This document shows, piece after piece, positions 1 through 64,000 of a DNA stretch of 64,000 bases. The notes beneath the pieces are model-generated. The model saw nothing but the letters and a program-made list of their open reading frames with translations, searched no databases and was not told the origin of the DNA. The position numbers and the translations under genes were made by a program. Each line of letters starts with the position of its first letter. The first letter of the stretch is position 1. The stretch covers positions 246,240 through 310,239 of the forward strand of contig JALHMW010000002.1 in assembly GCA_022843845.1 (NCBI GenBank), read 5' to 3'. The DNA comes from Archangium sp. (lineage in GTDB: Bacteria > Myxococcota > Myxococcia > Myxococcales > Myxococcaceae).

Positions 1-1
1 G

Positions 2-160
2 CGTGAGCGCCGCTTCGCCGAGGCGCTGGTCGCGTTCAAGGAACTCGCCGCAGAGGTCGATGATCCGCTGATCGATCGGTACGTCGCGCGGTGTGAGGCC
101 TTCGTCGCGGCGCCACCGCCCGAGACATGGGACGGCGTCTACACCGGCTTCGAAGGCTGA
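2..160 (+). CDS. C-terminal end of a class III adenylate/guanylate cyclase (partial)
   Basis: Only the last 52 codons lie in the window, and the 5' part is off the left edge. The frame reads through to a TGA and ends with PPPETWDGVY, the kind of tail found after the catalytic domain in bacterial CHASE2-type or TPR-linked class III cyclases (consensus roughly PPPxDWDGV). The preceding stretch (RRFAEALVAFKELAA) looks like the short helical segment that precedes this tail. The catalytic domain itself is not visible, so the assignment rests on the tail alone. The 3' end overlaps the end of the convergent MFS gene by 22 bases. Confidence 0.6.
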   Translation, partial: RERRFAEALVAFKELAAEVDDPLIDRYVARCEAFVAAPPPETWDGVYTGFEG

Positions 161-1407
161 ACGAGCACGGGCCGGGTCGGACGCCCGAGCAGCCACCAGA
201 CGAGCCCCGTGAGCAGCAGCACGCCGCTCAGACACGCCATCAACCCGCGCGGACCCAGCTCGGTCGCGTCGAGCACCTTGCCGGTGACCCAGCTCGACAC
301 GCCGAGCATCAACATCGACGACATGAAGTCGACCGAGAAGATGCGGCCGCGCATGCCATCTTCCACCTGCAGGGTGATCAACGAACTCGAGAACACCCAC
401 TGCACCGAGATGCCGGTGTGCGCGCACGCAAGCATCAGCGCCGCGACAGGGAGCGAGGGCGAGAGCGCGAAGCCCAGCCAGAAGAAGGCCGTCACCAGGA
501 ACGAGAGGCCGATCGCCCGCTCGAGGAACGCTGGCGAGTCGCCTCCGAAGCGCCGTGCCACGAGAGGGCCAAAGAACGCGCCCAGCCCGCGCATGGCGAG
601 CAACACGCCGATTCCCAGTTCGCCTCGGCCGCCAACCGCGAAGACCTTCTCGCCGAGCGCCGCGTAGAGCAGCAGCGCGCCCCCGCCCGGAATCGCCCAG
701 GCCGTCTTCACGAAGATCGTCCGCCTCACGCTGGCATCGCTGCGAACCCGGGCCACACCTTCGAGCAGATCGTCGAGGCCGATCGCCGCACGGAAGGTCG
801 CCTTGCGCGGCTTTCGAAGGAACGGCACGGCAGCGCCGCGAATGAACAGCGCCGAGACGACATACGTGAGCGCGTTGATCACGAACGCAGCGTCGCGGCC
901 CACCAGCGCTGTCGTCGCGCCACCGGCGATCGCGCCGAACCCGAGCATGGCGGACCAGGTGATGCCCTGGAGCGTGTTCGCGGTGACGATCTCTCCAGGC
1001 TCGACGGTGCTCGCGATGGCGGCCTGCTCCGCGGGATCGAAGAAGGCCGCCGCCGTCATCTGCAAGAAGGTCAGCACGTAGACGAGCCAGACGTCGCCCG
1101 CGTCGTTGACGAAGAGGAACCCGAGCACCACGAGCGCTCGCACCAGATCGCACGCCATCAACACCAGCCGGCGCGGGAGCCGATCGGCGACGACGCCAGC
1201 GACGGGCCCGAGGAGCGCCGCCGGGAGAAAGCGGATGAAGAGCATCGCGCCGATCGCTTCGCCCTTGCCCGAGTACTCGTTGAGCAGCGAGTACAGCGCG
1301 ATGAGGGTGAACCAGTCTCCCGCGAGGCTCACCACCGAGCCGAGCCACAGCCGACGGTACGCCGGGCGACGCTTGAGCACTTCGAGGTAGCCGGACGGAC
1401 CCACCAA
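139..1407 (-). CDS. Major facilitator superfamily exporter (DHA3/EntS-like)
   Basis: A 422-residue integral membrane protein with about twelve hydrophobic segments, the usual length for MFS drug or siderophore exporters. The loop after TM2 carries ADRLPRR, matching the MFS motif A (GxxxDRxxRR) region. The FDPAEQAAI segment near residue 125 is typical of the macrolide-efflux/EntS (DHA3) branch. It is expected to export a small molecule by proton antiport at the inner membrane; the substrate cannot be told. The track start is a TTG; the next codon is GTG (1404) and a TAGGTA -10-like element lies just upstream, so GTG 1404 is an equally good start. It converges on the cyclase end at its 3' side. 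Confidence 0.85.
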   Translation of the reverse strand: MVGPSGYLEVLKRRPAYRRLWLGSVVSLAGDWFTLIALYSLLNEYSGKGEAIGAMLFIRFLPAALLGPVAGVVADRLPRRLVLMACDLVRALVVLGFLFVNDAGDVWLVYVLTFLQMTAAAFFDPAEQAAIASTVEPGEIVTANTLQGITWSAMLGFGAIAGGATTALVGRDAAFVINALTYVVSALFIRGAAVPFLRKPRKATFRAAIGLDDLLEGVARVRSDASVRRTIFVKTAWAIPGGGALLLYAALGEKVFAVGGRGELGIGVLLAMRGLGAFFGPLVARRFGGDSPAFLERAIGLSFLVTAFFWLGFALSPSLPVAALMLACAHTGISVQWVFSSSLITLQVEDGMRGRIFSVDFMSSMLMLGVSSWVTGKVLDATELGPRGLMACLSGVLLLTGLVWWLLGRPTRPVLVQPSKPV

Positions 1408-1454
1408 CCGTACCTATCGCGGAGCGGTTTCGACTGCCTGAGAGACTCGCGGTG

Positions 1455-2264
1455 TCAGTGGCCGTCGGTCGTGGGGGCCGTCTCGAGAGCAGCGCCTGCG
1501 TCGGCAGCCGACTCGGCCGGCTTCACCTCGGAAGGCGGCACGACCGGCGCAGGCGGGGCAGGGGGCACCACGACGGGCGGAGGCGCCGGAAGGCCCTGCA
1601 CCGCGGCCCGCAACGTGTCCGAGAGTGACTTCACCTGCGGCTCGACCGCCAACAACATCTGCGTCGCGTCCTTCTTGTGCCGCGCGTCGGCGTCGGCCGC
1701 GAGCTTGAGCTGACGGAGCGCCTCATCGAGCTGCTTGCGCGCGTCGTCGATGCGCTGCTTCGCGAGGAAGTAGGCCACCTCTCCTCGCAGGAGGCCCAAC
1801 GTCGCGCGCTGCTGCTCCGACAACCCACGCAGCGCCTCCGCCCGCTTCACCAACGCGACGCCGACATCCAGGTCGCCCTTGAGATCGGACGCAACGCGAG
1901 GCTTCGCGAGCAGCTCGACGACCGAGAACAGCGCGCGATCGAGCTCGTCTCGATCCTGATACCGTTGACCGATCACCGCGAGCGCCGTGTTGCCATTCAG
2001 ATCGAGCGGCGCATACGCCTCGGCCAGGAGCGGATCGCCGGGCTGGAACGTCTCCGTCCCCATGGGGAGCATCTTCCCGCGCGTGACGACGAGCTGGTTG
2101 CCGACGAGCTCGAGGCTCCACGTCCGCGCGTTGAGCATCGACGCGCCGTAGAGGCCTCCCGTCGCAGCCGCCACGACGACGGCGAAGATCAGCAGGTTGC
2201 GAAACGCCCTCCCCAACCGGGAGAAGAACGAGGGACCCTGAGCGGTGTCGTGGTTGGAGGTCAT
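1455..2264 (-). CDS. Single-pass membrane protein with helical periplasmic domain, Pro-rich tail
   Basis: Taken as 269 residues from ATG 2264. The longer 1223-residue track ORF is an antisense extension through the coiled-coil gene. Residues 1-25 are polar, followed by one TM segment (about 21-45, NLLIFAVVVAAATGGLYGA). The rest is a soluble region with helix-rich, TPR-like spacing (about 60-210) and an Ala/Pro-rich tail (APPPVVVPPAPPAPVVPP) ending at the stop. No family is recognised. It is divergent from the giant coiled-coil gene, and a TTGCGG-N16-TAGCCT promoter lies ten bases before the ATG. It probably acts at the periplasmic face of the inner membrane; function unknown. Confidence 0.75.
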   Translation of the reverse strand: MTSNHDTAQGPSFFSRLGRAFRNLLIFAVVVAAATGGLYGASMLNARTWSLELVGNQLVVTRGKMLPMGTETFQPGDPLLAEAYAPLDLNGNTALAVIGQRYQDRDELDRALFSVVELLAKPRVASDLKGDLDVGVALVKRAEALRGLSEQQRATLGLLRGEVAYFLAKQRIDDARKQLDEALRQLKLAADADARHKKDATQMLLAVEPQVKSLSDTLRAAVQGLPAPPPVVVPPAPPAPVVPPSEVKPAESAADAGAALETAPTTDGH

Positions 2265-2274
2265 GGCGCGCAAC

Positions 2275-2302
2275 AGGCTAGTACGGGAAGTAACACCCGC
2301 AA
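2275..2302 (-). promoter_or_regulatory. Sigma-70-like promoter for the minus-strand gene 1455-2264
   Basis: On the minus strand TTGCGG and TAGCCT are separated by 16 bases. The -10 element ends ten bases before ATG 2264 and no Shine-Dalgarno sequence is visible, so the transcript would be leaderless or nearly so. Pattern match by eye only. Confidence 0.4.
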
Positions 2303-2319
2303 TTGCCAGGTGGTTTCCT

Positions 2320-2346
2320 TTGGCGCTCCCGACAGGGGAGTAGACT
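2320..2346 (+). promoter_or_regulatory. Possible promoter for the coiled-coil gene
   Basis: TTGGCG and TAGACT are spaced by 15 bases, with the -10 element ending 11 bases before GTG 2358. The spacing is short, so this is a tentative call. It would give a very short leader and supports GTG 2358 as the start. Confidence 0.3.
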
Positions 2347-2357
2347 TCGGCAACGTC

Positions 2358-5300
2358 GTGTCGACTTCCTTCAAACGGCTGGGCCAGAGCGAGCTGCTCC
2401 CGCGCTACATCTTCGCGGAGAGTCTCTATGCCCGGCGTCGCGTGCTCGAGATCGGCGCCGTCGCCTCGACGCTCGGTCAGTCGGCGCGGTTCTTGTCGAC
2501 CAGAGGTGCGCGCGTCGTCGTTGCTGCCGACAGCGATCTGCAGGCCATTCAGGAGGCGCAGGCGAAGCTCGCGGGCCCGAACCTGCGTTTCCGCCCGCCG
2601 GTATTCGACGACTTCGAGGCCGGCAGCTTCGATCTGGTGATGGTGGCCGATCTCGCGCCGTACGTCGTCGCGCCCGAGCTGCTCAAAGATCTCGCGCGGC
2701 TGGTCGCGAAGGGCGGCTACCTGATGGGCGGCCTGCGCAACCCGGCCGGGCTCGCGCTCTCCAACGTCATGGATCCGGAAGAGGCGACCCCAACGCCAAC
2801 GTACGGGCAACTGCTCGACGCGCTCACGGTTCACTTCAAGTCCGTCGAGGTCGCGACGCAGTCGCCCGTGCTCGGCTACCAGCTCGCGTTCGAGCGTGGC
2901 GAAGGGCTGCAGGTCGACGGCTCGCTCGCGGGCCTGAGCGAGGCTGCGTACTTCATCGTCGTCGCCGGCCAGGAGCCTGCGCGCAGCTTCGATCCCACGT
3001 GGGTGCAGCTGCCTCCCGAGCCGCTCGCGTTCACCGGGGGCCGGCTGGAGGACTTCTCGACGCGGGCGCGTGATTGGCGCGAGCGCTCCGAGCGCATGAA
3101 GGACGCGCTTCAGAAGAAGACGGTCGAGCTCGAGACGCGCCAGGCCGATCTTCGTGAGACGAGCGGTCAGCTCGAGGCCACCAAAGACGCCGTCGCGAGG
3201 CTCACGGCCCAGCTCGAGTCGCGTCGAGATCGCCCCGAGGCGCTGCGCGATCGTGAAGATCTCGCCCAGCGGGTTCGCCGCATGGAAGCCGAGCTGACGG
3301 TGCTTCGCGAGCGCGCCATCGACGCAGAGGGCAGGGCGACCGCCGCGAAGAGCGATCACGACGCCCTCCAGCGCGCGCAGAAGGACGCCGCGATCACCAC
3401 GCTGGCCGCGCAGGAGCAGATTCGCCTCGAGCGCGCTCGCCGTGAAGAGGTCGCGACCCAGCTCGAAGACGCCCGCACCCGGCTGGCCCGCGCGTACGAA
3501 GAGCTCAAGAAGGCGCAGGAAGACGTCGTCACCGAGCGGCTCGAACGAGAGCGCGCGTTGTCGGCCGCCGACCGCGTTCGCGAGACGATGTCGTCGAAGG
3601 AGGCCGACCTCGAGTCCGCCCGCCAGCGTGAGCTCGCCCTCGCCGAGGCCCGCACCCAGTCGCTGCTCGCCATCGAAGGCCTGGAGCGCTCGCTCGCCGA
3701 GGCCCGCACTCAGGTCGCTGAGATGCGCGACGAGTCTTCGAAGCGCGAGGCTGACCGCCTGTCGCTGGCGCGATCGTTCGAGGTGGAGTCGACGCACCGC
3801 CGCGAGCTCGAGAAGGAGCTGCAGCGCGAGGTGACGAAGGCCCGCGAGCTCGAGCAGGCGCTGGCCGAGAGACAGACCGCCCTCACCGGCCTCGAGACGG
3901 AGCTGCAGTCGGCGGCGTCTGCCCACGCGCGCGCGCTGCGAGACATCGAGACGCTGGCGAGCTCGGAGCGGACCTGGCGCGAGCTGGCCGGACAGTACGA
4001 GCAGCGGCTGACCGAGACGAGCGCCAACGTGCAGCAGCTGAGCGATCAGGTCGCCCAGCTTGGCGCCGAGAAAGAGAGTGAGATCGCCCGCGGGCGCCGC
4101 CTCGAGCGCGATCTCGAGACCGCGATCACCGCCGAGCGCACCAGCCGCGAGCAGTCCGACGTGCTCGGTGGCGACCTGCGCCGTCAGATCACCGAGATCA
4201 CCCAGGACCGCGAGCGGCTGATCGAAGAGAGGGATGATCTTCGCGGCGCGGTCGACGACTTGCGCAAGGCGCGGGAGAATGAGCAGCAACGCGTCGCGCA
4301 GCTCGAAGATCGCAAGGCCGAGCTCACGGCCACCGTCTCGAAGCTCGAAGCCGAGGTCGCGCAGGCCCGGCGCGAACATGAAGAGCTCGTCCAGAGCGCC
4401 GCCCAGCAGCAGCGCACGCTGCAGAGCGTCATCGTCGATCGTGACGCGGCGCTGTCGACCGAGAAGGCCACCTCCGAAGCGCTGCGCCAGCAGCTCGTCG
4501 GCCTCGACGGCGAGATCGCACGACTCGGCGGCATGCTCCGCGAGGGCCAGAGGCTCCTCGACGAGACCCGCGCGTCGCTCGAAGCACGCTCGAAGGACGT
4601 CGAGGTCGAGCAGGCCGAGGCCGCGGCGATGCGCAGACGCATCCAGCTCCTCGAGGGCACGCTGGGGCAGGCGACCGACGCGCTCGAACAGACCGCCGCG
4701 ACCCTCGACGCGACCCGCGCCGAGAAGGTCGCGCTTCAGCACCGGCTCGACGAGTCGACGCTTCGCGCGACTGGCCTGTCGGATCAGGTCCAGAACCTTC
4801 AGCGCATCACGCTGGCTGCCGACGAAGCGCTCGCCGCCGCCAGGTCTCAGCGCAACGCGCTCGATCGGGAGCTCGCCGCCCTGCGGCAGCAGACCGACGT
4901 CGAGCGCAAAGAGGCGGAGCAGCGCGCCCAGTCGCTCTGGCAGGCTGCCGAGGTCTCGGCGAGCCGGGTCGTCGAGCTCGACGCACGTTTTGCCGAAGCG
5001 TCGACGCAGTTGCGGGAGCAGGCCGAACGCGCTGCCCAGCAACAGGCCGAGCTCGAGCGGCTGACCCGGGAGCAGGCCGAGGCGAACGAGACCGCCACCC
5101 ATCGAGCCCAGCAGCTCGCCCAGCACGTCGACGCCATCAGCACGCTCACTCGCGAGCTCGAACAGGAGCGCGCAGCCTCTGCGGCCCAGCGGCTCGCCAC
5201 CGACTCCCTGCAGACCGAGCTCACGCAGACTCGCGACGCCCTCGAGCGCCGGACCGCTGCCTTCAACGAGAGCCAGCTCGCCCTGTCGACCGCGATCAAC

Positions 5301-7826
5301 ACCGTGGGCCAGCGCGAGCAGTCGATTGCCGCGCTCGAGACAGAGCGTTCAGCCCTCAGCGGCTCCGCGACCGCCCAGCAGACGCAGCTGGCAGAGCTGT
5401 CGCGTGGGCTGTCGGAGCGTGAGGCAGCGCTCGCGTCGGCTCGCCAGTCGGTTCAGGACCTGGAGCAGGCTCGCGATGGCTTGAACGTCCAGCTGGCCGC
5501 TCGTGAGCTGCGCGTGTCAGAACTCACTGCGGCGTCAGCGGAGCTTCAGGGCTCGATCGATCGGCTGAGCGCCGAACGCACGGCCCTCGGTCTCGAGCGC
5601 GATGGGCTTCAGACGACCTTGACCGCCGAGCGCGACACGCTGACGACCGACCTCGCCAGGGCGCGACGTGAGGTCGCGGCGCTGGCGGAGGAACTCGAGC
5701 ACCTCAAGGCCGAGCTCGAGGAGGGCTCGATCGCTCGAGAGCAGATCGTCCAGCTTCGCGAACTCGCCGAGACCGAGCGCGCCGCGCTGGCGCAGACCCT
5801 GGCCTCACGCACCGACGAGCTCGAAAAGAGCCTGCAGGCCCGTGAACAGCTCCGTGAGACTTCCGAGGCAGAGCGGCGCGCACTCGAAGAGACGTTGGCT
5901 GCGCGGGTCGCGGAGGTCGAGCGGCTGACCACGACGCAGCAGGAACTCTCGTCGAGCCTCGACGAGCGCACGGCTGCGGTCGACGACGCGCGCAAGACGC
6001 TCGAGGCCCGCGAGGCGGCCTGGGAGCAGGCGCGCGCCTCGTTGATCGAGGCGCAGCGCCGGGAGCTCGAGGCGACGACCCAGACGGCCACCCTCGCGCT
6101 CGAAACCCGCGAGGCCGCATGGGAGCAGCTCCGCGTCTCGTTGATCGAGTCACAGCGCCGCGAACTCGAGGCGACGACGCAGGCCGCCACTCGCGCGCTC
6201 GATGCACGGCAGGCAGAGCTCGAGGCTCAACTGGTGGCGGCGCGCGCCGATCACGACAAGGCCATCGAGCAGCAGGCCGCCGCGTACCAGGTCAACCTCG
6301 AGCAGCGCAGCGCCGACGCAGCGAAGGCCCTGGCGGCGCGTGAAGAGGAGCTGCTCCAGCGCAACGCGACGTCGGAGGCGAAGCTCAACGAGCTCGAGCG
6401 TCAGCGTGACGAGGTGAAGGCGAGCCTCGAGCAGGCGAAAGAGGCCGCGTCGACGGAGCGCACCGAGGCGCAGGGGCGCGTCGAGGCCGTTCGTGCAGAG
6501 CTCGAGCAGGCGCGCGCCGACGCAGAGAAGGGGCACTCCGAAGCGCGCGGGCACCAGGCCGGCAAGCAGGCGCTCCAGCTCGAGCTCGATCGGTCGAGGG
6601 TGGAGCTCGATCAGCTCCGCACGTCGCTCGCCCAGGCTGGCGGTGAGAGCCGCGCCATCGCCGAGGCCCGCGCCCAGCTGGAGTCCGAGGTCGAGCGCCT
6701 GCGCCTGCGGGTCCCCATGCTCGAGGGCGAGCTCACGGCGCTTCGCTCGACGCAGCCAGAGCTCACGGCCTTCAGGGAGCGCGTGCCCGGGCTCGAGCAG
6801 TCGCTCGTCGAGCTCACCCAGCGCGCCACCGCAGAGGCCGAGGCCCGCGAAGCGCTCGCCGGCAGCATGACCGCCGCAGAGGCCGAGCTCGCCGAGCTGC
6901 GCGCACACGCGTCCACACTCGAGCTGTCGCACGGAGAAGCCGAGGCCCGGGCGGCCGTCCTCCAGCAGCAGGTGCTCGACGCCGAGACGCGCGCCGTGCA
7001 GCTCGCCGAGTCGTTGTCGCTGTACCAGGACGAGAGGCCCGCGCTTGGCACCGAGATCACCGAGCTGCGCCTGAAGGTGAACGTGCTCGAGCGGCAGCTC
7101 ACCGAGGCAGAGCGCGCGGCGCCGCGTTCCGATGCTGAGATCGACGCGCTGCGCCGGCGTCTGCCCGAGCTCGAAGCCGAGATTGAGATCGCGAAGGTCA
7201 ACGCGAAGAACGACACCGAGGCCGCCGTCACCGCGCGCAGGCAGGCTGAAGAGCTCCTGCTCGCGCTGCGCGTGAAGTACGGCGAGCTGCAGCACGAGCT
7301 GGCGACGGCGCACGAGACGATCGAGCAGTCGAAGTCGGGCGCACCCGATCTGCGTGAGCAGGTCATCGAGCTCACTGCCGAGAACGAGCTCATCGAAGGC
7401 GAACGCGAGCGCCTGGCCGAGGCGGTGGAGACGCTCGAGCGGCGCCTCAAGGAGCAGGACCAGCTGAAGGACCGTCTGCTGCGCGTCGAGACCGACCTCG
7501 AGCTCACCCGAAAGCTGCTGGATCAGGCGCGGCGCGATCTCGAGACCGCGCGCAACGCGCCGGCCCCCGCGCCCAGAGCGCCCTACGTCGACCTGGCCGG
7601 CTTCGACGAGGAGTCAGTCACCGCCGTCAACCCCATTCCCGACCTCGCCGCGCTGCTCAAGCAGACCGCTCCGAAGGCCCCGCCGGCCCCTCCCATTTCG
7701 CCGCCCATCCCTCCGACCGATCCCGAGGTCTTCGAGCTCGAGGTGGCCGACGACGACGCTGAAGAGATCCTCCTCCTCGACGAAGAGTCAGGTGAGAGCG
7801 GAACGAACGGGAACGGAAAGAAGTAA
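2358..7826 (+). CDS. Giant coiled-coil protein with N-terminal methyltransferase-like domain
   Basis: About 1822 residues from GTG 2358 (the track start at 1677 lies antisense to the neighbouring gene and is rejected). Residues 1-190 resemble a Rossmann methyltransferase: strand-helix RRVLEIGAVASTLGQ, an acidic position in VVVAADSD, then FDLVMVADL and a GGYLMGG turn. The glycine-rich motif I (usually GxGxG) is degraded, so SAM binding is doubtful. From about residue 235 to 1740 the protein is one continuous Glu/Arg/Ala/Leu heptad coiled coil. The tail (1740-1822) is Pro-rich, then very acidic (LEVADDDAEEILLLDEE). A head-plus-long-coiled-coil plan recalls myxobacterial motility or scaffold proteins such as FrzS and AglZ, whose heads are receiver-like. 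A cytoskeletal or polar scaffold role is inference. It is followed after nine bases by the next gene. Confidence 0.85.
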   Translation: MSTSFKRLGQSELLPRYIFAESLYARRRVLEIGAVASTLGQSARFLSTRGARVVVAADSDLQAIQEAQAKLAGPNLRFRPPVFDDFEAGSFDLVMVADLAPYVVAPELLKDLARLVAKGGYLMGGLRNPAGLALSNVMDPEEATPTPTYGQLLDALTVHFKSVEVATQSPVLGYQLAFERGEGLQVDGSLAGLSEAAYFIVVAGQEPARSFDPTWVQLPPEPLAFTGGRLEDFSTRARDWRERSERMKDALQKKTVELETRQADLRETSGQLEATKDAVARLTAQLESRRDRPEALRDREDLAQRVRRMEAELTVLRERAIDAEGRATAAKSDHDALQRAQKDAAITTLAAQEQIRLERARREEVATQLEDARTRLARAYEELKKAQEDVVTERLERERALSAADRVRETMSSKEADLESARQRELALAEARTQSLLAIEGLERSLAEARTQVAEMRDESSKREADRLSLARSFEVESTHRRELEKELQREVTKARELEQALAERQTALTGLETELQSAASAHARALRDIETLASSERTWRELAGQYEQRLTETSANVQQLSDQVAQLGAEKESEIARGRRLERDLETAITAERTSREQSDVLGGDLRRQITEITQDRERLIEERDDLRGAVDDLRKARENEQQRVAQLEDRKAELTATVSKLEAEVAQARREHEELVQSAAQQQRTLQSVIVDRDAALSTEKATSEALRQQLVGLDGEIARLGGMLREGQRLLDETRASLEARSKDVEVEQAEAAAMRRRIQLLEGTLGQATDALEQTAATLDATRAEKVALQHRLDESTLRATGLSDQVQNLQRITLAADEALAAARSQRNALDRELAALRQQTDVERKEAEQRAQSLWQAAEVSASRVVELDARFAEASTQLREQAERAAQQQAELERLTREQAEANETATHRAQQLAQHVDAISTLTRELEQERAASAAQRLATDSLQTELTQTRDALERRTAAFNESQLALSTAINTVGQREQSIAALETERSALSGSATAQQTQLAELSRGLSEREAALASARQSVQDLEQARDGLNVQLAARELRVSELTAASAELQGSIDRLSAERTALGLERDGLQTTLTAERDTLTTDLARARREVAALAEELEHLKAELEEGSIAREQIVQLRELAETERAALAQTLASRTDELEKSLQAREQLRETSEAERRALEETLAARVAEVERLTTTQQELSSSLDERTAAVDDARKTLEAREAAWEQARASLIEAQRRELEATTQTATLALETREAAWEQLRVSLIESQRRELEATTQAATRALDARQAELEAQLVAARADHDKAIEQQAAAYQVNLEQRSADAAKALAAREEELLQRNATSEAKLNELERQRDEVKASLEQAKEAASTERTEAQGRVEAVRAELEQARADAEKGHSEARGHQAGKQALQLELDRSRVELDQLRTSLAQAGGESRAIAEARAQLESEVERLRLRVPMLEGELTALRSTQPELTAFRERVPGLEQSLVELTQRATAEAEAREALAGSMTAAEAELAELRAHASTLELSHGEAEARAAVLQQQVLDAETRAVQLAESLSLYQDERPALGTEITELRLKVNVLERQLTEAERAAPRSDAEIDALRRRLPELEAEIEIAKVNAKNDTEAAVTARRQAEELLLALRVKYGELQHELATAHETIEQSKSGAPDLREQVIELTAENELIEGERERLAEAVETLERRLKEQDQLKDRLLRVETDLELTRKLLDQARRDLETARNAPAPAPRAPYVDLAGFDEESVTAVNPIPDLAALLKQTAPKAPPAPPISPPIPPTDPEVFELEVADDDAEEILLLDEESGESGTNGNGKK
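6000..6197 (+). repeat. Tandem 99-bp in-frame duplication inside the coiled coil
   Basis: Two adjacent 99-bp units (6000-6098 and 6099-6197) encode nearly the same 33 residues: both contain REAAWEQ, SLIE and QRRELEATTQ. The unit is not a multiple of seven residues, so the duplication shifts heptad phase unless there is a stutter. It looks like a fairly recent internal duplication, since the nucleotide match is also high. Confidence 0.8.
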
Positions 7827-7835
7827 GAGAGCGGC

Positions 7836-10025
7836 GTGCGTCGTCGCCTGCTCTTCGTCTCGGTCATCATCCTCACCGCGGTCGGGGCGTGGGTGCTCTG
7901 GCCGTCGAGCGATGAGACGGCGCTCTCGGCGGCACCAGCCGACGTCGAGAACGACGCGCCCTCCCAGGAACGAGCTGCCCGCACCATCACGGAGGCTCCT
8001 CGGCCAGGGGCGCTCACTGGCTTCGTGAAGCTCGACGGCGTCGGCGTGGGAGGCGCTCGCGTCTCACTCAAGGCGACCAGCCCGCTGACGGTGGTGACGC
8101 TCGATGACGGCGCCTTTCGAATCGATGGCATCGCGTCTGAGCCTGTCTTCGTTGCCGCCGCCTCGAAGGATCTCGCCTCTGACGTGCTGGGCCCGTTCAT
8201 CGTCGAACAGGGCAAGACGATCGAAGGGCTCGTGCTCGAGCTCAAGCCGACGGTGGTGCTCGACGGCATGGTTCGCGACGTGGTGACGCGGGCTCCGATT
8301 CCGCGGGCCATCGTGTCGTGGTCGGCTGGCACCGCGCAGACCGACGGGCTGGGAGCCTTCAAGCTGCCGGCGCCGAAGAGTCAGATCTGGCTCGACGTGG
8401 CGGCGAAGGGCTACCTGTCGCGCACCGAGTGGGTCTCGCTCGAGCTCGCGCGCACCGGAGGCCGGCTCGATCTCTCGCTCGCGCCCGTCTCGGCCATCGA
8501 AGGCCAGGTGATGGAGCAGGGCACGCCCCGCGCTGGCGTCTCGGTGTGGGCCGAGCTCACCGAGGGCCTGCGGCGCGGCGAACGCAGCGCCATCACGTTG
8601 ACCGACGCGAAGGGCCAGTTCCGAATCGAGTGCAGCGAGGGCCTTCGTCGGGTCGTCGCCGTCACGCCAGCCGGAGTCACGGTCGCAGGCCCCGAGGTGC
8701 GCCTCGCCGTGGGCGACACGCAGAAGGGCGTCGTGGTCGAGCTGGGCGATCTCGGCCCCGTCACTGGCGTGATCAAGCGTGATGGGGTTCCGCTCGGCAC
8801 CGCCACGCTCACGCTCATCAACGCGTTCACCGAAGACCCCGTCAGCACCACCACGTCGTTCCCCGATGGCCGCTTCTCGTTCAGCGCGTTCCCGGTGGGC
8901 CGGTACCTGGTGCAGGTCAAGCAGGGCGCGTTCAGCACCATCGCCGGGCCGTTCGATCACCGTGACGACGGCCAGCCATGGACCGTCGAGGTGTCTGGTG
9001 GGCAGGTGCTCTCGGGCCGGGTCGAGCCAGCAGCTGCGGGCGTTCGGGTGCGGTGGCGCAGCGGTGACTGGTCTGGGCCTTCGACCGAGACGGGAACGTC
9101 GGCCGATGGGACGTTCCGCTTCGAGGGCGTTCCGGCCGCGCAGGTGCTGCTCGATGCGGAGGGGCCCGATGGCGCTGCGACGGCGACCGCGAAGCCTGGC
9201 GATCAGGTGATCTTGCGGCTGCAGCGCGGCTCGGTGCTGGTTCGGGTGATCGACGAGAGCGGCGCCTCGGTCACCGACGCGGTGGTGCTCGCGAAGAGTG
9301 ACGAGACCGGCGCGGTGCGGAAGTACGTGTTGATGGCTCCCGATGGCGTCTTCCAGATCGAGCTGCCGCAGGGGCGCTGGGTGCTGCTGGCAGACGTGGC
9401 CGGCCGCGGTCGAACGGGCGGCAAGTTCGTCACGGTCGCCGGAGCGCCGGTCGACATCACGCTCTCGCTCACCGCGACCAACCCCGTCACCGGGGTGGTG
9501 GTCGACAAGGCGACGCGATTGCCGATTCAGCATGCCCGCATTCGTGCCGAGTCACCGATGGGCCGGGTGAGCGTCACGACCGACGCGCGTGGAAAGTTCA
9601 CGCTGCCGCCACAGCCGAAGCAGGTGCAGCTGCTCGTCGGCCGCGACGGGTACGAGCCGCAGGGCTTCTACCTTCCAGCGCGCGCCGACGCCGCCAACCT
9701 CACCGTCGAGCTCCAGCCCGCGCCGAACCGGGCGTTCCAGGACGATCCACAACGCTTCGAGGGCGTCGGCATGACGCTGAGGCCCGAGCCGACGCGCATC
9801 GTGGTGCAGTTCGTGAACGAAGGAAGCCCCGCCGAGCGTGCAGGCGTTCGCGCGGGCGACGTGGTCGCGGCGATCGAAGGGGCTCCTGCTGGCGCCGATC
9901 TGCAGAACGTCGTCAGCCGCATTCGCGGGCCAGCGGGAACGCCAGTGCGACTGGGCTTCGAGCGCGATGGGCGGCCCGTGGAGCTGGTGCTGCGCCGCAA
10001 ATCGCTGCTGATCACCGCCTGGTAG
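7836..10025 (+). CDS. Membrane-anchored carboxypeptidase-regulatory-like (Ig-fold) repeat protein with C-terminal PDZ domain
   Basis: 729 residues from a GTG start, nine bases after the coiled-coil gene. Residues 4-22 form an uncleaved signal anchor (RRRLLFVSVIILTAVGAWVLW). The body (about 55-620) is a series of beta-sandwich repeats of the carboxypeptidase regulatory-like/DUF4198 type, shown by repeated phrases such as DDGAFRIDGI, DGRFSFSAFPVGRY and DGTFRFEGVPA. The last 90 residues form a PDZ domain (VNEGSPAERAGVRAGDVVAAIEG). It probably sits in the periplasm as a binding or scaffolding module; no catalytic motif is visible. Together with the upstream gene it may form a two-gene unit. Its stop codon directly abuts the stop of the convergent kinase gene. 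Confidence 0.8.
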   Translation: MRRRLLFVSVIILTAVGAWVLWPSSDETALSAAPADVENDAPSQERAARTITEAPRPGALTGFVKLDGVGVGGARVSLKATSPLTVVTLDDGAFRIDGIASEPVFVAAASKDLASDVLGPFIVEQGKTIEGLVLELKPTVVLDGMVRDVVTRAPIPRAIVSWSAGTAQTDGLGAFKLPAPKSQIWLDVAAKGYLSRTEWVSLELARTGGRLDLSLAPVSAIEGQVMEQGTPRAGVSVWAELTEGLRRGERSAITLTDAKGQFRIECSEGLRRVVAVTPAGVTVAGPEVRLAVGDTQKGVVVELGDLGPVTGVIKRDGVPLGTATLTLINAFTEDPVSTTTSFPDGRFSFSAFPVGRYLVQVKQGAFSTIAGPFDHRDDGQPWTVEVSGGQVLSGRVEPAAAGVRVRWRSGDWSGPSTETGTSADGTFRFEGVPAAQVLLDAEGPDGAATATAKPGDQVILRLQRGSVLVRVIDESGASVTDAVVLAKSDETGAVRKYVLMAPDGVFQIELPQGRWVLLADVAGRGRTGGKFVTVAGAPVDITLSLTATNPVTGVVVDKATRLPIQHARIRAESPMGRVSVTTDARGKFTLPPQPKQVQLLVGRDGYEPQGFYLPARADAANLTVELQPAPNRAFQDDPQRFEGVGMTLRPEPTRIVVQFVNEGSPAERAGVRAGDVVAAIEGAPAGADLQNVVSRIRGPAGTPVRLGFERDGRPVELVLRRKSLLITAW

Positions 10026-12233
10026 TCAGGCGCGCTGCTTCTTCTTCTTCTCGCGACGGCTGGCCCGGGTCTCGGCGCGGGCGGCTTCGGGTGGCGCGAT
10101 GGTGCCCGGCATCGGTGTGCCTTCGGGCAGCGGTGTCTCGGAGGCCGGCTGCTCCGACGGGAGCGACGGCAGGCGGATGATGAAGGTCGCGCCGTCACCC
10201 AGCTTGCTCTGCACGGCGACCGTCCCTCCGTGGCTCTTGATGATGCGCTGGCAGATCGCGAGGCCCAGGCCCGTACCCTTCTGCTTGGTCGTGAAGAAGG
10301 GCACGAAGATGTTGAGCTGTTGATCGGTCGGAATGCCCGGGCCCGAGTCCGTCACGTGGATTTCGATGGAGTCGGGCTGCCGGAAGTCGCCGAAGCGCTC
10401 GGGCTTGAGCGTGGTGATGACGATCTCGCCCCGCGTGTTGCCCAGGGCCTGCACCGCGTTCTGAACCAGGTTGATCAACACCTGCTTGAGCTGCTCGGCG
10501 TCGCCGTCGACCCGCGCGAGATCGCCCGCCAGCGCTTCCCTCAGCGTCAGGTGGGCCGGCAGATCGTTCTGAATCAGCCGCAGCGTGCGCGTGACGACCT
10601 CGTTCACGTCGGTGGGCCCGAAGCTCTGCTTGAGCGGGCGCGCGTAGTCGAGGAACGCCGTCACCACGCCGTTGAGGCGGTTGGTCTCTTCGACGATCAC
10701 CTCGATGAACTCCCGGTCGTCGGCAGGCACCGTCTTCGGGTCGAGACACTGTGCGGCGCCCTTGATGGCTCCGAGTGGGTTGCGGATTTCGTGCGCGAGG
10801 CCTGCGGCCATCTCACCGAGCGCGGCGAGGCGGTCACGCTCGCGCATGCGCTCGTACAGCTTCGAGTTCTCGACGACGGTGGAGAAGCGATCGGCGAGCT
10901 CGAGGATCAGCGCGATCTCGTCCGACGCGAACGCCTCGGGCACGCGCTCGTCCCACAGGTTCAAGAAGCCGAGGACGCGGTCGTTCCCCATCAGGGGCAC
11001 GGTGATGCCTGCGCGCATCTGCTCCATCGCGGCGCGCACGTCGCTCAGGCGTTTGACCTCTTCACGGGCCTTCCGCGCCTCGAGCGGCTGCGCTTTGAGC
11101 TCGGCGGCGCGACGGTTCACGGTCTCGAGCAGCTGGGCGCGCTCCGTTCGGGTGACCAGGGCGCGCGCGGTGCCGGCGTCGACGAAAAGCGCCGGCTGCG
11201 GACCTCGACTGTCGAGCAGCCGGAAGCCGGGTCGATCCTCCGCGAGCAGGTAGATCGACACGTGCGTCACGCGCCGCGTCTCGTTGATGCCGTCGAGCAA
11301 CATCGACGCGAGCTGCTGGCCCTCGATCACGTTCGCCGTTCGCCTCAGCAATTGCCTGACGGACTCGAGGAACGCGAAGCGCTGGCGGAAGAAGAGGGCG
11401 ACGACGCGCTCCTCGACCCAGCGCGAGAGCGGCTCGAGCAGGATGAGCATCACGAAGGCCGAGACCGTCGTGTTGAAGAGGTAGAGGCTCGTGTTGTCCT
11501 TCTGCACCCAGACGGTCAGCACGATGAAGACGACGGCGAGAATGCCGGCGAGCACCGTCTGCGACGCGATCTTTCCGAGCAGCTCGTGCAGGTCCATCAG
11601 CCGCAGGCGGAGCAACGTCTGGCTCAGGAAGAACAGGTACAGCGTCGAGATGATCGGCCCCAGCGTGGGGAAGGGAATGTCGAAGCGCGCCAGGAAGTCG
11701 AGGCCCGAGAAGACGATCGAGCCGGCGGCGCCGATGCCCAGGTACATCAGCCGCAGCCTGTCGATGCGCGCCTCGCTCGCCTGCATGCGCGAGAGGAGCA
11801 ACGACACCGAGAAGCTCAACGCCAGCAGCACCCACGCGCTCACCGCGACGCGCGCCCAGAGCTGGTCGGCCAGCGGCGTCGCGCCGACCGTCAGGCCGAG
11901 GAGCAGCGAGAACAACGACGTTCGCCGGCCGTACCGCGCCGCGCGTGGGCTGAAGTTGAGGAACTCGAGGAAGAACGACAGCGCCGTCGACGGCACGAGC
12001 GCGCCGAGCACGATGGTGAGGCCGAGCATCACCCGCGCCGGAATGCCGGGTGCGTCGTCGACGATCGGGAACAACCCCTCGAGGAACCGCGCGAAGTGGA
12101 AGGCGCCAACCGAGAGGGCGAAGACGCCAAACAGCGTCACCACTCGCGCGCGCTGCTGTCGCAGGAGCATCGAGATGCCGAGCGCCAGACCTATGATTCC
12201 GGCGAGGAGCGCGCTTTGAGTCCTGATGTCCAT
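10026..12233 (-). CDS. Membrane sensor histidine kinase (7TM-like, GAF, HisKA, HATPase)
   Basis: 735 residues. The N-terminal 270 residues hold about seven or eight TM segments, resembling a 7TM/MASE-like input region. A GAF domain follows (about 300-475). The dimerisation and phosphoacceptor helix has GLAHEIRNPLGAIKG (His near residue 480), typical of the NtrB/AtoS group. The ATPase domain has the N box (NLVQNAVQAL), the G1 box (DSGPGIP), an F box and the G2 box (GTGLGLAIC). The C-terminus is a basic tail (SRREKKKKQRA). There is no fused receiver and no response regulator gene adjacent, so the partner is elsewhere (orphan kinase). An NtrC-type partner is a reasonable guess from the HisKA class. 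The start is 35 bases from the divergent transglycosylase gene. Confidence 0.92.
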   Translation of the reverse strand: MDIRTQSALLAGIIGLALGISMLLRQQRARVVTLFGVFALSVGAFHFARFLEGLFPIVDDAPGIPARVMLGLTIVLGALVPSTALSFFLEFLNFSPRAARYGRRTSLFSLLLGLTVGATPLADQLWARVAVSAWVLLALSFSVSLLLSRMQASEARIDRLRLMYLGIGAAGSIVFSGLDFLARFDIPFPTLGPIISTLYLFFLSQTLLRLRLMDLHELLGKIASQTVLAGILAVVFIVLTVWVQKDNTSLYLFNTTVSAFVMLILLEPLSRWVEERVVALFFRQRFAFLESVRQLLRRTANVIEGQQLASMLLDGINETRRVTHVSIYLLAEDRPGFRLLDSRGPQPALFVDAGTARALVTRTERAQLLETVNRRAAELKAQPLEARKAREEVKRLSDVRAAMEQMRAGITVPLMGNDRVLGFLNLWDERVPEAFASDEIALILELADRFSTVVENSKLYERMRERDRLAALGEMAAGLAHEIRNPLGAIKGAAQCLDPKTVPADDREFIEVIVEETNRLNGVVTAFLDYARPLKQSFGPTDVNEVVTRTLRLIQNDLPAHLTLREALAGDLARVDGDAEQLKQVLINLVQNAVQALGNTRGEIVITTLKPERFGDFRQPDSIEIHVTDSGPGIPTDQQLNIFVPFFTTKQKGTGLGLAICQRIIKSHGGTVAVQSKLGDGATFIIRLPSLPSEQPASETPLPEGTPMPGTIAPPEAARAETRASRREKKKKQRA

Positions 12234-12244
12234 GCGGTTGCCGC

Positions 12245-12262
12245 AGTGTAGCCGTGTACGAT
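12245..12262. promoter_or_regulatory. Back-to-back -10 elements between kinase and transglycosylase genes
   Basis: Minus-strand TACACT (12245-12250) lies 11 bases before the kinase ATG. Plus-strand TACGAT (12257-12262) lies six bases before GTG 12269. Neither gene has a Shine-Dalgarno site, and neither -10 has an obvious TTG -35 at the right distance. The two promoters would overlap and could compete for polymerase. Confidence 0.3.
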
Positions 12263-12268
12263 GCCTTC

Positions 12269-14638
12269 GTGCGCTTCACCCGCCTGCTCAGCCTGTTGGT
12301 CGTCGTGCTGGCCTTCGGGGCGCACGCGCAGCGCGGTCTCGATGACGATCCGTTCTCAGCCGAGCTCGTACCGGTCGAGGTGGAAGGCGCCGTCGAGAAT
12401 CCGGCGTTCCCGTCCGAGGCCAGTGAGTCAGTTGCTGTGGATGCGGGCTCGGTGGTTACGCCCGCGGTGCTGATGGAGCGCGCCGATCTCTCGCCGTACT
12501 TCCCGGAAGGAAGACTGCGCGAGGCACGGCAGGCTTTCGGGCAAGGCGCGTATACCCGGGCCCGAGAGAAGCTCGACGGCGTCGACTCGAACCCGGTGCG
12601 GTTCCTGCGCGCGTTGGCGGCGTTTCGCGCGCGCGACTTCACCTTCGCCGCAGCAGAGTTCGAAGCCCTCGCCGAGACGTACCCGGGCCTGGCGGCGCGG
12701 TGCCTCGTTCACGCCGGTTGGGCCTTCGAGGGGCTGTTGGACTTCGAGGCCGCAGTTCGGGTGTTCGAGAAGGTCCCCGCTGCGTCGCGCATGTCCGTCG
12801 ACGCCCGGCTTGGGCTGGCGCGCGCGTGGCGCAACCTGCGTGAAGTCCCGAAGGCGATCGCCGAGCTCGAGACGCTGGGCGCGAAGCCTGCGCCGCCGTG
12901 GGGGCGCGATGTCGGGGCGGAAGCGCTCCTCGCGCTCGCCGATCTGCACCTGGCCCGGAAAGACGCGAAGGCGGAGCAAGCCGCGCTCGCGGCGCTCTGG
13001 TCGCTGCACCCGATGTCGCTTCAGACGACGAAGCACGAGAAGCGGCTGCTTGACGTCGAGAAGCTGCCGGTCGACGTCAAGGTGGCGCGCGCGGAGCAAC
13101 TGATCGAAGCGCATCGCAACGCGCAGGGCCTCGCGCTCGTCGAGCCGCTCCTCGAGGCGCTCAAGCTCCCCGACGAGCTGGCGTGCCGAGCGCACTTCGC
13201 GGCAGGCAAGGCGCACCGGAAGCTGCGCGCGCACCCCCGAGCCGTCGCCGCGCTCGGGCCCGTGGTGAAGAAGTGCAGGGACCCCGACCTGCGCGCGAAA
13301 GCGCTCTTCACGCTGGGCTTCAGCCAGACCGTCACGGTGCCCGAGGCCGCGCTCGAGACCTACGAGTCGCTCGCCAGCGAGTTCCCCGATCACGCGCTCG
13401 CTGACGACGCGCTCTTCTTCGCTGCTGATCTACGGCTGCGCGCGGGCGATCTCGAAGGCTCTGGCGACAGGCTGGCGGAGCTCGCCGACCGGTTCCCGCT
13501 CTCGGACATGGGCGCCGATGGGCTGTTCAAGCTGTTCTCGCTGCGTCGAACGCAGGGCGATCGTGACGGCAGCCTCGAGGTGCTCGACGAGATCGAGGAG
13601 CGCTTCGGCAACATGGATGACTCTCACGAGCTGGAGCGCGCCCGGTACTGGCGGGCCCGCGTCCTCGAGGAATCAGGCAAACGCGCAGAGGCGATCGAGG
13701 TGCTCGCCACCAACGCTGCGGCTCACCCAGCGACCTATTACGGGCTGCTGTCGCGAGAACGCGCAGAGGCCCTCGCGCCGTCGAGAGCAAAGGCGCTGCA
13801 ACGCGCGGTCAGCGCCGCGACTCGCATCGACGACGTCTTCCCGCTGCCGGTCACCGCGATGAGCGACGATCTGCAATTCCAGTCGGCCGTCGAGCTGTTG
13901 CGCCTCGGCTTCGGCGATCAGGTGCCCATGGAGATCCTGGGGATCAAGCGCGCGAACCTGCCTGCCGAGTCGTTGCGGCTGCTCGTGGTGATGCTCGCGA
14001 TGTCGGGAAACGAGCGGCCGGCGCACGGCATGGCTCGTCTGTGGCTCAGGCGCGATCTCTCGGGGCCGATCTCCCCCAAGACGCGGCTGGTCTGGGAGAT
14101 CGCCTACCCGAAGGCGTTTCGCGAGCTGGTCGAGGCGTCATCGATGGACGCCGACGAGCTCGATCCTGATCTGCTGCAAGCGTTGATGAGAGAAGAGAGC
14201 GCGCTCGACCCGAAGGCGCTGTCGTGGGCTGGCGCGCTCGGGCTGTGTCAGCTGATGCCGTACACGGCGGCCGAGGTGGCCGCGAAGTTGAAGCTCCCGC
14301 GGCCCACCACCGCCGCGCTGCTGGAACCCGAGCTCAACATCACGCTCGGCTCGCGCTACCTCGCAGACCTCATGATCCGCTTCGACGGCATCAAGCCCTT
14401 TGCCGTCGCCAGCTACAACGCGGGCCCCGGCGCCGTCTCACGCTGGCAACGAGAGCGGCCGCCCGACGATCTGCCGTCGTGGATCGAGCAGATCCCCCTC
14501 CAGGAGACGCGCAACTACGTCAAGCGCGTGCTCCGCAGCTACAACACGTACAAGCTCCTGTACTCGCCCGACGACGTGGCCCGAACGGTCGCGCCGCCGC
14601 CCGTGCCGAAGCCAAAGAAGGTCGACAAGAAGGTGTAG
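12269..14638 (+). CDS. Soluble lytic murein transglycosylase with N-terminal helical repeats (Slt-like)
   Basis: 789 residues from GTG 12269. The track start GTG 12254 adds only MYDAF, while 12269 gives a clean signal peptide (MRFTRLLSLLVVVLAFGAHAQ) and has a -10 element just upstream. Residues 80-560 are TPR-like helical pairs, as in the doughnut domain of Slt70. The C-terminal 180 residues are the SLT (GH23) domain: catalytic Glu in LMREESALDP, then GALGLCQLMP, and ASYNAGPGAVSRW near the end. It cleaves the MurNAc-GlcNAc bond of peptidoglycan in the periplasm, forming 1,6-anhydro ends. It is divergent from the kinase gene. Confidence 0.92.
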   Translation: MRFTRLLSLLVVVLAFGAHAQRGLDDDPFSAELVPVEVEGAVENPAFPSEASESVAVDAGSVVTPAVLMERADLSPYFPEGRLREARQAFGQGAYTRAREKLDGVDSNPVRFLRALAAFRARDFTFAAAEFEALAETYPGLAARCLVHAGWAFEGLLDFEAAVRVFEKVPAASRMSVDARLGLARAWRNLREVPKAIAELETLGAKPAPPWGRDVGAEALLALADLHLARKDAKAEQAALAALWSLHPMSLQTTKHEKRLLDVEKLPVDVKVARAEQLIEAHRNAQGLALVEPLLEALKLPDELACRAHFAAGKAHRKLRAHPRAVAALGPVVKKCRDPDLRAKALFTLGFSQTVTVPEAALETYESLASEFPDHALADDALFFAADLRLRAGDLEGSGDRLAELADRFPLSDMGADGLFKLFSLRRTQGDRDGSLEVLDEIEERFGNMDDSHELERARYWRARVLEESGKRAEAIEVLATNAAAHPATYYGLLSRERAEALAPSRAKALQRAVSAATRIDDVFPLPVTAMSDDLQFQSAVELLRLGFGDQVPMEILGIKRANLPAESLRLLVVMLAMSGNERPAHGMARLWLRRDLSGPISPKTRLVWEIAYPKAFRELVEASSMDADELDPDLLQALMREESALDPKALSWAGALGLCQLMPYTAAEVAAKLKLPRPTTAALLEPELNITLGSRYLADLMIRFDGIKPFAVASYNAGPGAVSRWQRERPPDDLPSWIEQIPLQETRNYVKRVLRSYNTYKLLYSPDDVARTVAPPPVPKPKKVDKKV

Positions 14639-14713
14639 TCGTTCAGGAATCAAAGCGCCCTGCGTCTTCTCCCGCGTTGGCTCGACCCACCGAGCCGCCG
14701 AAGGGAGGTCGTC

Positions 14714-15259
14714 ATGGAAACGCTCGTTCTCAACCGCTCGTACCAGCCCGTCGCTCGCATCCCCTGGCAGCGCGCCATCACGCTCCTGTTCCTCGGCAAG
14801 GTCGAGCTGGTCGAGGCCTACGAGGACCAGACGATTCGAAGCGTAAGCTTCGAGATCAAGGTCCCGTCGGTGGTTCGCTTCTTCAGGATGCTCGCGCGGC
14901 GCAAGCCGGTCATTCGTTTCAGCCGCGAGAACGTCTACGCGCGCGACCACGGCCGCTGCCAGTACTGCCAGCGTCCGGTGTCGAGGCCTGAGGCGACCTA
15001 CGATCACGTGAACCCCCGTTCGCTGGGTGGCATGACGAACTGGGACAACATCGTGATCGCCTGCGTGCCCTGCAACCAGAAGAAGGGTGGCCGCACGCCG
15101 GAGCAGGCGCGCATGCCGCTCAAGGTGAAGCCAGTGAAGCCGACGAAGCTGCCGGACGCGCTGCGCCTCACCTTCAGGTTCCAGAACGGCATGCCGGCCT
15201 CGTGGCAGACCTGGCTGCGAGATCTCACGTACTGGCACGGCAGCCTCGACGAGAGCTGA
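14714..15259 (+). CDS. HNH endonuclease family protein, copy 1
   Basis: 181 residues with a good Shine-Dalgarno (AAGGGAGG) before the ATG. The HNH core runs from about residue 78 to 125: YARDHGRCQYCQRP, DHVNPRSLGG, NWDNIVIACVPCNQKKGGRTP. Two CxxC pairs would bind a structural zinc, and the DH and N residues form the betabetaalpha-metal site. The N-terminus (METLVLNRSYQPV) matches the paralogue at 16874, which begins MNTAVLVLNRNFQP. This class is widespread as stand-alone chromosomal genes, and a DNA nicking or repair role is likely but unproven. There is no sign that it belongs to a restriction system or intron. Confidence 0.88.
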   Translation: METLVLNRSYQPVARIPWQRAITLLFLGKVELVEAYEDQTIRSVSFEIKVPSVVRFFRMLARRKPVIRFSRENVYARDHGRCQYCQRPVSRPEATYDHVNPRSLGGMTNWDNIVIACVPCNQKKGGRTPEQARMPLKVKPVKPTKLPDALRLTFRFQNGMPASWQTWLRDLTYWHGSLDES

Positions 15260-15263
15260 GGCG

Positions 15264-15451
15264 GGAAGCATCGGTGCGGGCCGACTGCACCGACCGAACG
15301 GGTAGACAGAGAGGCGCCTTCGGGTAGCCGCTGGGTGCTGGTCCACGCTTCACAGGACCCTGGTGCCCCCGTCGGACGGGGAGTTCGCTCACCCTGATGG
15401 TTCTCATCGATTCACCCCCAACCCCCCTCCGGGAGCGATTTCGGAGGGGGT
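15264..15451 (+). other. Structured intergenic region upstream of selA
   Basis: This gap holds several strong inverted repeats. CGGTGC/GCACCG lies near 15271-15292. A GGGTG...CACCC helix encloses two hairpins (GGTCC/GGACC and CCCCGTC/GACGGGG). A 10-bp stem ACCCCCCTCCG/CGGAGGGGGT (one bulge) spans 15421-15451. No T-run follows, so it is not a standard terminator on the plus strand. It could be a leader of selA or a small structured RNA. I tried to fold it as tRNA-Sec and could not. Confidence 0.35.
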
Positions 15452-15482
15452 GCGGTTTCACGCTACGCTGCCGGCACGGACC

Positions 15483-16880
15483 ATGGGTGCGACCTCCCCT
15501 GAGACCGGCCGGCGTCAGGCGCTGCTGCGCGCCTTGCCGTCGATCGATGAACTGCTGCTGCACGAGCAGGTGGCGCCGCTCGGCGCGACGGTCTCACGCC
15601 CACTGCTCGTCGAGGCCTGTCGCAGCGCCGTGCAGCACGCGCGCGAGCAGATCCTCGCTGGCCAGCACGCCGACTTCGATCCCTCGAGCGTGTCGCGGTT
15701 CCTGAGCACCCTGGCTCGCCCGAACTTGAGGCCGGTGATCAACGCCACTGGAGTCGTCCTCCACACGAACCTGGGCCGGGCGCCGTTGTCGGCTCGCGCC
15801 GTCGAACGAATCGCCGAGGTCGCGCGCGGCTACTGCAACCTCGAGCTCGATCTCGACGAAGGGGAGCGGGGGAGCCGCTACGCGCATGTCGTCGAGCTGT
15901 TGTGCCGTCTGACAGGCGCCGAGTCGGCGCTGGTGGTGAACAACTGCGCTGCCGCGACGCTGCTGACGCTGGGTGCGCTCGCGCAGGGCAAAGAAGTCAT
16001 CGTCTCGCGCGGAGAGCTGGTCGAGATCGGCGGAGGGTTCCGGGTGCCCGACGTGATGCGCCAGTCGGGCTGCACGCTCGTCGAGGTCGGCACGACCAAC
16101 CGCACCCGGGTCGCCGACTACGACGCTGCGGTGACGCCCGACACGGGGCTGCTCCTCAAGGTGCACCAGTCGAACTTCGCGGTGGTGGGCTTCACCGAGG
16201 CGGCGACGACCTCGGAGCTCGCTGCGTTGGGTCGCGCGCGGGGTGTTCCGCTCTTCGAAGATCTCGGGAGCGGAGCGTTGATCCCGCTTCACGGTGAGGG
16301 CCTCACCACCGAGCCGACGGTGCGCACGGTGATCGACGCCGGCGCCGACGTGGTGGCGTTCTCTGGCGACAAGCTGCTCGGCGGGCCCCAGGCGGGCGTG
16401 CTCGTGGGCCGCCGCGCCATCATCGAGAAGCTCGCGAAGCACCCACTCACGCGCGCGGTGCGCATCGACAAGCTCACCGTGGCCGCGCTCGAGGCGACGC
16501 TCGAGCACTATCGCGACGGGCTCGCCGACACCGAGATCCCCGCACGCGCGATGCTCACCACGCCCGCTCCCTTGCTCGAGGCCCGCGCGAAGGTGTTGTC
16601 GGCCGCGTTCACCCGCGAGCAGCTCCAGTGCCGAATCGTGCCGACCACGTCGCGCGTGGGCGGTGGCTCGATGCCGCTCGCCGCGCCTCCTTCATTTGCC
16701 GTCGCCGTCGTCGGGGTGCCCGCGGTCGCGCTCCACGATGCCTTACGCGCCGGCACCCCCGCCGTCGTTGCTCGTATCTGCGACGACGAGCTGTGGTTCG
16801 ATGTGCGTTGTCTCACCGAGGCCGATTGCCACGTGGTGGCCAGCCGTGTCGCCGCCGTCGTTCGAGGAGCCCCATGCTGA
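15483..16880 (+). CDS. selA: L-seryl-tRNA(Sec) selenium transferase
   Basis: 465 residues from ATG 15483, the usual SelA length. The track start at 15363 lies within the structured leader. SelA is a PLP enzyme that converts Ser-tRNA(Sec) to Sec-tRNA(Sec) with selenophosphate. Family signatures are plain: RPVINATGVVLHTNLGRAPL, the YCNLELDLDEGERGSR segment, VGTTNRTR, FEDLGSGAL, and the PLP-lysine site FSGDKLLGGPQAG (Lys near residue 298). Its presence implies that the organism makes selenocysteine, though selB, selC and selD are not in the window. It overlaps the following HNH gene by seven bases, so the two are probably co-transcribed. Confidence 0.95.
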   Translation: MGATSPETGRRQALLRALPSIDELLLHEQVAPLGATVSRPLLVEACRSAVQHAREQILAGQHADFDPSSVSRFLSTLARPNLRPVINATGVVLHTNLGRAPLSARAVERIAEVARGYCNLELDLDEGERGSRYAHVVELLCRLTGAESALVVNNCAAATLLTLGALAQGKEVIVSRGELVEIGGGFRVPDVMRQSGCTLVEVGTTNRTRVADYDAAVTPDTGLLLKVHQSNFAVVGFTEAATTSELAALGRARGVPLFEDLGSGALIPLHGEGLTTEPTVRTVIDAGADVVAFSGDKLLGGPQAGVLVGRRAIIEKLAKHPLTRAVRIDKLTVAALEATLEHYRDGLADTEIPARAMLTTPAPLLEARAKVLSAAFTREQLQCRIVPTTSRVGGGSMPLAAPPSFAVAVVGVPAVALHDALRAGTPAVVARICDDELWFDVRCLTEADCHVVASRVAAVVRGAPC

Positions 16881-17476
16881 TGAACACTGCCGTGCTCGTC
16901 CTGAACCGGAACTTCCAGCCCATTCACGTCACGAGCGTGAAGCGGGCCATCTCGCTGCTCTATCAGGGCGTCGCGCGGGCCCTCGATGCGCAGTACCGCC
17001 AGTACGACTTTGCCGACTGGGAGCAGCTCGCCGCCGCCGCCGAGGAAGATCGAATTCACTCGGTGAACAAGTCGATTCGCGTGCCGCGGGTGCTGGTGCT
17101 GACGGCCTTCGAGAAGCTGCCTCGCACGAGGGTTCGTTTCAGCCGCATCAACATCTACGCGCGTGACGCAGACACCTGCCAGTACTGCAGCCGGCAGCTC
17201 AAGCGCAGCGATCTCAACCTCGATCACGTGGTGCCCAGATCGCAGGGCGGGCGCACCTGCTGGGAGAACGTCGTGTGCTCCTGCATCGTCTGCAACCTGC
17301 GCAAGGGCGGGCGCACGCCGGAGCAGGCAGGCATGGCGCTGCGACGGCCTCCAGTTCGCCCGAAGTGGACGCCGCTGTTCCGCAACGCGGCAAAGCCCCA
17401 AGCCTACCGTGAATGGTTGCCCTTCCTCAACGTGACCGATGCGTCGTATTGGAATGTCGAACTGAAGGACGACTGA
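16874..17476 (+). CDS. HNH endonuclease family protein, copy 2
   Basis: 200 residues from ATG 16874; ATG 16880, which overlaps the selA stop, is the alternative. A GAGGAG site lies six bases before 16874. The HNH core is around residues 95-145: YARDADTCQYCSRQ, LDHVVPRSQGGRT, WENVVCSCIVCNLRKGGRTP, with the two zinc CxxC pairs and the metal-site DH. It is clearly a paralogue of the gene at 14714, with the same VLNR(N/S)(F/Y)QP start and the same RVRFSR(I/E)N linker, but it carries an extra segment near residues 40-60. It lies four bases before the MinD-like gene, in a likely operon with selA. Confidence 0.88.
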   Translation: MLMNTAVLVLNRNFQPIHVTSVKRAISLLYQGVARALDAQYRQYDFADWEQLAAAAEEDRIHSVNKSIRVPRVLVLTAFEKLPRTRVRFSRINIYARDADTCQYCSRQLKRSDLNLDHVVPRSQGGRTCWENVVCSCIVCNLRKGGRTPEQAGMALRRPPVRPKWTPLFRNAAKPQAYREWLPFLNVTDASYWNVELKDD

Positions 17477-17480
17477 TTCC

Positions 17481-18458
17481 ATGTCTGAGAACGAGGCGCT
17501 CGATGAGGGCGCGGTCATCGAGTTTCCACGTCAGAAGAGCCAGGGCCGGTCGCGAACGCGCGCGCGTCGAGTCGTCGCGATCGGCGGCGGGAAGGGCGGC
17601 ATCGGCAAGTCGCTCGTCTCGGCGAACCTGGGCATCGCGCTCGCGGAGCGGGGCTCGAAGGTCGTCCTGGTGGACGCCGATCTCGGTGGCGCCAACCTGC
17701 ACACCTGCCTCGGCGTCGCGCAGCCCCGGGTCAGTTTGTCGGACTTCATCGAGCGGCGCGTCGAGCGCCTCGAAGACGTCGTGGTGGCGACGGGCATCGA
17801 GCGCCTCGAGCTGATCTCGGGCGCGATGGATGATCTCGACGCGGCGAACCCGAAGCACTCCCAGAAGTCGAAGCTGCTGCGGCACCTCAAGACGCTCGAC
17901 GTCGACTACGTGCTGCTCGATCTCGGCGCCGGCACCAGCTTCAACGTGCTCGACTTCTTCCTGATCGCCGACATCGGCGTGGTGGTGATGCTGCCCGAGC
18001 CCACCTCGATCGAGAACGCCTACCGCTTCATCAAGGCCGCGTTCTTCCGGAGGCTGCAGACCCTGGCGCCCGACGACGACTTCGCTTCGATCGTCGCGCG
18101 CGCCCTGGCGCCACGGGAGGGGCAGGCGCCGATGACGCCGCTCGACGTGGTGGCCGAGCTGCGGAAGACGAACGTGGAGTCCGCCGCCCGGCTCGAGCAC
18201 GCGCTGGCGGGTTTTTCCCCGTGGATTCTGGTGAACCAGGCCCGCACCCGAGGAGACTTCGACATCGGCCCGACCGTGGTGAGCGCCTGGAAGAAGTTCT
18301 TCGGGCTCGAGCTCGGGTCGCTGGGTTCGGTGCCCCACGATGAGGCCGTCTGGCAGGCCGTTCGGGCCCGTCAGCCGGTGGTTCGAGCCTTCCCGCAGAG
18401 CGCAGCCGCCACCGGCTTGTTGCGAGTCGCGGAAAACCTGATTGCATTGGAACGGTGA
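17481..18458 (+). CDS. MinD/FlhG-type P-loop ATPase
   Basis: 325 residues. After about 30 basic residues comes the deviant Walker A motif GGGKGGIGKSLVS, then the switch I region VDADLGGANLH and Walker B-like YVLLDLGAGTS. This is the ParA/MinD superfamily, and DADLGGANLHTCLG is closest to the FlhG/MinD2 branch. No C-terminal amphipathic membrane helix like that of MinD is obvious. Such ATPases place proteins at defined sites (poles, flagella, motility or secretion machines). The target is unknown here, but the partner may be the downstream DnaJ/HTH fusion, whose GTG start overlaps this stop by four bases. Confidence 0.9.
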   Translation: MSENEALDEGAVIEFPRQKSQGRSRTRARRVVAIGGGKGGIGKSLVSANLGIALAERGSKVVLVDADLGGANLHTCLGVAQPRVSLSDFIERRVERLEDVVVATGIERLELISGAMDDLDAANPKHSQKSKLLRHLKTLDVDYVLLDLGAGTSFNVLDFFLIADIGVVVMLPEPTSIENAYRFIKAAFFRRLQTLAPDDDFASIVARALAPREGQAPMTPLDVVAELRKTNVESAARLEHALAGFSPWILVNQARTRGDFDIGPTVVSAWKKFFGLELGSLGSVPHDEAVWQAVRARQPVVRAFPQSAAATGLLRVAENLIALER

Positions 18459-19975
18459 AGTCGTTTCAGGCGCAGACATTCTACGAGCTGCTCGAGGTGT
18501 CGGTCGGCGCTGGCGACGGAGACATTCGTTCTGCCTTCGAGCGCCTCGCGCGGCTCTACGCTGAAGATCAGGTCGCGCTGTACGGGTTGATCGACGAAGG
18601 CCGCGCCCGCGCGCTGAGGGGCCGTCTCAAGGAAGCGGCCGACACGCTGCTCGATGCCGAGCGCCGCGCGACCTACGACGCGGGGCTGGGCCTTCCGCCG
18701 CGAGAGGTGCCGAAGCGCCCAGCGCCGGCTCCCTCGACGACGCCCCGTGCCTCGGCGCCGGTGGGGTGGGCCGGCTCGTACGCGTTCGTCAGCCCGACGG
18801 TCGCGGTGAGCGCTCCGGTTGCGACCTCGTTCAGCTACACGATCGCCGCGCCCGTGACGGCGCAAGCTCGTCCTTCCGCGCCGGTCGCTCCGAAGGCGAT
18901 CGAGGTCCCGGTCCCCACGGTGGCGGAGCCTGCAGAGCCCGAAGTTCGTGTGGAGGTGGTCCAGCCCGCGGTGGCTGCGGCGGTCGTCGTGTCGCCGCCG
19001 GTCGAGCCCACAGCGCTCGTCGCGCCTGCTCCTGCCGCTGAGCCGTCGTCACCGGTGTCCGTGGCGCAAATCGCAGCGACCCCGAGTCAGGCCGCTGCGC
19101 CGCCGGTTGTCGCGCGCCTCGAGGCGGTTGCTCCCGTCCCGCGCGAGCCACCGTCGCCGATGATTCCCAGCGCGGTCGTGGTGCCTGTGCGCGCGGAGCC
19201 GACCGCTGGTGCTCCGACCGAGCCACCGTCGCCGGTCCCCAGCGCGGCCGTGGTGGCTGCGCGCCCGGAGCCGACCGCTGCTGCGCCGACCGAGCCACCG
19301 TCGCCGATTCCCAGCGCGGTCGTGGTGCCTGTACGCGCTGAGTCGACCGCTTCTGCGCCGAGTGAGGCACCGTCGCCGACCGCTCCTGCGCCGAGCGAGC
19401 CTTCCATTGCCGTCGCCACTGAGCCGCCCGCAGCCGCACCCGAACGCATCGCAGAGCCGGCCGACCCTGCGTCGACGACGCCCTCAGTCGCCGTTGCGCA
19501 CCCAGCTGAGCCGCCTGCGGTTCCTGCCGTGGTGAATGTGGCGCCATCTGCGCCTGCCCAGCTCATCGCTCCCGCGCTCGCCGAACCCGAAGAGGTGAGG
19601 GCGGCACCGCCTGTCGATGACGAGAGCCCAGGGAGCGCGATCGTTGCCACCCGGCCCTACGCCCCACGCGAGTACCGGCCGCCAGAGCGCGCGAGGCCCT
19701 ACGAGGTGCCCGCTGGGGTCGAGTTCAACGGCGATCTGCTGCGACAGGTCCGTATGGCGAGGGGCTTGTCGCTCCTTCAGGTCGCTGAGCGGACCCGCAT
19801 CGGTGTCAGGCACCTCGAGAACCTCGAGAACGACCGGTACGAGCAGCTCCCCGTCGCCGTCTACCTCCGGGGCATGCTGATGAGCCTCGCGCGCGAGCTC
19901 GGCCTCGACGGGATCAGGGTGTCGAAAAGCTATTTGACCTTCGTCGAAGCGCACCTCTCGAAGTCGAAAGGTTGA
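18455..19975 (+). CDS. DnaJ-like N-terminus, Pro/Ala linker, RodZ-type HTH C-terminus
   Basis: 506 residues from GTG, overlapping the upstream stop (GTGA). Residues 1-75 look like a J-type domain (FYELLEVSVGAGDGDIRSAFERLARLY...RRATYDAGL) but there is no HPD tripeptide, so Hsp70 stimulation is unlikely. Residues 85-400 are a low-complexity Pro/Ala/Val linker containing 24-residue repeats. Residues 415-500 are a Cro/RodZ-type helix-turn-helix (LLRQVRMARGLSLLQVAERTRIGVRHLENLENDRYEQLPVAVYLRGML; see RodZ/HTH_25). No TM segment is visible, unlike RodZ. It is likely an adaptor rather than a classical regulator, and coupling to the MinD-like ATPase suggests a localisation role. This is inference. Confidence 0.85.
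   Translation: MKSFQAQTFYELLEVSVGAGDGDIRSAFERLARLYAEDQVALYGLIDEGRARALRGRLKEAADTLLDAERRATYDAGLGLPPREVPKRPAPAPSTTPRASAPVGWAGSYAFVSPTVAVSAPVATSFSYTIAAPVTAQARPSAPVAPKAIEVPVPTVAEPAEPEVRVEVVQPAVAAAVVVSPPVEPTALVAPAPAAEPSSPVSVAQIAATPSQAAAPPVVARLEAVAPVPREPPSPMIPSAVVVPVRAEPTAGAPTEPPSPVPSAAVVAARPEPTAAAPTEPPSPIPSAVVVPVRAESTASAPSEAPSPTAPAPSEPSIAVATEPPAAAPERIAEPADPASTTPSVAVAHPAEPPAVPAVVNVAPSAPAQLIAPALAEPEEVRAAPPVDDESPGSAIVATRPYAPREYRPPERARPYEVPAGVEFNGDLLRQVRMARGLSLLQVAERTRIGVRHLENLENDRYEQLPVAVYLRGMLMSLARELGLDGIRVSKSYLTFVEAHLSKSKG
19145..19363 (+). repeat. Three tandem 72-75-bp repeats in the Pro/Ala linker
   Basis: Units begin at 19145, 19220 and 19292, each opening with GAGCCACCGTCGCC (EPPSP) and encoding forms of PSAVVVPVRAEPTA plus a short Ala/Thr/Pro end. 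A partial fourth starts at 19364. They are in frame and imperfect, so linker length probably varies between strains. Confidence 0.8.
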
Positions 19976-20007
19976 CCCGGGCGCTGATCGCCGGAAAGCT
20001 CTGTGCC

Positions 20008-20271
20008 ATGACTGATGAAGAACGGATGAAGGCGATGCGTCTGGCCCGTGCCATCGCTTCGGACATCTCCCTCTACAACGAGGCGAAGATCATCCAGGGC
20101 ATCGAGCAGGACCGGCTGTTCGACGTCTTGCGCGACGAGATCGAGGAAGGCCGCGAGCTGTTCAAGACCCGCGTCAGCTCCGAGATCTTCACCCGCACCA
20201 ACTTCTTCGATCGCGCGATCGTCGACATCGTGATCAAGCCGAAGGGCCACGTGAAGTCGAAGATCTGGTGA
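20008..20271 (+). CDS. Small conserved-looking hypothetical protein
   Basis: 87 residues from ATG 20008; the track start 19972 overlaps the previous gene and adds an atypical leader. It is charged and mostly helical: MTDEERMKAMRLARAIASDI, then a central EQDRLFDVLRDEIEEG helix and a basic end (IKPKGHVKSKIW). No membrane segment or known motif is seen. Its stop overlaps the GTG start of the pseudouridine synthase gene by four bases, so it is translated as part of the same operon. Function is not recognised. Confidence 0.75.
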   Translation: MTDEERMKAMRLARAIASDISLYNEAKIIQGIEQDRLFDVLRDEIEEGRELFKTRVSSEIFTRTNFFDRAIVDIVIKPKGHVKSKIW

Positions 20272-21185
20272 CTCGCAGCACCGTCGACGCCACCGCCGCC
20301 GATCGGGGAGAGCGCTACGATCGCTTCCTCGCGGGGCGGCTGACCGAGCTCAGCCGTTCTCGAATTCAAGGGCTGATCGACGACGGCCACGTGACGGTCG
20401 AGTCGGTCGCCATCAAGGCCTCGGGGCGGGTGCAGGGCGCCGAGCGGATCGTCGTCGAGGTCCCCGACGCCACGCCCGCCGAGCCGCAGGCCGAAGCATT
20501 GCCGTTGACGATTCTGTACCAGGACCGCGACGTGCTGGTCGTCGACAAGGCCGCCGGCATGGTCGTGCACCCCGGTGCAGGGCACCACGACGGCACCCTG
20601 GTGAACGCGCTCCTGCATCACGTGACCGACCTCAAAGGCGTCGGGGGCGAGCTGCGGCCTGGCATCGTGCATCGCCTCGACAAGGACACCTCGGGCGTCA
20701 TCGTCATCGCCAAGCACGAGCGGGCCCTGACGGCGCTGCAGAAGGCGTTCGCCTCGCGTGAGGTCGAGAAGGTGTACCTGGCCATCGTCGCCGGCGAGCC
20801 ACCCGACGAGGGTACGTTTCGCACGCTGCACACCAGGCACCCGGTTCACCGCATGCGCTTCACGGGGCGGCTCAAGACGGGGAAGTCGGCGGTGACGCAC
20901 TACCGCGTGAAGGAGCGCCTCGCCGGCGCCGCGCTGGTCGAGATCACCCTCGAGACCGGGCGCACCCACCAGATCCGCATGCACTTCTCAGAGGCTGGCT
21001 TCCCGCTGCTCGCTGACGAGCTCTACGGCACGCGCAGCTCGTCGAAGCTGACGGCCGCGCCGCGCCTCGCCCTTCACGCGCATCGGCTCGCCTTCGCGCA
21101 CCCGAAGACCGGGAAGCCCGTGTCGGTCACCTCACCGCTCCCGGCCGATCTGGCGCGCGCAGTGAAGACGCTCCGCCGGCGCTAG
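20268..21185 (+). CDS. RluA/RluD-family 23S rRNA pseudouridine synthase
   Basis: 305 residues from GTG. An S4 RNA-binding domain occupies residues 10-70 (YDRFLAGRLTELSRSRIQGLIDDGHV). The catalytic domain has the RluA-family motif HRLDKDTSGV with the catalytic Asp near residue 140, plus EKVYLAIVAG and ETGRTHQIRMH. By length and S4 domain it is closest to RluD, which modifies U1911/1915/1917 of 23S rRNA helix 69. RluC is possible, so no gene symbol is given. It ends the plus-strand run from selA and overlaps the convergent HD-GYP-like gene by four bases. Confidence 0.92.
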   Translation: MTRSTVDATAADRGERYDRFLAGRLTELSRSRIQGLIDDGHVTVESVAIKASGRVQGAERIVVEVPDATPAEPQAEALPLTILYQDRDVLVVDKAAGMVVHPGAGHHDGTLVNALLHHVTDLKGVGGELRPGIVHRLDKDTSGVIVIAKHERALTALQKAFASREVEKVYLAIVAGEPPDEGTFRTLHTRHPVHRMRFTGRLKTGKSAVTHYRVKERLAGAALVEITLETGRTHQIRMHFSEAGFPLLADELYGTRSSSKLTAAPRLALHAHRLAFAHPKTGKPVSVTSPLPADLARAVKTLRRR

Positions 21186-22498
21186 ATGAGCCCGATCGAC
21201 ATCGACTGCTGACGCTTGGTGAGCACCTTGATCGGCTGAATCGCCATGACGCGCATGAAGATGCGGAGCAGGTCGGGATCGAACTTGTTGCGCATCTCGG
21301 TCCACATCAGCATCAGCGCGACCTCGGGGCCGTATGAGTCGCGGAACGCGCGCTTCGACGTCAACGCGTCGTAGGTGGCGCAGATCGAGATGATCTTCGC
21401 GTAGAGCCCCAGGTTCGCCTTGGGGATGATCATCTGGATGTTGCCCTGCCCGTCGCGCACGGCGGTGCCGAACTCGACCTTGTGCTCGAAGGTCGTCACC
21501 AGGCGCAGCAGGGTGGAGCGGTTGATGGCCTTCTCGCGGAGGATGTTTCGCACCGAGACCAGCGGGGCACGTGCGACGATCGCCTTCTCTTCGGGCGTGA
21601 GCGCCCCGCGCTTGCTGAGCACTTTGTCCGGCACCGTGCCCATGCCGGCGTCGTGGAAGAGGGCCACGTAGCCGAGGTCGCGCAGCTGGGGCTTGGTGAG
21701 GCCGAGCTCGTTCCCGAACACCACCGACATCAGGCACGTGTTCACCTGGTGGTACGCGAGGTACTCGCTGTCGGTGCGCGTGGTGGTGAGCCCGAGGAAG
21801 TGGGTGCGGTGGTCCATCGAGATGTCGACGAAGTCCTGCAGAATGCGCATCGCCTTCGACGTGTTCAGTGGCTTGTCGTCGCGCAGTGACTCCATGTACT
21901 TCTTGGTGAAGAAGATCGCGCGGCCGTAGCAGGTGAGCGCGTACTTCTTTCGATCGAGCTTGGCGTCGCTCTCGTCCTTCTCGTTCTCGAGCTTGTCTTT
22001 CAGCTTCGACCACTTCGCCAACTTCATCGACACGAGCTTCTTCCCCGCCGTGCCGTCCGCGTCGGCCATGTCGAGCTGCTCTTTGGAGAAGATCCAGATG
22101 AAGTTCTTCAGCTCGGGCACGGTGACGGTGCGCAGCATGTTGAAGCCGGCGACGTCTTTCGCGCGCAGCTCGTCGAGCAGGTAGCGGACGTTGTCGAGCG
22201 AGGCCATGTCGACCTTCACCAGCATGCCGTTCAGGTAGAACGACTGCTTCACGCCGATCAGGTCGAGCTTCCCCTCCTTGCGGATGATCTGGTTGATCGT
22301 GTCCTGGAGCTGGGTGAGCGGCTTGTCGAACACCGCGTTGTCGGGGTCGTACATCTTCACCGAGCGCACCAGCATGTAGAGCGCCGAGACGAGCGTGCGC
22401 GCCATGCCCTGGAGCTTCTCGCTGTGCTCGCGCCCGTAGGTGTCGAGCATCTCGCTGTCGCTGCTCGAGGCCTTGGTGATCTGAAGATTGTCGGCCAT
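21182..22498 (-). CDS. Degenerate HD-GYP-type protein
   Basis: 438 residues. The C-terminal half resembles an HD-GYP phosphodiesterase: DLGYVALFHDAGMGTVPDKVLSKRGALTPEE gives the HD pair, and ICATYDALTSKRAFRD is a family hallmark. The HPxxG segment and the HHExxDGxGYP loop are not recognisable (TFEHKVEFG stands where they should be). Several metal ligands are therefore missing, and cyclic-di-GMP hydrolysis is doubtful. The N-terminal half (1-220) is helical and shared in style with the upstream HEAT gene, for example the phrase VRSVKMYDPDNAVF beside KMIGMYRHNESKYG. It follows the HEAT gene by five bases and is the last gene of the minus-strand run. Confidence 0.8.
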   Translation of the reverse strand: MADNLQITKASSSDSEMLDTYGREHSEKLQGMARTLVSALYMLVRSVKMYDPDNAVFDKPLTQLQDTINQIIRKEGKLDLIGVKQSFYLNGMLVKVDMASLDNVRYLLDELRAKDVAGFNMLRTVTVPELKNFIWIFSKEQLDMADADGTAGKKLVSMKLAKWSKLKDKLENEKDESDAKLDRKKYALTCYGRAIFFTKKYMESLRDDKPLNTSKAMRILQDFVDISMDHRTHFLGLTTTRTDSEYLAYHQVNTCLMSVVFGNELGLTKPQLRDLGYVALFHDAGMGTVPDKVLSKRGALTPEEKAIVARAPLVSVRNILREKAINRSTLLRLVTTFEHKVEFGTAVRDGQGNIQMIIPKANLGLYAKIISICATYDALTSKRAFRDSYGPEVALMLMWTEMRNKFDPDLLRIFMRVMAIQPIKVLTKRQQSMSIGLI

Positions 22499-22503
22499 GG
22501 CGG

Positions 22504-24294
22504 TCAGGCCTCCTTGTCGGCGCTACCGAAGAGCGCCTTGCGAACCCGGCCGAGGTGTCGCTTCGCGTGGTTGGTGACTTCCGGAGGCTGCGACTTGTCG
22601 TCGATGACCTCCTGCAGCAGCTTGGCCGTCTGGATGTTGCAGGCACCGCCGAGGCCGGCCACCGCGAGAATCTTGTCCTGCTTGACCTTCTCCTTGTTGA
22701 AGAGCCCGCCCTTCACCTGGAGCAACTGCGTGAAGTACGCGAGCGCCCCGTTCACGCCGGTCGAGCCGATCGCGGCGTAGATCGCCTCGTGCTCCTCGGC
22801 GGAGCGCTTCTCGAACTTCGGGTCCTTCACCAGCTTCATCAGGTCGAGGAACGCCTTCTCTCGATCGAACTCGGGCAACACGCGCGCGGCCTGAATTCGG
22901 ACCTGCTGGGTGTCATCTTCGAGCATCGCCGCGATCATCTTGCGCGCCTCACCCGTGCGGCCACGCGCGATGATGCCCATCACCTCGAGCTTGACCGCGA
23001 GGTTCCTGGACTTCAGCACCGTGGCAAAGAAGCGGATCTTGTCGGGGTGGTTGGAGCGATCGAGCACGTAGATCATGTCGCGCACGATCTGGGGCTTGTC
23101 GCTCTGAAGGCGGTTGACGAACGGGTCTGGCAACTCCTTCGCGAAGGGAATCAGCACGTCGCAGAGCAACACGCGGTTCTCTGGCAGCTCGATGACCTCG
23201 AGCGCATCGAGCCACAGCGGCACGGACTCGGGCCCGAGGTTCGAGAGGTAGCGCACGATCTCCTGGGGGTTCTTCAGCCGCGTCGTCTTGATGATGTCGG
23301 CGACGCGATTGACGCGCGTCTCTTCGCCCATGTGCGAGACGAAGTTGCGCAGGAGCCGGCCGACGGCGCTGTCCGAGCCGAGGCGCTGCTCCATGGCCTT
23401 CAGCTTGAGGACGACCTGGTTGATGATCGTGAAGTCTTCCTGCAGCAGCATCGCGTCGAGCAGCTGGGTGAACATGTCGGTGAGGAGCTCGGCGTCGTCG
23501 ACGCCGCTCTCGACGACCTGGAAGACGGCGCTGATGAGCTTGGGGAAGAGCCGCTGGTTCTCTTCGTCGTGCACGTCCTTCTGCATGCGCGCCTTGAAGG
23601 TCGGGTCGGCGGTGACGCCGGTGATCACGACGCCACGCATCTGCTCGACGTTGTCGAGCTTCATCTCGAGATCTTCTTCGGTGACGCGGGCGAAACGAAG
23701 AAAGTCTTCGCTGGCCGTGCGCAGGCGGCGCTGCAGGTAATCGACGACCTTGTCGACCTCGACCTGGACCTCCTCCTCGGAGAACTCGTCCATGCGGAAG
23801 CCTTCGACCATGATGTATTCGAAGTTCGGCATCTGGGCCCGCCACAGCTGGGCGTTGATGTCCTCCGCGCCGCGATCGGGGTCCGACAACGAGATGGTCG
23901 TGAAGGCCGTGAGCTCCTCGACGGTGAAGCCCGGCCGGAAGATGAGCTGGCGAATGCCGTCCTTGAAGAACTTGTACGGAAGCTGGCTGTCTTCGCTGAA
24001 CAGATCCTGTTTGTGCAGTTGGAAGTTGGTGAGGTCGACCTTCAGCTGAAGCGGGCCGAACTCCTCGTGGTACGCGACGATCGCCGCGTGCGCCTTCATC
24101 AGGTACTCGCCGTATTTCGACTCGTTGTGGCGGTACATGCCAATCATCTTGATGCCCTTGAGCAGGTGGTACGCCACGCTGCGGGCGACCTCGACCTGGC
24201 GCTTGAGCTTCGGGTCCGACATCGGGTCGGCCGGCGCTTCAGGGACGTTCGACACGGGGGGCGCGAGAGACGGCCGCGCAGCTGGAGAAGCCAT
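22504..24294 (-). CDS. HEAT-repeat protein
   Basis: 596 residues with no signal peptide. A Pro-rich start is followed by a helical N-terminal domain (30-180; KGIKMIGMYRHNESKY, then a beta stretch LQLKVDLTNFQLHKQDL). This module resembles the first half of the downstream HD-GYP-like protein. Residues 250-590 are HEAT-type helical repeats (for example LAVKLEVMGIIARGRTGEARKMIAAMLEDDTQQVRIQAARVLPEF). Such proteins act as binding scaffolds. The five-base gap to the HD-GYP-like gene and the shared N-terminal style suggest that the two proteins work together. The binding partner is unknown. Confidence 0.8.
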   Translation of the reverse strand: MASPAARPSLAPPVSNVPEAPADPMSDPKLKRQVEVARSVAYHLLKGIKMIGMYRHNESKYGEYLMKAHAAIVAYHEEFGPLQLKVDLTNFQLHKQDLFSEDSQLPYKFFKDGIRQLIFRPGFTVEELTAFTTISLSDPDRGAEDINAQLWRAQMPNFEYIMVEGFRMDEFSEEEVQVEVDKVVDYLQRRLRTASEDFLRFARVTEEDLEMKLDNVEQMRGVVITGVTADPTFKARMQKDVHDEENQRLFPKLISAVFQVVESGVDDAELLTDMFTQLLDAMLLQEDFTIINQVVLKLKAMEQRLGSDSAVGRLLRNFVSHMGEETRVNRVADIIKTTRLKNPQEIVRYLSNLGPESVPLWLDALEVIELPENRVLLCDVLIPFAKELPDPFVNRLQSDKPQIVRDMIYVLDRSNHPDKIRFFATVLKSRNLAVKLEVMGIIARGRTGEARKMIAAMLEDDTQQVRIQAARVLPEFDREKAFLDLMKLVKDPKFEKRSAEEHEAIYAAIGSTGVNGALAYFTQLLQVKGGLFNKEKVKQDKILAVAGLGGACNIQTAKLLQEVIDDKSQPPEVTNHAKRHLGRVRKALFGSADKEA

Positions 24295-24378
24295 TCGCCG
24301 AGTCTACCGAACCGCTGCAGTCTCGCTCGTTCGTGGTGCACGCCGAACGACGAGGGGTGCGACTTCTGCCCACCCGGC

Positions 24379-24792
24379 TCAGCGGATCGCGTCTCGCAAG
24401 CGGCGCGTGAGCACCTTGATGATGCCCATCGCGATCTCGGGCTTCTCGGTCATGATCTCCTGGAAGTCCTCACGGGTGATCTTCAGCATCGCGGTCTCGG
24501 TGAGGGCGGTGACGGTGGCCGAGCGCGGCGCCGCGTCGAGGATCGCCATCTCTCCGAAGCACTCGCGCTCGCCCAGCTCGGCGATGACGCGGTCTTGCTT
24601 GTGGACGCGCACCTTGCCGTCGATCACCAGGTACAGCGCGTCGCCCGACTCTCCCTCTGCGAAGATCTCGTCACCCTGATCGCGCCGCTCCTCGCTCGAG
24701 ATCAAGGCGACGGCCGTCAGATCCTCGCCGGGAATCTGGGAGAACAGGTCGATCGACTTCAGGAAGAGCACCTTCTCGACGGTGGAGATCAT
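24379..24792 (-). CDS. Cyclic-nucleotide-binding domain protein
   Basis: 137 residues from ATG 24792 (MISTVEKVLFLKSIDLFSQI). The whole protein is one CRP-type cNMP-binding fold: LFSQIPGEDLTAVA, GDEIFAEGESGDALYLVIDGKVRVHK, and the phosphate-binding cassette ERECFGEMAILDAAPRSATV, whose Glu and Arg (FGEMA...RSA) are intact. There is no DNA-binding HTH, so it senses cAMP or cGMP by partner binding. It lies just downstream of the NTT-HEAT transporter gene, and fused NTT-HEAT-cNMP proteins are known to me from memory; here the sensor is a separate chain. A TATGCT -10 element 26-31 bases before the ATG suggests it also has its own promoter. Confidence 0.9.
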   Translation of the reverse strand: MISTVEKVLFLKSIDLFSQIPGEDLTAVALISSEERRDQGDEIFAEGESGDALYLVIDGKVRVHKQDRVIAELGERECFGEMAILDAAPRSATVTALTETAMLKITREDFQEIMTEKPEIAMGIIKVLTRRLRDAIR

Positions 24793-25012
24793 TGAGCGCT
24801 GGCGGGCGGGAGAGCATAGCGCGCGCCTTGAGGAGTGCACCGCCCTCGATCGCCGGCTCGAGAACGGCCACACGAGCGCGTCATGGCCGTGAAGCCGGGC
24901 GCCCGACGTCCTGGCGGTCTGCGTCGCCCAGCTCGCGACGCGCTCGTTCGCAACTCGAGGCTGTCGGTCTCCGCGGGCGCTGGTCGACGACGGGGCCCGA
25001 CTCGAGCTGCCG
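24793..25012. other. Non-coding gap between transporter and cNMP-binding genes
   Basis: 220 bases with no supported gene. The only notable element is minus-strand TATGCT (24813-24818), a probable -10 for the cNMP-binding gene, without a clear TTG -35. Confidence 0.4.
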
Positions 25013-27901
25013 TCAGGCAGCGCTGATCTGACCCCTGGTGCGAATGGCCGCGAGCTGCTGCTGCACGAGCGGTGAGTCGTCGCCTTCCCGGCTGGCCGCG
25101 AGCGCCAGGGCGCGCGTGGGGTCGACCGAGGCCAACGTCGAAACGGCGATCTCGCGCACCAGCGCGTTCCCGTCGGCCGCAGCGAGCTCGAGCATCGAGG
25201 GGCCTTCGCTCGCCGTCACCTCTGCCTTGCCCACGCACCACACCGCGCAGGCTCTCACCCACGCCACCTCGTCCCTGGTGAGCTCGACCAGGGCGGCCTT
25301 CGCGTCGAGCCCGTCGGGGCGGGGAAAGAGCTCGGCGACCGCCTTGAGCTTCTCGGCCCGCGGCTGTTCGTCGAGGAGCGGCAGGAAGCGGGCCTTGAGT
25401 TCGCGATCGAGCAGGTTGTCGAGCAGCTCCACGGCGTTGCCACGGCGACGGGCCGAGTCGGCCGCCAGCGCGTCTCGAATGCCCGCGGCGATCTGCTCCA
25501 TGTCTGCGTCGGGGTAGAGCACCGCGAGGAGCAGGAACAGCCGGCCTTCGATCTGCGCCACCTTCTCGGTGATGGCCGACGAGAGCAGGGCACGGGCCGC
25601 GGGCTCGCCGGTGCGGGGCGTCGCCGCCACGGGGCCGCCGACGAGCCCCAGCGCTTCAGCGTGATGGAGCGCCTTCCACGCGCGGGCCAACTCCTTGTCG
25701 AGCGCCGCGCGGACCGGCGCTTTGTCTTTGAGGATCAACCGGCGGCCCTTCACCGTGCGCGCGAGCGCCTTGTAGAGCCGGCCGCGCAGCTCCTCGTCGG
25801 GCTCGTCCAGGTGCTGGGTGATGACGTCGATGGCCTCGGCGGTACCGACGCGCCCCAGCACGCGCGCGACCGAGCGCCTGATGTTGGCGTCTTCGAGCTG
25901 ATTCCCGAGCACCTTGGCGAGCGTCGGCACGATCGAGACGCCGAAGTTGGTGAGCGCCTCGGTGGCCTCGCGCGCGGTCTCGTGGCTCTGCGTTCGGTAG
26001 ATGAGGGGAATGACGAACTCGGCGCTCTTGAGCTGGCCCGCGGCGGTGACGGCGGCCCGACGCACGCGGGGGTCGGCGTCGCTCATCAACTGGAGCACCG
26101 GCTGGTAGAAGTTCTTCACGCCGATCGCGCCCAGCACCTTCGCGGCGTGCAGTCGCATGACGTTGTCTTTGTTGTCGATGAGCGCCTTGAGCGCCTCGGC
26201 CGCCACCAGCACGCCGTCGAGCCCGCCGTAGCGGATCATGCCCGTGACGGCGGCGCTGCGGATGCGGGGGTCGGGGTCCTGCAGGAAGGTGCGCACGCTC
26301 TTGACGGCCTTGTCGCGGCCGATAGCGCAGAACGCGTCGATGGCCGCCGCTCGCACCGCAGGGTCGGCATCTTCGAAGCGCCTGAAGACCGAGTTGGCGA
26401 AGCGCATCGTCTGGCGATGGGCGTAGTACTCGAGGGCCTTGACCCGCACCTCGGAGTCCGGGTGCTCGAGCAGGTGCTCCACCTCGATGTCGAGCGCGAG
26501 CTTCTCGAGGTGCGGGAGCAGGGCCAGCGCGTTCAAGACCTCACGGGTGTCGTCGCTGGCCAGCGCGCGCTCGATGACGCCGCTGGTGGAGCCGTCGACG
26601 ACGCTGACCCGTGCCCCGGCGAGATCGAGCCGGCGGTTCTTGAGGTTGTCCTGCAGCGTCTTGATGTAGCGGCTGCGCAGACTCGAGACGACGGCGAGCC
26701 AGACGCCTCCCAGGGCGAGCGAGATCCACGCGAGGCGATAGGGGTCTTTCCCCACGACCAGGCCCCAGACCTTCAGGGTCACGCCCGCGAGGCCAATCGC
26801 GGTGGGCTTCACCACGCCGTCGATGAACGCCTTGGCCGCGACGCGGGCCTGCGAGGGCACGGGCAGGTAGAGGATCTGGGTGGTGGCGTCGTTCACCGAG
26901 TACCGGAACAACGTGTCGGCGCCCTTGGTGAGCGAGGCCGCCCACAGGGCAGGGAAGAGCACCAGCGCGGCGTTGCCGAGCGTGAGCGAGAGGGGGAGCA
27001 CGGCGAGCGAGGCGACGACGCCCGCGCGATTGAGCAGCCGGCTGGTACCGAAGAGCTGCAGCACGAGCGCGAACCCGCCCACCACCGCGCTGAAGTAGCC
27101 GAAGTACGAGGCCAGCTCGTCAGCAGGGATCTTGTCGGCGGCGACGACCTTGAACTCGAAGTCGACGAGCGTCGTCGTGAAGAAGGTGACGGCCGCGAGC
27201 AACGCGACGGTGCGCAGGTGCGGGTCGGCCATCACGCGAGACCCACCACCGGTTCGTTTTGCCGCGCTCGGTTTTCCGCTCGCGGCGCGCGCGAACAGCC
27301 GCTGTCGGCCCAGCTTGCCGGCGAAGAAGCTCGCCACCGCCGTCGTCGCCAGCAGCACCAGACACATCAACAACAGGGCGCTCGTGCCGAAGGTCTTCGC
27401 CACCTTCGCCGACAACAGGCCGATGAGGATGTTGGCGAACGTGCCACCGGCGCCGATCAGCCCGTACAGCCGCTTGGCCTCCTGCGCGTTGAAGAGCTCG
27501 TTCGCCAGCGTCCAGAACTGCACCAACACCAGCGCACCCATCACCTCGACCGAGACGTAGATGAGCGCATAGATCCACGGGGGCTGGCTGCGCTCGATGA
27601 CGTACAGCAGCCCGAAGCAGGCCGCGAACAGCGACGCCGAGCCCAGGGCCATCAGATCGCGGCGCACCCGTGTCGCGAGGCGGCCATAGAGCAGGCCGCT
27701 CGCCGTCACCGCGACGGCCGAGAGCACGTACATCCACGCGAGCTGCGAGCGATCGCCGTGCGCCAGGAACAACGCGTCGCGCACGCTGCGGCCCGTGAGG
27801 AACGACCCAACGGCGAAGAGGCTGTGGAGGAAGAGCGCGCCCGTCAGCTGGCGTTCGCCCCGTCGAACTGGAAGGACCGCCTCGACGATGCGCAGCAGCA
27901 C
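25013..27901 (-). CDS. NTT (ATP/ADP translocase)-like transporter fused to HEAT repeats
   Basis: 962 residues from GTG 27901. Residues 1-420 contain about twelve TM segments in an MFS-like plan, with features of the Npt1/Npt2 nucleotide transporter family (FLTGRSVRDALFLAHGDRSQLAWMYVLSA, QFWTLANELFNAQEAKRLYGLIGAGGT). Residues 440-960 are cytoplasmic HEAT repeats (DPDPRIRSAAVTGMIRYGG, DADPRVRRAAVTAAGQLKS). True nucleotide translocation is proven only in obligate intracellular bacteria and plastids, so the substrate here is open. The HEAT tail probably docks regulators such as the cNMP-binding protein encoded next. The upstream gene ends 26 bases away, in the same direction. Confidence 0.88.
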   Translation of the reverse strand: MLLRIVEAVLPVRRGERQLTGALFLHSLFAVGSFLTGRSVRDALFLAHGDRSQLAWMYVLSAVAVTASGLLYGRLATRVRRDLMALGSASLFAACFGLLYVIERSQPPWIYALIYVSVEVMGALVLVQFWTLANELFNAQEAKRLYGLIGAGGTFANILIGLLSAKVAKTFGTSALLLMCLVLLATTAVASFFAGKLGRQRLFARAASGKPSAAKRTGGGSRVMADPHLRTVALLAAVTFFTTTLVDFEFKVVAADKIPADELASYFGYFSAVVGGFALVLQLFGTSRLLNRAGVVASLAVLPLSLTLGNAALVLFPALWAASLTKGADTLFRYSVNDATTQILYLPVPSQARVAAKAFIDGVVKPTAIGLAGVTLKVWGLVVGKDPYRLAWISLALGGVWLAVVSSLRSRYIKTLQDNLKNRRLDLAGARVSVVDGSTSGVIERALASDDTREVLNALALLPHLEKLALDIEVEHLLEHPDSEVRVKALEYYAHRQTMRFANSVFRRFEDADPAVRAAAIDAFCAIGRDKAVKSVRTFLQDPDPRIRSAAVTGMIRYGGLDGVLVAAEALKALIDNKDNVMRLHAAKVLGAIGVKNFYQPVLQLMSDADPRVRRAAVTAAGQLKSAEFVIPLIYRTQSHETAREATEALTNFGVSIVPTLAKVLGNQLEDANIRRSVARVLGRVGTAEAIDVITQHLDEPDEELRGRLYKALARTVKGRRLILKDKAPVRAALDKELARAWKALHHAEALGLVGGPVAATPRTGEPAARALLSSAITEKVAQIEGRLFLLLAVLYPDADMEQIAAGIRDALAADSARRRGNAVELLDNLLDRELKARFLPLLDEQPRAEKLKAVAELFPRPDGLDAKAALVELTRDEVAWVRACAVWCVGKAEVTASEGPSMLELAAADGNALVREIAVSTLASVDPTRALALAASREGDDSPLVQQQLAAIRTRGQISAA

Positions 27902-27927
27902 GGCCAGAAGCGTAGCAATGCTCTGCG

Positions 27928-29901
27928 TCAGCCGTTCGACGTTTCGAGCGCGGCGAGCAGCGCCCGGCGCTCCCGTGCCTCGAGCGGGCGGTTGGTGAAG
28001 CGGGCCTCGAGGTAGCGGCGAGTCGCGCGTGCCACGGCGGGGGAGAGCGGGTGGCCTGAACGAGCCAGGCTCGCCGAGAGCTCCTCGAGGGGCACGGTCG
28101 CCACGTCAGTGACGCCGCGGGCCTTCAGGCGCGCTTCGAGCTCCTCGAGGAAGCTGCTGGCAGGGTGGGGCGCGCGCCGACGCAGCCGCTGAACTGCGAG
28201 CACCAGGAGCCCGGCGCCCACGAGCACGAGCACGGCCGGGCCGAGCGGCACCCGGGTGCCGAGCGGCGACGACGCTTCGGCCTCGGGCGCGCTCGCCCTC
28301 GACGGGCGAACGAGCTGCCTCGCGAACGACACCTGATCCTGAAACGAGTAGTCCATGACGCGGGCTCGCCACCAGGCCTCCAGACGCTCCCAGGCGTTGG
28401 TGAACGCGGCGGTCCACGCGTTGCTCGACGCCGCCCGGCCCGTGTCAGGCGTGGCGTCGAGGCGCAGCCAGGCCCCGTCGACGAACGCCTCGGTCCACGC
28501 ATGGGCGTCACCCGATCGCACCACGTAGCGATCGCCAGCCCGCTCGCCGCCATAGAAGCCCGTCACCACGCGGCTCGGCACCTTCTGCAGCCGGAGCATG
28601 ATGGCGAGGGCCGTCGCGAAGTCTTCACAGTGCCCCGCGCGCCGGGTGAAGAGAAAGTCGGCCAGCGGATCGCTCACGTCACCTGGCAGCTCGAGCGTGT
28701 ACTCGTACCGACGTTTGAGCTCGCGCTCGAGCCGCTGGGCGATCTCCAGGCTCTCGGTCGCGCCTCCGGAGAGCTCGGTGGCCAGCGTCGCGATGCGGGG
28801 GTCGAGGTTCGGCACCGCGAGCCCGCCGACCGGGTCTGGTGGCGTGCGGTCGATGCGGCTCAGCTGATCGCTGGTGGCGGCGTAGCTGAGCGCGTTCGAG
28901 TCGATCGCGCCGAAGATCTGATCGCCCGGCACGTGGATCAGCGCCATCGGCACCATGCCAGACAGTGAGATGCTGCGCGCCCGGGCGAAGAAGGTCGGCG
29001 TATCGAGCGCGACGAGCGTGCGGCTCCCGTACGCGGGCGTCGTCTCGAACTCCTGGCTGACCTGATTGAGGGAGCGCTGGGCGCCGCGGTGAAGGCCGAC
29101 GACGCTCGACGGTGTGGCCGGCGTCCCCGACGATCTCCACTCGGCCCCGTCGAAGACGTCGAAGTGCCGCCCGACCCAATAGCTCTCGAGGCGCTCGCTG
29201 CGGGGGTCTGGAATGAGCGACACCCGGAACGCCACGCGCGCGCTGGTCTTGATGTCGCCGCCGCCGCCGAGGCGCACCGTGTCGGACATGCCGGTCTGGC
29301 CGCCGAGCCCCGGGGCCGCGCGGCGGTTGGCGAGGTTCCACGAGAGACGGGGGAAGACGACGAAGAAGGCCAGCGCCATCACCAGCGTCGCGAGGCTCCC
29401 GAGTATCAGCTGCCTCGAGATCGCGCGGCGCTCGGCCGAGTCGACGCTGGCTTCGTCTGCGGCGAGCACCAGCCACGCCATCGACCACGACGCGCAGAGG
29501 AAGAAGGCCACCAGCAGCACCGCGAACAACACCTCGCCCGTCAGCGCCGCGCCGCCGCTGACCAGGAGCAACCCTGACAGCAGCACCTGCCGGGAGGCCT
29601 GCGGCGTTGGCTCGGCCAGCATGCGGTGGCACGTCACCAACGTCGCGAACGACACGGCCGCGATGACGAGATCGAGGGCCGAGGTGGCGACCGCGCCGAA
29701 GAGCCCCAGCGCGATCACCAGCAGCACGATGACCGAGGCCGTCCGGCGGCCCGCGAGGGGCCTGATGTCGAGCAGCGAGAGGATCAGGGCGAAGGGGAAG
29801 ATCACCAGCACCGGCAACGGGAGCACGCCCGGGAGCGCGACGGCGCCGAAGCCCGCGAGCGCCGCGAGGTCGCGCGAGATCACGCCGGGCGTGCGCCTCA
29901 T
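27928..29901 (-). CDS. TgpA-type membrane transglutaminase-like protein (DUF3488)
   Basis: 657 residues. The first 180 residues hold about six TM helices (DUF3488 type) and a last TM lies near residue 560. The periplasmic transglutaminase-like domain has its Cys-His-Asp triad: RRAGHCEDFATALA (Cys near 422), SGDAHAWTEAFVDG (His near 466) and LRLDATPD (Asp). In Pseudomonas TgpA such proteins are essential and sit with a MoxR ATPase and a DUF58 protein, exactly as here. The likely role is cell-envelope protein modification or proteolysis, but the substrate is unknown. It overlaps the DUF58 gene by four bases. Confidence 0.92.
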   Translation of the reverse strand: MRRTPGVISRDLAALAGFGAVALPGVLPLPVLVIFPFALILSLLDIRPLAGRRTASVIVLLVIALGLFGAVATSALDLVIAAVSFATLVTCHRMLAEPTPQASRQVLLSGLLLVSGGAALTGEVLFAVLLVAFFLCASWSMAWLVLAADEASVDSAERRAISRQLILGSLATLVMALAFFVVFPRLSWNLANRRAAPGLGGQTGMSDTVRLGGGGDIKTSARVAFRVSLIPDPRSERLESYWVGRHFDVFDGAEWRSSGTPATPSSVVGLHRGAQRSLNQVSQEFETTPAYGSRTLVALDTPTFFARARSISLSGMVPMALIHVPGDQIFGAIDSNALSYAATSDQLSRIDRTPPDPVGGLAVPNLDPRIATLATELSGGATESLEIAQRLERELKRRYEYTLELPGDVSDPLADFLFTRRAGHCEDFATALAIMLRLQKVPSRVVTGFYGGERAGDRYVVRSGDAHAWTEAFVDGAWLRLDATPDTGRAASSNAWTAAFTNAWERLEAWWRARVMDYSFQDQVSFARQLVRPSRASAPEAEASSPLGTRVPLGPAVLVLVGAGLLVLAVQRLRRRAPHPASSFLEELEARLKARGVTDVATVPLEELSASLARSGHPLSPAVARATRRYLEARFTNRPLEARERRALLAALETSNG

Positions 29902-30839
29902 CGCTCGCTCCCGAACCCGGCCAGGGCCAGCGCCGACAGAATACGCCGCTCGTGGGGGGCGCCGTGGGCCGGCCGGAGCCTCCGGGTCCCGACGTCGAGG
30001 CCGACGTCGTAGCCCTGCTCCATCAGCAGGGCCGTCTGGCCGGCAGCCTCCTCACAGGCGAACTCGAGCTCGTCACCCGAGAGGCGCTCGTCGACGTTCA
30101 GGGTGATCTGCCGCCGCTCCTCGCGCTCGCGTTCGACGGTGATCAGCTTTCCGGTGGTGGCCGTCTTGCGCCAGTGAATGCGCCGCGCGTCTTCGCCGAT
30201 CGCCAGCTCTCGAAGATCTGCCAGATCGGCCGTGCCATCGCGGTGCCTCGAGCTGCCCAGCTCGCCGCGAAGCAGGCTCTGATCCCGTGCGGGCGAGTCG
30301 CACGCGAAGCCCCGACGGGGAAAGACCAACAGGCTGTCGCTGACCGCGATGGTGCGGATCTTCTCGAAGATGCCGAAGGGGAAGGTGGTGCTCACCTCGA
30401 TGGCCTCGAGCGCCCACGGCCCTCGTCGAGGTGCGGTCGCGACGGCCCGCACCACCACTGGCCGTCCGGCGACGATGACGGGCGCCCAGGCACCAGCCGA
30501 CTCGAGCGACCCTGACTCCCGCACCCTGACCGCGAAGCCCTGGCCGCGCTTTCGTCTGAGCTCGTAGCGCACGGTGAAGGGCTCGTGAGCGAACGCGCCT
30601 TCGGGGAGCAGGCGACGCACCTCGAGATCCCAGATGACGCGCTCCGACAGCACGCCCGACACCACGATGGTCGCCAGCAGCAGGCCCAGCACGAGGTACA
30701 GCAGGTTGTTGCCGGTGTTCAGCGCGCCCAGGCCGATGCCCATGGTGAGCAGCAGGTAGATGCGACCGACGGGCGTGATGCGCAGCAGCCTGCCGGGCTT
30801 CAGCGCCCGTCGGATCGAGCTGATCAGTCGCCGGAGCAT
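29898..30839 (-). CDS. DUF58 protein with N-terminal membrane anchor
   Basis: 313 residues. Two TM segments (about 24-65, around LLLTMGIGLGALNTGNNLLYLVLG) are followed by a beta-rich region. The DUF58 signature LRELAIGEDARRIHWRKTATTGKLITVERE (about residues 208-236) marks the vWA-like family that partners MoxR ATPases. It lies between moxR (gap of four bases) and the transglutaminase gene (four-base overlap), which supports a MoxR-DUF58-TgpA complex at the membrane. Its own chemistry is unknown. Confidence 0.92.
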   Translation of the reverse strand: MLRRLISSIRRALKPGRLLRITPVGRIYLLLTMGIGLGALNTGNNLLYLVLGLLLATIVVSGVLSERVIWDLEVRRLLPEGAFAHEPFTVRYELRRKRGQGFAVRVRESGSLESAGAWAPVIVAGRPVVVRAVATAPRRGPWALEAIEVSTTFPFGIFEKIRTIAVSDSLLVFPRRGFACDSPARDQSLLRGELGSSRHRDGTADLADLRELAIGEDARRIHWRKTATTGKLITVEREREERRQITLNVDERLSGDELEFACEEAAGQTALLMEQGYDVGLDVGTRRLRPAHGAPHERRILSALALAGFGSER

Positions 30840-30843
30840 CGCT

Positions 30844-31779
30844 TCACCTCGGCGCGGGGACCCGTCGCGTCAGCTCGTCGATCAGGTGGCCGGCCTCTTC
30901 GCGGCTGAAGGCGCCCTGCATCGAGCTCTTCAGGACGAGGCGGTGTGAGAGCGACGGCTTGAGCACCGCGCGCACGTCACCGGGCGAGACGAAGCCCCGA
31001 TCCTCCCACAGGGCCCAGGCCCTCGCGGCCGAGATGAGCGCCAGCACGGCGCGGGTCGACACGCCGCGCTCGATCTCGGCGTGCGAGCGCGTCTCGTGCG
31101 CCAGGCGCACCGCGTAGTCGGCGACGTCTCTGGAGACCTCGACGCGATCGGCCGCGACTTGAATCGACACCAGCTCGTCGGCCGTCGCCACCGCCGTGAG
31201 CGCGTGGAGCGGATCGCCCCGGCGGCTGATGATCAGCTCCGCTTCGATGGCGGGGTCGAGGTGGCCGAGCGAGAGCCGCATCAGGAACCGATCGAGCTGC
31301 GAGTCGGGGAGCGGGTAGGTGCCGGCGAGGTCGAGCGGGTTCTGCGTCGCCACCACGGTGAAGGGCGCGGGCAGCTTGCGGGTGACGCCGTCGAGGCTGA
31401 CCTGCCCCTGGGCCATCGCCTCGAGCAGCGCTGACTGGGTTCGCGGCGGCGCGCGGTTGAGCTCATCGGCGAGCACGAGGTGGTGAAAGATAGGTCCCGG
31501 GCGGAACTCGAACGTGCCCTGCTGGGGCAGGAAGATCTGACTGCCGAGAATGTCGCTCGGCAGCAGGTCGGCGGTGAACTGCACCCGTCCGAACGAGAGC
31601 GCGAAGCACCGCGCCAGGCCCTCCGCGAGTGTCGTCTTGCCCACGCCCGGCACATCTTCGAGCAGCAGGTGGCCTCGAGCCGCCAGGCAGGTGAGAGCGA
31701 GCTTCGTCTGTTCCGGCTTCCCCAGGACCACTTGACCCAAGTGGACGTGGAGCTTCTTCAAGAGGTCAGTGGCGTTCAC
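30844..31779 (-). CDS. MoxR-family AAA+ ATPase
   Basis: 311 residues from GTG 31779 (MNATDLLKKLHVHLGQVVLGK). The track start ATG 31821 adds a hydrophobic leader unusual for the family, and a minus-strand TACAGT -10 at 31811-31816 would put transcription start downstream of it. Walker A is EDVPGVGKTTLAEGLAR, Walker B is LVLADELNRAPPRTQSALLEAMAQGQVS, and sensor 1 is VVATQNPLDLAGTYPLPDSQLDRF. MoxR ATPases act as chaperones for vWA/DUF58 partners, encoded next. It is the first gene of the minus-strand run and divergent from mutL. Confidence 0.93.
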   Translation of the reverse strand: MNATDLLKKLHVHLGQVVLGKPEQTKLALTCLAARGHLLLEDVPGVGKTTLAEGLARCFALSFGRVQFTADLLPSDILGSQIFLPQQGTFEFRPGPIFHHLVLADELNRAPPRTQSALLEAMAQGQVSLDGVTRKLPAPFTVVATQNPLDLAGTYPLPDSQLDRFLMRLSLGHLDPAIEAELIISRRGDPLHALTAVATADELVSIQVAADRVEVSRDVADYAVRLAHETRSHAEIERGVSTRAVLALISAARAWALWEDRGFVSPGDVRAVLKPSLSHRLVLKSSMQGAFSREEAGHLIDELTRRVPAPR

Positions 31780-31855
31780 TGTCAAGAGGCCCGAGAAAAG
31801 CGTCAGCGCGACTGTAGCCAACGCTAAGGTGCACCCGCTCGGAAATCGTCACCAG

Positions 31856-33589
31856 ATGGGCCGCGTTCGCAGACTTCCCACCGACCTGATCAACCAGATC
31901 GCCGCTGGCGAGGTCGTCGAGCGCCCGGCGTCGGTCGTCAAGGAGCTCGCCGAGAACTCGGTGGACGCGGGCGCGACGCGCGTGACGGTTCGCCTGGTGC
32001 GCGGCGGCTGCGCGAACATCACGGTCATCGACGACGGCTGCGGCATGTCGAGAGAAGACGCGCTCACCTGTCTCGAGCGCCACGCCACCAGCAAGCTCGC
32101 CGATGCCGAAGGGCTCTTTCACATCCTCACCAAAGGCTTCCGGGGAGAGGCGATTCCGGCCATCGCGTCGGTGTCACGCTTCTGCCTCGTCACCAGCGAA
32201 CCCGACACGCTGGCCGGCACGAAGCTGTCGATCGAGGGCGGGGGCGAGCCGGTCGTCGAAGACGCTCCGGCCGTCGGCGGCACCCGCATCGACGTCGACG
32301 ATCTCTTCTTCAACGTGCCCGCGCGCCGCAAGTTCCTCAAGCGTGAGGCCACCGAGTTGCTGCACTGCGAAGACGCGGTCACCCGGCTCGCGTTGGCGCA
32401 CCCCGAGGTGGGCTTCACGCTGGAGCACGAAGGCAAGCAGATCTGGGCGAGCCCTCCGTCGGCGTCGGAGCCGATGCAGCGCGCCGCGGCGGTGCTGGGG
32501 AGCGAGGCGGCTCCGCATCTGCTGTCGATCGCAGAGCGCCGGCTCGGGCTCACCGTGACGGGCTTCATCGCCGCGCCCGAGTTCACGCTGTCGAGCGCGC
32601 GCGGCCTGATGACCTTCGTGAACCACCGCTACGTGCGCGATCGCGGCCTCACCTCGGCGATTCAGCGCGCCTACCAGGACTCGTTGCCTCCCGGCCGCCA
32701 GCCCGTCGCGCTGGTGTTCATCGAGCTCGACCCACGCGCCGTCGACGTCAACGTGCACCCGCAGAAGCTCGAGGTGCGCTTCTCCGATCCACGCTCCGTC
32801 CAGGAGGCCGTCGGCGCGGCCGTGTCGGTGGGCTTGAAAGCAGCCCCGTGGCGGCAGGGCGATTCGCGCGGGCCTGAGACGCCGCAGGTGCAGGCCCAGT
32901 ACGCGCAGGCGATCGAGCGGTTCCTCGCCCGGGCCCAGCCAGCGCCCGCGTTCCTCGAGCCCGCGACGCCGCTGTCGCTCGACCAGTCATTGGGCCGCAT
33001 GTCGTTCGGCACCGCGAGGCCCACGCTCGATACGGCACCGCCTCGCGGCTACTTCGGCGCGCTGCGGTTCCTGAGCGTGCTGGCGCGGCGCTTCTGGCTC
33101 ACCGAGTCGCCTGCGGGCTCGCTCGTGATCGTCGACCCCCGCGCCGTCGAGGAGCGGGTGATCTGGTCGGCGCTCGCCACGCGCTTTCAGAAGGGCGAGC
33201 TGGCCACGGCGGGGCGTACGCTGTTCTCGGCGCGGCTCGATCTGCCGCCGACGGAGCGCACCAGAGTGCTCGAGGCCGCGCCCGAGCTGCTCGAGGTGGG
33301 CGTCGAGGTCGAAGACTTCGGCACGGGCTCGATCTCGCTGCTGCGCGTTCCGGCAGAGCTCGAGCGCGTCGAGCCCGCCGCGTGGCTCGTCGAGACGGCA
33401 GCGGCGGCGGATGCGTCGGCGCGAATCGCGGTGATGGCGCGGCGGGCTGCGCTGGCCGCCGAGATCATGGTCACCCACGATCAGGCGAGGGCGCGGCTCG
33501 AGGCGCTCGACGAGGTCGCGGCCCAGGTGCACGCCCACGCCGCGCGCGTCATCGTTCGTGATCTGCCCGTGCTCGATCTCGAAGGGTGA
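31856..33589 (+). CDS. mutL: DNA mismatch repair protein MutL, endonuclease motifs absent
   Basis: 577 residues from ATG 31856; the track start 31769 runs into the divergent moxR promoter. The N-terminal GHKL ATPase is intact: ELAENSVDAGAT (catalytic Glu and Asn), DDGCGMSREDA, RHATSK and the GFRGEAIPAIASVS lid. The transducer domain ends with VDVNVHPQKLEVRF. After a Pro/Ala linker the C-terminal dimerisation domain is present but the DQHAxxERxxYE metal site is replaced by VDPRAVEERVIW, and the terminal CPHGRP motif reads IVRDLP. So the endonuclease activity usual in bacteria without MutH is probably lost. mutS is not in the window. Confidence 0.93.
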   Translation: MGRVRRLPTDLINQIAAGEVVERPASVVKELAENSVDAGATRVTVRLVRGGCANITVIDDGCGMSREDALTCLERHATSKLADAEGLFHILTKGFRGEAIPAIASVSRFCLVTSEPDTLAGTKLSIEGGGEPVVEDAPAVGGTRIDVDDLFFNVPARRKFLKREATELLHCEDAVTRLALAHPEVGFTLEHEGKQIWASPPSASEPMQRAAAVLGSEAAPHLLSIAERRLGLTVTGFIAAPEFTLSSARGLMTFVNHRYVRDRGLTSAIQRAYQDSLPPGRQPVALVFIELDPRAVDVNVHPQKLEVRFSDPRSVQEAVGAAVSVGLKAAPWRQGDSRGPETPQVQAQYAQAIERFLARAQPAPAFLEPATPLSLDQSLGRMSFGTARPTLDTAPPRGYFGALRFLSVLARRFWLTESPAGSLVIVDPRAVEERVIWSALATRFQKGELATAGRTLFSARLDLPPTERTRVLEAAPELLEVGVEVEDFGTGSISLLRVPAELERVEPAAWLVETAAAADASARIAVMARRAALAAEIMVTHDQARARLEALDEVAAQVHAHAARVIVRDLPVLDLEG

Positions 33590-33600
33590 CGTCCGAAAAA

Positions 33601-33628
33601 TTGCCACGGTGATCGCCGCTGCTACCGT
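33601..33628 (+). promoter_or_regulatory. Possible promoter for the 51-residue gene
   Basis: TTGCCA and TACCGT are spaced by 16 bases. Transcription would begin near 33635, leaving a leader of about 34 bases that contains a GGAG site before ATG 33669. Confidence 0.35.
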
Positions 33629-33668
33629 CCGCTCCACACCTGTAGCGTTGAGCGAACGGAGCCTTTTG

Positions 33669-33824
33669 ATGAACGGTGTCATCACCGGTCGTGAAGTGGC
33701 TTCGCACTTTCGTCTCATCTGGAGGGAGTTCGGCTTCAGGTGCCTGGTTCGTTGTGTCGGTGCCTGCCTGGCGAGACGGCGCCGAACGTTTCTCGAGATC
33801 GCCTGGGAGACCCGCCGCACATGA
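33669..33824 (+). CDS. Probable 51-residue basic protein
   Basis: An ORF too short for most gene callers but well supported. GGAG lies seven bases before the ATG, the promoter-like pair TTGCCA-N16-TACCGT is upstream, and the stop overlaps the next start as ATGA, the common sign of translational coupling. The protein is Arg/Cys-rich with an amphipathic centre: MNGVITGREVASHF, then FGFRCLVRCVGACLARRRR and TFLEIAWE. Three Cys in ten residues could bind a metal or form disulphides, but no known motif fits. Function unknown. Confidence 0.5.
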   Translation: MNGVITGREVASHFRLIWREFGFRCLVRCVGACLARRRRTFLEIAWETRRT

Positions 33825-34195
33825 CCCTGAACGATCCCCTCGCGCTCACGCCGTCGCACGCGATGCCGGTTCCTGCGTCGTACGCCGAAAAGGCCATGGC
33901 GTCGCTGATGCAACTCCACGGCGAGTTGATGGACGAGAAGGAGCGGCGCGTCGAGCTGTTCCGCCGCCTGATGGAGAAGGAGCAGGCCCTTGCCGAGCTC
34001 AAGATGTACGTGAAGCTCCTCGAGGAGCGGGCCGGCGTCGCGCGAGAGACGGTTCAGCCGACCGAGCCTCGAACGGCGCGTGCCGAGCCACCCGCACCGC
34101 AGCCGCCGCCGAAGCCCAGGTCCTCGCAGCTGAGCGCCATGCCGCCCGTCGTGCCGCGGGTCGGCAAACGTCCAGAGGGGTGGAAGGTCTGGTGA
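33821..34195 (+). CDS. Small coiled-coil hypothetical protein
   Basis: 124 residues from ATG 33821, coupled (ATGA) to the small ORF upstream; the track start 33740 is within that ORF. Residues 25-70 form one helix with heptad spacing (MQLHGELMDEKERRVELF, KEQALAELKMYVKLLEE). The rest is Pro-rich and basic. No TM or signal peptide is seen. The stop overlaps the ATG of the barrel-protein gene by one base (TGATG). Not recognised. Confidence 0.7.
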   Translation: MTLNDPLALTPSHAMPVPASYAEKAMASLMQLHGELMDEKERRVELFRRLMEKEQALAELKMYVKLLEERAGVARETVQPTEPRTARAEPPAPQPPPKPRSSQLSAMPPVVPRVGKRPEGWKVW

Positions 34196-34875
34196 TGCGT
34201 CGCCTCCTCGTGGTCGCAGTGGTGAGCAGTGTCTTCCTTGCGTCACCGGCGTTCGCCGACAGCGCGACCGATGGGGTCGGCCGGGTGAGCTTTGGCGGCG
34301 GGCTCCGGTGGACGCCCAACGGGTTCTTCAACGTGAAGGCGACCGAGGCAGGGCGCCCGACTACCAGCTCCGAGGAGTTCGTGACGGCGCCGCTCGGCTT
34401 CCAGGGCATGGCGAGCTTCGGCTACGGCGCCTTCGAGTGGCTGGAGCTTGCGGTGGACGTGTTCGGAGGCTTCGAGTCATTTCAGCTCGAAGGGTGGCTG
34501 CCGTTCAGCTCGGTCTCCTACGGCGGCCTGATTGGCGTGCGGCTGACCCGCTACGACTTCCCCTTCGCGGGGCTGGTTCCCTACCTGGGCATTCAGACGG
34601 GCCCGATGTTGGTGACGGTCACCTCTCCAAGCCTGCCGGGCGCCGAGCGGATCATGCAGGCGTGGAGCGTCAACGGCGGGGCGGCCTGGAAGTTCACCGA
34701 GAGGCTCGGCCTCTACGTCGACATCCGCTACCTCTATGGGCGGGCCTACGTCTCGGAGATCGCGGGCAGAAACGTCGGCGGAGTCTGGTTCTCTGCTGGG
34801 CTCACCATCTTCTTCCCTCCCACGCCCAGGCGAGACCTCGATGTTCCAGGCTTCGGCGGCGGGTCGCGCTTCTGA
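34195..34875 (+). CDS. Outer-membrane beta-barrel protein
   Basis: 226 residues with a signal peptide (MRRLLVVAVVSSVFLASPAFA, cleavage after AFA). The mature part shows alternating beta strands with aromatic girdles: VSFGGGLRWTP, FEWLELAVDVFGGF, YGGLIGVRLTRYDF, LGLYVDIRYLYGRAYV and a final VWFSAGLTIFF strand. That is the look of an eight-stranded OmpA/OmpW-sized barrel, though about 15 residues (Pro/Gly-rich) follow the last strand instead of a terminal Phe. Role unknown. The start is chosen from the TGATG junction with the previous gene. Confidence 0.78.
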   Translation: MRRLLVVAVVSSVFLASPAFADSATDGVGRVSFGGGLRWTPNGFFNVKATEAGRPTTSSEEFVTAPLGFQGMASFGYGAFEWLELAVDVFGGFESFQLEGWLPFSSVSYGGLIGVRLTRYDFPFAGLVPYLGIQTGPMLVTVTSPSLPGAERIMQAWSVNGGAAWKFTERLGLYVDIRYLYGRAYVSEIAGRNVGGVWFSAGLTIFFPPTPRRDLDVPGFGGGSRF

Positions 34876-34937
34876 GGCCGTCGGCTCCAGGTGCGAAGAA
34901 CGTCACGGGCCCCGCGCCCGTGGTACAGGAAAACGCC

Positions 34938-35858
34938 ATGGCGCAGGAACCCGCAGATCTGAACAAGCCGCTCGAGGAGATCCGTCGCGAGGTCGTCGAA
35001 GCACGCAACATGACGATCAAGACGGACAACGCGCTCAAGTCGCTCCACGCCGAGCTCAAAGTGGTGAGCACCCAGCAGGCCGAGTTCCAGAAGCGCACCT
35101 GGTTCTCGACGGGCGCGGCCTACCTCGGTTTCCTGGGCGTCTGCGTCGCGGGGGCGGTGGTCGTCTCTGGCGCCAGGGCAACCTCGGCGACCGAGCAGAA
35201 GGAGCGCCTCGAGCAGCAGGTCGGCGACCTGACGTCTCAGCTCGAGAAGCAGAAGACCGAGGCCGCGGCCGTAGCCCAGGCCGAGCGGAGCGCGACCGAC
35301 GTGTACAAGCAGATGACGACGCTCCCCGGCGAGCAGCGCCTCAAGGGCGTCGAGGCGCTCGCGAAGCTCGATCTGACCAGGCTCTCGCCGCTGACGCGCC
35401 AGGCCCTGCAGGACCGCGCCTCGCTCCTGCGCAAAGAGGTCGGCGCGAGCGTGCTCGAGCGCGGGAAGACGGCGTTTCGCCGTAACGAGTGGGCCGAGAC
35501 CGTCGAGCAGCTCACCCGGTTCCTCGCGATGAGCCCAGATGAGGACGAGGCGGTCGACGCGTCGTTCTTCCTGGGCAACGCGCTCTTCCAGTCACGAAAG
35601 TACGAAGACGCGATCAAGCCGCTCACGCGCTTCGCCGAGGGCGACAAGAAGGCCCGCATGCGTGACTTCGCGCTGCTGATGTTGATGCAGTCGCACGACA
35701 CCGTCGGCAATAAAGAGAAGGCCATCGAGTACGCGAAGGAGGGGTGGCAGACCTACCCGGCCAGCGAGTTCCGAGGGCAGTTCATCTCGAGGCTCCAGCG
35801 CGCGACGACGACTCCAGCGGCCGCCCCCGCTGCGGCAGCCACCGACGCAGGGCGATAG
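34938..35858 (+). CDS. TM-anchored TPR/coiled-coil protein
   Basis: 306 residues from ATG 34938 (AGGA nearby). Residues 1-55 form a cytoplasmic helix, then one TM (about 60-82, TGAAYLGFLGVCVAGAVVVSGA). A coiled-coil segment follows (90-120). TPR-like repeats occupy 170-290 (ERGKTAFRRNEWAETVEQLTRFLAMSPDEDEAV, FLGNALFQSRKYEDAIKPLTRFAEG), similar to YbgF/CpoB-like outer helical repeats. The tail is Ala/Pro-rich. It probably mediates protein contacts in the periplasm. Twelve bases separate it from the next gene. Confidence 0.8.
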   Translation: MAQEPADLNKPLEEIRREVVEARNMTIKTDNALKSLHAELKVVSTQQAEFQKRTWFSTGAAYLGFLGVCVAGAVVVSGARATSATEQKERLEQQVGDLTSQLEKQKTEAAAVAQAERSATDVYKQMTTLPGEQRLKGVEALAKLDLTRLSPLTRQALQDRASLLRKEVGASVLERGKTAFRRNEWAETVEQLTRFLAMSPDEDEAVDASFFLGNALFQSRKYEDAIKPLTRFAEGDKKARMRDFALLMLMQSHDTVGNKEKAIEYAKEGWQTYPASEFRGQFISRLQRATTTPAAAPAAAATDAGR

Positions 35859-35870
35859 AGAACGGACTGC

Positions 35871-36359
35871 ATGGCCACGCCGCCTCCCACGCAGGCACAG
35901 CTGAGGCCCTTCCGCGGGGCGGCGTGGGCGCTCTATCTGGTCGTCGCGGTCGGGTTCTCGGGGCTCGTCATCTACAGCGTGACGAAGTCGGTGTTTCAGA
36001 TGTCTCCCAACCGCCCGGCGCCTGCGACCGCAAAGAGCGTCGAGGTGTGCGTGGCGGGCCTCACCTCACTGTTCGACGCCCTCGAGGCCGAGCGGCAGAA
36101 GCTGACGGCGCCGAGGGCGTCTGAGGCCGATCGTCGCTGGCTCACGTTTCGAACCGGGTGGATGGTGCGGCTGCGTGAGCTCGAAGCGGAGTGCGCGCTC
36201 GAGGAGAGCGAACGGTCGGAGCTGAGGGTCGCGTTCGCGGGCCTCCACAAGGTGATGGACTTGTCGACGGTCGAAGCCACCCAGGTCGCAGGTCAGCTCG
36301 GGCCTGCGCTCGATTCGTTTCGGCAGCAGCTCAGCGCGTTGCCGGGCGGCAGTCGCTGA
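35871..36359 (+). CDS. Single-TM hypothetical protein
   Basis: 162 residues. A Pro-rich start precedes one TM (about 17-40, GAAWALYLVVAVGFSGLVIYSV), then a helical soluble domain with pairs of charged residues (SEADRRWLTFRTGWMVRLRELEAECALEE). No motif is recognised. It follows the TPR gene by 12 bases and is likely part of the same operon. The following 161 bases hold no gene. Confidence 0.7.
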   Translation: MATPPPTQAQLRPFRGAAWALYLVVAVGFSGLVIYSVTKSVFQMSPNRPAPATAKSVEVCVAGLTSLFDALEAERQKLTAPRASEADRRWLTFRTGWMVRLRELEAECALEESERSELRVAFAGLHKVMDLSTVEATQVAGQLGPALDSFRQQLSALPGGSR

Positions 36360-36520
36360 TCGCCTGAGTGGCGAAGCCCTTGCTGTCTTCGTCACGCCAT
36401 TCGCCCACCGCCGCGCCCTCGCCGGAGGTCTCGACCGCTCGCCGGGTCTGCGCTTCGTTCGTGAGTTCGCTCTACGACGCTGATGTCGGGGGCGTGGTGA
36501 GCACAAAAATTCGCCGACCG

Positions 36521-38212
36521 TCACTGAGGCGGAGGCTCGCGGGTCGGCAGGACGATCGTGTAGCTCCCCACGCCGTTGGTCACGCCCGACGCGAGAAGCA
36601 CGGCCGCAGGCTTTCCTTCGATGCGGGTGACCCGGAAGAAGCGCACCTGCGCGTTCACGAGAGGCTGCGAGCCGCGCGCGCTGAGCGTCGAGGTCACGGT
36701 GCCGGTGAGGCGTCTGCCGCGGGGCAGGGTGATCGGCGCGAAGGTCTGCGACGTGGTCGTCGTGCCGCTGCTCGCCGCCGCGGCCGAGACGGTGATCAGA
36801 CGGCTCGTCTGCGGGAGCTCGATCGCCGGGGTGAACTCGATGCGCCAGTTCCCCGGGTCCAGCGCCAGCTCGTACTTCCCTTCGAGATCGGTGAGTGAGT
36901 CGACGTCTTCGAGCGGGAGCGGTCGTCTTCCCCTCGACGTCTCGATCGCGCGGACCTGGAGCACCGCTGCGGGCGCGCCACCTGGCAGCCGAACCTCGCC
37001 GCTGACCGAGATGCGCTCGGTGCAGCGAACCGTCGGCGGGTCGAGCGAGGGCTTTGAGCCGGGTGCGTTCGTCACCTTCACCTGCTGCTGTGTCACCGCC
37101 GAACGAACACCGGGCCTCGGGAAGACGGTGAGCGTGAAGCTCTCATCGGGCGGCAGGAGATCGAGCACGAAGGCGCCGTCGTTGTCGGTCGTTGCGAGCC
37201 GGGAGCGGAAGGTGCTGCCTCCGGTGACCCGCCCTTCGATCACCACCGTGGCGCCTGCGAGCGGCTGGCCGTCGGCGCCGAGCACCTTCCCGGGAACCGT
37301 GCGCACCGGCTCGCCGAAGTCGCCGAGCTCGAGGGTCAGGCTCGTCGAGAACGGCGGCGTCAGCAGGAACCGCCGGGTCGGGGCCAGCGCGCCGGTCTCG
37401 CGGGCCGTCGCGACCAGCTCGATGGCGGGCAGCTGGTTCGCCCGGGGTGACATCACGAGAATGAAGTCGCCGCGCGCGCCTGGCCGACCGGTCGACGTCT
37501 CGACCCGCTGCGAGAGCGGCTCTCCGGTGGCGGGGTCGATGGCCTGCAGGTCCATCGCGTCTTGCGTGACGTAGAGCTCGCTCGGCGTGGGGATGGTGAG
37601 CTTCTTCTTGATGAGGCGGCCCGAGAGGGTGATCGCGCCATCGACCGAGGCAAACGCGAAGTTGACGGTGGCGCCCGCGTCGGGGCTCGCAGCGACGTCG
37701 GTGAACGTCTGCGGCGGCACCTCGAGACTGGCGGGGAAGGCCGACACCGTGAACTTCCCCTGACCGACGTTCATCGAGAACGTGCCCCGGTCCGTCATCG
37801 CGAAGCGGGCCTGGTAGCTGCGCGCCACGCCCGGAAGCACCAGGCTCTCGCCCGAGGCCCGAACGACGACTTCATCGGTGTAGATGCTGCGCTGGGTCGG
37901 ATCGATGCCGGGGGTGCGCTCCCGTTGGAACGAGCCCACGATGCTGAGGGGCCCCTTGATCTCGAAGTCCTGCGTCAGGCCGAGCTTCTCGATCTCGAAG
38001 TCCTGCGGGAAGAGCCCGACCGTCGAGCCGCCGGTGACCTCGACGGCGATGCCCCGCGTCGGGTCGCCGCAGCCGTCTGGAAAGCAGATGAGCTCTTCGG
38101 TGCAGTCCGAGTCGGTCAGACAGGGCGGGGGCGTGTTCGGCACACTCGTTCCGCACGCCGCGATCGCGAGCACGACGATCACGTTGAGGGCGAGCTGGCG
38201 GTTCATGGGCAT
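36521..38212 (-). CDS. Large lipoprotein with carboxypeptidase-regulatory-like repeats
   Basis: 563 residues. The signal ends in a lipobox (VVLAIAACG, Cys near residue 20), so it is lipidated. A Cys-rich segment (PCLTDSDCTEELICFPDGCGD) follows, a motif common after the lipobox in myxobacterial lipoproteins. The rest is beta-rich, with carboxypeptidase regulatory-like domains (GQPLAGATVVIEGRVTGG, DNDGAFVLDLLPPDESFTL, LTDLEGKYELALDPGNWRIEF). No enzyme motif is seen; it is likely an outer-membrane or surface structural or binding protein. It overlaps the upstream lipoprotein gene by ten bases and ends the operon. Confidence 0.82.
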   Translation of the reverse strand: MPMNRQLALNVIVVLAIAACGTSVPNTPPPCLTDSDCTEELICFPDGCGDPTRGIAVEVTGGSTVGLFPQDFEIEKLGLTQDFEIKGPLSIVGSFQRERTPGIDPTQRSIYTDEVVVRASGESLVLPGVARSYQARFAMTDRGTFSMNVGQGKFTVSAFPASLEVPPQTFTDVAASPDAGATVNFAFASVDGAITLSGRLIKKKLTIPTPSELYVTQDAMDLQAIDPATGEPLSQRVETSTGRPGARGDFILVMSPRANQLPAIELVATARETGALAPTRRFLLTPPFSTSLTLELGDFGEPVRTVPGKVLGADGQPLAGATVVIEGRVTGGSTFRSRLATTDNDGAFVLDLLPPDESFTLTVFPRPGVRSAVTQQQVKVTNAPGSKPSLDPPTVRCTERISVSGEVRLPGGAPAAVLQVRAIETSRGRRPLPLEDVDSLTDLEGKYELALDPGNWRIEFTPAIELPQTSRLITVSAAAASSGTTTTSQTFAPITLPRGRRLTGTVTSTLSARGSQPLVNAQVRFFRVTRIEGKPAAVLLASGVTNGVGSYTIVLPTREPPPQ

Positions 38213-38847
38213 GGCGTGGTGTCGACCCGAACGAGCCAGACGTACTCGTCACGGAACGCTGTAACGGGCCAGGTCTGCCCCTGCGCTCGAATTGCCGGCC
38301 GCGCGGTGCCGAGGAAGGGCTGAGGATTGCCATCTGCGTCAGTGCGAACGTCCTCGACGAAGTCACCGTCGGTCACGACAACTTCGACCCGATGCTTCCT
38401 TCCGTCAGCGATGGCGGAGAGGTTCGAAAGGAACTGCCTGGGCGCGGTCACGGAACGGACCGTCGAAACGGAATAGACGAGAGTTCCATTGTTGCCGGGG
38501 ACACCACCGAGGTATCGATCAGTAGGGTCGATGAACCAGAGCGCTCGAATGGTGTCGTCGCCGTCCGGGTCGTCGGCCTTGATCGAGAACGTCGGGGGCG
38601 CGCAGCTCGCCCCCACTCTGATGACGGTCTCTCGCTGCTCCGGAATCGAGAGGCCTGACAGGATCCGTACTGGCGCGTTGTCAGCCGGAGCACGAACCGC
38701 ACACGCCCCACTGACGCACTCGAGGTCGCTCGCGCAGCTGATGCTCGAAGAGCAGGGCATTCCAGCGCCTTGCGCCGCGCCACAGCTCGCCACCGAAACG
38801 AAGGCGAGCGCCGCGAAACCTCGAGCTGGTGCGCAGTTCATTGGCAT
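38203..38847 (-). CDS. Lipoprotein, tandem paralogue B
   Basis: 214 residues (from the first ATG; an inner ATG two codons on is equally likely). Lipobox FVSVASCG, then CSSSISCASDLECVSGACAV, the Cys pattern CxxxxxCxxxxxC. The mature domain is shared with the adjacent gene 38838-39467: ALWFIDPxxRYxGGVPGN, ADGRKHRVEVVVTDGDF and DEYVWLVRVDTTPC occur in both. Family and function are not recognised. The start overlaps the end of the upstream paralogue by ten bases. Confidence 0.8.
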   Translation of the reverse strand: MPMNCAPARGFAALAFVSVASCGAAQGAGMPCSSSISCASDLECVSGACAVRAPADNAPVRILSGLSIPEQRETVIRVGASCAPPTFSIKADDPDGDDTIRALWFIDPTDRYLGGVPGNNGTLVYSVSTVRSVTAPRQFLSNLSAIADGRKHRVEVVVTDGDFVEDVRTDADGNPQPFLGTARPAIRAQGQTWPVTAFRDEYVWLVRVDTTPCP

Positions 38848-39467
38848 GGCCTCGTATCGACCTCGACCAGCCAGACGTAATCGTCGCGATAGGCGGGGAC
38901 GCTGATGACGACGCCTGCGTCACCAGTGCCAGTACGGAACGAGGGCCGCGTGATGTCGAGAAACGGCAGCGGGTTTCCTTCGGCGTCGTTGCGCTGGTTC
39001 TCGATGAAGTCGCCATCGGTCACGACCACCTCGACGCGGTGCTTTCGGCCGTCGGTGAAGGTGCCGAGCGTGGTGATGAACTGGCTGGGGACTCTGATGT
39101 CTCGAATCGTCGACCCGCCACTGACCGGAGTGCCGGGGTTCCCCGGAACGCCGCCGATGTAGCGCTCGATGGGGTCGATGAACCACAAGGCCGCGATCTT
39201 GTCCTCGACGTTCGGGTCTTCGACCTTCACCGAGAAGACCGGCCGCGCACAGTTGGTCCCGTACCTCGCGATGGCCTCGCGCTGCTCAGGAACCGCGAGC
39301 CCCGGCAACACGCGCAAGGGTCGGTTCGCCGGCTGAGGCAGCGGCGTGATGATCTGATCGTCCTGGGGAAGAAGGCACGCCATCTGGGTTCCGGTCACAC
39401 AGAGGCATAGCAACATCGTTGCCACGCGTTTTCGGCCGTGTGTGCACAGGAAGTTCAAGCGGTTCAT
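38838..39467 (-). CDS. Lipoprotein, tandem paralogue A
   Basis: 209 residues. The signal is long (MNRLNFLCTHGRKRVATMLLCLCVTGTQMAC), with the lipobox Cys at about 31. It lacks the Cys-rich segment of its neighbour, but its body is clearly homologous (IAALWFIDPIERYIGGVPGN, DGRKHRVEVVVTDGDFIEN, YVWLVEVDTRPC). The two probably arose by tandem duplication. It starts five bases after the end of the FHA-activator gene, so the lipoproteins are probably expressed with the kinase operon. Confidence 0.8.
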   Translation of the reverse strand: MNRLNFLCTHGRKRVATMLLCLCVTGTQMACLLPQDDQIITPLPQPANRPLRVLPGLAVPEQREAIARYGTNCARPVFSVKVEDPNVEDKIAALWFIDPIERYIGGVPGNPGTPVSGGSTIRDIRVPSQFITTLGTFTDGRKHRVEVVVTDGDFIENQRNDAEGNPLPFLDITRPSFRTGTGDAGVVISVPAYRDDYVWLVEVDTRPCQ

Positions 39468-39472
39468 CCTCG

Positions 39473-41356
39473 TCAGGCTTCTTCGTACTCTGTCTCAGGT
39501 GGCAGGGGTTTGCCCTCCGACTCGGCCTTGAGCGCCTCGAGGTGCCGGAAGATCGTGCGGGGATCGACGCCGAGATCCTTGGCCGTCTTGGTGCGGTTGC
39601 CGTTGTTCCGCTCGAGCACCTCGTTGATGTACCGCTTCTGGAACTCTTCCTTCGCTGCAGCGAGCGGAAGAATGGGCGGCAGGTTCTCGGGGCGCAGATC
39701 GAGATCCTCAGGCCCCAGCAGCGGCTTGTCGGCGAGCACCGCGGCCTTCTTGATGCGGTTCTCGAGCTCTCGAATGTTGCCGGGCCAGTGGTACTTCTTC
39801 ATCGCGACGCTGCTCGACGGCGTGAAGCCGCGCGCCTTCGACGCGAACTCCTTCGAGTAGCGATTGAGGAAGAACCGCGACAGCGTGACGATGTCGTCGC
39901 CGCGCTCTCTCAGCGGAGGCAGCTTCAGCGTCACCACGTTGATTCGGAAATACAGATCTTCGCGGAAGGTGTTCTTGCGCACCTCTTCGTCGAGGTTCTT
40001 GTTGGTCGCCGCGACGATGCGGATGTCGACGGGCTCGGGCCGGTTGTCGCCGACCTTGTAGACGACCTTCTCCTGCAGGGCGCGCAGCAGCTTTACCTGC
40101 AGCTGAATGGGCATCTCGCCGATCTCGTCGAGGAAGAGCGTGCCGCCGATCGCCGCCTGAAACCGGCCGAGCTTGGTCGCCACCGCGCCGGTGAACGAGC
40201 CCTTCACGTGCCCGAACAGCTCGCTCTCGAGCAGGTTCTCGGGAATGGCGCCGCAGTTGATCGAGATGAACGGGCCCTTTGCGCGCAACGAGTGGCGGTG
40301 AATCTCACGCGCGATGAGCTCCTTGCCGGTGCCCGTCTCGCCGCCGATCAACACGCTGATGTCGGTGGGCGCGATCTTGTCGATGCGGCGGTAGACGTCC
40401 CGCATGCCCGGGCAGGCGCCGACGATGTCGCCGTAGGTGTACTCCTCGATGCGGTTCTTCAGCTCGGTGTTCTCGAGCTTGAGCTCGTTCACCAGCATCG
40501 CGTTCTGCACCAGCAGCGAGGCCTGGCTCGCGAAGATGGTGAGGGTGTCGAGCGCCTTCTTGTCGAAGCGGTTCACCAGCCGATCGTTGCCGACGTAGAT
40601 CACGCCGAAGACCTCGCCCTTGTGCATCAGCGGCGCGCACATGACCGACAGCAGCTTCAGGTTCACGACCGACTCCGAGGCGTTGAACTCGGGGTCGTCG
40701 AGCGCGTCGGCGATGATCAATGGCCGCTGCGACTTGATCACCCGCGCGACGATGGAGTCCGACACGCGCTCGACGGCGTCTTCAATCGTCTCGCGCGCCA
40801 GGTTGCGCGCCACCTTCACGCGCATCTGGTTCGACTCCATCAGAATCAGGAAGCCCTTGTCGGCGCGGGTGACGTCGATCACCTCGTCCATCAGACCTTC
40901 GAGCGTGCGATCGATCTCGTAGCTCGAGAGCAGGCGCTCCGAGAACGCGGTCAGCCGCCTCAGCGCGGCGAGCTCACGGCCGGGAATGCCCGGCTGCTCC
41001 TGCGTCGAGGCGTCGGGGTTGCCCGAGTCGGAGCGCGTGAACTTCGTCGTCGACAGCGCAGGCTGCGCTTGCGGCGCGTTGCCGAGCGAGAAGGCGAGCT
41101 CGGTCTCGCCGACCTTCACCACGTCGTTGGCGTTGAGCGGGCTCTCGTCGGTCTTCTTGCCGTTGACGAAGAACGACGACTCGCCGCCGGCCTTGTAGCC
41201 AGTGCCGTCGAAGATGATCGCGAAGGCGGTCTCGGGCACGCCGGCGTCGTCGAGCACGATGTCGTTGTCGGCGCTGCGGCCGATGCTGGTGACGCGCTTG
41301 AGCAGGTTGACCGAGCGGCTGGTCCCCTGGGGGCTCTTGATGGTGAGGCTGGCCAT
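39473..41356 (-). CDS. FHA-GAF-AAA+ sigma-54-dependent transcription activator
   Basis: 627 residues. An FHA domain (1-95: [24 protein letters not shown]) binds phosphothreonine peptides. A GAF domain lies at about 140-300. The AAA+ domain (about 310-540) has Walker [14 protein letters not shown], the GAFTGA-type loop ([14 protein letters not shown]) that contacts sigma-54, Walker [14 protein letters not shown] and R-finger ERGDD. A Fis-type HTH ends the protein ([21 protein letters not shown]). FHA-fused activators are typical of myxobacteria and are usually controlled by Ser/Thr kinases; a kinase is encoded two genes upstream in the same run, which makes it the first candidate. Confidence 0.95.
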
Positions 41357-41375
41357 GGTGCGTCCTTCTTGGACT

Positions 41376-42278
41376 TCAGAATGAAAGGGTCACGCCGGCG
41401 TAGACGCCGCCGGGCAGGGGAGAGATCTCGAAACGAGGGCGAAGCGCCTGAGGCTGCTCCCGCGTCTCCTTGACGCGATCGCCGGTGTGGTGGACGAGCG
41501 CGTCGACGACGCCGAGCGCGTACGCGAGATAGAAGGCGCCGCCGGTGGTCCACTTCACGATGTTCCACGAGTCGCGCTGCGCAGTGGCCGTCGCCGGTAT
41601 TCCACGCCGAACGAGCGTGTAAAAGCCGCTCGCCGTGTTGGTGTCGGCGATCGTCTCTTCGAGTCTGACCTTGAGTCCCTCGATGGCCCAGTAGGCGACG
41701 ATGCTGGTGATCGCGAAGACGCCCTCCGAGATCGCGAAGGCGACGCCCCACTCGGTGCGGTCCTGAAGGAACTGGCCTGCGCCGAAGGGGAGGAAGTTCA
41801 TCCACATCGGGCGGCGCTCGATGGTGACGACGCGGCGGGTGGCGCGCTCGAGATCGAGCTTCTTGCGCTCCTCGGCCGCGCGACGTTCCTGCTCCGCGCG
41901 CACCTGCATCAACTGCCGCACCAGGCCGAGCTCGTCGGCGTTCTCTTTTCGAACGGCCTCGAACAACCTGATCGCCGGCGGCGGCGCGATGAAGGGATCG
42001 AGCACGTGGTCGGGGTTGAGGCGCAGCAACGACACGAAGCTCTCTTTCGCGCTCGCGGTGTCGCCCAGGTTGAACGACGAGAGGCCCGCCATGCGGTGCA
42101 GTTCGATGCGCTGGCCGTCGGTGAAGTTGGTGACCGAGAGCGCCTTGCGAACCAGCGCGACCGTCTCGCTGTACTTGCCCGCGTCGAAGACCGCCTTCAC
42201 GAGCTCGACCTCACGCTCAGGCGAGCCCTGCGCGAGGGCCGACGTCGCCACCAGGAGCGCGAGCGCGAAGACCCTCAC
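41376..42278 (-). CDS. TPR-type membrane protein
   Basis: 300 residues with a signal peptide (MRVFALALLVATSALAQG). Residues 25-100 form TPR-like helices (KYSETVALVRKALSV, GDTASAKESFVSLLRLNPDHVLDP). A coiled coil (about 115-140) precedes two or three hydrophobic helices (FAISEGVFAITSIVAYWAIEG; FYLAYALGVVDALVHH) and ends in GGVYAGVTLSF. The end of that type and the small hydrophobic hairpins are seen in DUF5683-like proteins. It overlaps the kinase gene by four bases and precedes the FHA activator by 19 bases; it is probably the envelope partner of the kinase. This is inference. Confidence 0.78.
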   Translation of the reverse strand: MRVFALALLVATSALAQGSPEREVELVKAVFDAGKYSETVALVRKALSVTNFTDGQRIELHRMAGLSSFNLGDTASAKESFVSLLRLNPDHVLDPFIAPPPAIRLFEAVRKENADELGLVRQLMQVRAEQERRAAEERKKLDLERATRRVVTIERRPMWMNFLPFGAGQFLQDRTEWGVAFAISEGVFAITSIVAYWAIEGLKVRLEETIADTNTASGFYTLVRRGIPATATAQRDSWNIVKWTTGGAFYLAYALGVVDALVHHTGDRVKETREQPQALRPRFEISPLPGGVYAGVTLSF

Positions 42279-44125
42279 GGCTGCCTCTGAACGACCAGGA
42301 GCTTGCCCGGCGGAATGCGTGCGACGCCTTGCGCGAGGGTGGCCCCTTGATGGGTGACTGAGTACCGCACCTCATGGGCCATCTGCCGGCGACCCTCTTG
42401 TGGCGTGGTGATGCGGAACGGTGACGCGAGGGTCTCGCTGGCCGACCGGCTCTCGGCGCCGACCTGCACGTTCGCGTCGGGCGGGAAGCCGTCGAAGCTC
42501 AACATCGAGGGCTTGAGCGGCGCCGCGAAGTTGATCGGTTCGCGACCCGCCGAGATCTTCTCCACCCGGCTGACGCCCGCGCTCTCGCACTCGTCGCAGG
42601 TCACCGTGAACCGGTGGTCGCCTGGAGGCAGCTTAAGCCGGTGCATCTGGAGTGGATCGGCAGAGCGCGGCTGATCATCGACCGCGAGGAATCCGAAGGG
42701 CCTGACGATCACCTCGACGTCGACGAGCCCGGGAGCGGGGACGGGATCGAGCTTCTTGTCGGGGACGACCTTCACGAGCGTGGTGCCGCCGTTCTTCACC
42801 ACCGGTCGCACGGTCGCGACGGCCACGCCGGCATCGACGACAGGCTCCGGCACTCCAGCGTCGAGCTCGACGACGGGCACTTCAGTCGCCGGGGCTGGAG
42901 GCCAGGTGACGCTCGCGAGCACGACCTCCTCCGGGCCGAACGACAGCTGCAGCTTCGGCTCCGGCGCGCGGGTAGCGATCTGCACGCCCTTGAGCGCGGC
43001 CATGCCGATGACGAAGGCCGAGCCACCGGCTGCAGCAAGCCGCACCAGCCGCTTCGTGCGTTGCTCCCGCAGCTTGCGGGCCTTCATGGTGTCGAGCAGC
43101 TGCGTCGCGCGCTCGTTGGTCGGATCGTGCGCGAGCACCTGGTTCAGCGCCGACAGCGCCCGGGCCGACTTCTTCTCGGCGATCAGCCGCTGCGCCCGCT
43201 CCAGCAGGGTTCCGGTGACCCGCTTCTCGACCTCTTTGCGGTAGCCCTTCGGGTCGAGGAAGAACTTCGGCAGCTCCTCGTGCGGGCGGCTCAAGCCCAG
43301 CTCGGTCAGGTACCCCAGCAGCGCATCGCGGAGCTTGCCGGCGTTCGGGTACCGGTTCGCCGGCTGGCGCTGCAGACAGTTGCCGATGATCTCGGTCAGC
43401 TCGTCGGAGCAGGTGGGCACCGTCTGCCGCGGGTCTTCGTACACGCAGTCGAGGATGCGCTTGAGGGTCGCGGTGGTGTTCGGCGCGGTGAACGGCAGCT
43501 TCCCGGCGACGAACAGGTACAGCATCGTGCCGAGTGAGAAGACGTCGGCCTCGGCGCCAGACTCTTCGCCTTCGATGATCTCGGGCGCCATGTGCGCGGG
43601 GCTGCCGACGAGCGCGCCCGTCATCGTCATCTTCTCGTCGCGATCGAGGATCTTCGCGATGCCGAAGTCGGTGAGCTTGATGACGCCGTCGTCGCGCACC
43701 ATCACGTTCTCGGGCTTCAGATCGCGGTGGAGCACGCCAGACTCGTGGGCGTGCGCGAGCGCTCCTGCGATCTCGTGCATCACCATCGCGGCGATCTCTG
43801 GCGGAGACAGCGGCTCGCCCGAGATGAACTCGCGCAGCGTCTTGCCGCGAATGTACTCGGTGACGATGAAGGCTTCCGACGAGTCGGCGCCCGAGAAGTC
43901 GTACACCTCGAGGATGTTCGGGTGATGAAGGCGGGCCACCGCGCGCGCTTCACGGTCGAGGCGCTTGCGGCTCTCGGGCTTGCCGGCGAGGTGAGGGTGC
44001 AGCACCTTGACCGCGACCTCGCGATCGAGCGCGGTGTCGAGGCCCTTGTAGACAACACTCATCCCGCCCTGGCCGAGTTGCTCCAGGATGCGGTAGCGGC
44101 CGATCTGGCGCCCGACGAGTGACAC
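42275..44125 (-). CDS. pkn4: Transmembrane Ser/Thr protein kinase, Pkn4-like
   Basis: 616 residues. The kinase domain is at 10-275 with intact motifs: P-loop LGQGGMSVVYKG, VAIK-type Lys in EVAVKVLH, HRDLKPENVM, DFGIAK and the APE site MAPEIIEG. A juxtamembrane helix region (310-345) is followed by one TM (about 355-380) and a C-terminal domain to 616, where PEGA-like beta repeats are plausible (LSFDGFPPDANVQVG). In Myxococcus xanthus, Pkn4 phosphorylates and activates 6-phosphofructokinase and is encoded next to it. Here the same pair is adjacent with a six-base gap, so the symbol is given by synteny. Confidence 0.9.
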   Translation of the reverse strand: MSLVGRQIGRYRILEQLGQGGMSVVYKGLDTALDREVAVKVLHPHLAGKPESRKRLDREARAVARLHHPNILEVYDFSGADSSEAFIVTEYIRGKTLREFISGEPLSPPEIAAMVMHEIAGALAHAHESGVLHRDLKPENVMVRDDGVIKLTDFGIAKILDRDEKMTMTGALVGSPAHMAPEIIEGEESGAEADVFSLGTMLYLFVAGKLPFTAPNTTATLKRILDCVYEDPRQTVPTCSDELTEIIGNCLQRQPANRYPNAGKLRDALLGYLTELGLSRPHEELPKFFLDPKGYRKEVEKRVTGTLLERAQRLIAEKKSARALSALNQVLAHDPTNERATQLLDTMKARKLREQRTKRLVRLAAAGGSAFVIGMAALKGVQIATRAPEPKLQLSFGPEEVVLASVTWPPAPATEVPVVELDAGVPEPVVDAGVAVATVRPVVKNGGTTLVKVVPDKKLDPVPAPGLVDVEVIVRPFGFLAVDDQPRSADPLQMHRLKLPPGDHRFTVTCDECESAGVSRVEKISAGREPINFAAPLKPSMLSFDGFPPDANVQVGAESRSASETLASPFRITTPQEGRRQMAHEVRYSVTHQGATLAQGVARIPPGKLLVVQRQP

Positions 44126-44131
44126 GCTCGT

Positions 44132-45217
44132 TCAGTCTCCGAAGCTGATGCCCATCGCGCGGGCCATGCGCACCTTGTCGCCGGTGATCTCGACGTGGCG
44201 TTCCTTGCGCGACTCCGCCAGCGACGTGAACTGCAGCTTGCCGTCGCGCAGACAGACCATGTGATCCCATCGCCCCTGCTCGACGAGATCGAGCACCATC
44301 GCGCCGTACATCGTCGCGAGCACACGGTCGGCCGAGCTGGGGGTGCCTCCGCGCTGCAGGTGGCCCAGCACCGTCACGCGAATCTCGGCGTCGATCTGCG
44401 GCGCGAGCAAGTCAGCGAGCACCTTGCCCGAGCCGCCCAGCCGCACCACGCCGCGCCCGGGAATCTCATCGGCGCCCTGCGCGACCGTGACGGAGCCACC
44501 GGCAGGGTGCGCCCCTTCCGAGATGGCGATGATCGAGAACTTCGAGCCACGCGCCGTGCGGTCCTTGAGCTTTCGAACGATCGACTCGGCCTTGTACGGG
44601 AACTCGGGGATCAAGATGACGTCGGCGCCGCCAGCGATGCCGCCCTCGAGCGTGAGGAAGCCGGCGTTGCGACCCATGATCTCGATGATCATCACGCGCT
44701 GGTGCGCTTCGGCCGTGCTGTGCAGACGATCGATCGCCTCGGTGATGATGCCTGCCGCGGTGTCGAAGCCGAACGTCTGATCGGTGCCTGAGAGATCGTT
44801 GTCGATGGTCTTCGGGCAGCCGACGACGTTGAGGCCCTTCTCGGCGAGCTGATGACCGATCGAGAGCGTGCCGTCTCCGCCCACCACCACGAGGCCGTCG
44901 AGCCCGAGCTCGCGATAGCGCTTCACCGCGATGTCAGATCGGTCGACCTCTTTGATCTTTCCGTCGATGCGCTCGGGGTACTTGAACGGGTTGGCCTTGT
45001 TCGAGGTGCCGAGAATCGTGCCGCCCTTCGGCAGAATGCCCCGCACCGACTCGAGCGTGAGCGTCTCCGTCAGTCGCGGCTCCATCAACCCTTCGTAGCC
45101 ATTGAGGATGCCAACGAACTCGTGCCCGAACTCCAGCACCCCACGTCGCACGAGCGCGCGCAGCACCGCGTTCAGCCCCGGGCAGTCGCCTCCACCAGTC
45201 AGCACACCAAGTCGCAC
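44132..45217 (-). CDS. pfkA: 6-phosphofructokinase
   Basis: 361 residues. It makes fructose 1,6-bisphosphate in glycolysis. Motifs are GVLTGGGDCPGLNAVLR (phosphoryl donor site), VVVGGDGTLSIGHQLA, PKTIDNDLSGTDQTFGFDTA (catalytic Asp in TIDND) and EIMGRNAGFL. The donor-site pair is mixed: Gly after GGD, as in ATP enzymes, but PKTIDND with Lys, as in PPi or Actinobacterial-type enzymes. ATP use is most likely but not certain. The gene begins the seven-gene minus-strand run with the Pkn4-like kinase next, which fits the known Myxococcus regulation by phosphorylation. Confidence 0.93.
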   Translation of the reverse strand: MRLGVLTGGGDCPGLNAVLRALVRRGVLEFGHEFVGILNGYEGLMEPRLTETLTLESVRGILPKGGTILGTSNKANPFKYPERIDGKIKEVDRSDIAVKRYRELGLDGLVVVGGDGTLSIGHQLAEKGLNVVGCPKTIDNDLSGTDQTFGFDTAAGIITEAIDRLHSTAEAHQRVMIIEIMGRNAGFLTLEGGIAGGADVILIPEFPYKAESIVRKLKDRTARGSKFSIIAISEGAHPAGGSVTVAQGADEIPGRGVVRLGGSGKVLADLLAPQIDAEIRVTVLGHLQRGGTPSSADRVLATMYGAMVLDLVEQGRWDHMVCLRDGKLQFTSLAESRKERHVEITGDKVRMARAMGISFGD

Positions 45218-45264
45218 TGCACCCTCCGCCCAAAAGAACGCCAGAAACGTCGTGTGAGGGCGAA

Positions 45265-45293
45265 ATCCTATGGCGTGATCGTCACGATCCGCC
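45265..45293 (-). promoter_or_regulatory. Promoter and palindromic operator candidate upstream of pfkA
   Basis: On the minus strand a TAGGAT -10 element (45265-45270) lies 48 bases before the pfkA start. Between it and the -35 region sits a perfect 13-bp palindrome GATCGT-C-ACGATC (45277-45289). A repressor bound there would block polymerase. The -35 (GGCGGA) is weak. Confidence 0.35.
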
Positions 45294-45354
45294 AGCAGGT
45301 TGTGACAGGCACGTCAGGGGTGGGTGACACCCGCGGCACGGGGCGTCAAAACGG

Positions 45355-45813
45355 TCAGGTGCGGCGGCGAGCGCCGATGCGGCTCAAGATGTCGCCGAGC
45401 ATCGCCTCTCGACGGTGGGCGGGCGCAGACGGGCGGGGGCTCGACGAAGCGCGCGCGAGATCGAACAGCTCGGTCAGGCGCTCCTTCACCAGCTCGTTGT
45501 CGGGGCGTTCCGTGAGCAGCTTACGGTACGAAGCGATCGCACCGCCGTAGTCGCCAGCCGCCGCCAGGCGTTCGGCTTCTTCGGTGGCCGATCGCGGCGC
45601 GCCTTCGGGCTCGGCGCGGAAGTTGGCCTTCGCGCTCATCAGCTCGGCCGGCTGCAGCGAGCCCTCGAGCTCGTCGACGCGGCGGCGAAGGGCTGCGTCG
45701 TCGGGGAACGCGGCGACCAGGTCGCGAAAAAGGGCGAAGGCCTCGGACAGCTCGCCGCGGCGCAAGCACCGCTCGGCGCGAGTCTCGTGGGCCTGACGAT
45801 CGGCGGGGCTCAT
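45355..45813 (-). CDS. TPR-type hypothetical protein
   Basis: 152 residues from ATG 45813 (MSPADRQAHETRAERCLRRG). The track start at 45846 lies on the -35/-10 promoter pair, so it was rejected. Two TPR-like helical hairpins are seen: RGELSEAFALFRDLVAAFPDDAALRRRV and AGDYGGAIASYRKLLTERPDNELVKERL. The C-terminus is basic. No signal peptide or TM. Upstream of pfkA by 137 bases in the same direction but with its own promoter. Confidence 0.75.
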   Translation of the reverse strand: MSPADRQAHETRAERCLRRGELSEAFALFRDLVAAFPDDAALRRRVDELEGSLQPAELMSAKANFRAEPEGAPRSATEEAERLAAAGDYGGAIASYRKLLTERPDNELVKERLTELFDLARASSSPRPSAPAHRREAMLGDILSRIGARRRT

Positions 45814-45823
45814 GACGCGCGAG

Positions 45824-45850
45824 AAGATATGGGTTCCGCGCACCACGCAA
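45824..45850 (-). promoter_or_regulatory. Sigma-70-like promoter for the TPR gene
   Basis: Minus-strand TTGCGT and TATCTT are spaced by 15 bases, and the -10 ends ten bases before ATG 45813. There is no Shine-Dalgarno, so the message would be near-leaderless. Confidence 0.4.
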
Positions 45851-45862
45851 GCAGACGACCGC

Positions 45863-46048
45863 TCAGCGCTTCGGAGCAGGCGGCGCTGGCGGAGGCGGAG
45901 GCGGGGGCTTCGGTCGATGGAGCGGGCAGGTTCCCGCGCTGCACGTGCAGGCCGCTTCGCAGTTCGGCTGCCCGCAGCTGCAGGGCTTCGGCGCTTCGGC
46001 GAAGACAGTGAACGAGAGCGAGAGGGAGGCCAGGATCAACCAACGCAT
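45863..46048 (-). CDS. Small Cys-rich secreted protein
   Basis: 61 residues from ATG 46048; the longer track ORF reads into the divergent gene. Signal peptide MRWLILASLSLSFTVFAEA, then a Cys-rich core with six Cys in under 25 residues (CSCGQPNCEAACTCSAGTC) and a poly-Pro tail (RPKPPPPPPPAPPAPKR). Cys spacing suggests a disulphide knot or metal site, exported to the periplasm or surface. Not recognised. Confidence 0.6.
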   Translation of the reverse strand: MRWLILASLSLSFTVFAEAPKPCSCGQPNCEAACTCSAGTCPLHRPKPPPPPPPAPPAPKR

Positions 46049-46124
46049 GGCCTTCAGATGCACGGAAGCGCGAGTTGGATACAGACGGTGGATCGCGAGG
46101 CGGAAACGCGCGAGATCAGGGAGC

Positions 46125-46790
46125 GTGAGCCCTGGCCTGACCCTCGCCCTGCTGGCTGCGACCGAGCTGCTGGGCCCGCCGATCAGACAAGACGGTCTGA
46201 ACGTGCGGCCACCGAAGGCGTTCCATCTGGCGCGCATGGACCTGTTCCACGGCACGCGGGTGATCGGCACCGGCTCGAAGGATCACACGCCGCGGTACTT
46301 GAGCGCGGCCCTGATGGATGGCGACGGAGAAGACGCCGCCAGCATGCTGGTGTCGGTGATCGAAGACCCACTGCGGCTGGGCCCGAACGCGCGCGACGAG
46401 GCGGCGACGACGGTCACCAAACACCTCCGCGATGAGCTGGGCCTCGAGTTCACCCTCGAGCGGGCTGACGTGGTCTCTGGAGCGGCGGCGCGGGTCGAGG
46501 TGCGAGGCTCGATTCGGCAGGGCGCGCAGCTGCGCAAGCTGTTGGTGGCGCTCTTCGCGGGCGAGACGCGGCGCGCTGTGGTGGTGTTCAGCGTGCCGTC
46601 GGGCCGGTGGGACGCGATGGTGCCCGGCCTCGACGGGTCACTCGAGACGATGCGCGTCGATCAGGGTGCTGGCCCGTCACGATCGATCGCGCTCGCCTTC
46701 GCGGTGCTGGTGGGCGCCGCGCTGTTGGCGTCGGTCGGGCTGTGGCGCCGCCGCGCAGCGCGACGATCGACCGAGCTCACTCGACCGTGA
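46125..46790 (+). CDS. Secreted or membrane protein with C-terminal TM
   Basis: 221 residues from GTG 46125, chosen because it gives a short hydrophobic N-terminus (MSPGLTLALLAATELLG) and has AGGGAG just upstream. ATG 46236 is an alternative. The middle is alpha/beta (KHLRDELGLEFTLERADVVSG, RRAVVVFSVPSGRWDAM), and one TM lies at about 185-205 (SIALAFAVLVGAALLASVGLW) with a short basic cytoplasmic tail. The arrangement resembles TPM-type periplasmic domains, but no family motif is convincing. It converges on the next minus-strand gene, overlapping by 14 bases. Confidence 0.6.
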   Translation: MSPGLTLALLAATELLGPPIRQDGLNVRPPKAFHLARMDLFHGTRVIGTGSKDHTPRYLSAALMDGDGEDAASMLVSVIEDPLRLGPNARDEAATTVTKHLRDELGLEFTLERADVVSGAAARVEVRGSIRQGAQLRKLLVALFAGETRRAVVVFSVPSGRWDAMVPGLDGSLETMRVDQGAGPSRSIALAFAVLVGAALLASVGLWRRRAARRSTELTRP

Positions 46791-47283
46791 AGCTGGCGGA
46801 GCCGAGCTCCTTGTTTGCCTCGCCCTGGAGCACCTTCACCGTCCACTTGCCGGCCTTCTTCGGCGTGTGGGCCAGCCAGGTGCGGGCGCGAGCGAGCCCC
46901 TTGATCTTGAAGTCCTTCGTCTCGCGGACTTCGCTGTTGAAGAGCCACTGGATCTTGAGGTCTTCGTACTCGCCGCCCTTGGGCACGAAGAACTGCATCC
47001 ACGCGTTGATGACCGTGTCCTTCTTGTGGTTGCCGGCGAGCGGCTCGATGCAGGTGTAGATGGTCTCGCTGCCCTTGGTCTGATCGACCTTCGTGCAGAT
47101 GATCACGTCGAGCAGGGCAGGGCCGCGGTCCTTGCCGTTGTCCTGGTACTCCATGACGCGCTTGATCTCGTCTGCGGTCGGAGGCGGCGCAGACGGCTTC
47201 GCTGGCGCAGCTGGCTCCTGAGCGAGCGCGAGTGAGGCAGACACCAGCGCGGCGGACGTCATCATTCGGCGAAACGAGTTCAT
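46777..47283 (-). CDS. Secreted hypothetical protein
   Basis: 168 residues with a signal peptide (MNSFRRMMTSAALVSASLALAQ). The mature protein begins Ala/Pro-rich (EPAAPAKPSAPPP), then has beta strands with two Cys (VIICTKVD and ETIYTCIEP) that could form a disulphide, and ends ELGSASFTVE. The order of strands (WLFNSEVRETKDFKIKG, TWLAHTPKKAGKWTVKVLQG) suggests an Ig-like fold. GGGGG lies a few bases before the ATG. Function unknown. Confidence 0.7.
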   Translation of the reverse strand: MNSFRRMMTSAALVSASLALAQEPAAPAKPSAPPPTADEIKRVMEYQDNGKDRGPALLDVIICTKVDQTKGSETIYTCIEPLAGNHKKDTVINAWMQFFVPKGGEYEDLKIQWLFNSEVRETKDFKIKGLARARTWLAHTPKKAGKWTVKVLQGEANKELGSASFTVE

Positions 47284-47412
47284 GAAACCCCCATCAGCGT
47301 GAAGTGGCGGCCAGCAGTGTGCCTCAGGCCGACGGATTCGTGAGCGGGAAAATCAGCGCGCCGGAGCGGTCGACGGTCGGCGATCACCTGCTCGTTCGAG
47401 CCCTCGCGCTCG

Positions 47413-47442
47413 TTGGCTTTCGTGGGGGCTCGATGCTACGGG
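47413..47442 (+). promoter_or_regulatory. Possible lepA promoter
   Basis: TTGGCT and TACGGG with an 18-base spacer; the -10 ends ten bases before ATG 47453. No Shine-Dalgarno is present. TACGGG lacks the final T, so the match is moderate. Confidence 0.3.
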
Positions 47443-47452
47443 CTTGCGCAGC

Positions 47453-49267
<1,815 letters not shown>

Positions 49268-49268
49268 C

Positions 49269-50561
49269 GTGGCCGCCGAGTCGAAGTCTCTCGGGCAAGC
49301 CGCCCTGGCCAGCTTGTCCACGGCCGAGCAGAAGGCGCTGACGAAGGTCCGGTGGATCGAGCGGCTCAAGTCGCTCTGGGCGCCCGTCACCGTGCTCGCG
49401 CTGGTCTTCCTCGTCTATCTCACCATCGTCGAGTTCAGCGTCTGCACCTACACGTGGCTGCAGCCCGTGATGAAGGTGTTCGGGCTGCTGTGCGTGCTCT
49501 GGTGGGCCGCGCTCGTCGCCCTGCGCTACCTCTGGCGCTCGTGGGAAGCCCGGCGCATGGCCCGCCACGAGGCTGAGGAGCTGCTCTCGGAGGTCGAGGG
49601 CGCCGCCAACAAACACCGCGCCGCGCTCAAAGAGAACGTGTGGACCGAGCTCGTCGAGCGCGCGACCACCGTCGCGAAGGACCTGCCGGCCGCGAGCACC
49701 GAGGCGCTCAAGGAGTCGACCCGCAAGCTCTCTGACGCCCACGACAAACACCTCGCGAAGCTCAAGGCGTCGGGCTGGCTCGAGACGGGGTCCGGGCTGG
49801 TCAAGGCGCTGGCGATCGCGCTGCTGGTTCGCACCGTCTTCCTCGAGCCCTTCAAGATCCCCTCGGGCTCGATGTTGCCGACGCTCGAGATCGGCGATCA
49901 GGTCTTCGTCAACAAGTTCATCTACGGCGTGCGGCTGCCGTTCACGAACCTGGTGCCGTTCACGATCGTGCGCGCGCCGAAGCGCGGTGACGTGATCGTC
50001 TTCAACAACCCGGTCTCGCCCGACAAGGACTACATCAAGCGCATCGTCGCCATCGGCGGCGACACGCTCGCCTTCAGCGGTCGCGAGCTTCGGCTCAACG
50101 GCGAGGTGCTCGCCACCACGCTCGAGACCCCGAAGCACACGTTCTGGGATCAGCGATACCAGATGAGCTCGCCGCGACTGTGGACCACCGACGACTGGTA
50201 CCTGTCGGAGTCGACCCTGCTCAAGGAGAAGCTTGGTGGAGTGACGCACTGGATTCTGAACGACCCCAACCGCCCCCGCGATCGCGACGGCGAGGTGACG
50301 GTGCCCGAGGGGTCGGTCTTCGTGATGGGCGACAACCGCGACAACTCCGAAGACAGCCGCTTCGGGCTGGGCGGCGGCTCGGGGAGCTGGGAGTTCGTTC
50401 CCCACGGCCACATCAAGGGCAAGGCCACGGTCATCTGGCTCGCGCTGGGCCGCGGTGGGCTGCTCAACGGCATCTTCGGCGGCACCGGTTTTCGCACCGA
50501 TCGCCTCTTCCTGCCGATGGAGCTGTGCGGCGCCGAGGCTGCGCCTCCCACGCCAAAGTGA
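49269..50561 (+). CDS. lepB: Signal peptidase I, with long N-terminal extension
   Basis: 430 residues from GTG, longer than the E. coli enzyme (324). Two TM helices lie at 38-60 and 70-90, followed by a 100-residue helical loop and a third hydrophobic helix at 180-195. The catalytic part begins at FKIPSGSMLPTLEIGD (Ser near 201) with the Lys in KDYIKRIVAIGGD (near 258) and the box GDNRDNSEDSR near 360. It cleaves signal peptides on the outer face of the inner membrane. It is in an operon with lepA. Confidence 0.96.
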   Translation: MAAESKSLGQAALASLSTAEQKALTKVRWIERLKSLWAPVTVLALVFLVYLTIVEFSVCTYTWLQPVMKVFGLLCVLWWAALVALRYLWRSWEARRMARHEAEELLSEVEGAANKHRAALKENVWTELVERATTVAKDLPAASTEALKESTRKLSDAHDKHLAKLKASGWLETGSGLVKALAIALLVRTVFLEPFKIPSGSMLPTLEIGDQVFVNKFIYGVRLPFTNLVPFTIVRAPKRGDVIVFNNPVSPDKDYIKRIVAIGGDTLAFSGRELRLNGEVLATTLETPKHTFWDQRYQMSSPRLWTTDDWYLSESTLLKEKLGGVTHWILNDPNRPRDRDGEVTVPEGSVFVMGDNRDNSEDSRFGLGGGSGSWEFVPHGHIKGKATVIWLALGRGGLLNGIFGGTGFRTDRLFLPMELCGAEAAPPTPK

Positions 50562-50565
50562 GCTG

Positions 50566-50595
50566 TTGACGGCCCCTCGCAGCGCCCGCTACAGC
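50566..50595 (+). promoter_or_regulatory. Promoter for gene 50603
   Basis: TTGACG (close to consensus) and TACAGC, 18-base spacer. The -10 ends seven bases before ATG 50603, so transcription probably starts at or near the A of the start codon (leaderless). No Shine-Dalgarno is present. Confidence 0.45.
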
Positions 50596-50602
50596 TCAGG
50601 CG

Positions 50603-51013
50603 ATGCGCAAGCTCCTCGGCTACCTCGTCGCCCTTGGTGTCTTCGCGGCGCTCTACGCGGTCGTCATGTTCGGCCCCTTGTGGCTCGATCACTTCAGCGC
50701 CAAAGACCTGGTCAACAGCACCTTCAACCAGTTCCGCGAGCTGGGGCCTGATCAGTTCAAGGCCGAGCTGCTGCGAAAGCTCAACCTCGTCGACTGGGCG
50801 ACCCACCAGGAGCAGGACGAAGAGGGCCGGATGAAGGACGTCCAGGGGCTCGGGTTGACCGACGACGACGTCTTCGTCGAGTTCGACGACCGCACGAAGA
50901 TCTTGTGGGTGAAGGTCAACTACACGCGCCGCGTCGTGCTCAAGCCCACGGAGAAGGTCCGAGTCTTCAAGTTCTCGGTCGAGCGCAAAGAGAAGCCGCC
51001 CAACGTCTACTGA
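50603..51013 (+). CDS. Small membrane-anchored hypothetical protein
   Basis: 136 residues. One TM at the N-terminus (about 4-26, [24 protein letters not shown]), then a soluble part with a helical middle ([25 protein letters not shown]) and beta strands ([24 protein letters not shown]). Its stop lies ten bases before the carA start, so co-transcription with carA is likely. Function unknown. Confidence 0.75.
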
Positions 51014-51023
51014 GGTGATTCAC

Positions 51024-52148
51024 GTGAAACGAGCGGTGTTGGCGCTGGCCGATGGAACCACCTTCGAGGGGCGCGCGTTCGGTGCGACCGAGCCGTCTCT
51101 GGGTGAGGTTGTCTTCAATACCTCGATGACGGGGTACCAGGAGATCCTCACCGACCCGTCGTACGTCGGGCAGATCGTCACCATGGCGGCCCCACAGATC
51201 GGCAACGTGGGCACCAACGCCCTCGACGAGGAGTCGGCCCGCCCGCACGCGACCGGCCTCGTCATTCGGGAGCTGAGCGAGCCTTCGAATTACCGCTCGG
51301 AGCAGCCGCTCCCCGACTGGCTCTCGCGCTGGAAGGTCGGCGGCATCGAAGGCCTCGACACGCGCCGCCTGGTTCGACACCTGCGCACCCACGGCTCGCA
51401 GAACGGCATCATCAGCACCGAAGACGTCTCGACGAAGGCGCTCGTCGATCGCGCCCGGCAGATCCCCTCGATGGAGGGCCTCGACCTCGCGACCGGCGTC
51501 TCGACGCGCGAGCCGTACCAGTGGACGAAGCCGACCCCCGCGGTGTTCGGGCCTCAGCCGCCGACGCCAGCCGCGCGCTTTCATGTCGTGGCGATCGACT
51601 ACGGCCTGAAGAAGGCCATGCTGCAGTTCCTCGTCGACGAAGGCTGCCGTGTCACGGTCGTCCCCGCGGGAATGAGCGCTGACCAGGTGCTTGCGCTCTC
51701 GCCCGACGGCATCTTCCTCACCAACGGCCCCGGAGACCCTGCGGCGGTGCTCGGCGCCGATCGCACCGTCGCGGCGTTGCTCGGCAAGAAGCCGCTGTTC
51801 GGCATCTGCCTTGGTCATCAGATCCTCGCGCGGGCGCTCGGCGCGAAGACCTACAAGATGAAGTTCGGTCACCGCGGGGCCAACCAGCCAGTGCACGATC
51901 TCGCCACCGGCCGCGTCGAGATCACCTCGCAGAACCACGGCTTCGCGGTCGACGCGAAGAGCCTGCCTGCCTCGGCGCGAGTCACCCACGTCAACTTGAA
52001 CGATCAGACGGTCGAAGGGCTGGAGGTGCCAGAGGCGCGCTGCTTCAGCGTGCAGCACCACCCCGAGGCCTCGCCAGGCCCCCACGACGCGCGGCCGCTC
52101 TTCCGGCGGTTCGCCGAGTTGATGGCCGGCGCGCCGCTCCCGGCATGA
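51024..52148 (+). CDS. carA: Carbamoyl-phosphate synthase small subunit (glutaminase)
   Basis: 374 residues from GTG 51024, seven bases after GAGGT; the track start GTG 51015 has no good Shine-Dalgarno. N-terminal domain: [45 protein letters not shown]. The class I glutaminase domain has the Cys in [15 protein letters not shown] (near 260) and HHPEASPGP (His and Glu). It feeds ammonia from glutamine to CarB for arginine and pyrimidine synthesis. carB is not adjacent here; the next gene is unrelated and overlaps by four bases. Confidence 0.96.
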
Positions 52149-52786
52149 GCGCGCCGCCGACGCTGAACACCACCTTCGACGCCCTCGTGCAGTGGGCGAT
52201 GACGCCCGAGCATCAGGACGACGTCGTCGCCGCCCGCGCCGAGTACTCCCAGCTCGCCGGCGACGTCTTCGACGAGGACCGCCAGCTCGAGCTCAGGCTC
52301 GCCGGGTTCCTCGAGTACTACCTGTGCGATCGACCGGCGCCATGGGCTGGCGGCACGCCTGCCCGGGCTCGTTACCTCGAGGCGCTCCAGCGCGAGTCAC
52401 CAGCACAGGCCGCCGCGTGGCGGGCCTTCACCGAGACGTGGCACGGCCTCTTCCGGGTCAAGGCGCTGTCGCCGGGCGTGGTGCGGGTGGTGGCGCTGAG
52501 CGCGCGCAGCGAAGTCGTCGTGTCCGAGCGTCGCGCGATGCACGGGCTGTCGGTCGGAGACGTGCTCGAGGCCCGGCTGGTGCCGTTCGCAGGCGCGCTG
52601 GCGTTCTCGAGCGCGTGGGTGTGGCACCCGCACGAGGCCGCCTCGTTGATCGTCGCCGAGGCGGAGCGCCGGCGAACCAACGGCCTCCCCGAGCGCGAGC
52701 TGATCTACGACTGCGCCCGACGCTCGTTGAAGGCCGACCGCTACCGTCAGATCGCGATCGAGCGCATCTACGACTTCTCGAAGTAG
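52145..52786 (+). CDS. Hypothetical protein coupled to carA
   Basis: 213 residues, ATGA overlap with carA. It begins [19 protein letters not shown]; the centre ([34 protein letters not shown]) looks like a small beta-barrel and the end is helical ([30 protein letters not shown]). No TM or signal. Not recognised. It converges with the PilZ gene, whose stop is one base away. Confidence 0.75.
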
Positions 52787-52787
52787 G

Positions 52788-53156
52788 TCACCGCAGCTCG
52801 AGCAGCTCGAGGAAGTCGCGCAGGCGCTCGAGCTCCTCGTCCTCCAGCGACACGAACTCGACCCCGTAGCCTCGCGCAGCGATCGTGATGTGCTCGACCC
52901 GTGGGTTCCTCAGCTCTCGCCGGCTCGAGCCATGACGGGTGACGCGGAACTGCCCGGTCCACGGCTCGCCGCCCGGCAGCGCGAGCGTCATCGAGCCTTC
53001 GTCGCCGACCTGCTGATCTTCGAACCCCGACGCTTCTTCGAGGAAAGCCCCGGTCTCGGACATCTCGAGCACCCGGGCCTTCACCTGGCCCTCTGGACCG
53101 TCGATGCGCGCGTACAGCTCGCAGCGGTAGCGCACGGGGCGTGGCTGGGTCGGCAT
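52788..53156 (-). CDS. PilZ-domain protein 1
   Basis: 122 residues from ATG 53156 (MPTQPRPVRYRCELYARIDG); the track start ATG 53252 adds 32 residues with no family match. PilZ signatures are the Arg-rich segment RPVRYRC and the box EMSETGAFLE (D/NxSxxG), with a later GYGVEFVSLED. PilZ domains bind cyclic di-GMP; the usual RxxxR is loose here (RPVRYR), so binding is likely but not certain. It is divergent from the second PilZ gene at 53285. Confidence 0.8.
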   Translation of the reverse strand: MPTQPRPVRYRCELYARIDGPEGQVKARVLEMSETGAFLEEASGFEDQQVGDEGSMTLALPGGEPWTGQFRVTRHGSSRRELRNPRVEHITIAARGYGVEFVSLEDEELERLRDFLELLELR

Positions 53157-53284
53157 CACCAAAGGGTGCCCTGCGAGCTCATGAAAGCCAATGTGGGAAA
53201 CCGGAGCCAACAGCGGCATCGCTTGACGATCATCAGCACGCCTCTCTACCATCTGAGTTGGGTTGGGCGTGTTGGGGGGAACGA

Positions 53285-53674
53285 TTGAGCCAGCTCGAGT
53301 CGTTCTTGGAGGCGTCTGCCGTGCTCGAGAATCGGAAGTTCCTGCGTGTGCCCTCTCGACTTCGCTGCTGGTGCGAAGGCGAGAACATCACTGTCTACGC
53401 ACGAATCGGAAACCTCTGTGAGGGTGGTCTCTTCCTGCGCACCAGCACGCCGCTCATCGAAGGCAGCCGCGCGCTGCTGCGCTTTGGCAGTGAGAGCCCG
53501 GTCGAAGCCCAGGCGCGGGTGGTGTGGGCGCGGCTCGAAGGGCAGGGCGGGCCGCCCGGCATGGGGCTCGTCTTCGAAGGTGTCGACGCCGAGCGGCTCG
53601 AGACCATTCGTCGGCTGATTCTGGCTGAAGGCGTTCACCCGGGCCGTCCCCCGGCCTCGCCGTCCTCCGCGTGA
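53285..53674 (+). CDS. PilZ-domain protein 2
   Basis: 129 residues from TTG 53285, with GGGGGGA four bases upstream; no ATG or GTG fits. The PilZ fold runs ENRKFLRVPSRLRCW, then the box IGNLCEGGLFLR, and a final GMGLVFEGVDAERLETI. The first box matches RKFLR (RxxxR), the c-di-GMP contact; the second box has NLCEGG in place of D/NxSxxG, so Ser is lost and Gly retained. Paired divergent PilZ genes suggest shared regulation. Confidence 0.82.
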   Translation: MSQLESFLEASAVLENRKFLRVPSRLRCWCEGENITVYARIGNLCEGGLFLRTSTPLIEGSRALLRFGSESPVEAQARVVWARLEGQGGPPGMGLVFEGVDAERLETIRRLILAEGVHPGRPPASPSSA

Positions 53675-53735
53675 CCTCAGACTGTGTGACCTCTCGGACG
53701 TGACGTTCGCTGTCCTTCTGTGACAAAGGCCCCCC

Positions 53736-54467
53736 GTGCGCATCGCGATCATCTCCGACATTCACAGCAACATCGAAGCGCTGACCGAGGTCTTCCGCGT
53801 CATCGACGCCAGCCGTGTCGATCGCATCGTCTCGCTGGGCGACATCGTCGGGTACGGCGCCTCGCCAAACCCGTGTTGCGAGCTGGTGCGGAAGAATGCC
53901 GAGGTGACGCTGCTCGGTAACCACGACGCCGCCGTCGCCGGCCGAATGGACTATTCGTTCTACTACGACGCCGCCCGGCACGCGCTCGACTGGTCTGCGA
54001 ACGTCATCAGCGAAGAGAACCTCGCGTGGCTGCGCAGCCTGCCCTTCACGTACCGCATCGGAGAGGTGGGCTTCTGCCACGGCTCGCCGATCGAGCCTCG
54101 CGCCTACGAGTACATCTTCGCGCTCGAGCAGGCTCGCGAGCTGACCCCGTTCACCACCGATCTGCCCGAGGTGACGTTCATCGGGCACAGCCACCTCTGC
54201 AAGGCGTTCGCGCTCGGCTCCGGCGAGGTCAATGACGTCGTCGCCCAGAAGTTCGGCATTCGAAAGGGCTACAAGTACATCATCTCGGTCGGCAGCGTCG
54301 GTCAGCCCCGCGACTACGACAACCGCGCGTGCTTCGTGATCTACGACACCGAGGCCCGCACGGTGGAGTACATGCGCGTCGAGTACGACATCGATGGGTC
54401 GGCCCAGAAGATCTTCGACGCCGACCTCGCGTTGAACTTCGGAAAGCGGCTCTTCCTCGGCGTCTGA
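53736..54467 (+). CDS. Calcineurin-like metallophosphoesterase (YfcE/MJ0936 type)
   Basis: 243 residues from GTG. Metal-site motifs in order: SDIHSN (residues 7-12), GDIVGYG (about 34), GNHDAAVAG (about 62), CHGSP (about 115) and GHSHL (about 150). This order matches the calcineurin-like fold of bacterial diadenosine tetraphosphatase or cyclic phosphodiesterase (YfcE) relatives. Two metals, probably Mn, hydrolyse a phosphodiester or phosphomonoester; substrate unknown. No neighbour gives a clue. Confidence 0.88.
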   Translation: MRIAIISDIHSNIEALTEVFRVIDASRVDRIVSLGDIVGYGASPNPCCELVRKNAEVTLLGNHDAAVAGRMDYSFYYDAARHALDWSANVISEENLAWLRSLPFTYRIGEVGFCHGSPIEPRAYEYIFALEQARELTPFTTDLPEVTFIGHSHLCKAFALGSGEVNDVVAQKFGIRKGYKYIISVGSVGQPRDYDNRACFVIYDTEARTVEYMRVEYDIDGSAQKIFDADLALNFGKRLFLGV

Positions 54468-54524
54468 GGGCTGCGCCGGGCGAGAAAACTTGCAGCGAGC
54501 CGCGAAAGGACGCGAAGTCACCCC

Positions 54525-55319
54525 ATGCGAACCCTCCTCGCGGTGCTGATCGTCGGTCTTGCGCTGCTCTTCAGCGGCTGCGGGAAGAAGAGCTCGAAGG
54601 AGTACTTCGAGGCGCAGCGCCGGTACGAGTCCCTCCTCACGCAGGAAGGCGAAGATGCGTACCTCACCGTCGAGATGAAGCAGATCTCCGACGCGCTGGC
54701 GGCGGTGCCGACGCGGACGGTGGAGTACGAACGCGCGCAGGCGCTCGTCGCGAAGATCGCCACCGAGCGGGCGCGCCTCGAGCAGGAGCGCGCGGCGGCA
54801 GCGCGGGTGCCGACCAACGACGCCCCGCCGCAGAAGCCGAACTTTCCGCCCTCGGCCTTCGCGACCCCCGGCGCGGCCCTCGACGAAGTCGACGCAGGCG
54901 AGGCCACTGATTACCCAACCGGGGGCATGCTCGAGGCGCTCTTCAAGGAGAAGTACGGCGCGTGCGTGAGCGGGCCGGAGCAGCTGCCCATCGAAGGGCA
55001 GGGTCAGGTGCCGGCCTACAAGGTCGCCGAGACTGCGGCCTGCATGAAGAAGCTCGGCGTCTCCGGCCCGACCCGGTTCTTCTTCGTCAAGGGCGCCCTG
55101 GCTGGGCGGGTCGGCAGCACCGTCAACCGCACCACCACCATCATCGATGGCGGCGGGCCCAGCGTCATCCCCGGCCAGCCCTACCTGGGCATTCCCGGGG
55201 CGCCGATGCCTGGCGCCGTCGCACCTCCGCCGGCCCCCGGCGCGCTCACTCCGGCCGGAACGGGCAGCGGCCTTCAGCCGACGGAAGAGACCGGCGGGCT
55301 TCCAGCACGCACGCAGTAG
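54525..55319 (+). CDS. Lipoprotein, hypothetical
   Basis: 264 residues. Lipobox LLFSGCG (Cys near 18). The mature part has a helical region rich in Glu/Arg/Ala (about 25-90, YERAQALVAKIATERARLEQERAAAA), then a Pro-rich part and a beta-like domain with TGGMLEALFKEKYGACVSG and AACMKKLGVSGP (two Cys). The tail is Pro/Gly-rich. No family recognised. It is probably at the outer-membrane inner leaflet. Confidence 0.75.
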   Translation: MRTLLAVLIVGLALLFSGCGKKSSKEYFEAQRRYESLLTQEGEDAYLTVEMKQISDALAAVPTRTVEYERAQALVAKIATERARLEQERAAAARVPTNDAPPQKPNFPPSAFATPGAALDEVDAGEATDYPTGGMLEALFKEKYGACVSGPEQLPIEGQGQVPAYKVAETAACMKKLGVSGPTRFFFVKGALAGRVGSTVNRTTTIIDGGGPSVIPGQPYLGIPGAPMPGAVAPPPAPGALTPAGTGSGLQPTEETGGLPARTQ

Positions 55320-55332
55320 CGTGCGAGCCTGA

Positions 55333-55361
55333 TTGAGGGAATCGCTGCGAGGCGCTACACG
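55333..55361 (+). promoter_or_regulatory. Promoter for psd
   Basis: TTGAGG and TACACG with the optimal 17-base spacer. The -10 ends nine bases before ATG 55371 and there is no Shine-Dalgarno, so a leaderless or very short-leader mRNA is likely. Confidence 0.4.
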
Positions 55362-55370
55362 GCCGCGGCG

Positions 55371-56213
55371 ATGAATGACTCGACGTTCATGACCATGATG
55401 CGCCTCTTGCCCAAGTCGGCGCTCTCGACCGCCGTCGGCCTGGCGACGCGCGCTCCAGTGCCGGCCGCACTGCACCAGGCCGCCGTGCGCTGGTTCGCGA
55501 AGCAGTACCGCGTGAACCTCGACGAAGCCGAAGGCCCCATCGAGCAGTACCCGACCTTCGGGCAGTTCTTCACGCGGCGCCTCAAGCCAGGCCTTCGCCC
55601 GATGGATGAGGCGGCCGAGGCGATCGTGAGCCCCTGCGACGGCGCCATCTCACAGATCGGCACCATCGACTCCGGGCGGTGCCTGCAGGCCAAGGGCATC
55701 TCGTTTCCGGTCGACAAGCTGCTGGGTGACGCCCGGCGTGCGCTCGAGTTCGAGGGCGGGAGCTTCGCGACGATCTACCTCTCGCCGCGCGATTACCACC
55801 GCTTCCACTCGCCAGTGGAGGGCCGCGTGACGGGCTACTCGTACCTGCCCGGAGCGTTCTGGCCGGTGAACCAGGCGTCGGTCCGCTCCGTCGACGCGCT
55901 CTTCGCCATCAACGAGCGGCTGGTGACGTGGCTCGACACGGCGATGGGCAGCGTCGCGTACATCGCGGTCGGCGCCACGTGCGTCTCGCGCATTCACGCC
56001 GCCTACGACTCGATCGTCACGCACACCGGCCACGGTCAGAAGGTGCAGACCTACGAGCGCGCGATCCCCATGCCCAAGGGCGGAGAGATCGGCATGTTCG
56101 AGATGGGCTCCACCGTGATCCTCTTGTTCCAGAAGGGGAAGCTGACGTGGGACGCGTCGCTGTCACCCGATGTGCCCGTTCGTCTCGGTCAGCGCATCGC
56201 CACTCGCACGTGA
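55371..56213 (+). CDS. psd: Phosphatidylserine decarboxylase proenzyme
   Basis: 280 residues, as for type I Psd (E. coli 322). It decarboxylates phosphatidylserine to phosphatidylethanolamine at the inner membrane. Conserved points are FFTRRLKPGLRPM, SPCDGAISQIG (the Asp of the Asp/His/Ser self-cleavage triad), YHRFHSPVEGRV and the pyruvoyl processing site FEMGSTVILLF, with the GS cut giving the N-terminal pyruvoyl Ser of the alpha chain. The usual LGST reads MGST, still functional-looking. It precedes hisS by 22 bases. Confidence 0.95.
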   Translation: MNDSTFMTMMRLLPKSALSTAVGLATRAPVPAALHQAAVRWFAKQYRVNLDEAEGPIEQYPTFGQFFTRRLKPGLRPMDEAAEAIVSPCDGAISQIGTIDSGRCLQAKGISFPVDKLLGDARRALEFEGGSFATIYLSPRDYHRFHSPVEGRVTGYSYLPGAFWPVNQASVRSVDALFAINERLVTWLDTAMGSVAYIAVGATCVSRIHAAYDSIVTHTGHGQKVQTYERAIPMPKGGEIGMFEMGSTVILLFQKGKLTWDASLSPDVPVRLGQRIATRT

Positions 56214-56235
56214 GTCCCCTGAGGAGCGTTCGTTC

Positions 56236-57558
56236 ATGAGTCAGAAGCTGGTCGCCGTGAAGGGCATGAACGATCTGATGTCGCCTCAGATCGAGATCTG
56301 GCAGTTCGTCGAGCGCACCGCGCGCGAGATGTTCGGCACGTGGGGGTACTCCGAGATCCGCACGCCGATCGTCGAAGACACCGCGCTCTTCGTGCGCAGC
56401 GTCGGCGAGGTGACCGACATCGTCTCGAAGGAGATGTACACCTTCGAGGACAAGGGCGGCCGGAGCATCACGATGCGGCCCGAGAACACCGCGCCCGCCG
56501 TTCGCGCGTACATCGAGCACGGCCTGGGGCAGCAGCCGGTGACGCGCTGGTACTACCTGGGGCCGATGTTCCGGTACGAGCGCATGAAGACGGGGCGCTA
56601 CCGTCAGTTCTACCAGATCGGCGCCGAGGCCTACGGGCCGGCCGATGCCTCGCAAGACGTCGAGAACATCGCGCTGGCCTGGCACTTCCTCAAAGCGATC
56701 GGCATTCAGCACGTCACGCTGCACCTCAACTCGCTGGGAGACGCGCCTGATCGCCCGAAGTACCTCGAGGCGCTCAGGGCGTACTTCGCGCCGCACGTGG
56801 CGACGTTCAGCGACGCCGCGAAAGAGACCTTCGAGCGCAACACCATGCGGCTGCTCGACACCAAAGAAGAGGCGCTGCGTCCGCTCGTCGCTGGAGCGCC
56901 CGTCATCGGCGATTTCCTCGGCGAGGCGGCGAAGGCGCACTTCGACGAGGTGAAGGCGTTGCTCACGACGCTGGGGATTCCGTTCGTGATCGATCGAACG
57001 CTGGTGCGCGGGCTCGACTACTACACGCGCACCACCTTCGAGTTCATCTACGAGCCGCCGGCCGGCGACAACGCGCTCGGCACGGCGGGCACTGTCTGCG
57101 GTGGCGGGCGCTACGACAACCTGGTGCGCGAGCTCGGTGGTCCCGACAAGCCTGCCGTCGGGTTCGCGATGGGGCTCGATCGGCTCGTGCTGTTGCTGGA
57201 GAGCCTCGGCACCCGACTGGAGCGTCGACCGCTCCTCTTCATCGCGACGATGGAGCCTGAGCTCAAAGCCCACGCCGTGAAGCTCGTCACCGAGCTGCGC
57301 ATGAAGGGCCTGGCGGTCGACTTCGACCCTCGCGGCGGAAAATTCAAACGCCAGCTCGACCGCGCGTTGGCGGTCAAGGCGCGGCACTTCGTCGTCTACG
57401 GCCAGTCGGAGCACGAAGCCCGGGCGTTCAAGATCAAGAACATGGACCTGCCCGACGGCGACCCGAACAAAGAGGCGACGGTTCCTCTCGACGGGCTGGC
57501 CGAGTGGCTCTTGAATGCCGCGCGAGTCGCTCCCGTCACGACCCCGCCCGGAAGCTGA
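56236..57558 (+). CDS. hisS: Histidyl-tRNA synthetase
   Basis: 440 residues from ATG 56236 with GAGGAG nine bases upstream; the track start at 56170 overlaps psd. Class II motifs: motif 1 MFGTWGYSEIRTPIVED, motif 2 MFRYERMKTGRYRQFYQIG, HisA-box LVRGLDYYTRTTFEF, and motif 3 AVGFAMGLDRLVLLLE. The C-terminal anticodon-binding domain (about 330-430) reads RGGKFKRQLDRALAVKARHFVVYG. It charges tRNA-His in the cytoplasm. It is followed after 12 bases by the TlpA-like gene. Confidence 0.97.
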   Translation: MSQKLVAVKGMNDLMSPQIEIWQFVERTAREMFGTWGYSEIRTPIVEDTALFVRSVGEVTDIVSKEMYTFEDKGGRSITMRPENTAPAVRAYIEHGLGQQPVTRWYYLGPMFRYERMKTGRYRQFYQIGAEAYGPADASQDVENIALAWHFLKAIGIQHVTLHLNSLGDAPDRPKYLEALRAYFAPHVATFSDAAKETFERNTMRLLDTKEEALRPLVAGAPVIGDFLGEAAKAHFDEVKALLTTLGIPFVIDRTLVRGLDYYTRTTFEFIYEPPAGDNALGTAGTVCGGGRYDNLVRELGGPDKPAVGFAMGLDRLVLLLESLGTRLERRPLLFIATMEPELKAHAVKLVTELRMKGLAVDFDPRGGKFKRQLDRALAVKARHFVVYGQSEHEARAFKIKNMDLPDGDPNKEATVPLDGLAEWLLNAARVAPVTTPPGS

Positions 57559-57570
57559 TTCAAAGGACGC

Positions 57571-58140
57571 ATGCACGCACTCCGCTCCGCCGTCGTCGTT
57601 GCAGCGCTCAGCCTCGCCTCCACGTCGCTCGCGCAGGAGGATCTCGCGACCGTCGACAAGCCGGCGCCGACCTTCCGCCTGCCCGTCTACAACGCGGTCG
57701 CGATGGGCGAGCCGAACGCGGGCATGATCGGCATCGAGCGCTACACCGGCGCGGACGCGCAGGACAAGAAGACGAAGCTGCTGGTGGTGTCGTTCATGGC
57801 CAGCTTCTGTGCGCCCTGTAAGAAAGAGATGCCGTACCTCCAGGCGCTCCACGAGAAGTACAAGGAGCAGGGCCTGCGCGTGATGATGATCGCCATCGAT
57901 CGCGAGGAGGACGGCCAGAAGAAGGTCGCCGAGCTGATCGCCACCAACAAGGTGACGTTCCCCGTGCTGAAGGACCGCTTCAACATCGTCGCGCGCCGCT
58001 GGCTGGGCAGTCAGAGCCCGCTGCCGTCGCTCTTCATGCTCCGCCCGGACGGCACGGTGAAGACGGTGCACCGCGGGTACAGCGACGACGCCAGCGCGCT
58101 CCTCGAGAAGGAAGTCACGGCCGCGCTGACGGGCAAGTGA
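57571..58140 (+). CDS. TlpA/ResA-like thioredoxin-fold protein
   Basis: 189 residues with a signal peptide (MHALRSAVVVAALSLASTSLAQ). The thioredoxin-fold active site is MASFCAPCKKEMPYLQAL (CxxC at residues 81-84), with the cis-Pro in QSPLPSLFML. It acts in the periplasm or is lipid-free envelope-bound, reducing disulphides, for example in cytochrome c maturation. AAGGA precedes the ATG. It overlaps miaA by four bases. Confidence 0.92.
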   Translation: MHALRSAVVVAALSLASTSLAQEDLATVDKPAPTFRLPVYNAVAMGEPNAGMIGIERYTGADAQDKKTKLLVVSFMASFCAPCKKEMPYLQALHEKYKEQGLRVMMIAIDREEDGQKKVAELIATNKVTFPVLKDRFNIVARRWLGSQSPLPSLFMLRPDGTVKTVHRGYSDDASALLEKEVTAALTGK

Positions 58141-59024
58141 CGTCGCCCGAGCTGCTGGTCATTGCCGGGCCGACCGCGTCGGGGAAGACCCGCGTCGCGA
58201 TCGAGCTGGCCGAACGCATCGGCGCCGAGATCGTCAACGCCGACTCGCAGCAGGTCTACCGGCACTTCGACATCGGCACCGCGAAGCCCTCGGCCTCGGA
58301 GCTGGCGCGGGTGCCGCATCACGTCCTCTCGTGCGTGGAGCCGACCGAGGCGTTTCATGCGGCGCGGTTCCAACAGCTCGCCGACGCGGCGGTCGCCGAC
58401 ATCCATGCGCGCGGAAAACGGGTCGTCGTGGTGGGCGGCACCGGGCTCTACATTCGGGTGCTGCTCCATGGAGTCGTGGAAGCGCCGGGAACCGACGGCG
58501 CCTTGAGGGCCGAGCTCGAGACGTTCTCTGACGCCGAGCTCCACGCGCGCCTCGCGGCGGTCGATGCTGTGACTGCGCAGCGACTGCCGGTGCCTGATCG
58601 GGTGCGGGTGATCCGCGCGCTCGAGATCCACGCGCTGACCGGCGAGGCGGCCTCGGCCCATCGGGAGCGCCATGCGTTTCAGGCCGATCGGTACGCGTTC
58701 AAGCTCTTCGTGCTCAACCCGGCGCGTGAAGCCGTCTACGCGGCGATCAACGCGAGGGCGCGCGCGATGTTCGACGCGGGATTGATCGACGAGGTGCGCT
58801 CCCTGGTGGCGAAGGGCTACCGCGATGCGGCGCCGATGCGGGCCGTTGGGTACGTGCAGGCGCTGGCCTGCGTCGATGGCGCGATGACGAAAGAGCAGGC
58901 GATCGACGACGTCGCGCAGAAGACGCGGCACTACGCGAAGCGGCAGTACACGTGGTTCAAGAAGGAGCAGGGTGCCGTGTTCGTCACGCCGCCCGTCGAC
59001 CTCGCGGCGCTCGCCGCGTCCTGA
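58137..59024 (+). CDS. miaA: tRNA dimethylallyltransferase
   Basis: 295 residues from GTG. P-loop VIAGPTASGKTRVA, then NADSQQVYRHFDIGTAKP and VVGGTGLYIRVLLHG, followed by RHYAKRQYTWFKKEQ near the end. It adds the dimethylallyl group from DMAPP to A37 of tRNAs that read UNN codons. The tRNA-Leu(CAA) about 1.1 kb downstream, with A37 in its loop, would be a substrate. It ends the psd-hisS-tlpA-miaA run. Confidence 0.96.
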   Translation: MTSPELLVIAGPTASGKTRVAIELAERIGAEIVNADSQQVYRHFDIGTAKPSASELARVPHHVLSCVEPTEAFHAARFQQLADAAVADIHARGKRVVVVGGTGLYIRVLLHGVVEAPGTDGALRAELETFSDAELHARLAAVDAVTAQRLPVPDRVRVIRALEIHALTGEAASAHRERHAFQADRYAFKLFVLNPAREAVYAAINARARAMFDAGLIDEVRSLVAKGYRDAAPMRAVGYVQALACVDGAMTKEQAIDDVAQKTRHYAKRQYTWFKKEQGAVFVTPPVDLAALAAS

Positions 59025-59336
59025 ACACGAACGGACGTCGAGCAGGAGCGATGAGCGCGTCGACGACGAGGCCCCCGCCGCTCCACTGCTCGACGTTCGG
59101 GAGAAAGAGCAGCTGCATCGCGAACGAGCCGAGGGACGCCGGTGACGTACCCGTCGAAGCCGCTCGCGCTCCTTGAAAGAGCCGAGGAGGTTCGGAGGAG
59201 CACGCCGCCTGCCGTCAGCTCGCGGGCTTCAGCCGCGACGAGACACGACATGGCCCCGATGACTGGAGCCGGCGTTCAGCGTGAACCGTCGCAGCTGCTT
59301 GTCAGCTGTGTCGACGCGAGGGCCCGGGTCGCATCC
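59025..59336. other. Gene-free stretch between miaA and the TPR gene
   Basis: 312 bases between two convergent genes. No ORF is convincing. On the minus strand, one frame reads a protein-like phrase (MQLLFLPNVEQWSGGG) and another frame reads FDGYVTGV just before it, which could be a frame-shifted gene remnant. No terminator hairpin with a T-run was seen. Confidence 0.3.
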
Positions 59337-60083
59337 TCAACGGCGCATGAAGCGGCCGCGACGCCCACCACCGACGAACTGCGGCTGCTGCATCGGAGGC
59401 GTCTCGAGCCCGAACTGCCACCACGCGGGCTCCCACGCCTTCATCTTCAACTTCTTGTCGTTCTGCAGGGCGCTCAGCGCGGTCTTCAGCTTCTCGTCGC
59501 TGGGGTTCTCCGCCACGCTGCGGGCGAGCACCTTGAGCGCTCCATCGACGTCGCGGTTGGCCTGCAGGCACCACGCGTACGCGGCCCACACCATGCCGTC
59601 CTTCTTGCCGTGCTTCACCGCGTCTTCGAACGACTTGCGCATCGCCTCGAAGTCTTTGCGCTGGAAGTAGATGGCGCCCTGCATCGCGCGGGCGAGGTAG
59701 CTGCGCGGCGCGGTCTTCGCGAACGAGGCCATGGCGGCGTCGGTGTTCTTGAAGAGGTGGTGGATCATCCCGATCTGCGCGTGGAGCTCGCTCTCGACCA
59801 GGAACTGCTCCTTGCCGTAGGGCAGGGCGGCCTCGATGATCTTGATCACCTTCTCGGCCTTGACCTTCTGCTCCTTGGGGTTCGGCGGCATCGCCTCGAA
59901 CTCCTTCTTCACCTGCTCCATCACCCCCTGCACCTTCATGAAGGTGCGTCGGGCCAGCACCACGTACAGGCCGAGGAAGACGATGGTGCCGGGCACGATG
60001 CCGGCAATGAGGGAGAAGCCGGCCACCTTGACGATGACCGTGATGAGGATTCCAGCCGCGAGCGCGTACACCAGGTTCAGCAT
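59337..60083 (-). CDS. Membrane-anchored TPR-like protein
   Basis: 248 residues from ATG 60083; the track start 60119 adds an unlikely leader. Two hydrophobic N-terminal helices (3-45: YALAAGILITVIVKVAGFSL, GIVPGTIVFLGLYVVLA) are followed by cytoplasmic helical repeats in TPR spacing (HAQIGMIHHLFKNTDAAMASF, RAMQGAIYFQRKDFEAMRKSF, WCLQANRDVDGALKVLARSVAENP). The end is Gly/Arg-rich (GGGRRGRFMRR). It is likely a membrane-linked scaffold. No partner gene is adjacent. Confidence 0.78.
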   Translation of the reverse strand: MLNLVYALAAGILITVIVKVAGFSLIAGIVPGTIVFLGLYVVLARRTFMKVQGVMEQVKKEFEAMPPNPKEQKVKAEKVIKIIEAALPYGKEQFLVESELHAQIGMIHHLFKNTDAAMASFAKTAPRSYLARAMQGAIYFQRKDFEAMRKSFEDAVKHGKKDGMVWAAYAWCLQANRDVDGALKVLARSVAENPSDEKLKTALSALQNDKKLKMKAWEPAWWQFGLETPPMQQPQFVGGGRRGRFMRR

Positions 60084-60173
60084 GCGGCGCCTGTAACGTA
60101 TGGAGTGCACCCGCGACAAGGTGCTTCCCCCTCGTCTGGAATCTGGTACTCACGCGTCGGTCGAGGCAGCGCT

Positions 60174-60257
60174 GGCCTTCTGTCGAAACTGGTAGACGAA
60201 GCGGACTCAAAATCCGCCGCCCTCACGGGCATCCCGGTTCGAGTCCGGGGAAGGCCA
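60174..60257 (+). tRNA. tRNA-Leu (CAA)
   Basis: 84 bases without CCA. Acceptor GGCCTTC/GAAGGCC with discriminator A, anticodon stem GCGGA/TCCGC around loop CTCAAAA (anticodon CAA), a long variable arm (CGCCCTCACGGGCAT) as in class II tRNAs, and T arm CCCGG-TTCGAGT-CCGGG. It reads UUG codons. No CCA is encoded. Confidence 0.93.
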
Positions 60258-60419
60258 CTCTCTTTCTCCTGTGAGCGTGGGCGGTTGCGAAGGCGCCCAG
60301 ACAGGCCCCACACAGAGCCCTGAGGCGCGTGGCCCGAAGAGTGAGGCCGGTGTCTCGAGAGCCGGGTGCGCTACGATCGCACGCTCCACGGCGTCCAGCA
60401 CGCCAACCCTCGGGCCCTC

Positions 60420-61838
60420 ATGAACCGTCGTCGTGTCCTCTTCACCGTCGTCTTCTCCGTGTGGATCAGCAGCTGCAGCGGCCCAGGAGGCGACGTCGCG
60501 CGCTTCGAGATCGTCGAGCGCACCGGTCTCGCAGTCGATGGGGGCGGCCCCTTCAAGCTGACCTCCAACCCCGTGCTTGAGGTGACGACCGAAGCGTTCG
60601 AGGCGGAGTCCGCGCTCCTCGGTAGCGCTCGGAGCGGCGGCTCCCTGGTGCGGTTCCGGAGGAGCACGCGACCGGCCGGGAACGGGGGGCGACTTCAGGA
60701 CATGACCTTCGAGCGCACCGACTTCGGGAGCGCGCCCGGCGGGGTCCAGGTGCCGTTCCTCGCGACACCGTTCTGCGAACCACCCGGGCCGTGCTCGACC
60801 TCGTACCACGCCGACTACGTGTGGCCGAAGGTCCTGAGGGATGGCTCTGTCTTGATGGCGGTCACGATGGGGACGGCCACCGGGGTGGAGGCGGAGATCT
60901 TCAAACCGCGCCACCGCCTGCTCCGCTTCGATCTCGATGGAGGCCTGTTGCTGAACACGGGCATCCCGATGGCGGCGGGCGCTGGCCAGGCCCTTGTCAG
61001 CAGCCTGGACGATGGCACCCTCCTCGTCTCCTACTCCGAACTCGAGGGACAGGGGAGCAAGGGCGTGTCCATCGACCTGCGCGCGGAAGACAGCGGCGCG
61101 ATCAGCTCGACAGTGACCCTCGACACCGTGACCATCGACACTGGCGGCGGCGAGGTGGAGCTCCCCACCGCCATCACGCCAAGGGTCTCGAGGCTGGTGC
61201 CGCTGCGCAACGGCGGCTTCCTTGCCGTGGGCTATGCCGGGATGAATCGCAACATCGAGTGTGGATCTCAGGGGGTGGAGCCGCCGGACCCGGGTGGCTG
61301 CGGGCAGGGCATCTCGCACGCGATGCTCGTGAAGTTCGACAAGACTGGAAAGCAGCTGTGGCGACGCGACCTGGGGCGCGACTTCAAGCAGCCGGGGTCG
61401 TACTTCGTCGATGCGACCGAGCTCTCTGATGGGAGCCTCGTCGCGACGGGCCACATCGAGAAGCGAACCGGCTCGTGGCTGGACCCCGACCATGGCGCGT
61501 TGGTCACCCGGTTCTCGGCTGACGGAGCCATCCAGCGCGCGACCCGGTTCTGCCCCTGCCCCCAGTTCCTCAGTGGTGGAGCGGATGTGCTCGCCAGCAA
61601 CCCGCGGCCTGTCGACATCGGCGACTATGAGGTGGTGTTTCGGAACGGCCTCGGCGTCACGACCGCGACCCGGTTCAATGCGGCCAACGAGCTCATCGGC
61701 GCCGCGCAGATGACGGGGCAGCGCATGCAGCAGCAGTTCATCACCACGGACACGGGCTGGGCGTCCTTTGCTTGGGTCCCCACGTCTTTCGGGGCCGGAG
61801 GGACGAAGCTGTTTCATCACGAGCTCGTCGCGCGTTGA
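60420..61838 (+). CDS. Lipoprotein, hypothetical, beta-propeller-like
   Basis: 472 residues from ATG 60420; the track start 60366 adds 18 residues before the signal. Lipobox VWISSCSG (Cys near 18). The body has repeated short beta motifs of the DGS(V/L) type (RDGSVLMAV, DDGTLLVSYSE, RNGGFLAVGYAG, SDGSLVATGHI), spaced about 50-70 residues apart, which suggests a beta-propeller. The function is not recognised. It stands alone between tRNA-Leu and the RsmB gene. TACGAT upstream (60372) may be its -10. Confidence 0.78.
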   Translation: MNRRRVLFTVVFSVWISSCSGPGGDVARFEIVERTGLAVDGGGPFKLTSNPVLEVTTEAFEAESALLGSARSGGSLVRFRRSTRPAGNGGRLQDMTFERTDFGSAPGGVQVPFLATPFCEPPGPCSTSYHADYVWPKVLRDGSVLMAVTMGTATGVEAEIFKPRHRLLRFDLDGGLLLNTGIPMAAGAGQALVSSLDDGTLLVSYSELEGQGSKGVSIDLRAEDSGAISSTVTLDTVTIDTGGGEVELPTAITPRVSRLVPLRNGGFLAVGYAGMNRNIECGSQGVEPPDPGGCGQGISHAMLVKFDKTGKQLWRRDLGRDFKQPGSYFVDATELSDGSLVATGHIEKRTGSWLDPDHGALVTRFSADGAIQRATRFCPCPQFLSGGADVLASNPRPVDIGDYEVVFRNGLGVTTATRFNAANELIGAAQMTGQRMQQQFITTDTGWASFAWVPTSFGAGGTKLFHHELVAR

Positions 61839-61989
61839 GCGGCGTGAGGCGCGATGTTGTTCGAGGTCCGCCTCCAGCCTCAGTGACGTCAACGCCGGCA
61901 TCAGCGCTCGTCGCGCGATCCATCGCGCTGCTCTGACGTTGTCGACGACGGAGTCCCTCTGCGTCGCGGGCTCTGGTAGCTGTGCCGGC

Positions 61990-63288
61990 GTGACGTCGAA
62001 CGACGCGAACGAGACCCGCGGGGTGATTGGTCGAGCCTCTCGGCCCGGAGTGACGGCGGTCGTCGAGGCGCACCTGTTGGTCCTGAAGGGCAAGCCGATG
62101 CGGTCCGCCATTTCCGAGACCCTCGCGAAGCACTCGAAGCTGGGCGGGAACGATCGCCGCTTCGTCGCCTTCGCCACGCGCGAGCTGTCCCGTCACCAAC
62201 GTCTGCTCGATCTGGCAGCCAAGGCCCGGGGCCGTGCGCCCTCGAGCCTCAAGCTCCCCGAGGACCAGGCGATCTTCCGGTACGCGCTCTGGCGGAAGGA
62301 GCTCACCGGCGCGAGCGTCGAGGCCGTGATGGCCGAAGTCGGTCTCCCCGGCCCGGTGCGCCCTCGCTCGATGGCCGACGCGGTGATCAAAGAAGCGCTC
62401 TCGAAAGACGTCGTGCTCGACTTTGGAGACGACCCCATCGAGCGCGCGGCCGCGAAGCACTCGTTCCCGAACTGGATGGCAAAGGCGATCGCCGAGCAGG
62501 CGCCTGCAGGCGAGCTCGACGCGGTGCTGGCGGCGCTGAACAGGGAGCCGTTCCTCACCATGCGCGTGCGGCCCAACGGCACTCGCGAGACGCTGCTCCC
62601 CGAGCTGATCGCCGCCGGCTATCCCGTGCAGAGCTGCCCCGAGCTCCCCGACGCGATTCGGCTCAACGACGAGGGCAGGGCGATCTTCGAGTCGCGGTGG
62701 ATGAAGGAGGGGCGCCTGCTGGTGATGGATCTCGGCAGTCAGCTGCTCGCCGATCTCTGCCGCGCCGCTCCCGGCCAGACGGTCGTCGACTACTGCGCGG
62801 GTGCCGGCGGCAAGACGATCTTCCTCGCCGACGCGGTGGGCCCGAACGGTCGCGTCTACGCGCACGACACCTCGGCCAAGCGCCTGGTCGAGGCCAAGGA
62901 GCGCGCCGCCCAGCTCAAGCTCCGGCACATCAGCTTCCCGAAGGAGCCCCGGCTCGATCTCGCCGATCTCGCCCTCGTCGATGCGCCGTGCAGTGGCGTC
63001 GGCACGCTCGCCCGGGAGCCCGATCAGAAGTGGAAGCTCACGAAGGAGAAGGTGCTCGAGTTCCAGAAGAAGCAGCTCGAGATCCTCGACGCGGTCGTCG
63101 CGGGCCTCAAACCCGGTGGCGTCATCGTCTACGGCACCTGCAGCCTGCTCCGGGACGAGAACGACGCGGTGGTGGAGCAGTTCCTCGCGAAGCACCCCGA
63201 GTGTCGGCTCGACGGAGAGCCGCTCCGCGTGTGGCCGAACCGCATCGACGGCGGGGGCTTCTTCGGTGCCCGCCTCGTGAAGCAGTGA
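61990..63288 (+). CDS. RsmB-like rRNA (cytosine-C5)-methyltransferase
   Basis: 432 residues from GTG 61990; the track start at 61768 is inside the previous gene. N-terminal NusB-like domain (about 30-150), then the methyltransferase: motif I VVDYCAGAGGKTIFLADA, motif IV VDAPCSGVGTLAREPDQKW (Cys), motif VI YGTCSLLRDENDAVVE (catalytic Cys in TCS). This is the NOL1/NOP2/Sun family, and the target is likely 16S rRNA C967 by analogy with RsmB. Length and NusB-like start fit RsmB, but other Sun-type enzymes are similar, so no symbol is given. Confidence 0.9.
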   Translation: MTSNDANETRGVIGRASRPGVTAVVEAHLLVLKGKPMRSAISETLAKHSKLGGNDRRFVAFATRELSRHQRLLDLAAKARGRAPSSLKLPEDQAIFRYALWRKELTGASVEAVMAEVGLPGPVRPRSMADAVIKEALSKDVVLDFGDDPIERAAAKHSFPNWMAKAIAEQAPAGELDAVLAALNREPFLTMRVRPNGTRETLLPELIAAGYPVQSCPELPDAIRLNDEGRAIFESRWMKEGRLLVMDLGSQLLADLCRAAPGQTVVDYCAGAGGKTIFLADAVGPNGRVYAHDTSAKRLVEAKERAAQLKLRHISFPKEPRLDLADLALVDAPCSGVGTLAREPDQKWKLTKEKVLEFQKKQLEILDAVVAGLKPGGVIVYGTCSLLRDENDAVVEQFLAKHPECRLDGEPLRVWPNRIDGGGFFGARLVKQ

Positions 63289-63324
63289 TACCGTCAGCGG
63301 CCTCACCATTTGAAGGAGTGACGT

Positions 63325-63723
63325 GTGCCGCCTCCGCCCTCGAGTAGCGACGCGACCCTGCAGCAGATTCACGCCGCGTGGGACGAAGCCCAGGCGCAGC
63401 TGAGGGCGCTGCGGGAGCAGGTCGAGCACCTCAACAACATGGCGCTCGCGAAGGTCGCCTCGAACATGCTCGAGCGTGACATGGACCGCGCCTACCGCGA
63501 TCTCGGCGAGGCCGTGTGGGCTGAAGTCTCGAAAGGCCGGCTCCAGCTCAGCCCCAACCTCAGCCACGTGCGCAAGTCGCTCGAGGTGGTGACCCAGAAG
63601 ATCCAGGCGCAGAATGCCTCGATCAACGATCTGCTCGCCGAAGGGGCCGACATCGCGAAGCGCCTTCAGGAAAAAATGTCTGCTGCGTCGAAGGGTGTGG
63701 CGCCGCAAACGAAAAGGCGGTAG
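63325..63723 (+). CDS. Small helical (coiled-coil) hypothetical protein
   Basis: 132 residues from GTG with AAGGAG upstream. It is almost all helix: a Leu/Gln/Glu-rich segment at 12-45 (QQIHAAWDEAQAQLRALREQVEHLNNMALAK), then DMDRAYRDLGEAVWAEVSKGRLQL and a third helix to the basic end (QTKRR). No TM. It may dimerise. The stop lies 46 bases before tRNA-Ala. Function unknown. Confidence 0.72.
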   Translation: MPPPPSSSDATLQQIHAAWDEAQAQLRALREQVEHLNNMALAKVASNMLERDMDRAYRDLGEAVWAEVSKGRLQLSPNLSHVRKSLEVVTQKIQAQNASINDLLAEGADIAKRLQEKMSAASKGVAPQTKRR

Positions 63724-63769
63724 GACACGCGCCGCTTCCGGGTTTCGGCCCGAAAAACATCGTGAATAT

Positions 63770-63842
63770 GGGGTCATAGCTCAGCTGGGAGAGCGCCTGA
63801 ATGGCATTCAGGAGGTCCACGGTTCGATCCCGTGTGGCTCCA
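63770..63842 (+). tRNA. tRNA-Ala (GGC)
   Basis: 73 bases without CCA. Acceptor GGGGTCA/TGGCTCC (two G-T pairs), D arm with AGCTCAGCTGGGAGAGC, anticodon stem CCTGA/TCAGG around loop ATGGCAT (anticodon GGC), T arm CACGG-TTCGATC-CCGTG, discriminator A. Only the G-T pairs in the acceptor are less usual. Confidence 0.94.
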
Positions 63843-63850
63843 CAAACGAA

Positions 63851-63880
63851 GGGCTCCGGTGGAAACGCCGGGGCCCTTTT
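63851..63880 (+). terminator. Intrinsic terminator after tRNA-Ala
   Basis: GGGCTCCGG and CCGGGGCCC form a stem (one mismatch) closed by a short loop and followed by TTTT. It ends transcription of the tRNA gene and is the insertion target used by group IIC introns. Confidence 0.85.
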
Positions 63881-63884
63881 GCTT

Positions 63885-64000
63885 GTGTGCCCAGCACGGG
63901 CGTGGACAGGAGGTGGAAGTCCTCTCGGAAGCAGGTCGAAGCGACCGACACGAACCGCAAGGTGACAAGCCGGGAAACCGGTCCACGCGTGAGTGTGGCG
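63885..64000 (+). mobile_element. 5' end of a group IIC intron (truncated by window edge)
   Basis: Four bases past the terminator T-run the sequence reads GTGTGCCCAGCACGGGCG, matching the conserved 5' start GUGYG plus domain I opening of group IIC introns; the Oceanobacillus iheyensis intron starts GUGUGCCCGGCAUGGGUG. Further matches follow: AGGAGGTGGAAGTCCTCT (O. iheyensis AGGGUGAGAGUCCCG) and AACCGCAAGGTGAC (O. iheyensis UAACGCAAGGGUGUC). Group IIC introns insert just downstream of intrinsic terminators, exactly the position here. The reverse transcriptase ORF and domains V-VI are off the right edge. The comparison is to a sequence recalled from memory. Confidence 0.82.

Follow-up and report, generated by a model that had tools for sequence, protein, structure and literature searches.

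A putative group IIC intron behind the terminator of a tRNA-Ala gene, and a second intron family at start codons, in a Myxococcota-type genome

The tRNA-Ala terminator and the intron junction

The window, that is the whole stretch of 64,000 nucleotides which was analysed, corresponds to positions 246240-310239 of contig C2 of the genome under study (G000), and its last base is at the same time the end of this contig. The features relevant here lie at this end of the window:

63770..63843, plus strand: tRNA-Ala, anticodon GGC (ARAGORN; Rfam RF00005, 59.9 bits), the gene supplying the terminator used as insertion site
63848..63884, plus strand: 5' exon, consisting of the terminator hairpin (63848-63879), the T-run (63877-63880) and the tail GCTT up to the junction (fold of -27.8 kcal/mol; intact in the relatives G003 and G001)
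63885..64000, plus strand: putative group IIC intron, first 116 nt, start of domain I (six genome copies; 81% to the full intron L048; 10-copy alignment)

The terminator hairpin of the tRNA-Ala(GGC) gene consists of GAAGGGCTCCGGTG/GAAA/CGCCGGGGCCCTTT with a 14-bp stem and a GAAA loop (MFE -27.8 kcal/mol). It was missed by a generic terminator scan because the stem absorbs the T's of the T-run, and it was assessed by folding in place of the scan. An earlier note on this DNA had placed the switch to an intron four bases after this T-run, which proved to be exact, as only GCTT separates the T-run from the intron start at 63885 (GTGTGCCCAGCACGGGCG). At the junction the intron 5' end reads GTGTGCCCAGC..., and its GTGTG terminus, where GUGYG is expected, is common to nine of ten aligned copies, the one from G056 being offset in the automatic alignment. 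A conserved GGAGGTGNAAGTCCTC element is found near 63908-63925. The element was also said to leave the window, and it does so with 116 nt visible, being cut at 64000 where contig C2 stops.

Copies, partner contig and full-length relative

The same 116 nt are found again at the ends of five more contigs of this genome (C35, C37, C15, C10, and C50). The copies on C35 and C37 form one sub-line with the window copy (sub-line a), the three 5' ends of which are 98-100% identical over the shared stretch, and those on C15, C10, and C50 are about 96% identical to the window copy, which puts the distance between the two sub-lines at about 4%. The 5' exons of the window sub-line have CTT as their last bases and those of the other one GTTT, which may reflect a changed EBS1 between the sub-lines. 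In all six copies only about 100-116 nt of the intron are assembled, which fits an assembler stopping at a multi-copy repeat.

The six upstream flanks are unrelated to each other, and each forms a strong hairpin (MFE -27.1 to -31.4 kcal/mol) whose end is 1-7 nt away from the junction, and four to seven of the last eight bases are T. A terminator test requiring a hairpin with an MFE of -24 or below within 12 nt of the junction and at least four T in the last 8 nt was passed by all six copies of the genome, versus 2 of 20,000 random window positions (a background of 1e-4). Most copies in relatives, namely those in G002, G001, and G037 (four in the last), are located behind hairpins with T-rich tails too. 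Altogether, a hairpin followed by a T-rich tail (at least 3 T of 8) precedes 12 of the 14 inspected copies. In G038 the copy (L048) occupies a hairpin site that has no T-run, and given this site the intron family is not strictly tied to T-tails. Directly 3' of this copy a long hairpin, AAGAGTTGTCGAT...ATCGACAACTCTT (L048:3700-3760), takes the place of a T-run. Insertion of class C introns directly behind terminators is established (PMC4424553; PMC8919778), and the placement behind a terminator hairpin, which the earlier note took as support for the class C call, is proved by an empty site in a relative.

The genome contains 14 matches to domain V (RF00029), almost all of them at contig ends, and six of these (C15, C35, C3, C10, C18, and C45) share a form ending in ...CAGCCCCTATGCCGAT. 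The number of matching 3' ends (domain V ... CTATGCCGAT) is the same as that of the 5' ends, namely six. Another domain V-like match, of 30 bits, lies inside a contig (C26:70950-71021) and is assigned to neither of the two intron families of this genome. The partner of the window copy is contig C15, where domain V/VI and the 3' end occupy positions 39-116, the intron ending at position 116; the RF00029 score of 36.9 bits is below the Rfam cut-off of 40 bits, and the core is the same as in L048.

In the close relative G003 (L063), which is without the intron, the counterpart of the window sequence ending at 63884 directly adjoins the C15 sequence past the intron 3' end. The uninterrupted site is CCCTTTTGCTT^TTCCAG there (G003 reads CCCTTTTGCTTTTCCAG), and the arrangement in the genome under study is CCCTTTTGCTT, intron, TTCCGG. 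The left flanks are 95-97% identical between the two genomes and the right flanks (start of C15) 95.6%, and both are adjacent in G003; the window copy therefore spans C2 and C15. This proves a clean insertion without target duplication and identifies the C15 start as the 3' half of the window copy.

A full-length relative of about 1.9 kb (L048, on G038:C11) was found in the same order but another family. It starts with GTGTGCCCAGCATGGGC, its 5' end matches the window fragment at 81%, and at its 3' end it has the domain V and CTATGCCGAT terminus that also mark the six contig ends of the genome under study. From intron nucleotide 103 onwards it matches RF02001 (group-II-D1D4-3, domain I-IV) with 112.7 bits. 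Its reverse transcriptase of 457 amino acids matches TIGR04416 (3e-124), contains RVT_1 and GIIM only, without an endonuclease, and has the GsI-IIC reverse transcriptase as its best solved relative (E 5e-141). The group IIC identity proposed in the earlier note is supported by this match, that is by RF02001, the class C reverse transcriptase, and the shared domain V and 3' end, and 63885-64000 is accordingly regarded as the 5' end of a group IIC intron. Of the checks proposed in that note, the one for domain V was positive on the partner contig, while an Rfam search gave no group II match for 63885-64000, nor for any other part of the window, with either the gathering or a relaxed threshold. 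No match is to be expected, since in the full-length homologue the RF02001 model sets in only after 102 nt of intron, leaving about 14 modelled nucleotides here, and a negative Rfam result for this stretch therefore cannot refute the call.

The intron shares with bacterial class C introns of the B.h.I1 and GsI-IIC type the GTGTG 5' end, a short domain V, the clean junctions, and the insertion directly behind intrinsic terminators; the RF02001 domain I-IV and the endonuclease-less class C reverse transcriptase of this type are present in the homologue L048. There is no difference of kind from these introns; particular to the present case are the Myxococcota-type host and the two sub-lines (CTT or GTTT). 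The reverse transcriptases of group II introns on Sinorhizobium meliloti plasmids are 59% identical over the full length to that of L048, although the host class differs. The class C-attC introns of integrons belong to the same ribozyme class, whereas the target here is a transcription terminator.

Mode of insertion and alternative explanations

The best explanation, to which we assign a probability of about 96%, is that the tRNA-Ala(GGC) terminator received a mobile group IIC intron in its T-tail by retrotransposition, that contig C15 holds its 3' half, and that at least six copies exist in the genome. These fall into two sub-lines, and every intron copy broke the assembly. Judging from the class, a ribonucleoprotein of intron RNA and endonuclease-less reverse transcriptase would recognise the hairpin of the terminator, as DNA in single-stranded or cruciform form, together with 3-4 nt of IBS1. 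By reverse splicing the intron would then enter between ...CCCTTTTGCTT and TTCCGG..., leaving no target duplication, and be copied by the reverse transcriptase with priming at a replication fork, as is likewise assumed from the class (PMC4424553; PMC8919778). The expected layout of C2 and C15 would be an intron of about 1.9 kb with domains I-VI between TTTTGCTT and TTCCGG. An insertion downstream of the terminator does not disrupt the host gene, and with an intact tRNA gene and terminator the cost to the host should be small.

An insertion sequence or another unrelated repeat, or an assembly chimera, might be suspected at a contig end, as contig ends are places where chimeras occur. Six independent ends with different flanks share one boundary, however, and a full-length homologue with ribozyme and reverse transcriptase exists, which together make this explanation hardly credible; with the empty site in G003 and the lack of a target duplication it was rejected. 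Somewhat more serious, though still improbable, is the idea that the element belongs to the class C-attC introns, the sub-lineage targeting integron attC sites, and uses terminators opportunistically. Its domain V/VI presumably resembles that of attC-type IIC introns, and the G038 copy is found beside hairpins without a T-run, but a T-rich tail and its hairpin precede 12 of the 14 copies that were inspected, which speaks against it.

The alternative with the largest, if still rather low, probability is a degenerate or ORF-less group IIC copy, itself immobile, which was moved in trans. A search of the genome for reverse transcriptases (PF00078 and P0001) found none, the intron interior being missing from the assembly. 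Of 145 genomes of the order, 13 have related reverse transcriptases (E <= 1e-60), a count which includes more distant group II reverse transcriptases such as those of the second family, and those of G002 and G114 are partial or, in one case, interrupted by an internal stop. The lack of an assembled reverse transcriptase and the defective ones of G002 and G114 would fit an ORF-less copy, but the 98-100% identity among the sub-line a 5' ends and the distance of about 4% between the sub-lines suggest recent mobility, and the lack of a reverse transcriptase is explained by assembly collapse at repeats. The reverse transcriptases of the second family have also been lost from this assembly, though the full-length homologues of that family carry one. 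Most simply, the multi-copy interior was left out in assembly or binning, and we prefer the mobile group IIC intron.

Insertion of this intron explains why the contig ends at 64000. About 26 of the assembly's 108 contig ends can be attributed to the two group II intron families. GC-rich tandem repeats coding for low-complexity stretches were observed at the starts of contigs C1, C2, C3, C5, C7, C9, C12, C16, C19, and others (L081-L100). Much of the fragmented state of the assembly is explained by these tandem repeats together with the two intron families.

A second group II intron family at start codons

The other main form of domain V belongs to a second multi-copy group II intron family with seven copies in the genome. 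Its domain V is followed by CTCTACCAATG at C6, C8, C11, C16, C18, and C48 and by a variant of it at C39, and its 5' ends at C4, C8, C21, C22, C38, and C41 are each preceded by ...ATG; C49 matches the 5' end at 91%, with the junction unread. The closed genome G028 contains five copies of 1984 nt with at most one difference (L101-L105), in which ...CATG is followed by the intron (GTGCG...CTCTAC) and then by CAATG.... At two of these sites relatives lack the intron and read GTCCGCGCC ATG AGCGCG and GCGGCGCC ATG ACCTAC, and a third empty site, belonging to the genome under study, can be inferred from matching the C8 end and the C18 end to G003. An inserted intron of the second family is therefore flanked by a start codon at either end.

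In total 85 loci were examined, 80 from a scan of the genome collection (L131-L210) and the five from G028. Among them are more than 50 different sites whose 5' junction can be read, from Myxococcota, Burkholderiales, Acidobacteria, and others. The 5' exon ends in ATG or GTG at 53 of 54 readable 5' junctions. At the 3' junctions ATG or GTG was found in 82 of 82 readable cases, a count which is not independent as the search pattern required NTG after CTACC[AT] or CCACC[AT]; only three loci were without a match. The frame from the downstream start codon extends for at least 60 codons or off the end of the locus in 75 of 82. Four copies in N. pusilla are preceded by GTG, GTG, GTG, and ATG, respectively, and followed by CAATG in all four, so that the downstream ATG appears to be intron-borne.

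Another finding was a -10-like motif, TANNNT, ending 6-8 nt before the start codon in 46 of 53 distinct 5' exons (26, 13, and 7 at spacings of 6, 7, and 8), compared with an average of 1.0 in shuffles and with 3 of 112 long-ORF starts in the window. The spacer between this motif and the start codon varies in sequence and length among near-identical introns, a variation that speaks against simple EBS2 pairing. In 45 of 53 the intron frame stays open all the way from the host start codon across the reverse transcriptase region (at least 536 codons), and by a loose test 36 of 82 have a Shine-Dalgarno-like motif ahead of the new ATG. At the start of contig C21 (L095/L244) a copy lies inside an RHS-like coding frame and away from a gene start, still behind TACGCT-N6-ATG, and from this copy it is suggested that the second family recognises the motif rather than the gene start.

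It seems fairly probable, with due reserve, that two group II lineages with complementary gene-sparing targets coexist in this genome. The IIC intron inserts behind terminators, and the second lineage would insert behind leaderless-type starts (TANNNT-N6-8-RTG, the start lying at +1 of a -10 box), with its ORF in frame from the host start codon and a replacement start (CTACCA-ATG) at its 3' end. The intron protein would be translated from the host start codon, and entry of the ribonucleoprotein at the melted promoter is a speculation that may be added. According to a review from 2015 the known specificities comprise only homing sites, terminators, and attC (PMC4424553). The second family is a possible further target specificity for group II introns. 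Prior art would most likely be found in the work of Michel et al. from 2007 (Biochimie 89:542), which may cover introns with a large 5' insertion at the ends of coding genes.

As a member of a well-known group with a known gene-sparing habit, the terminator-inserted intron is ordinary for its class, and it provides a clear case, proved by an empty site, of class C introns multiplying behind terminators in a GC-rich Myxococcota-type genome. The location of the second family at leaderless-type starts, if true, would tie target choice to promoter geometry, and this would matter more than the element in the window.
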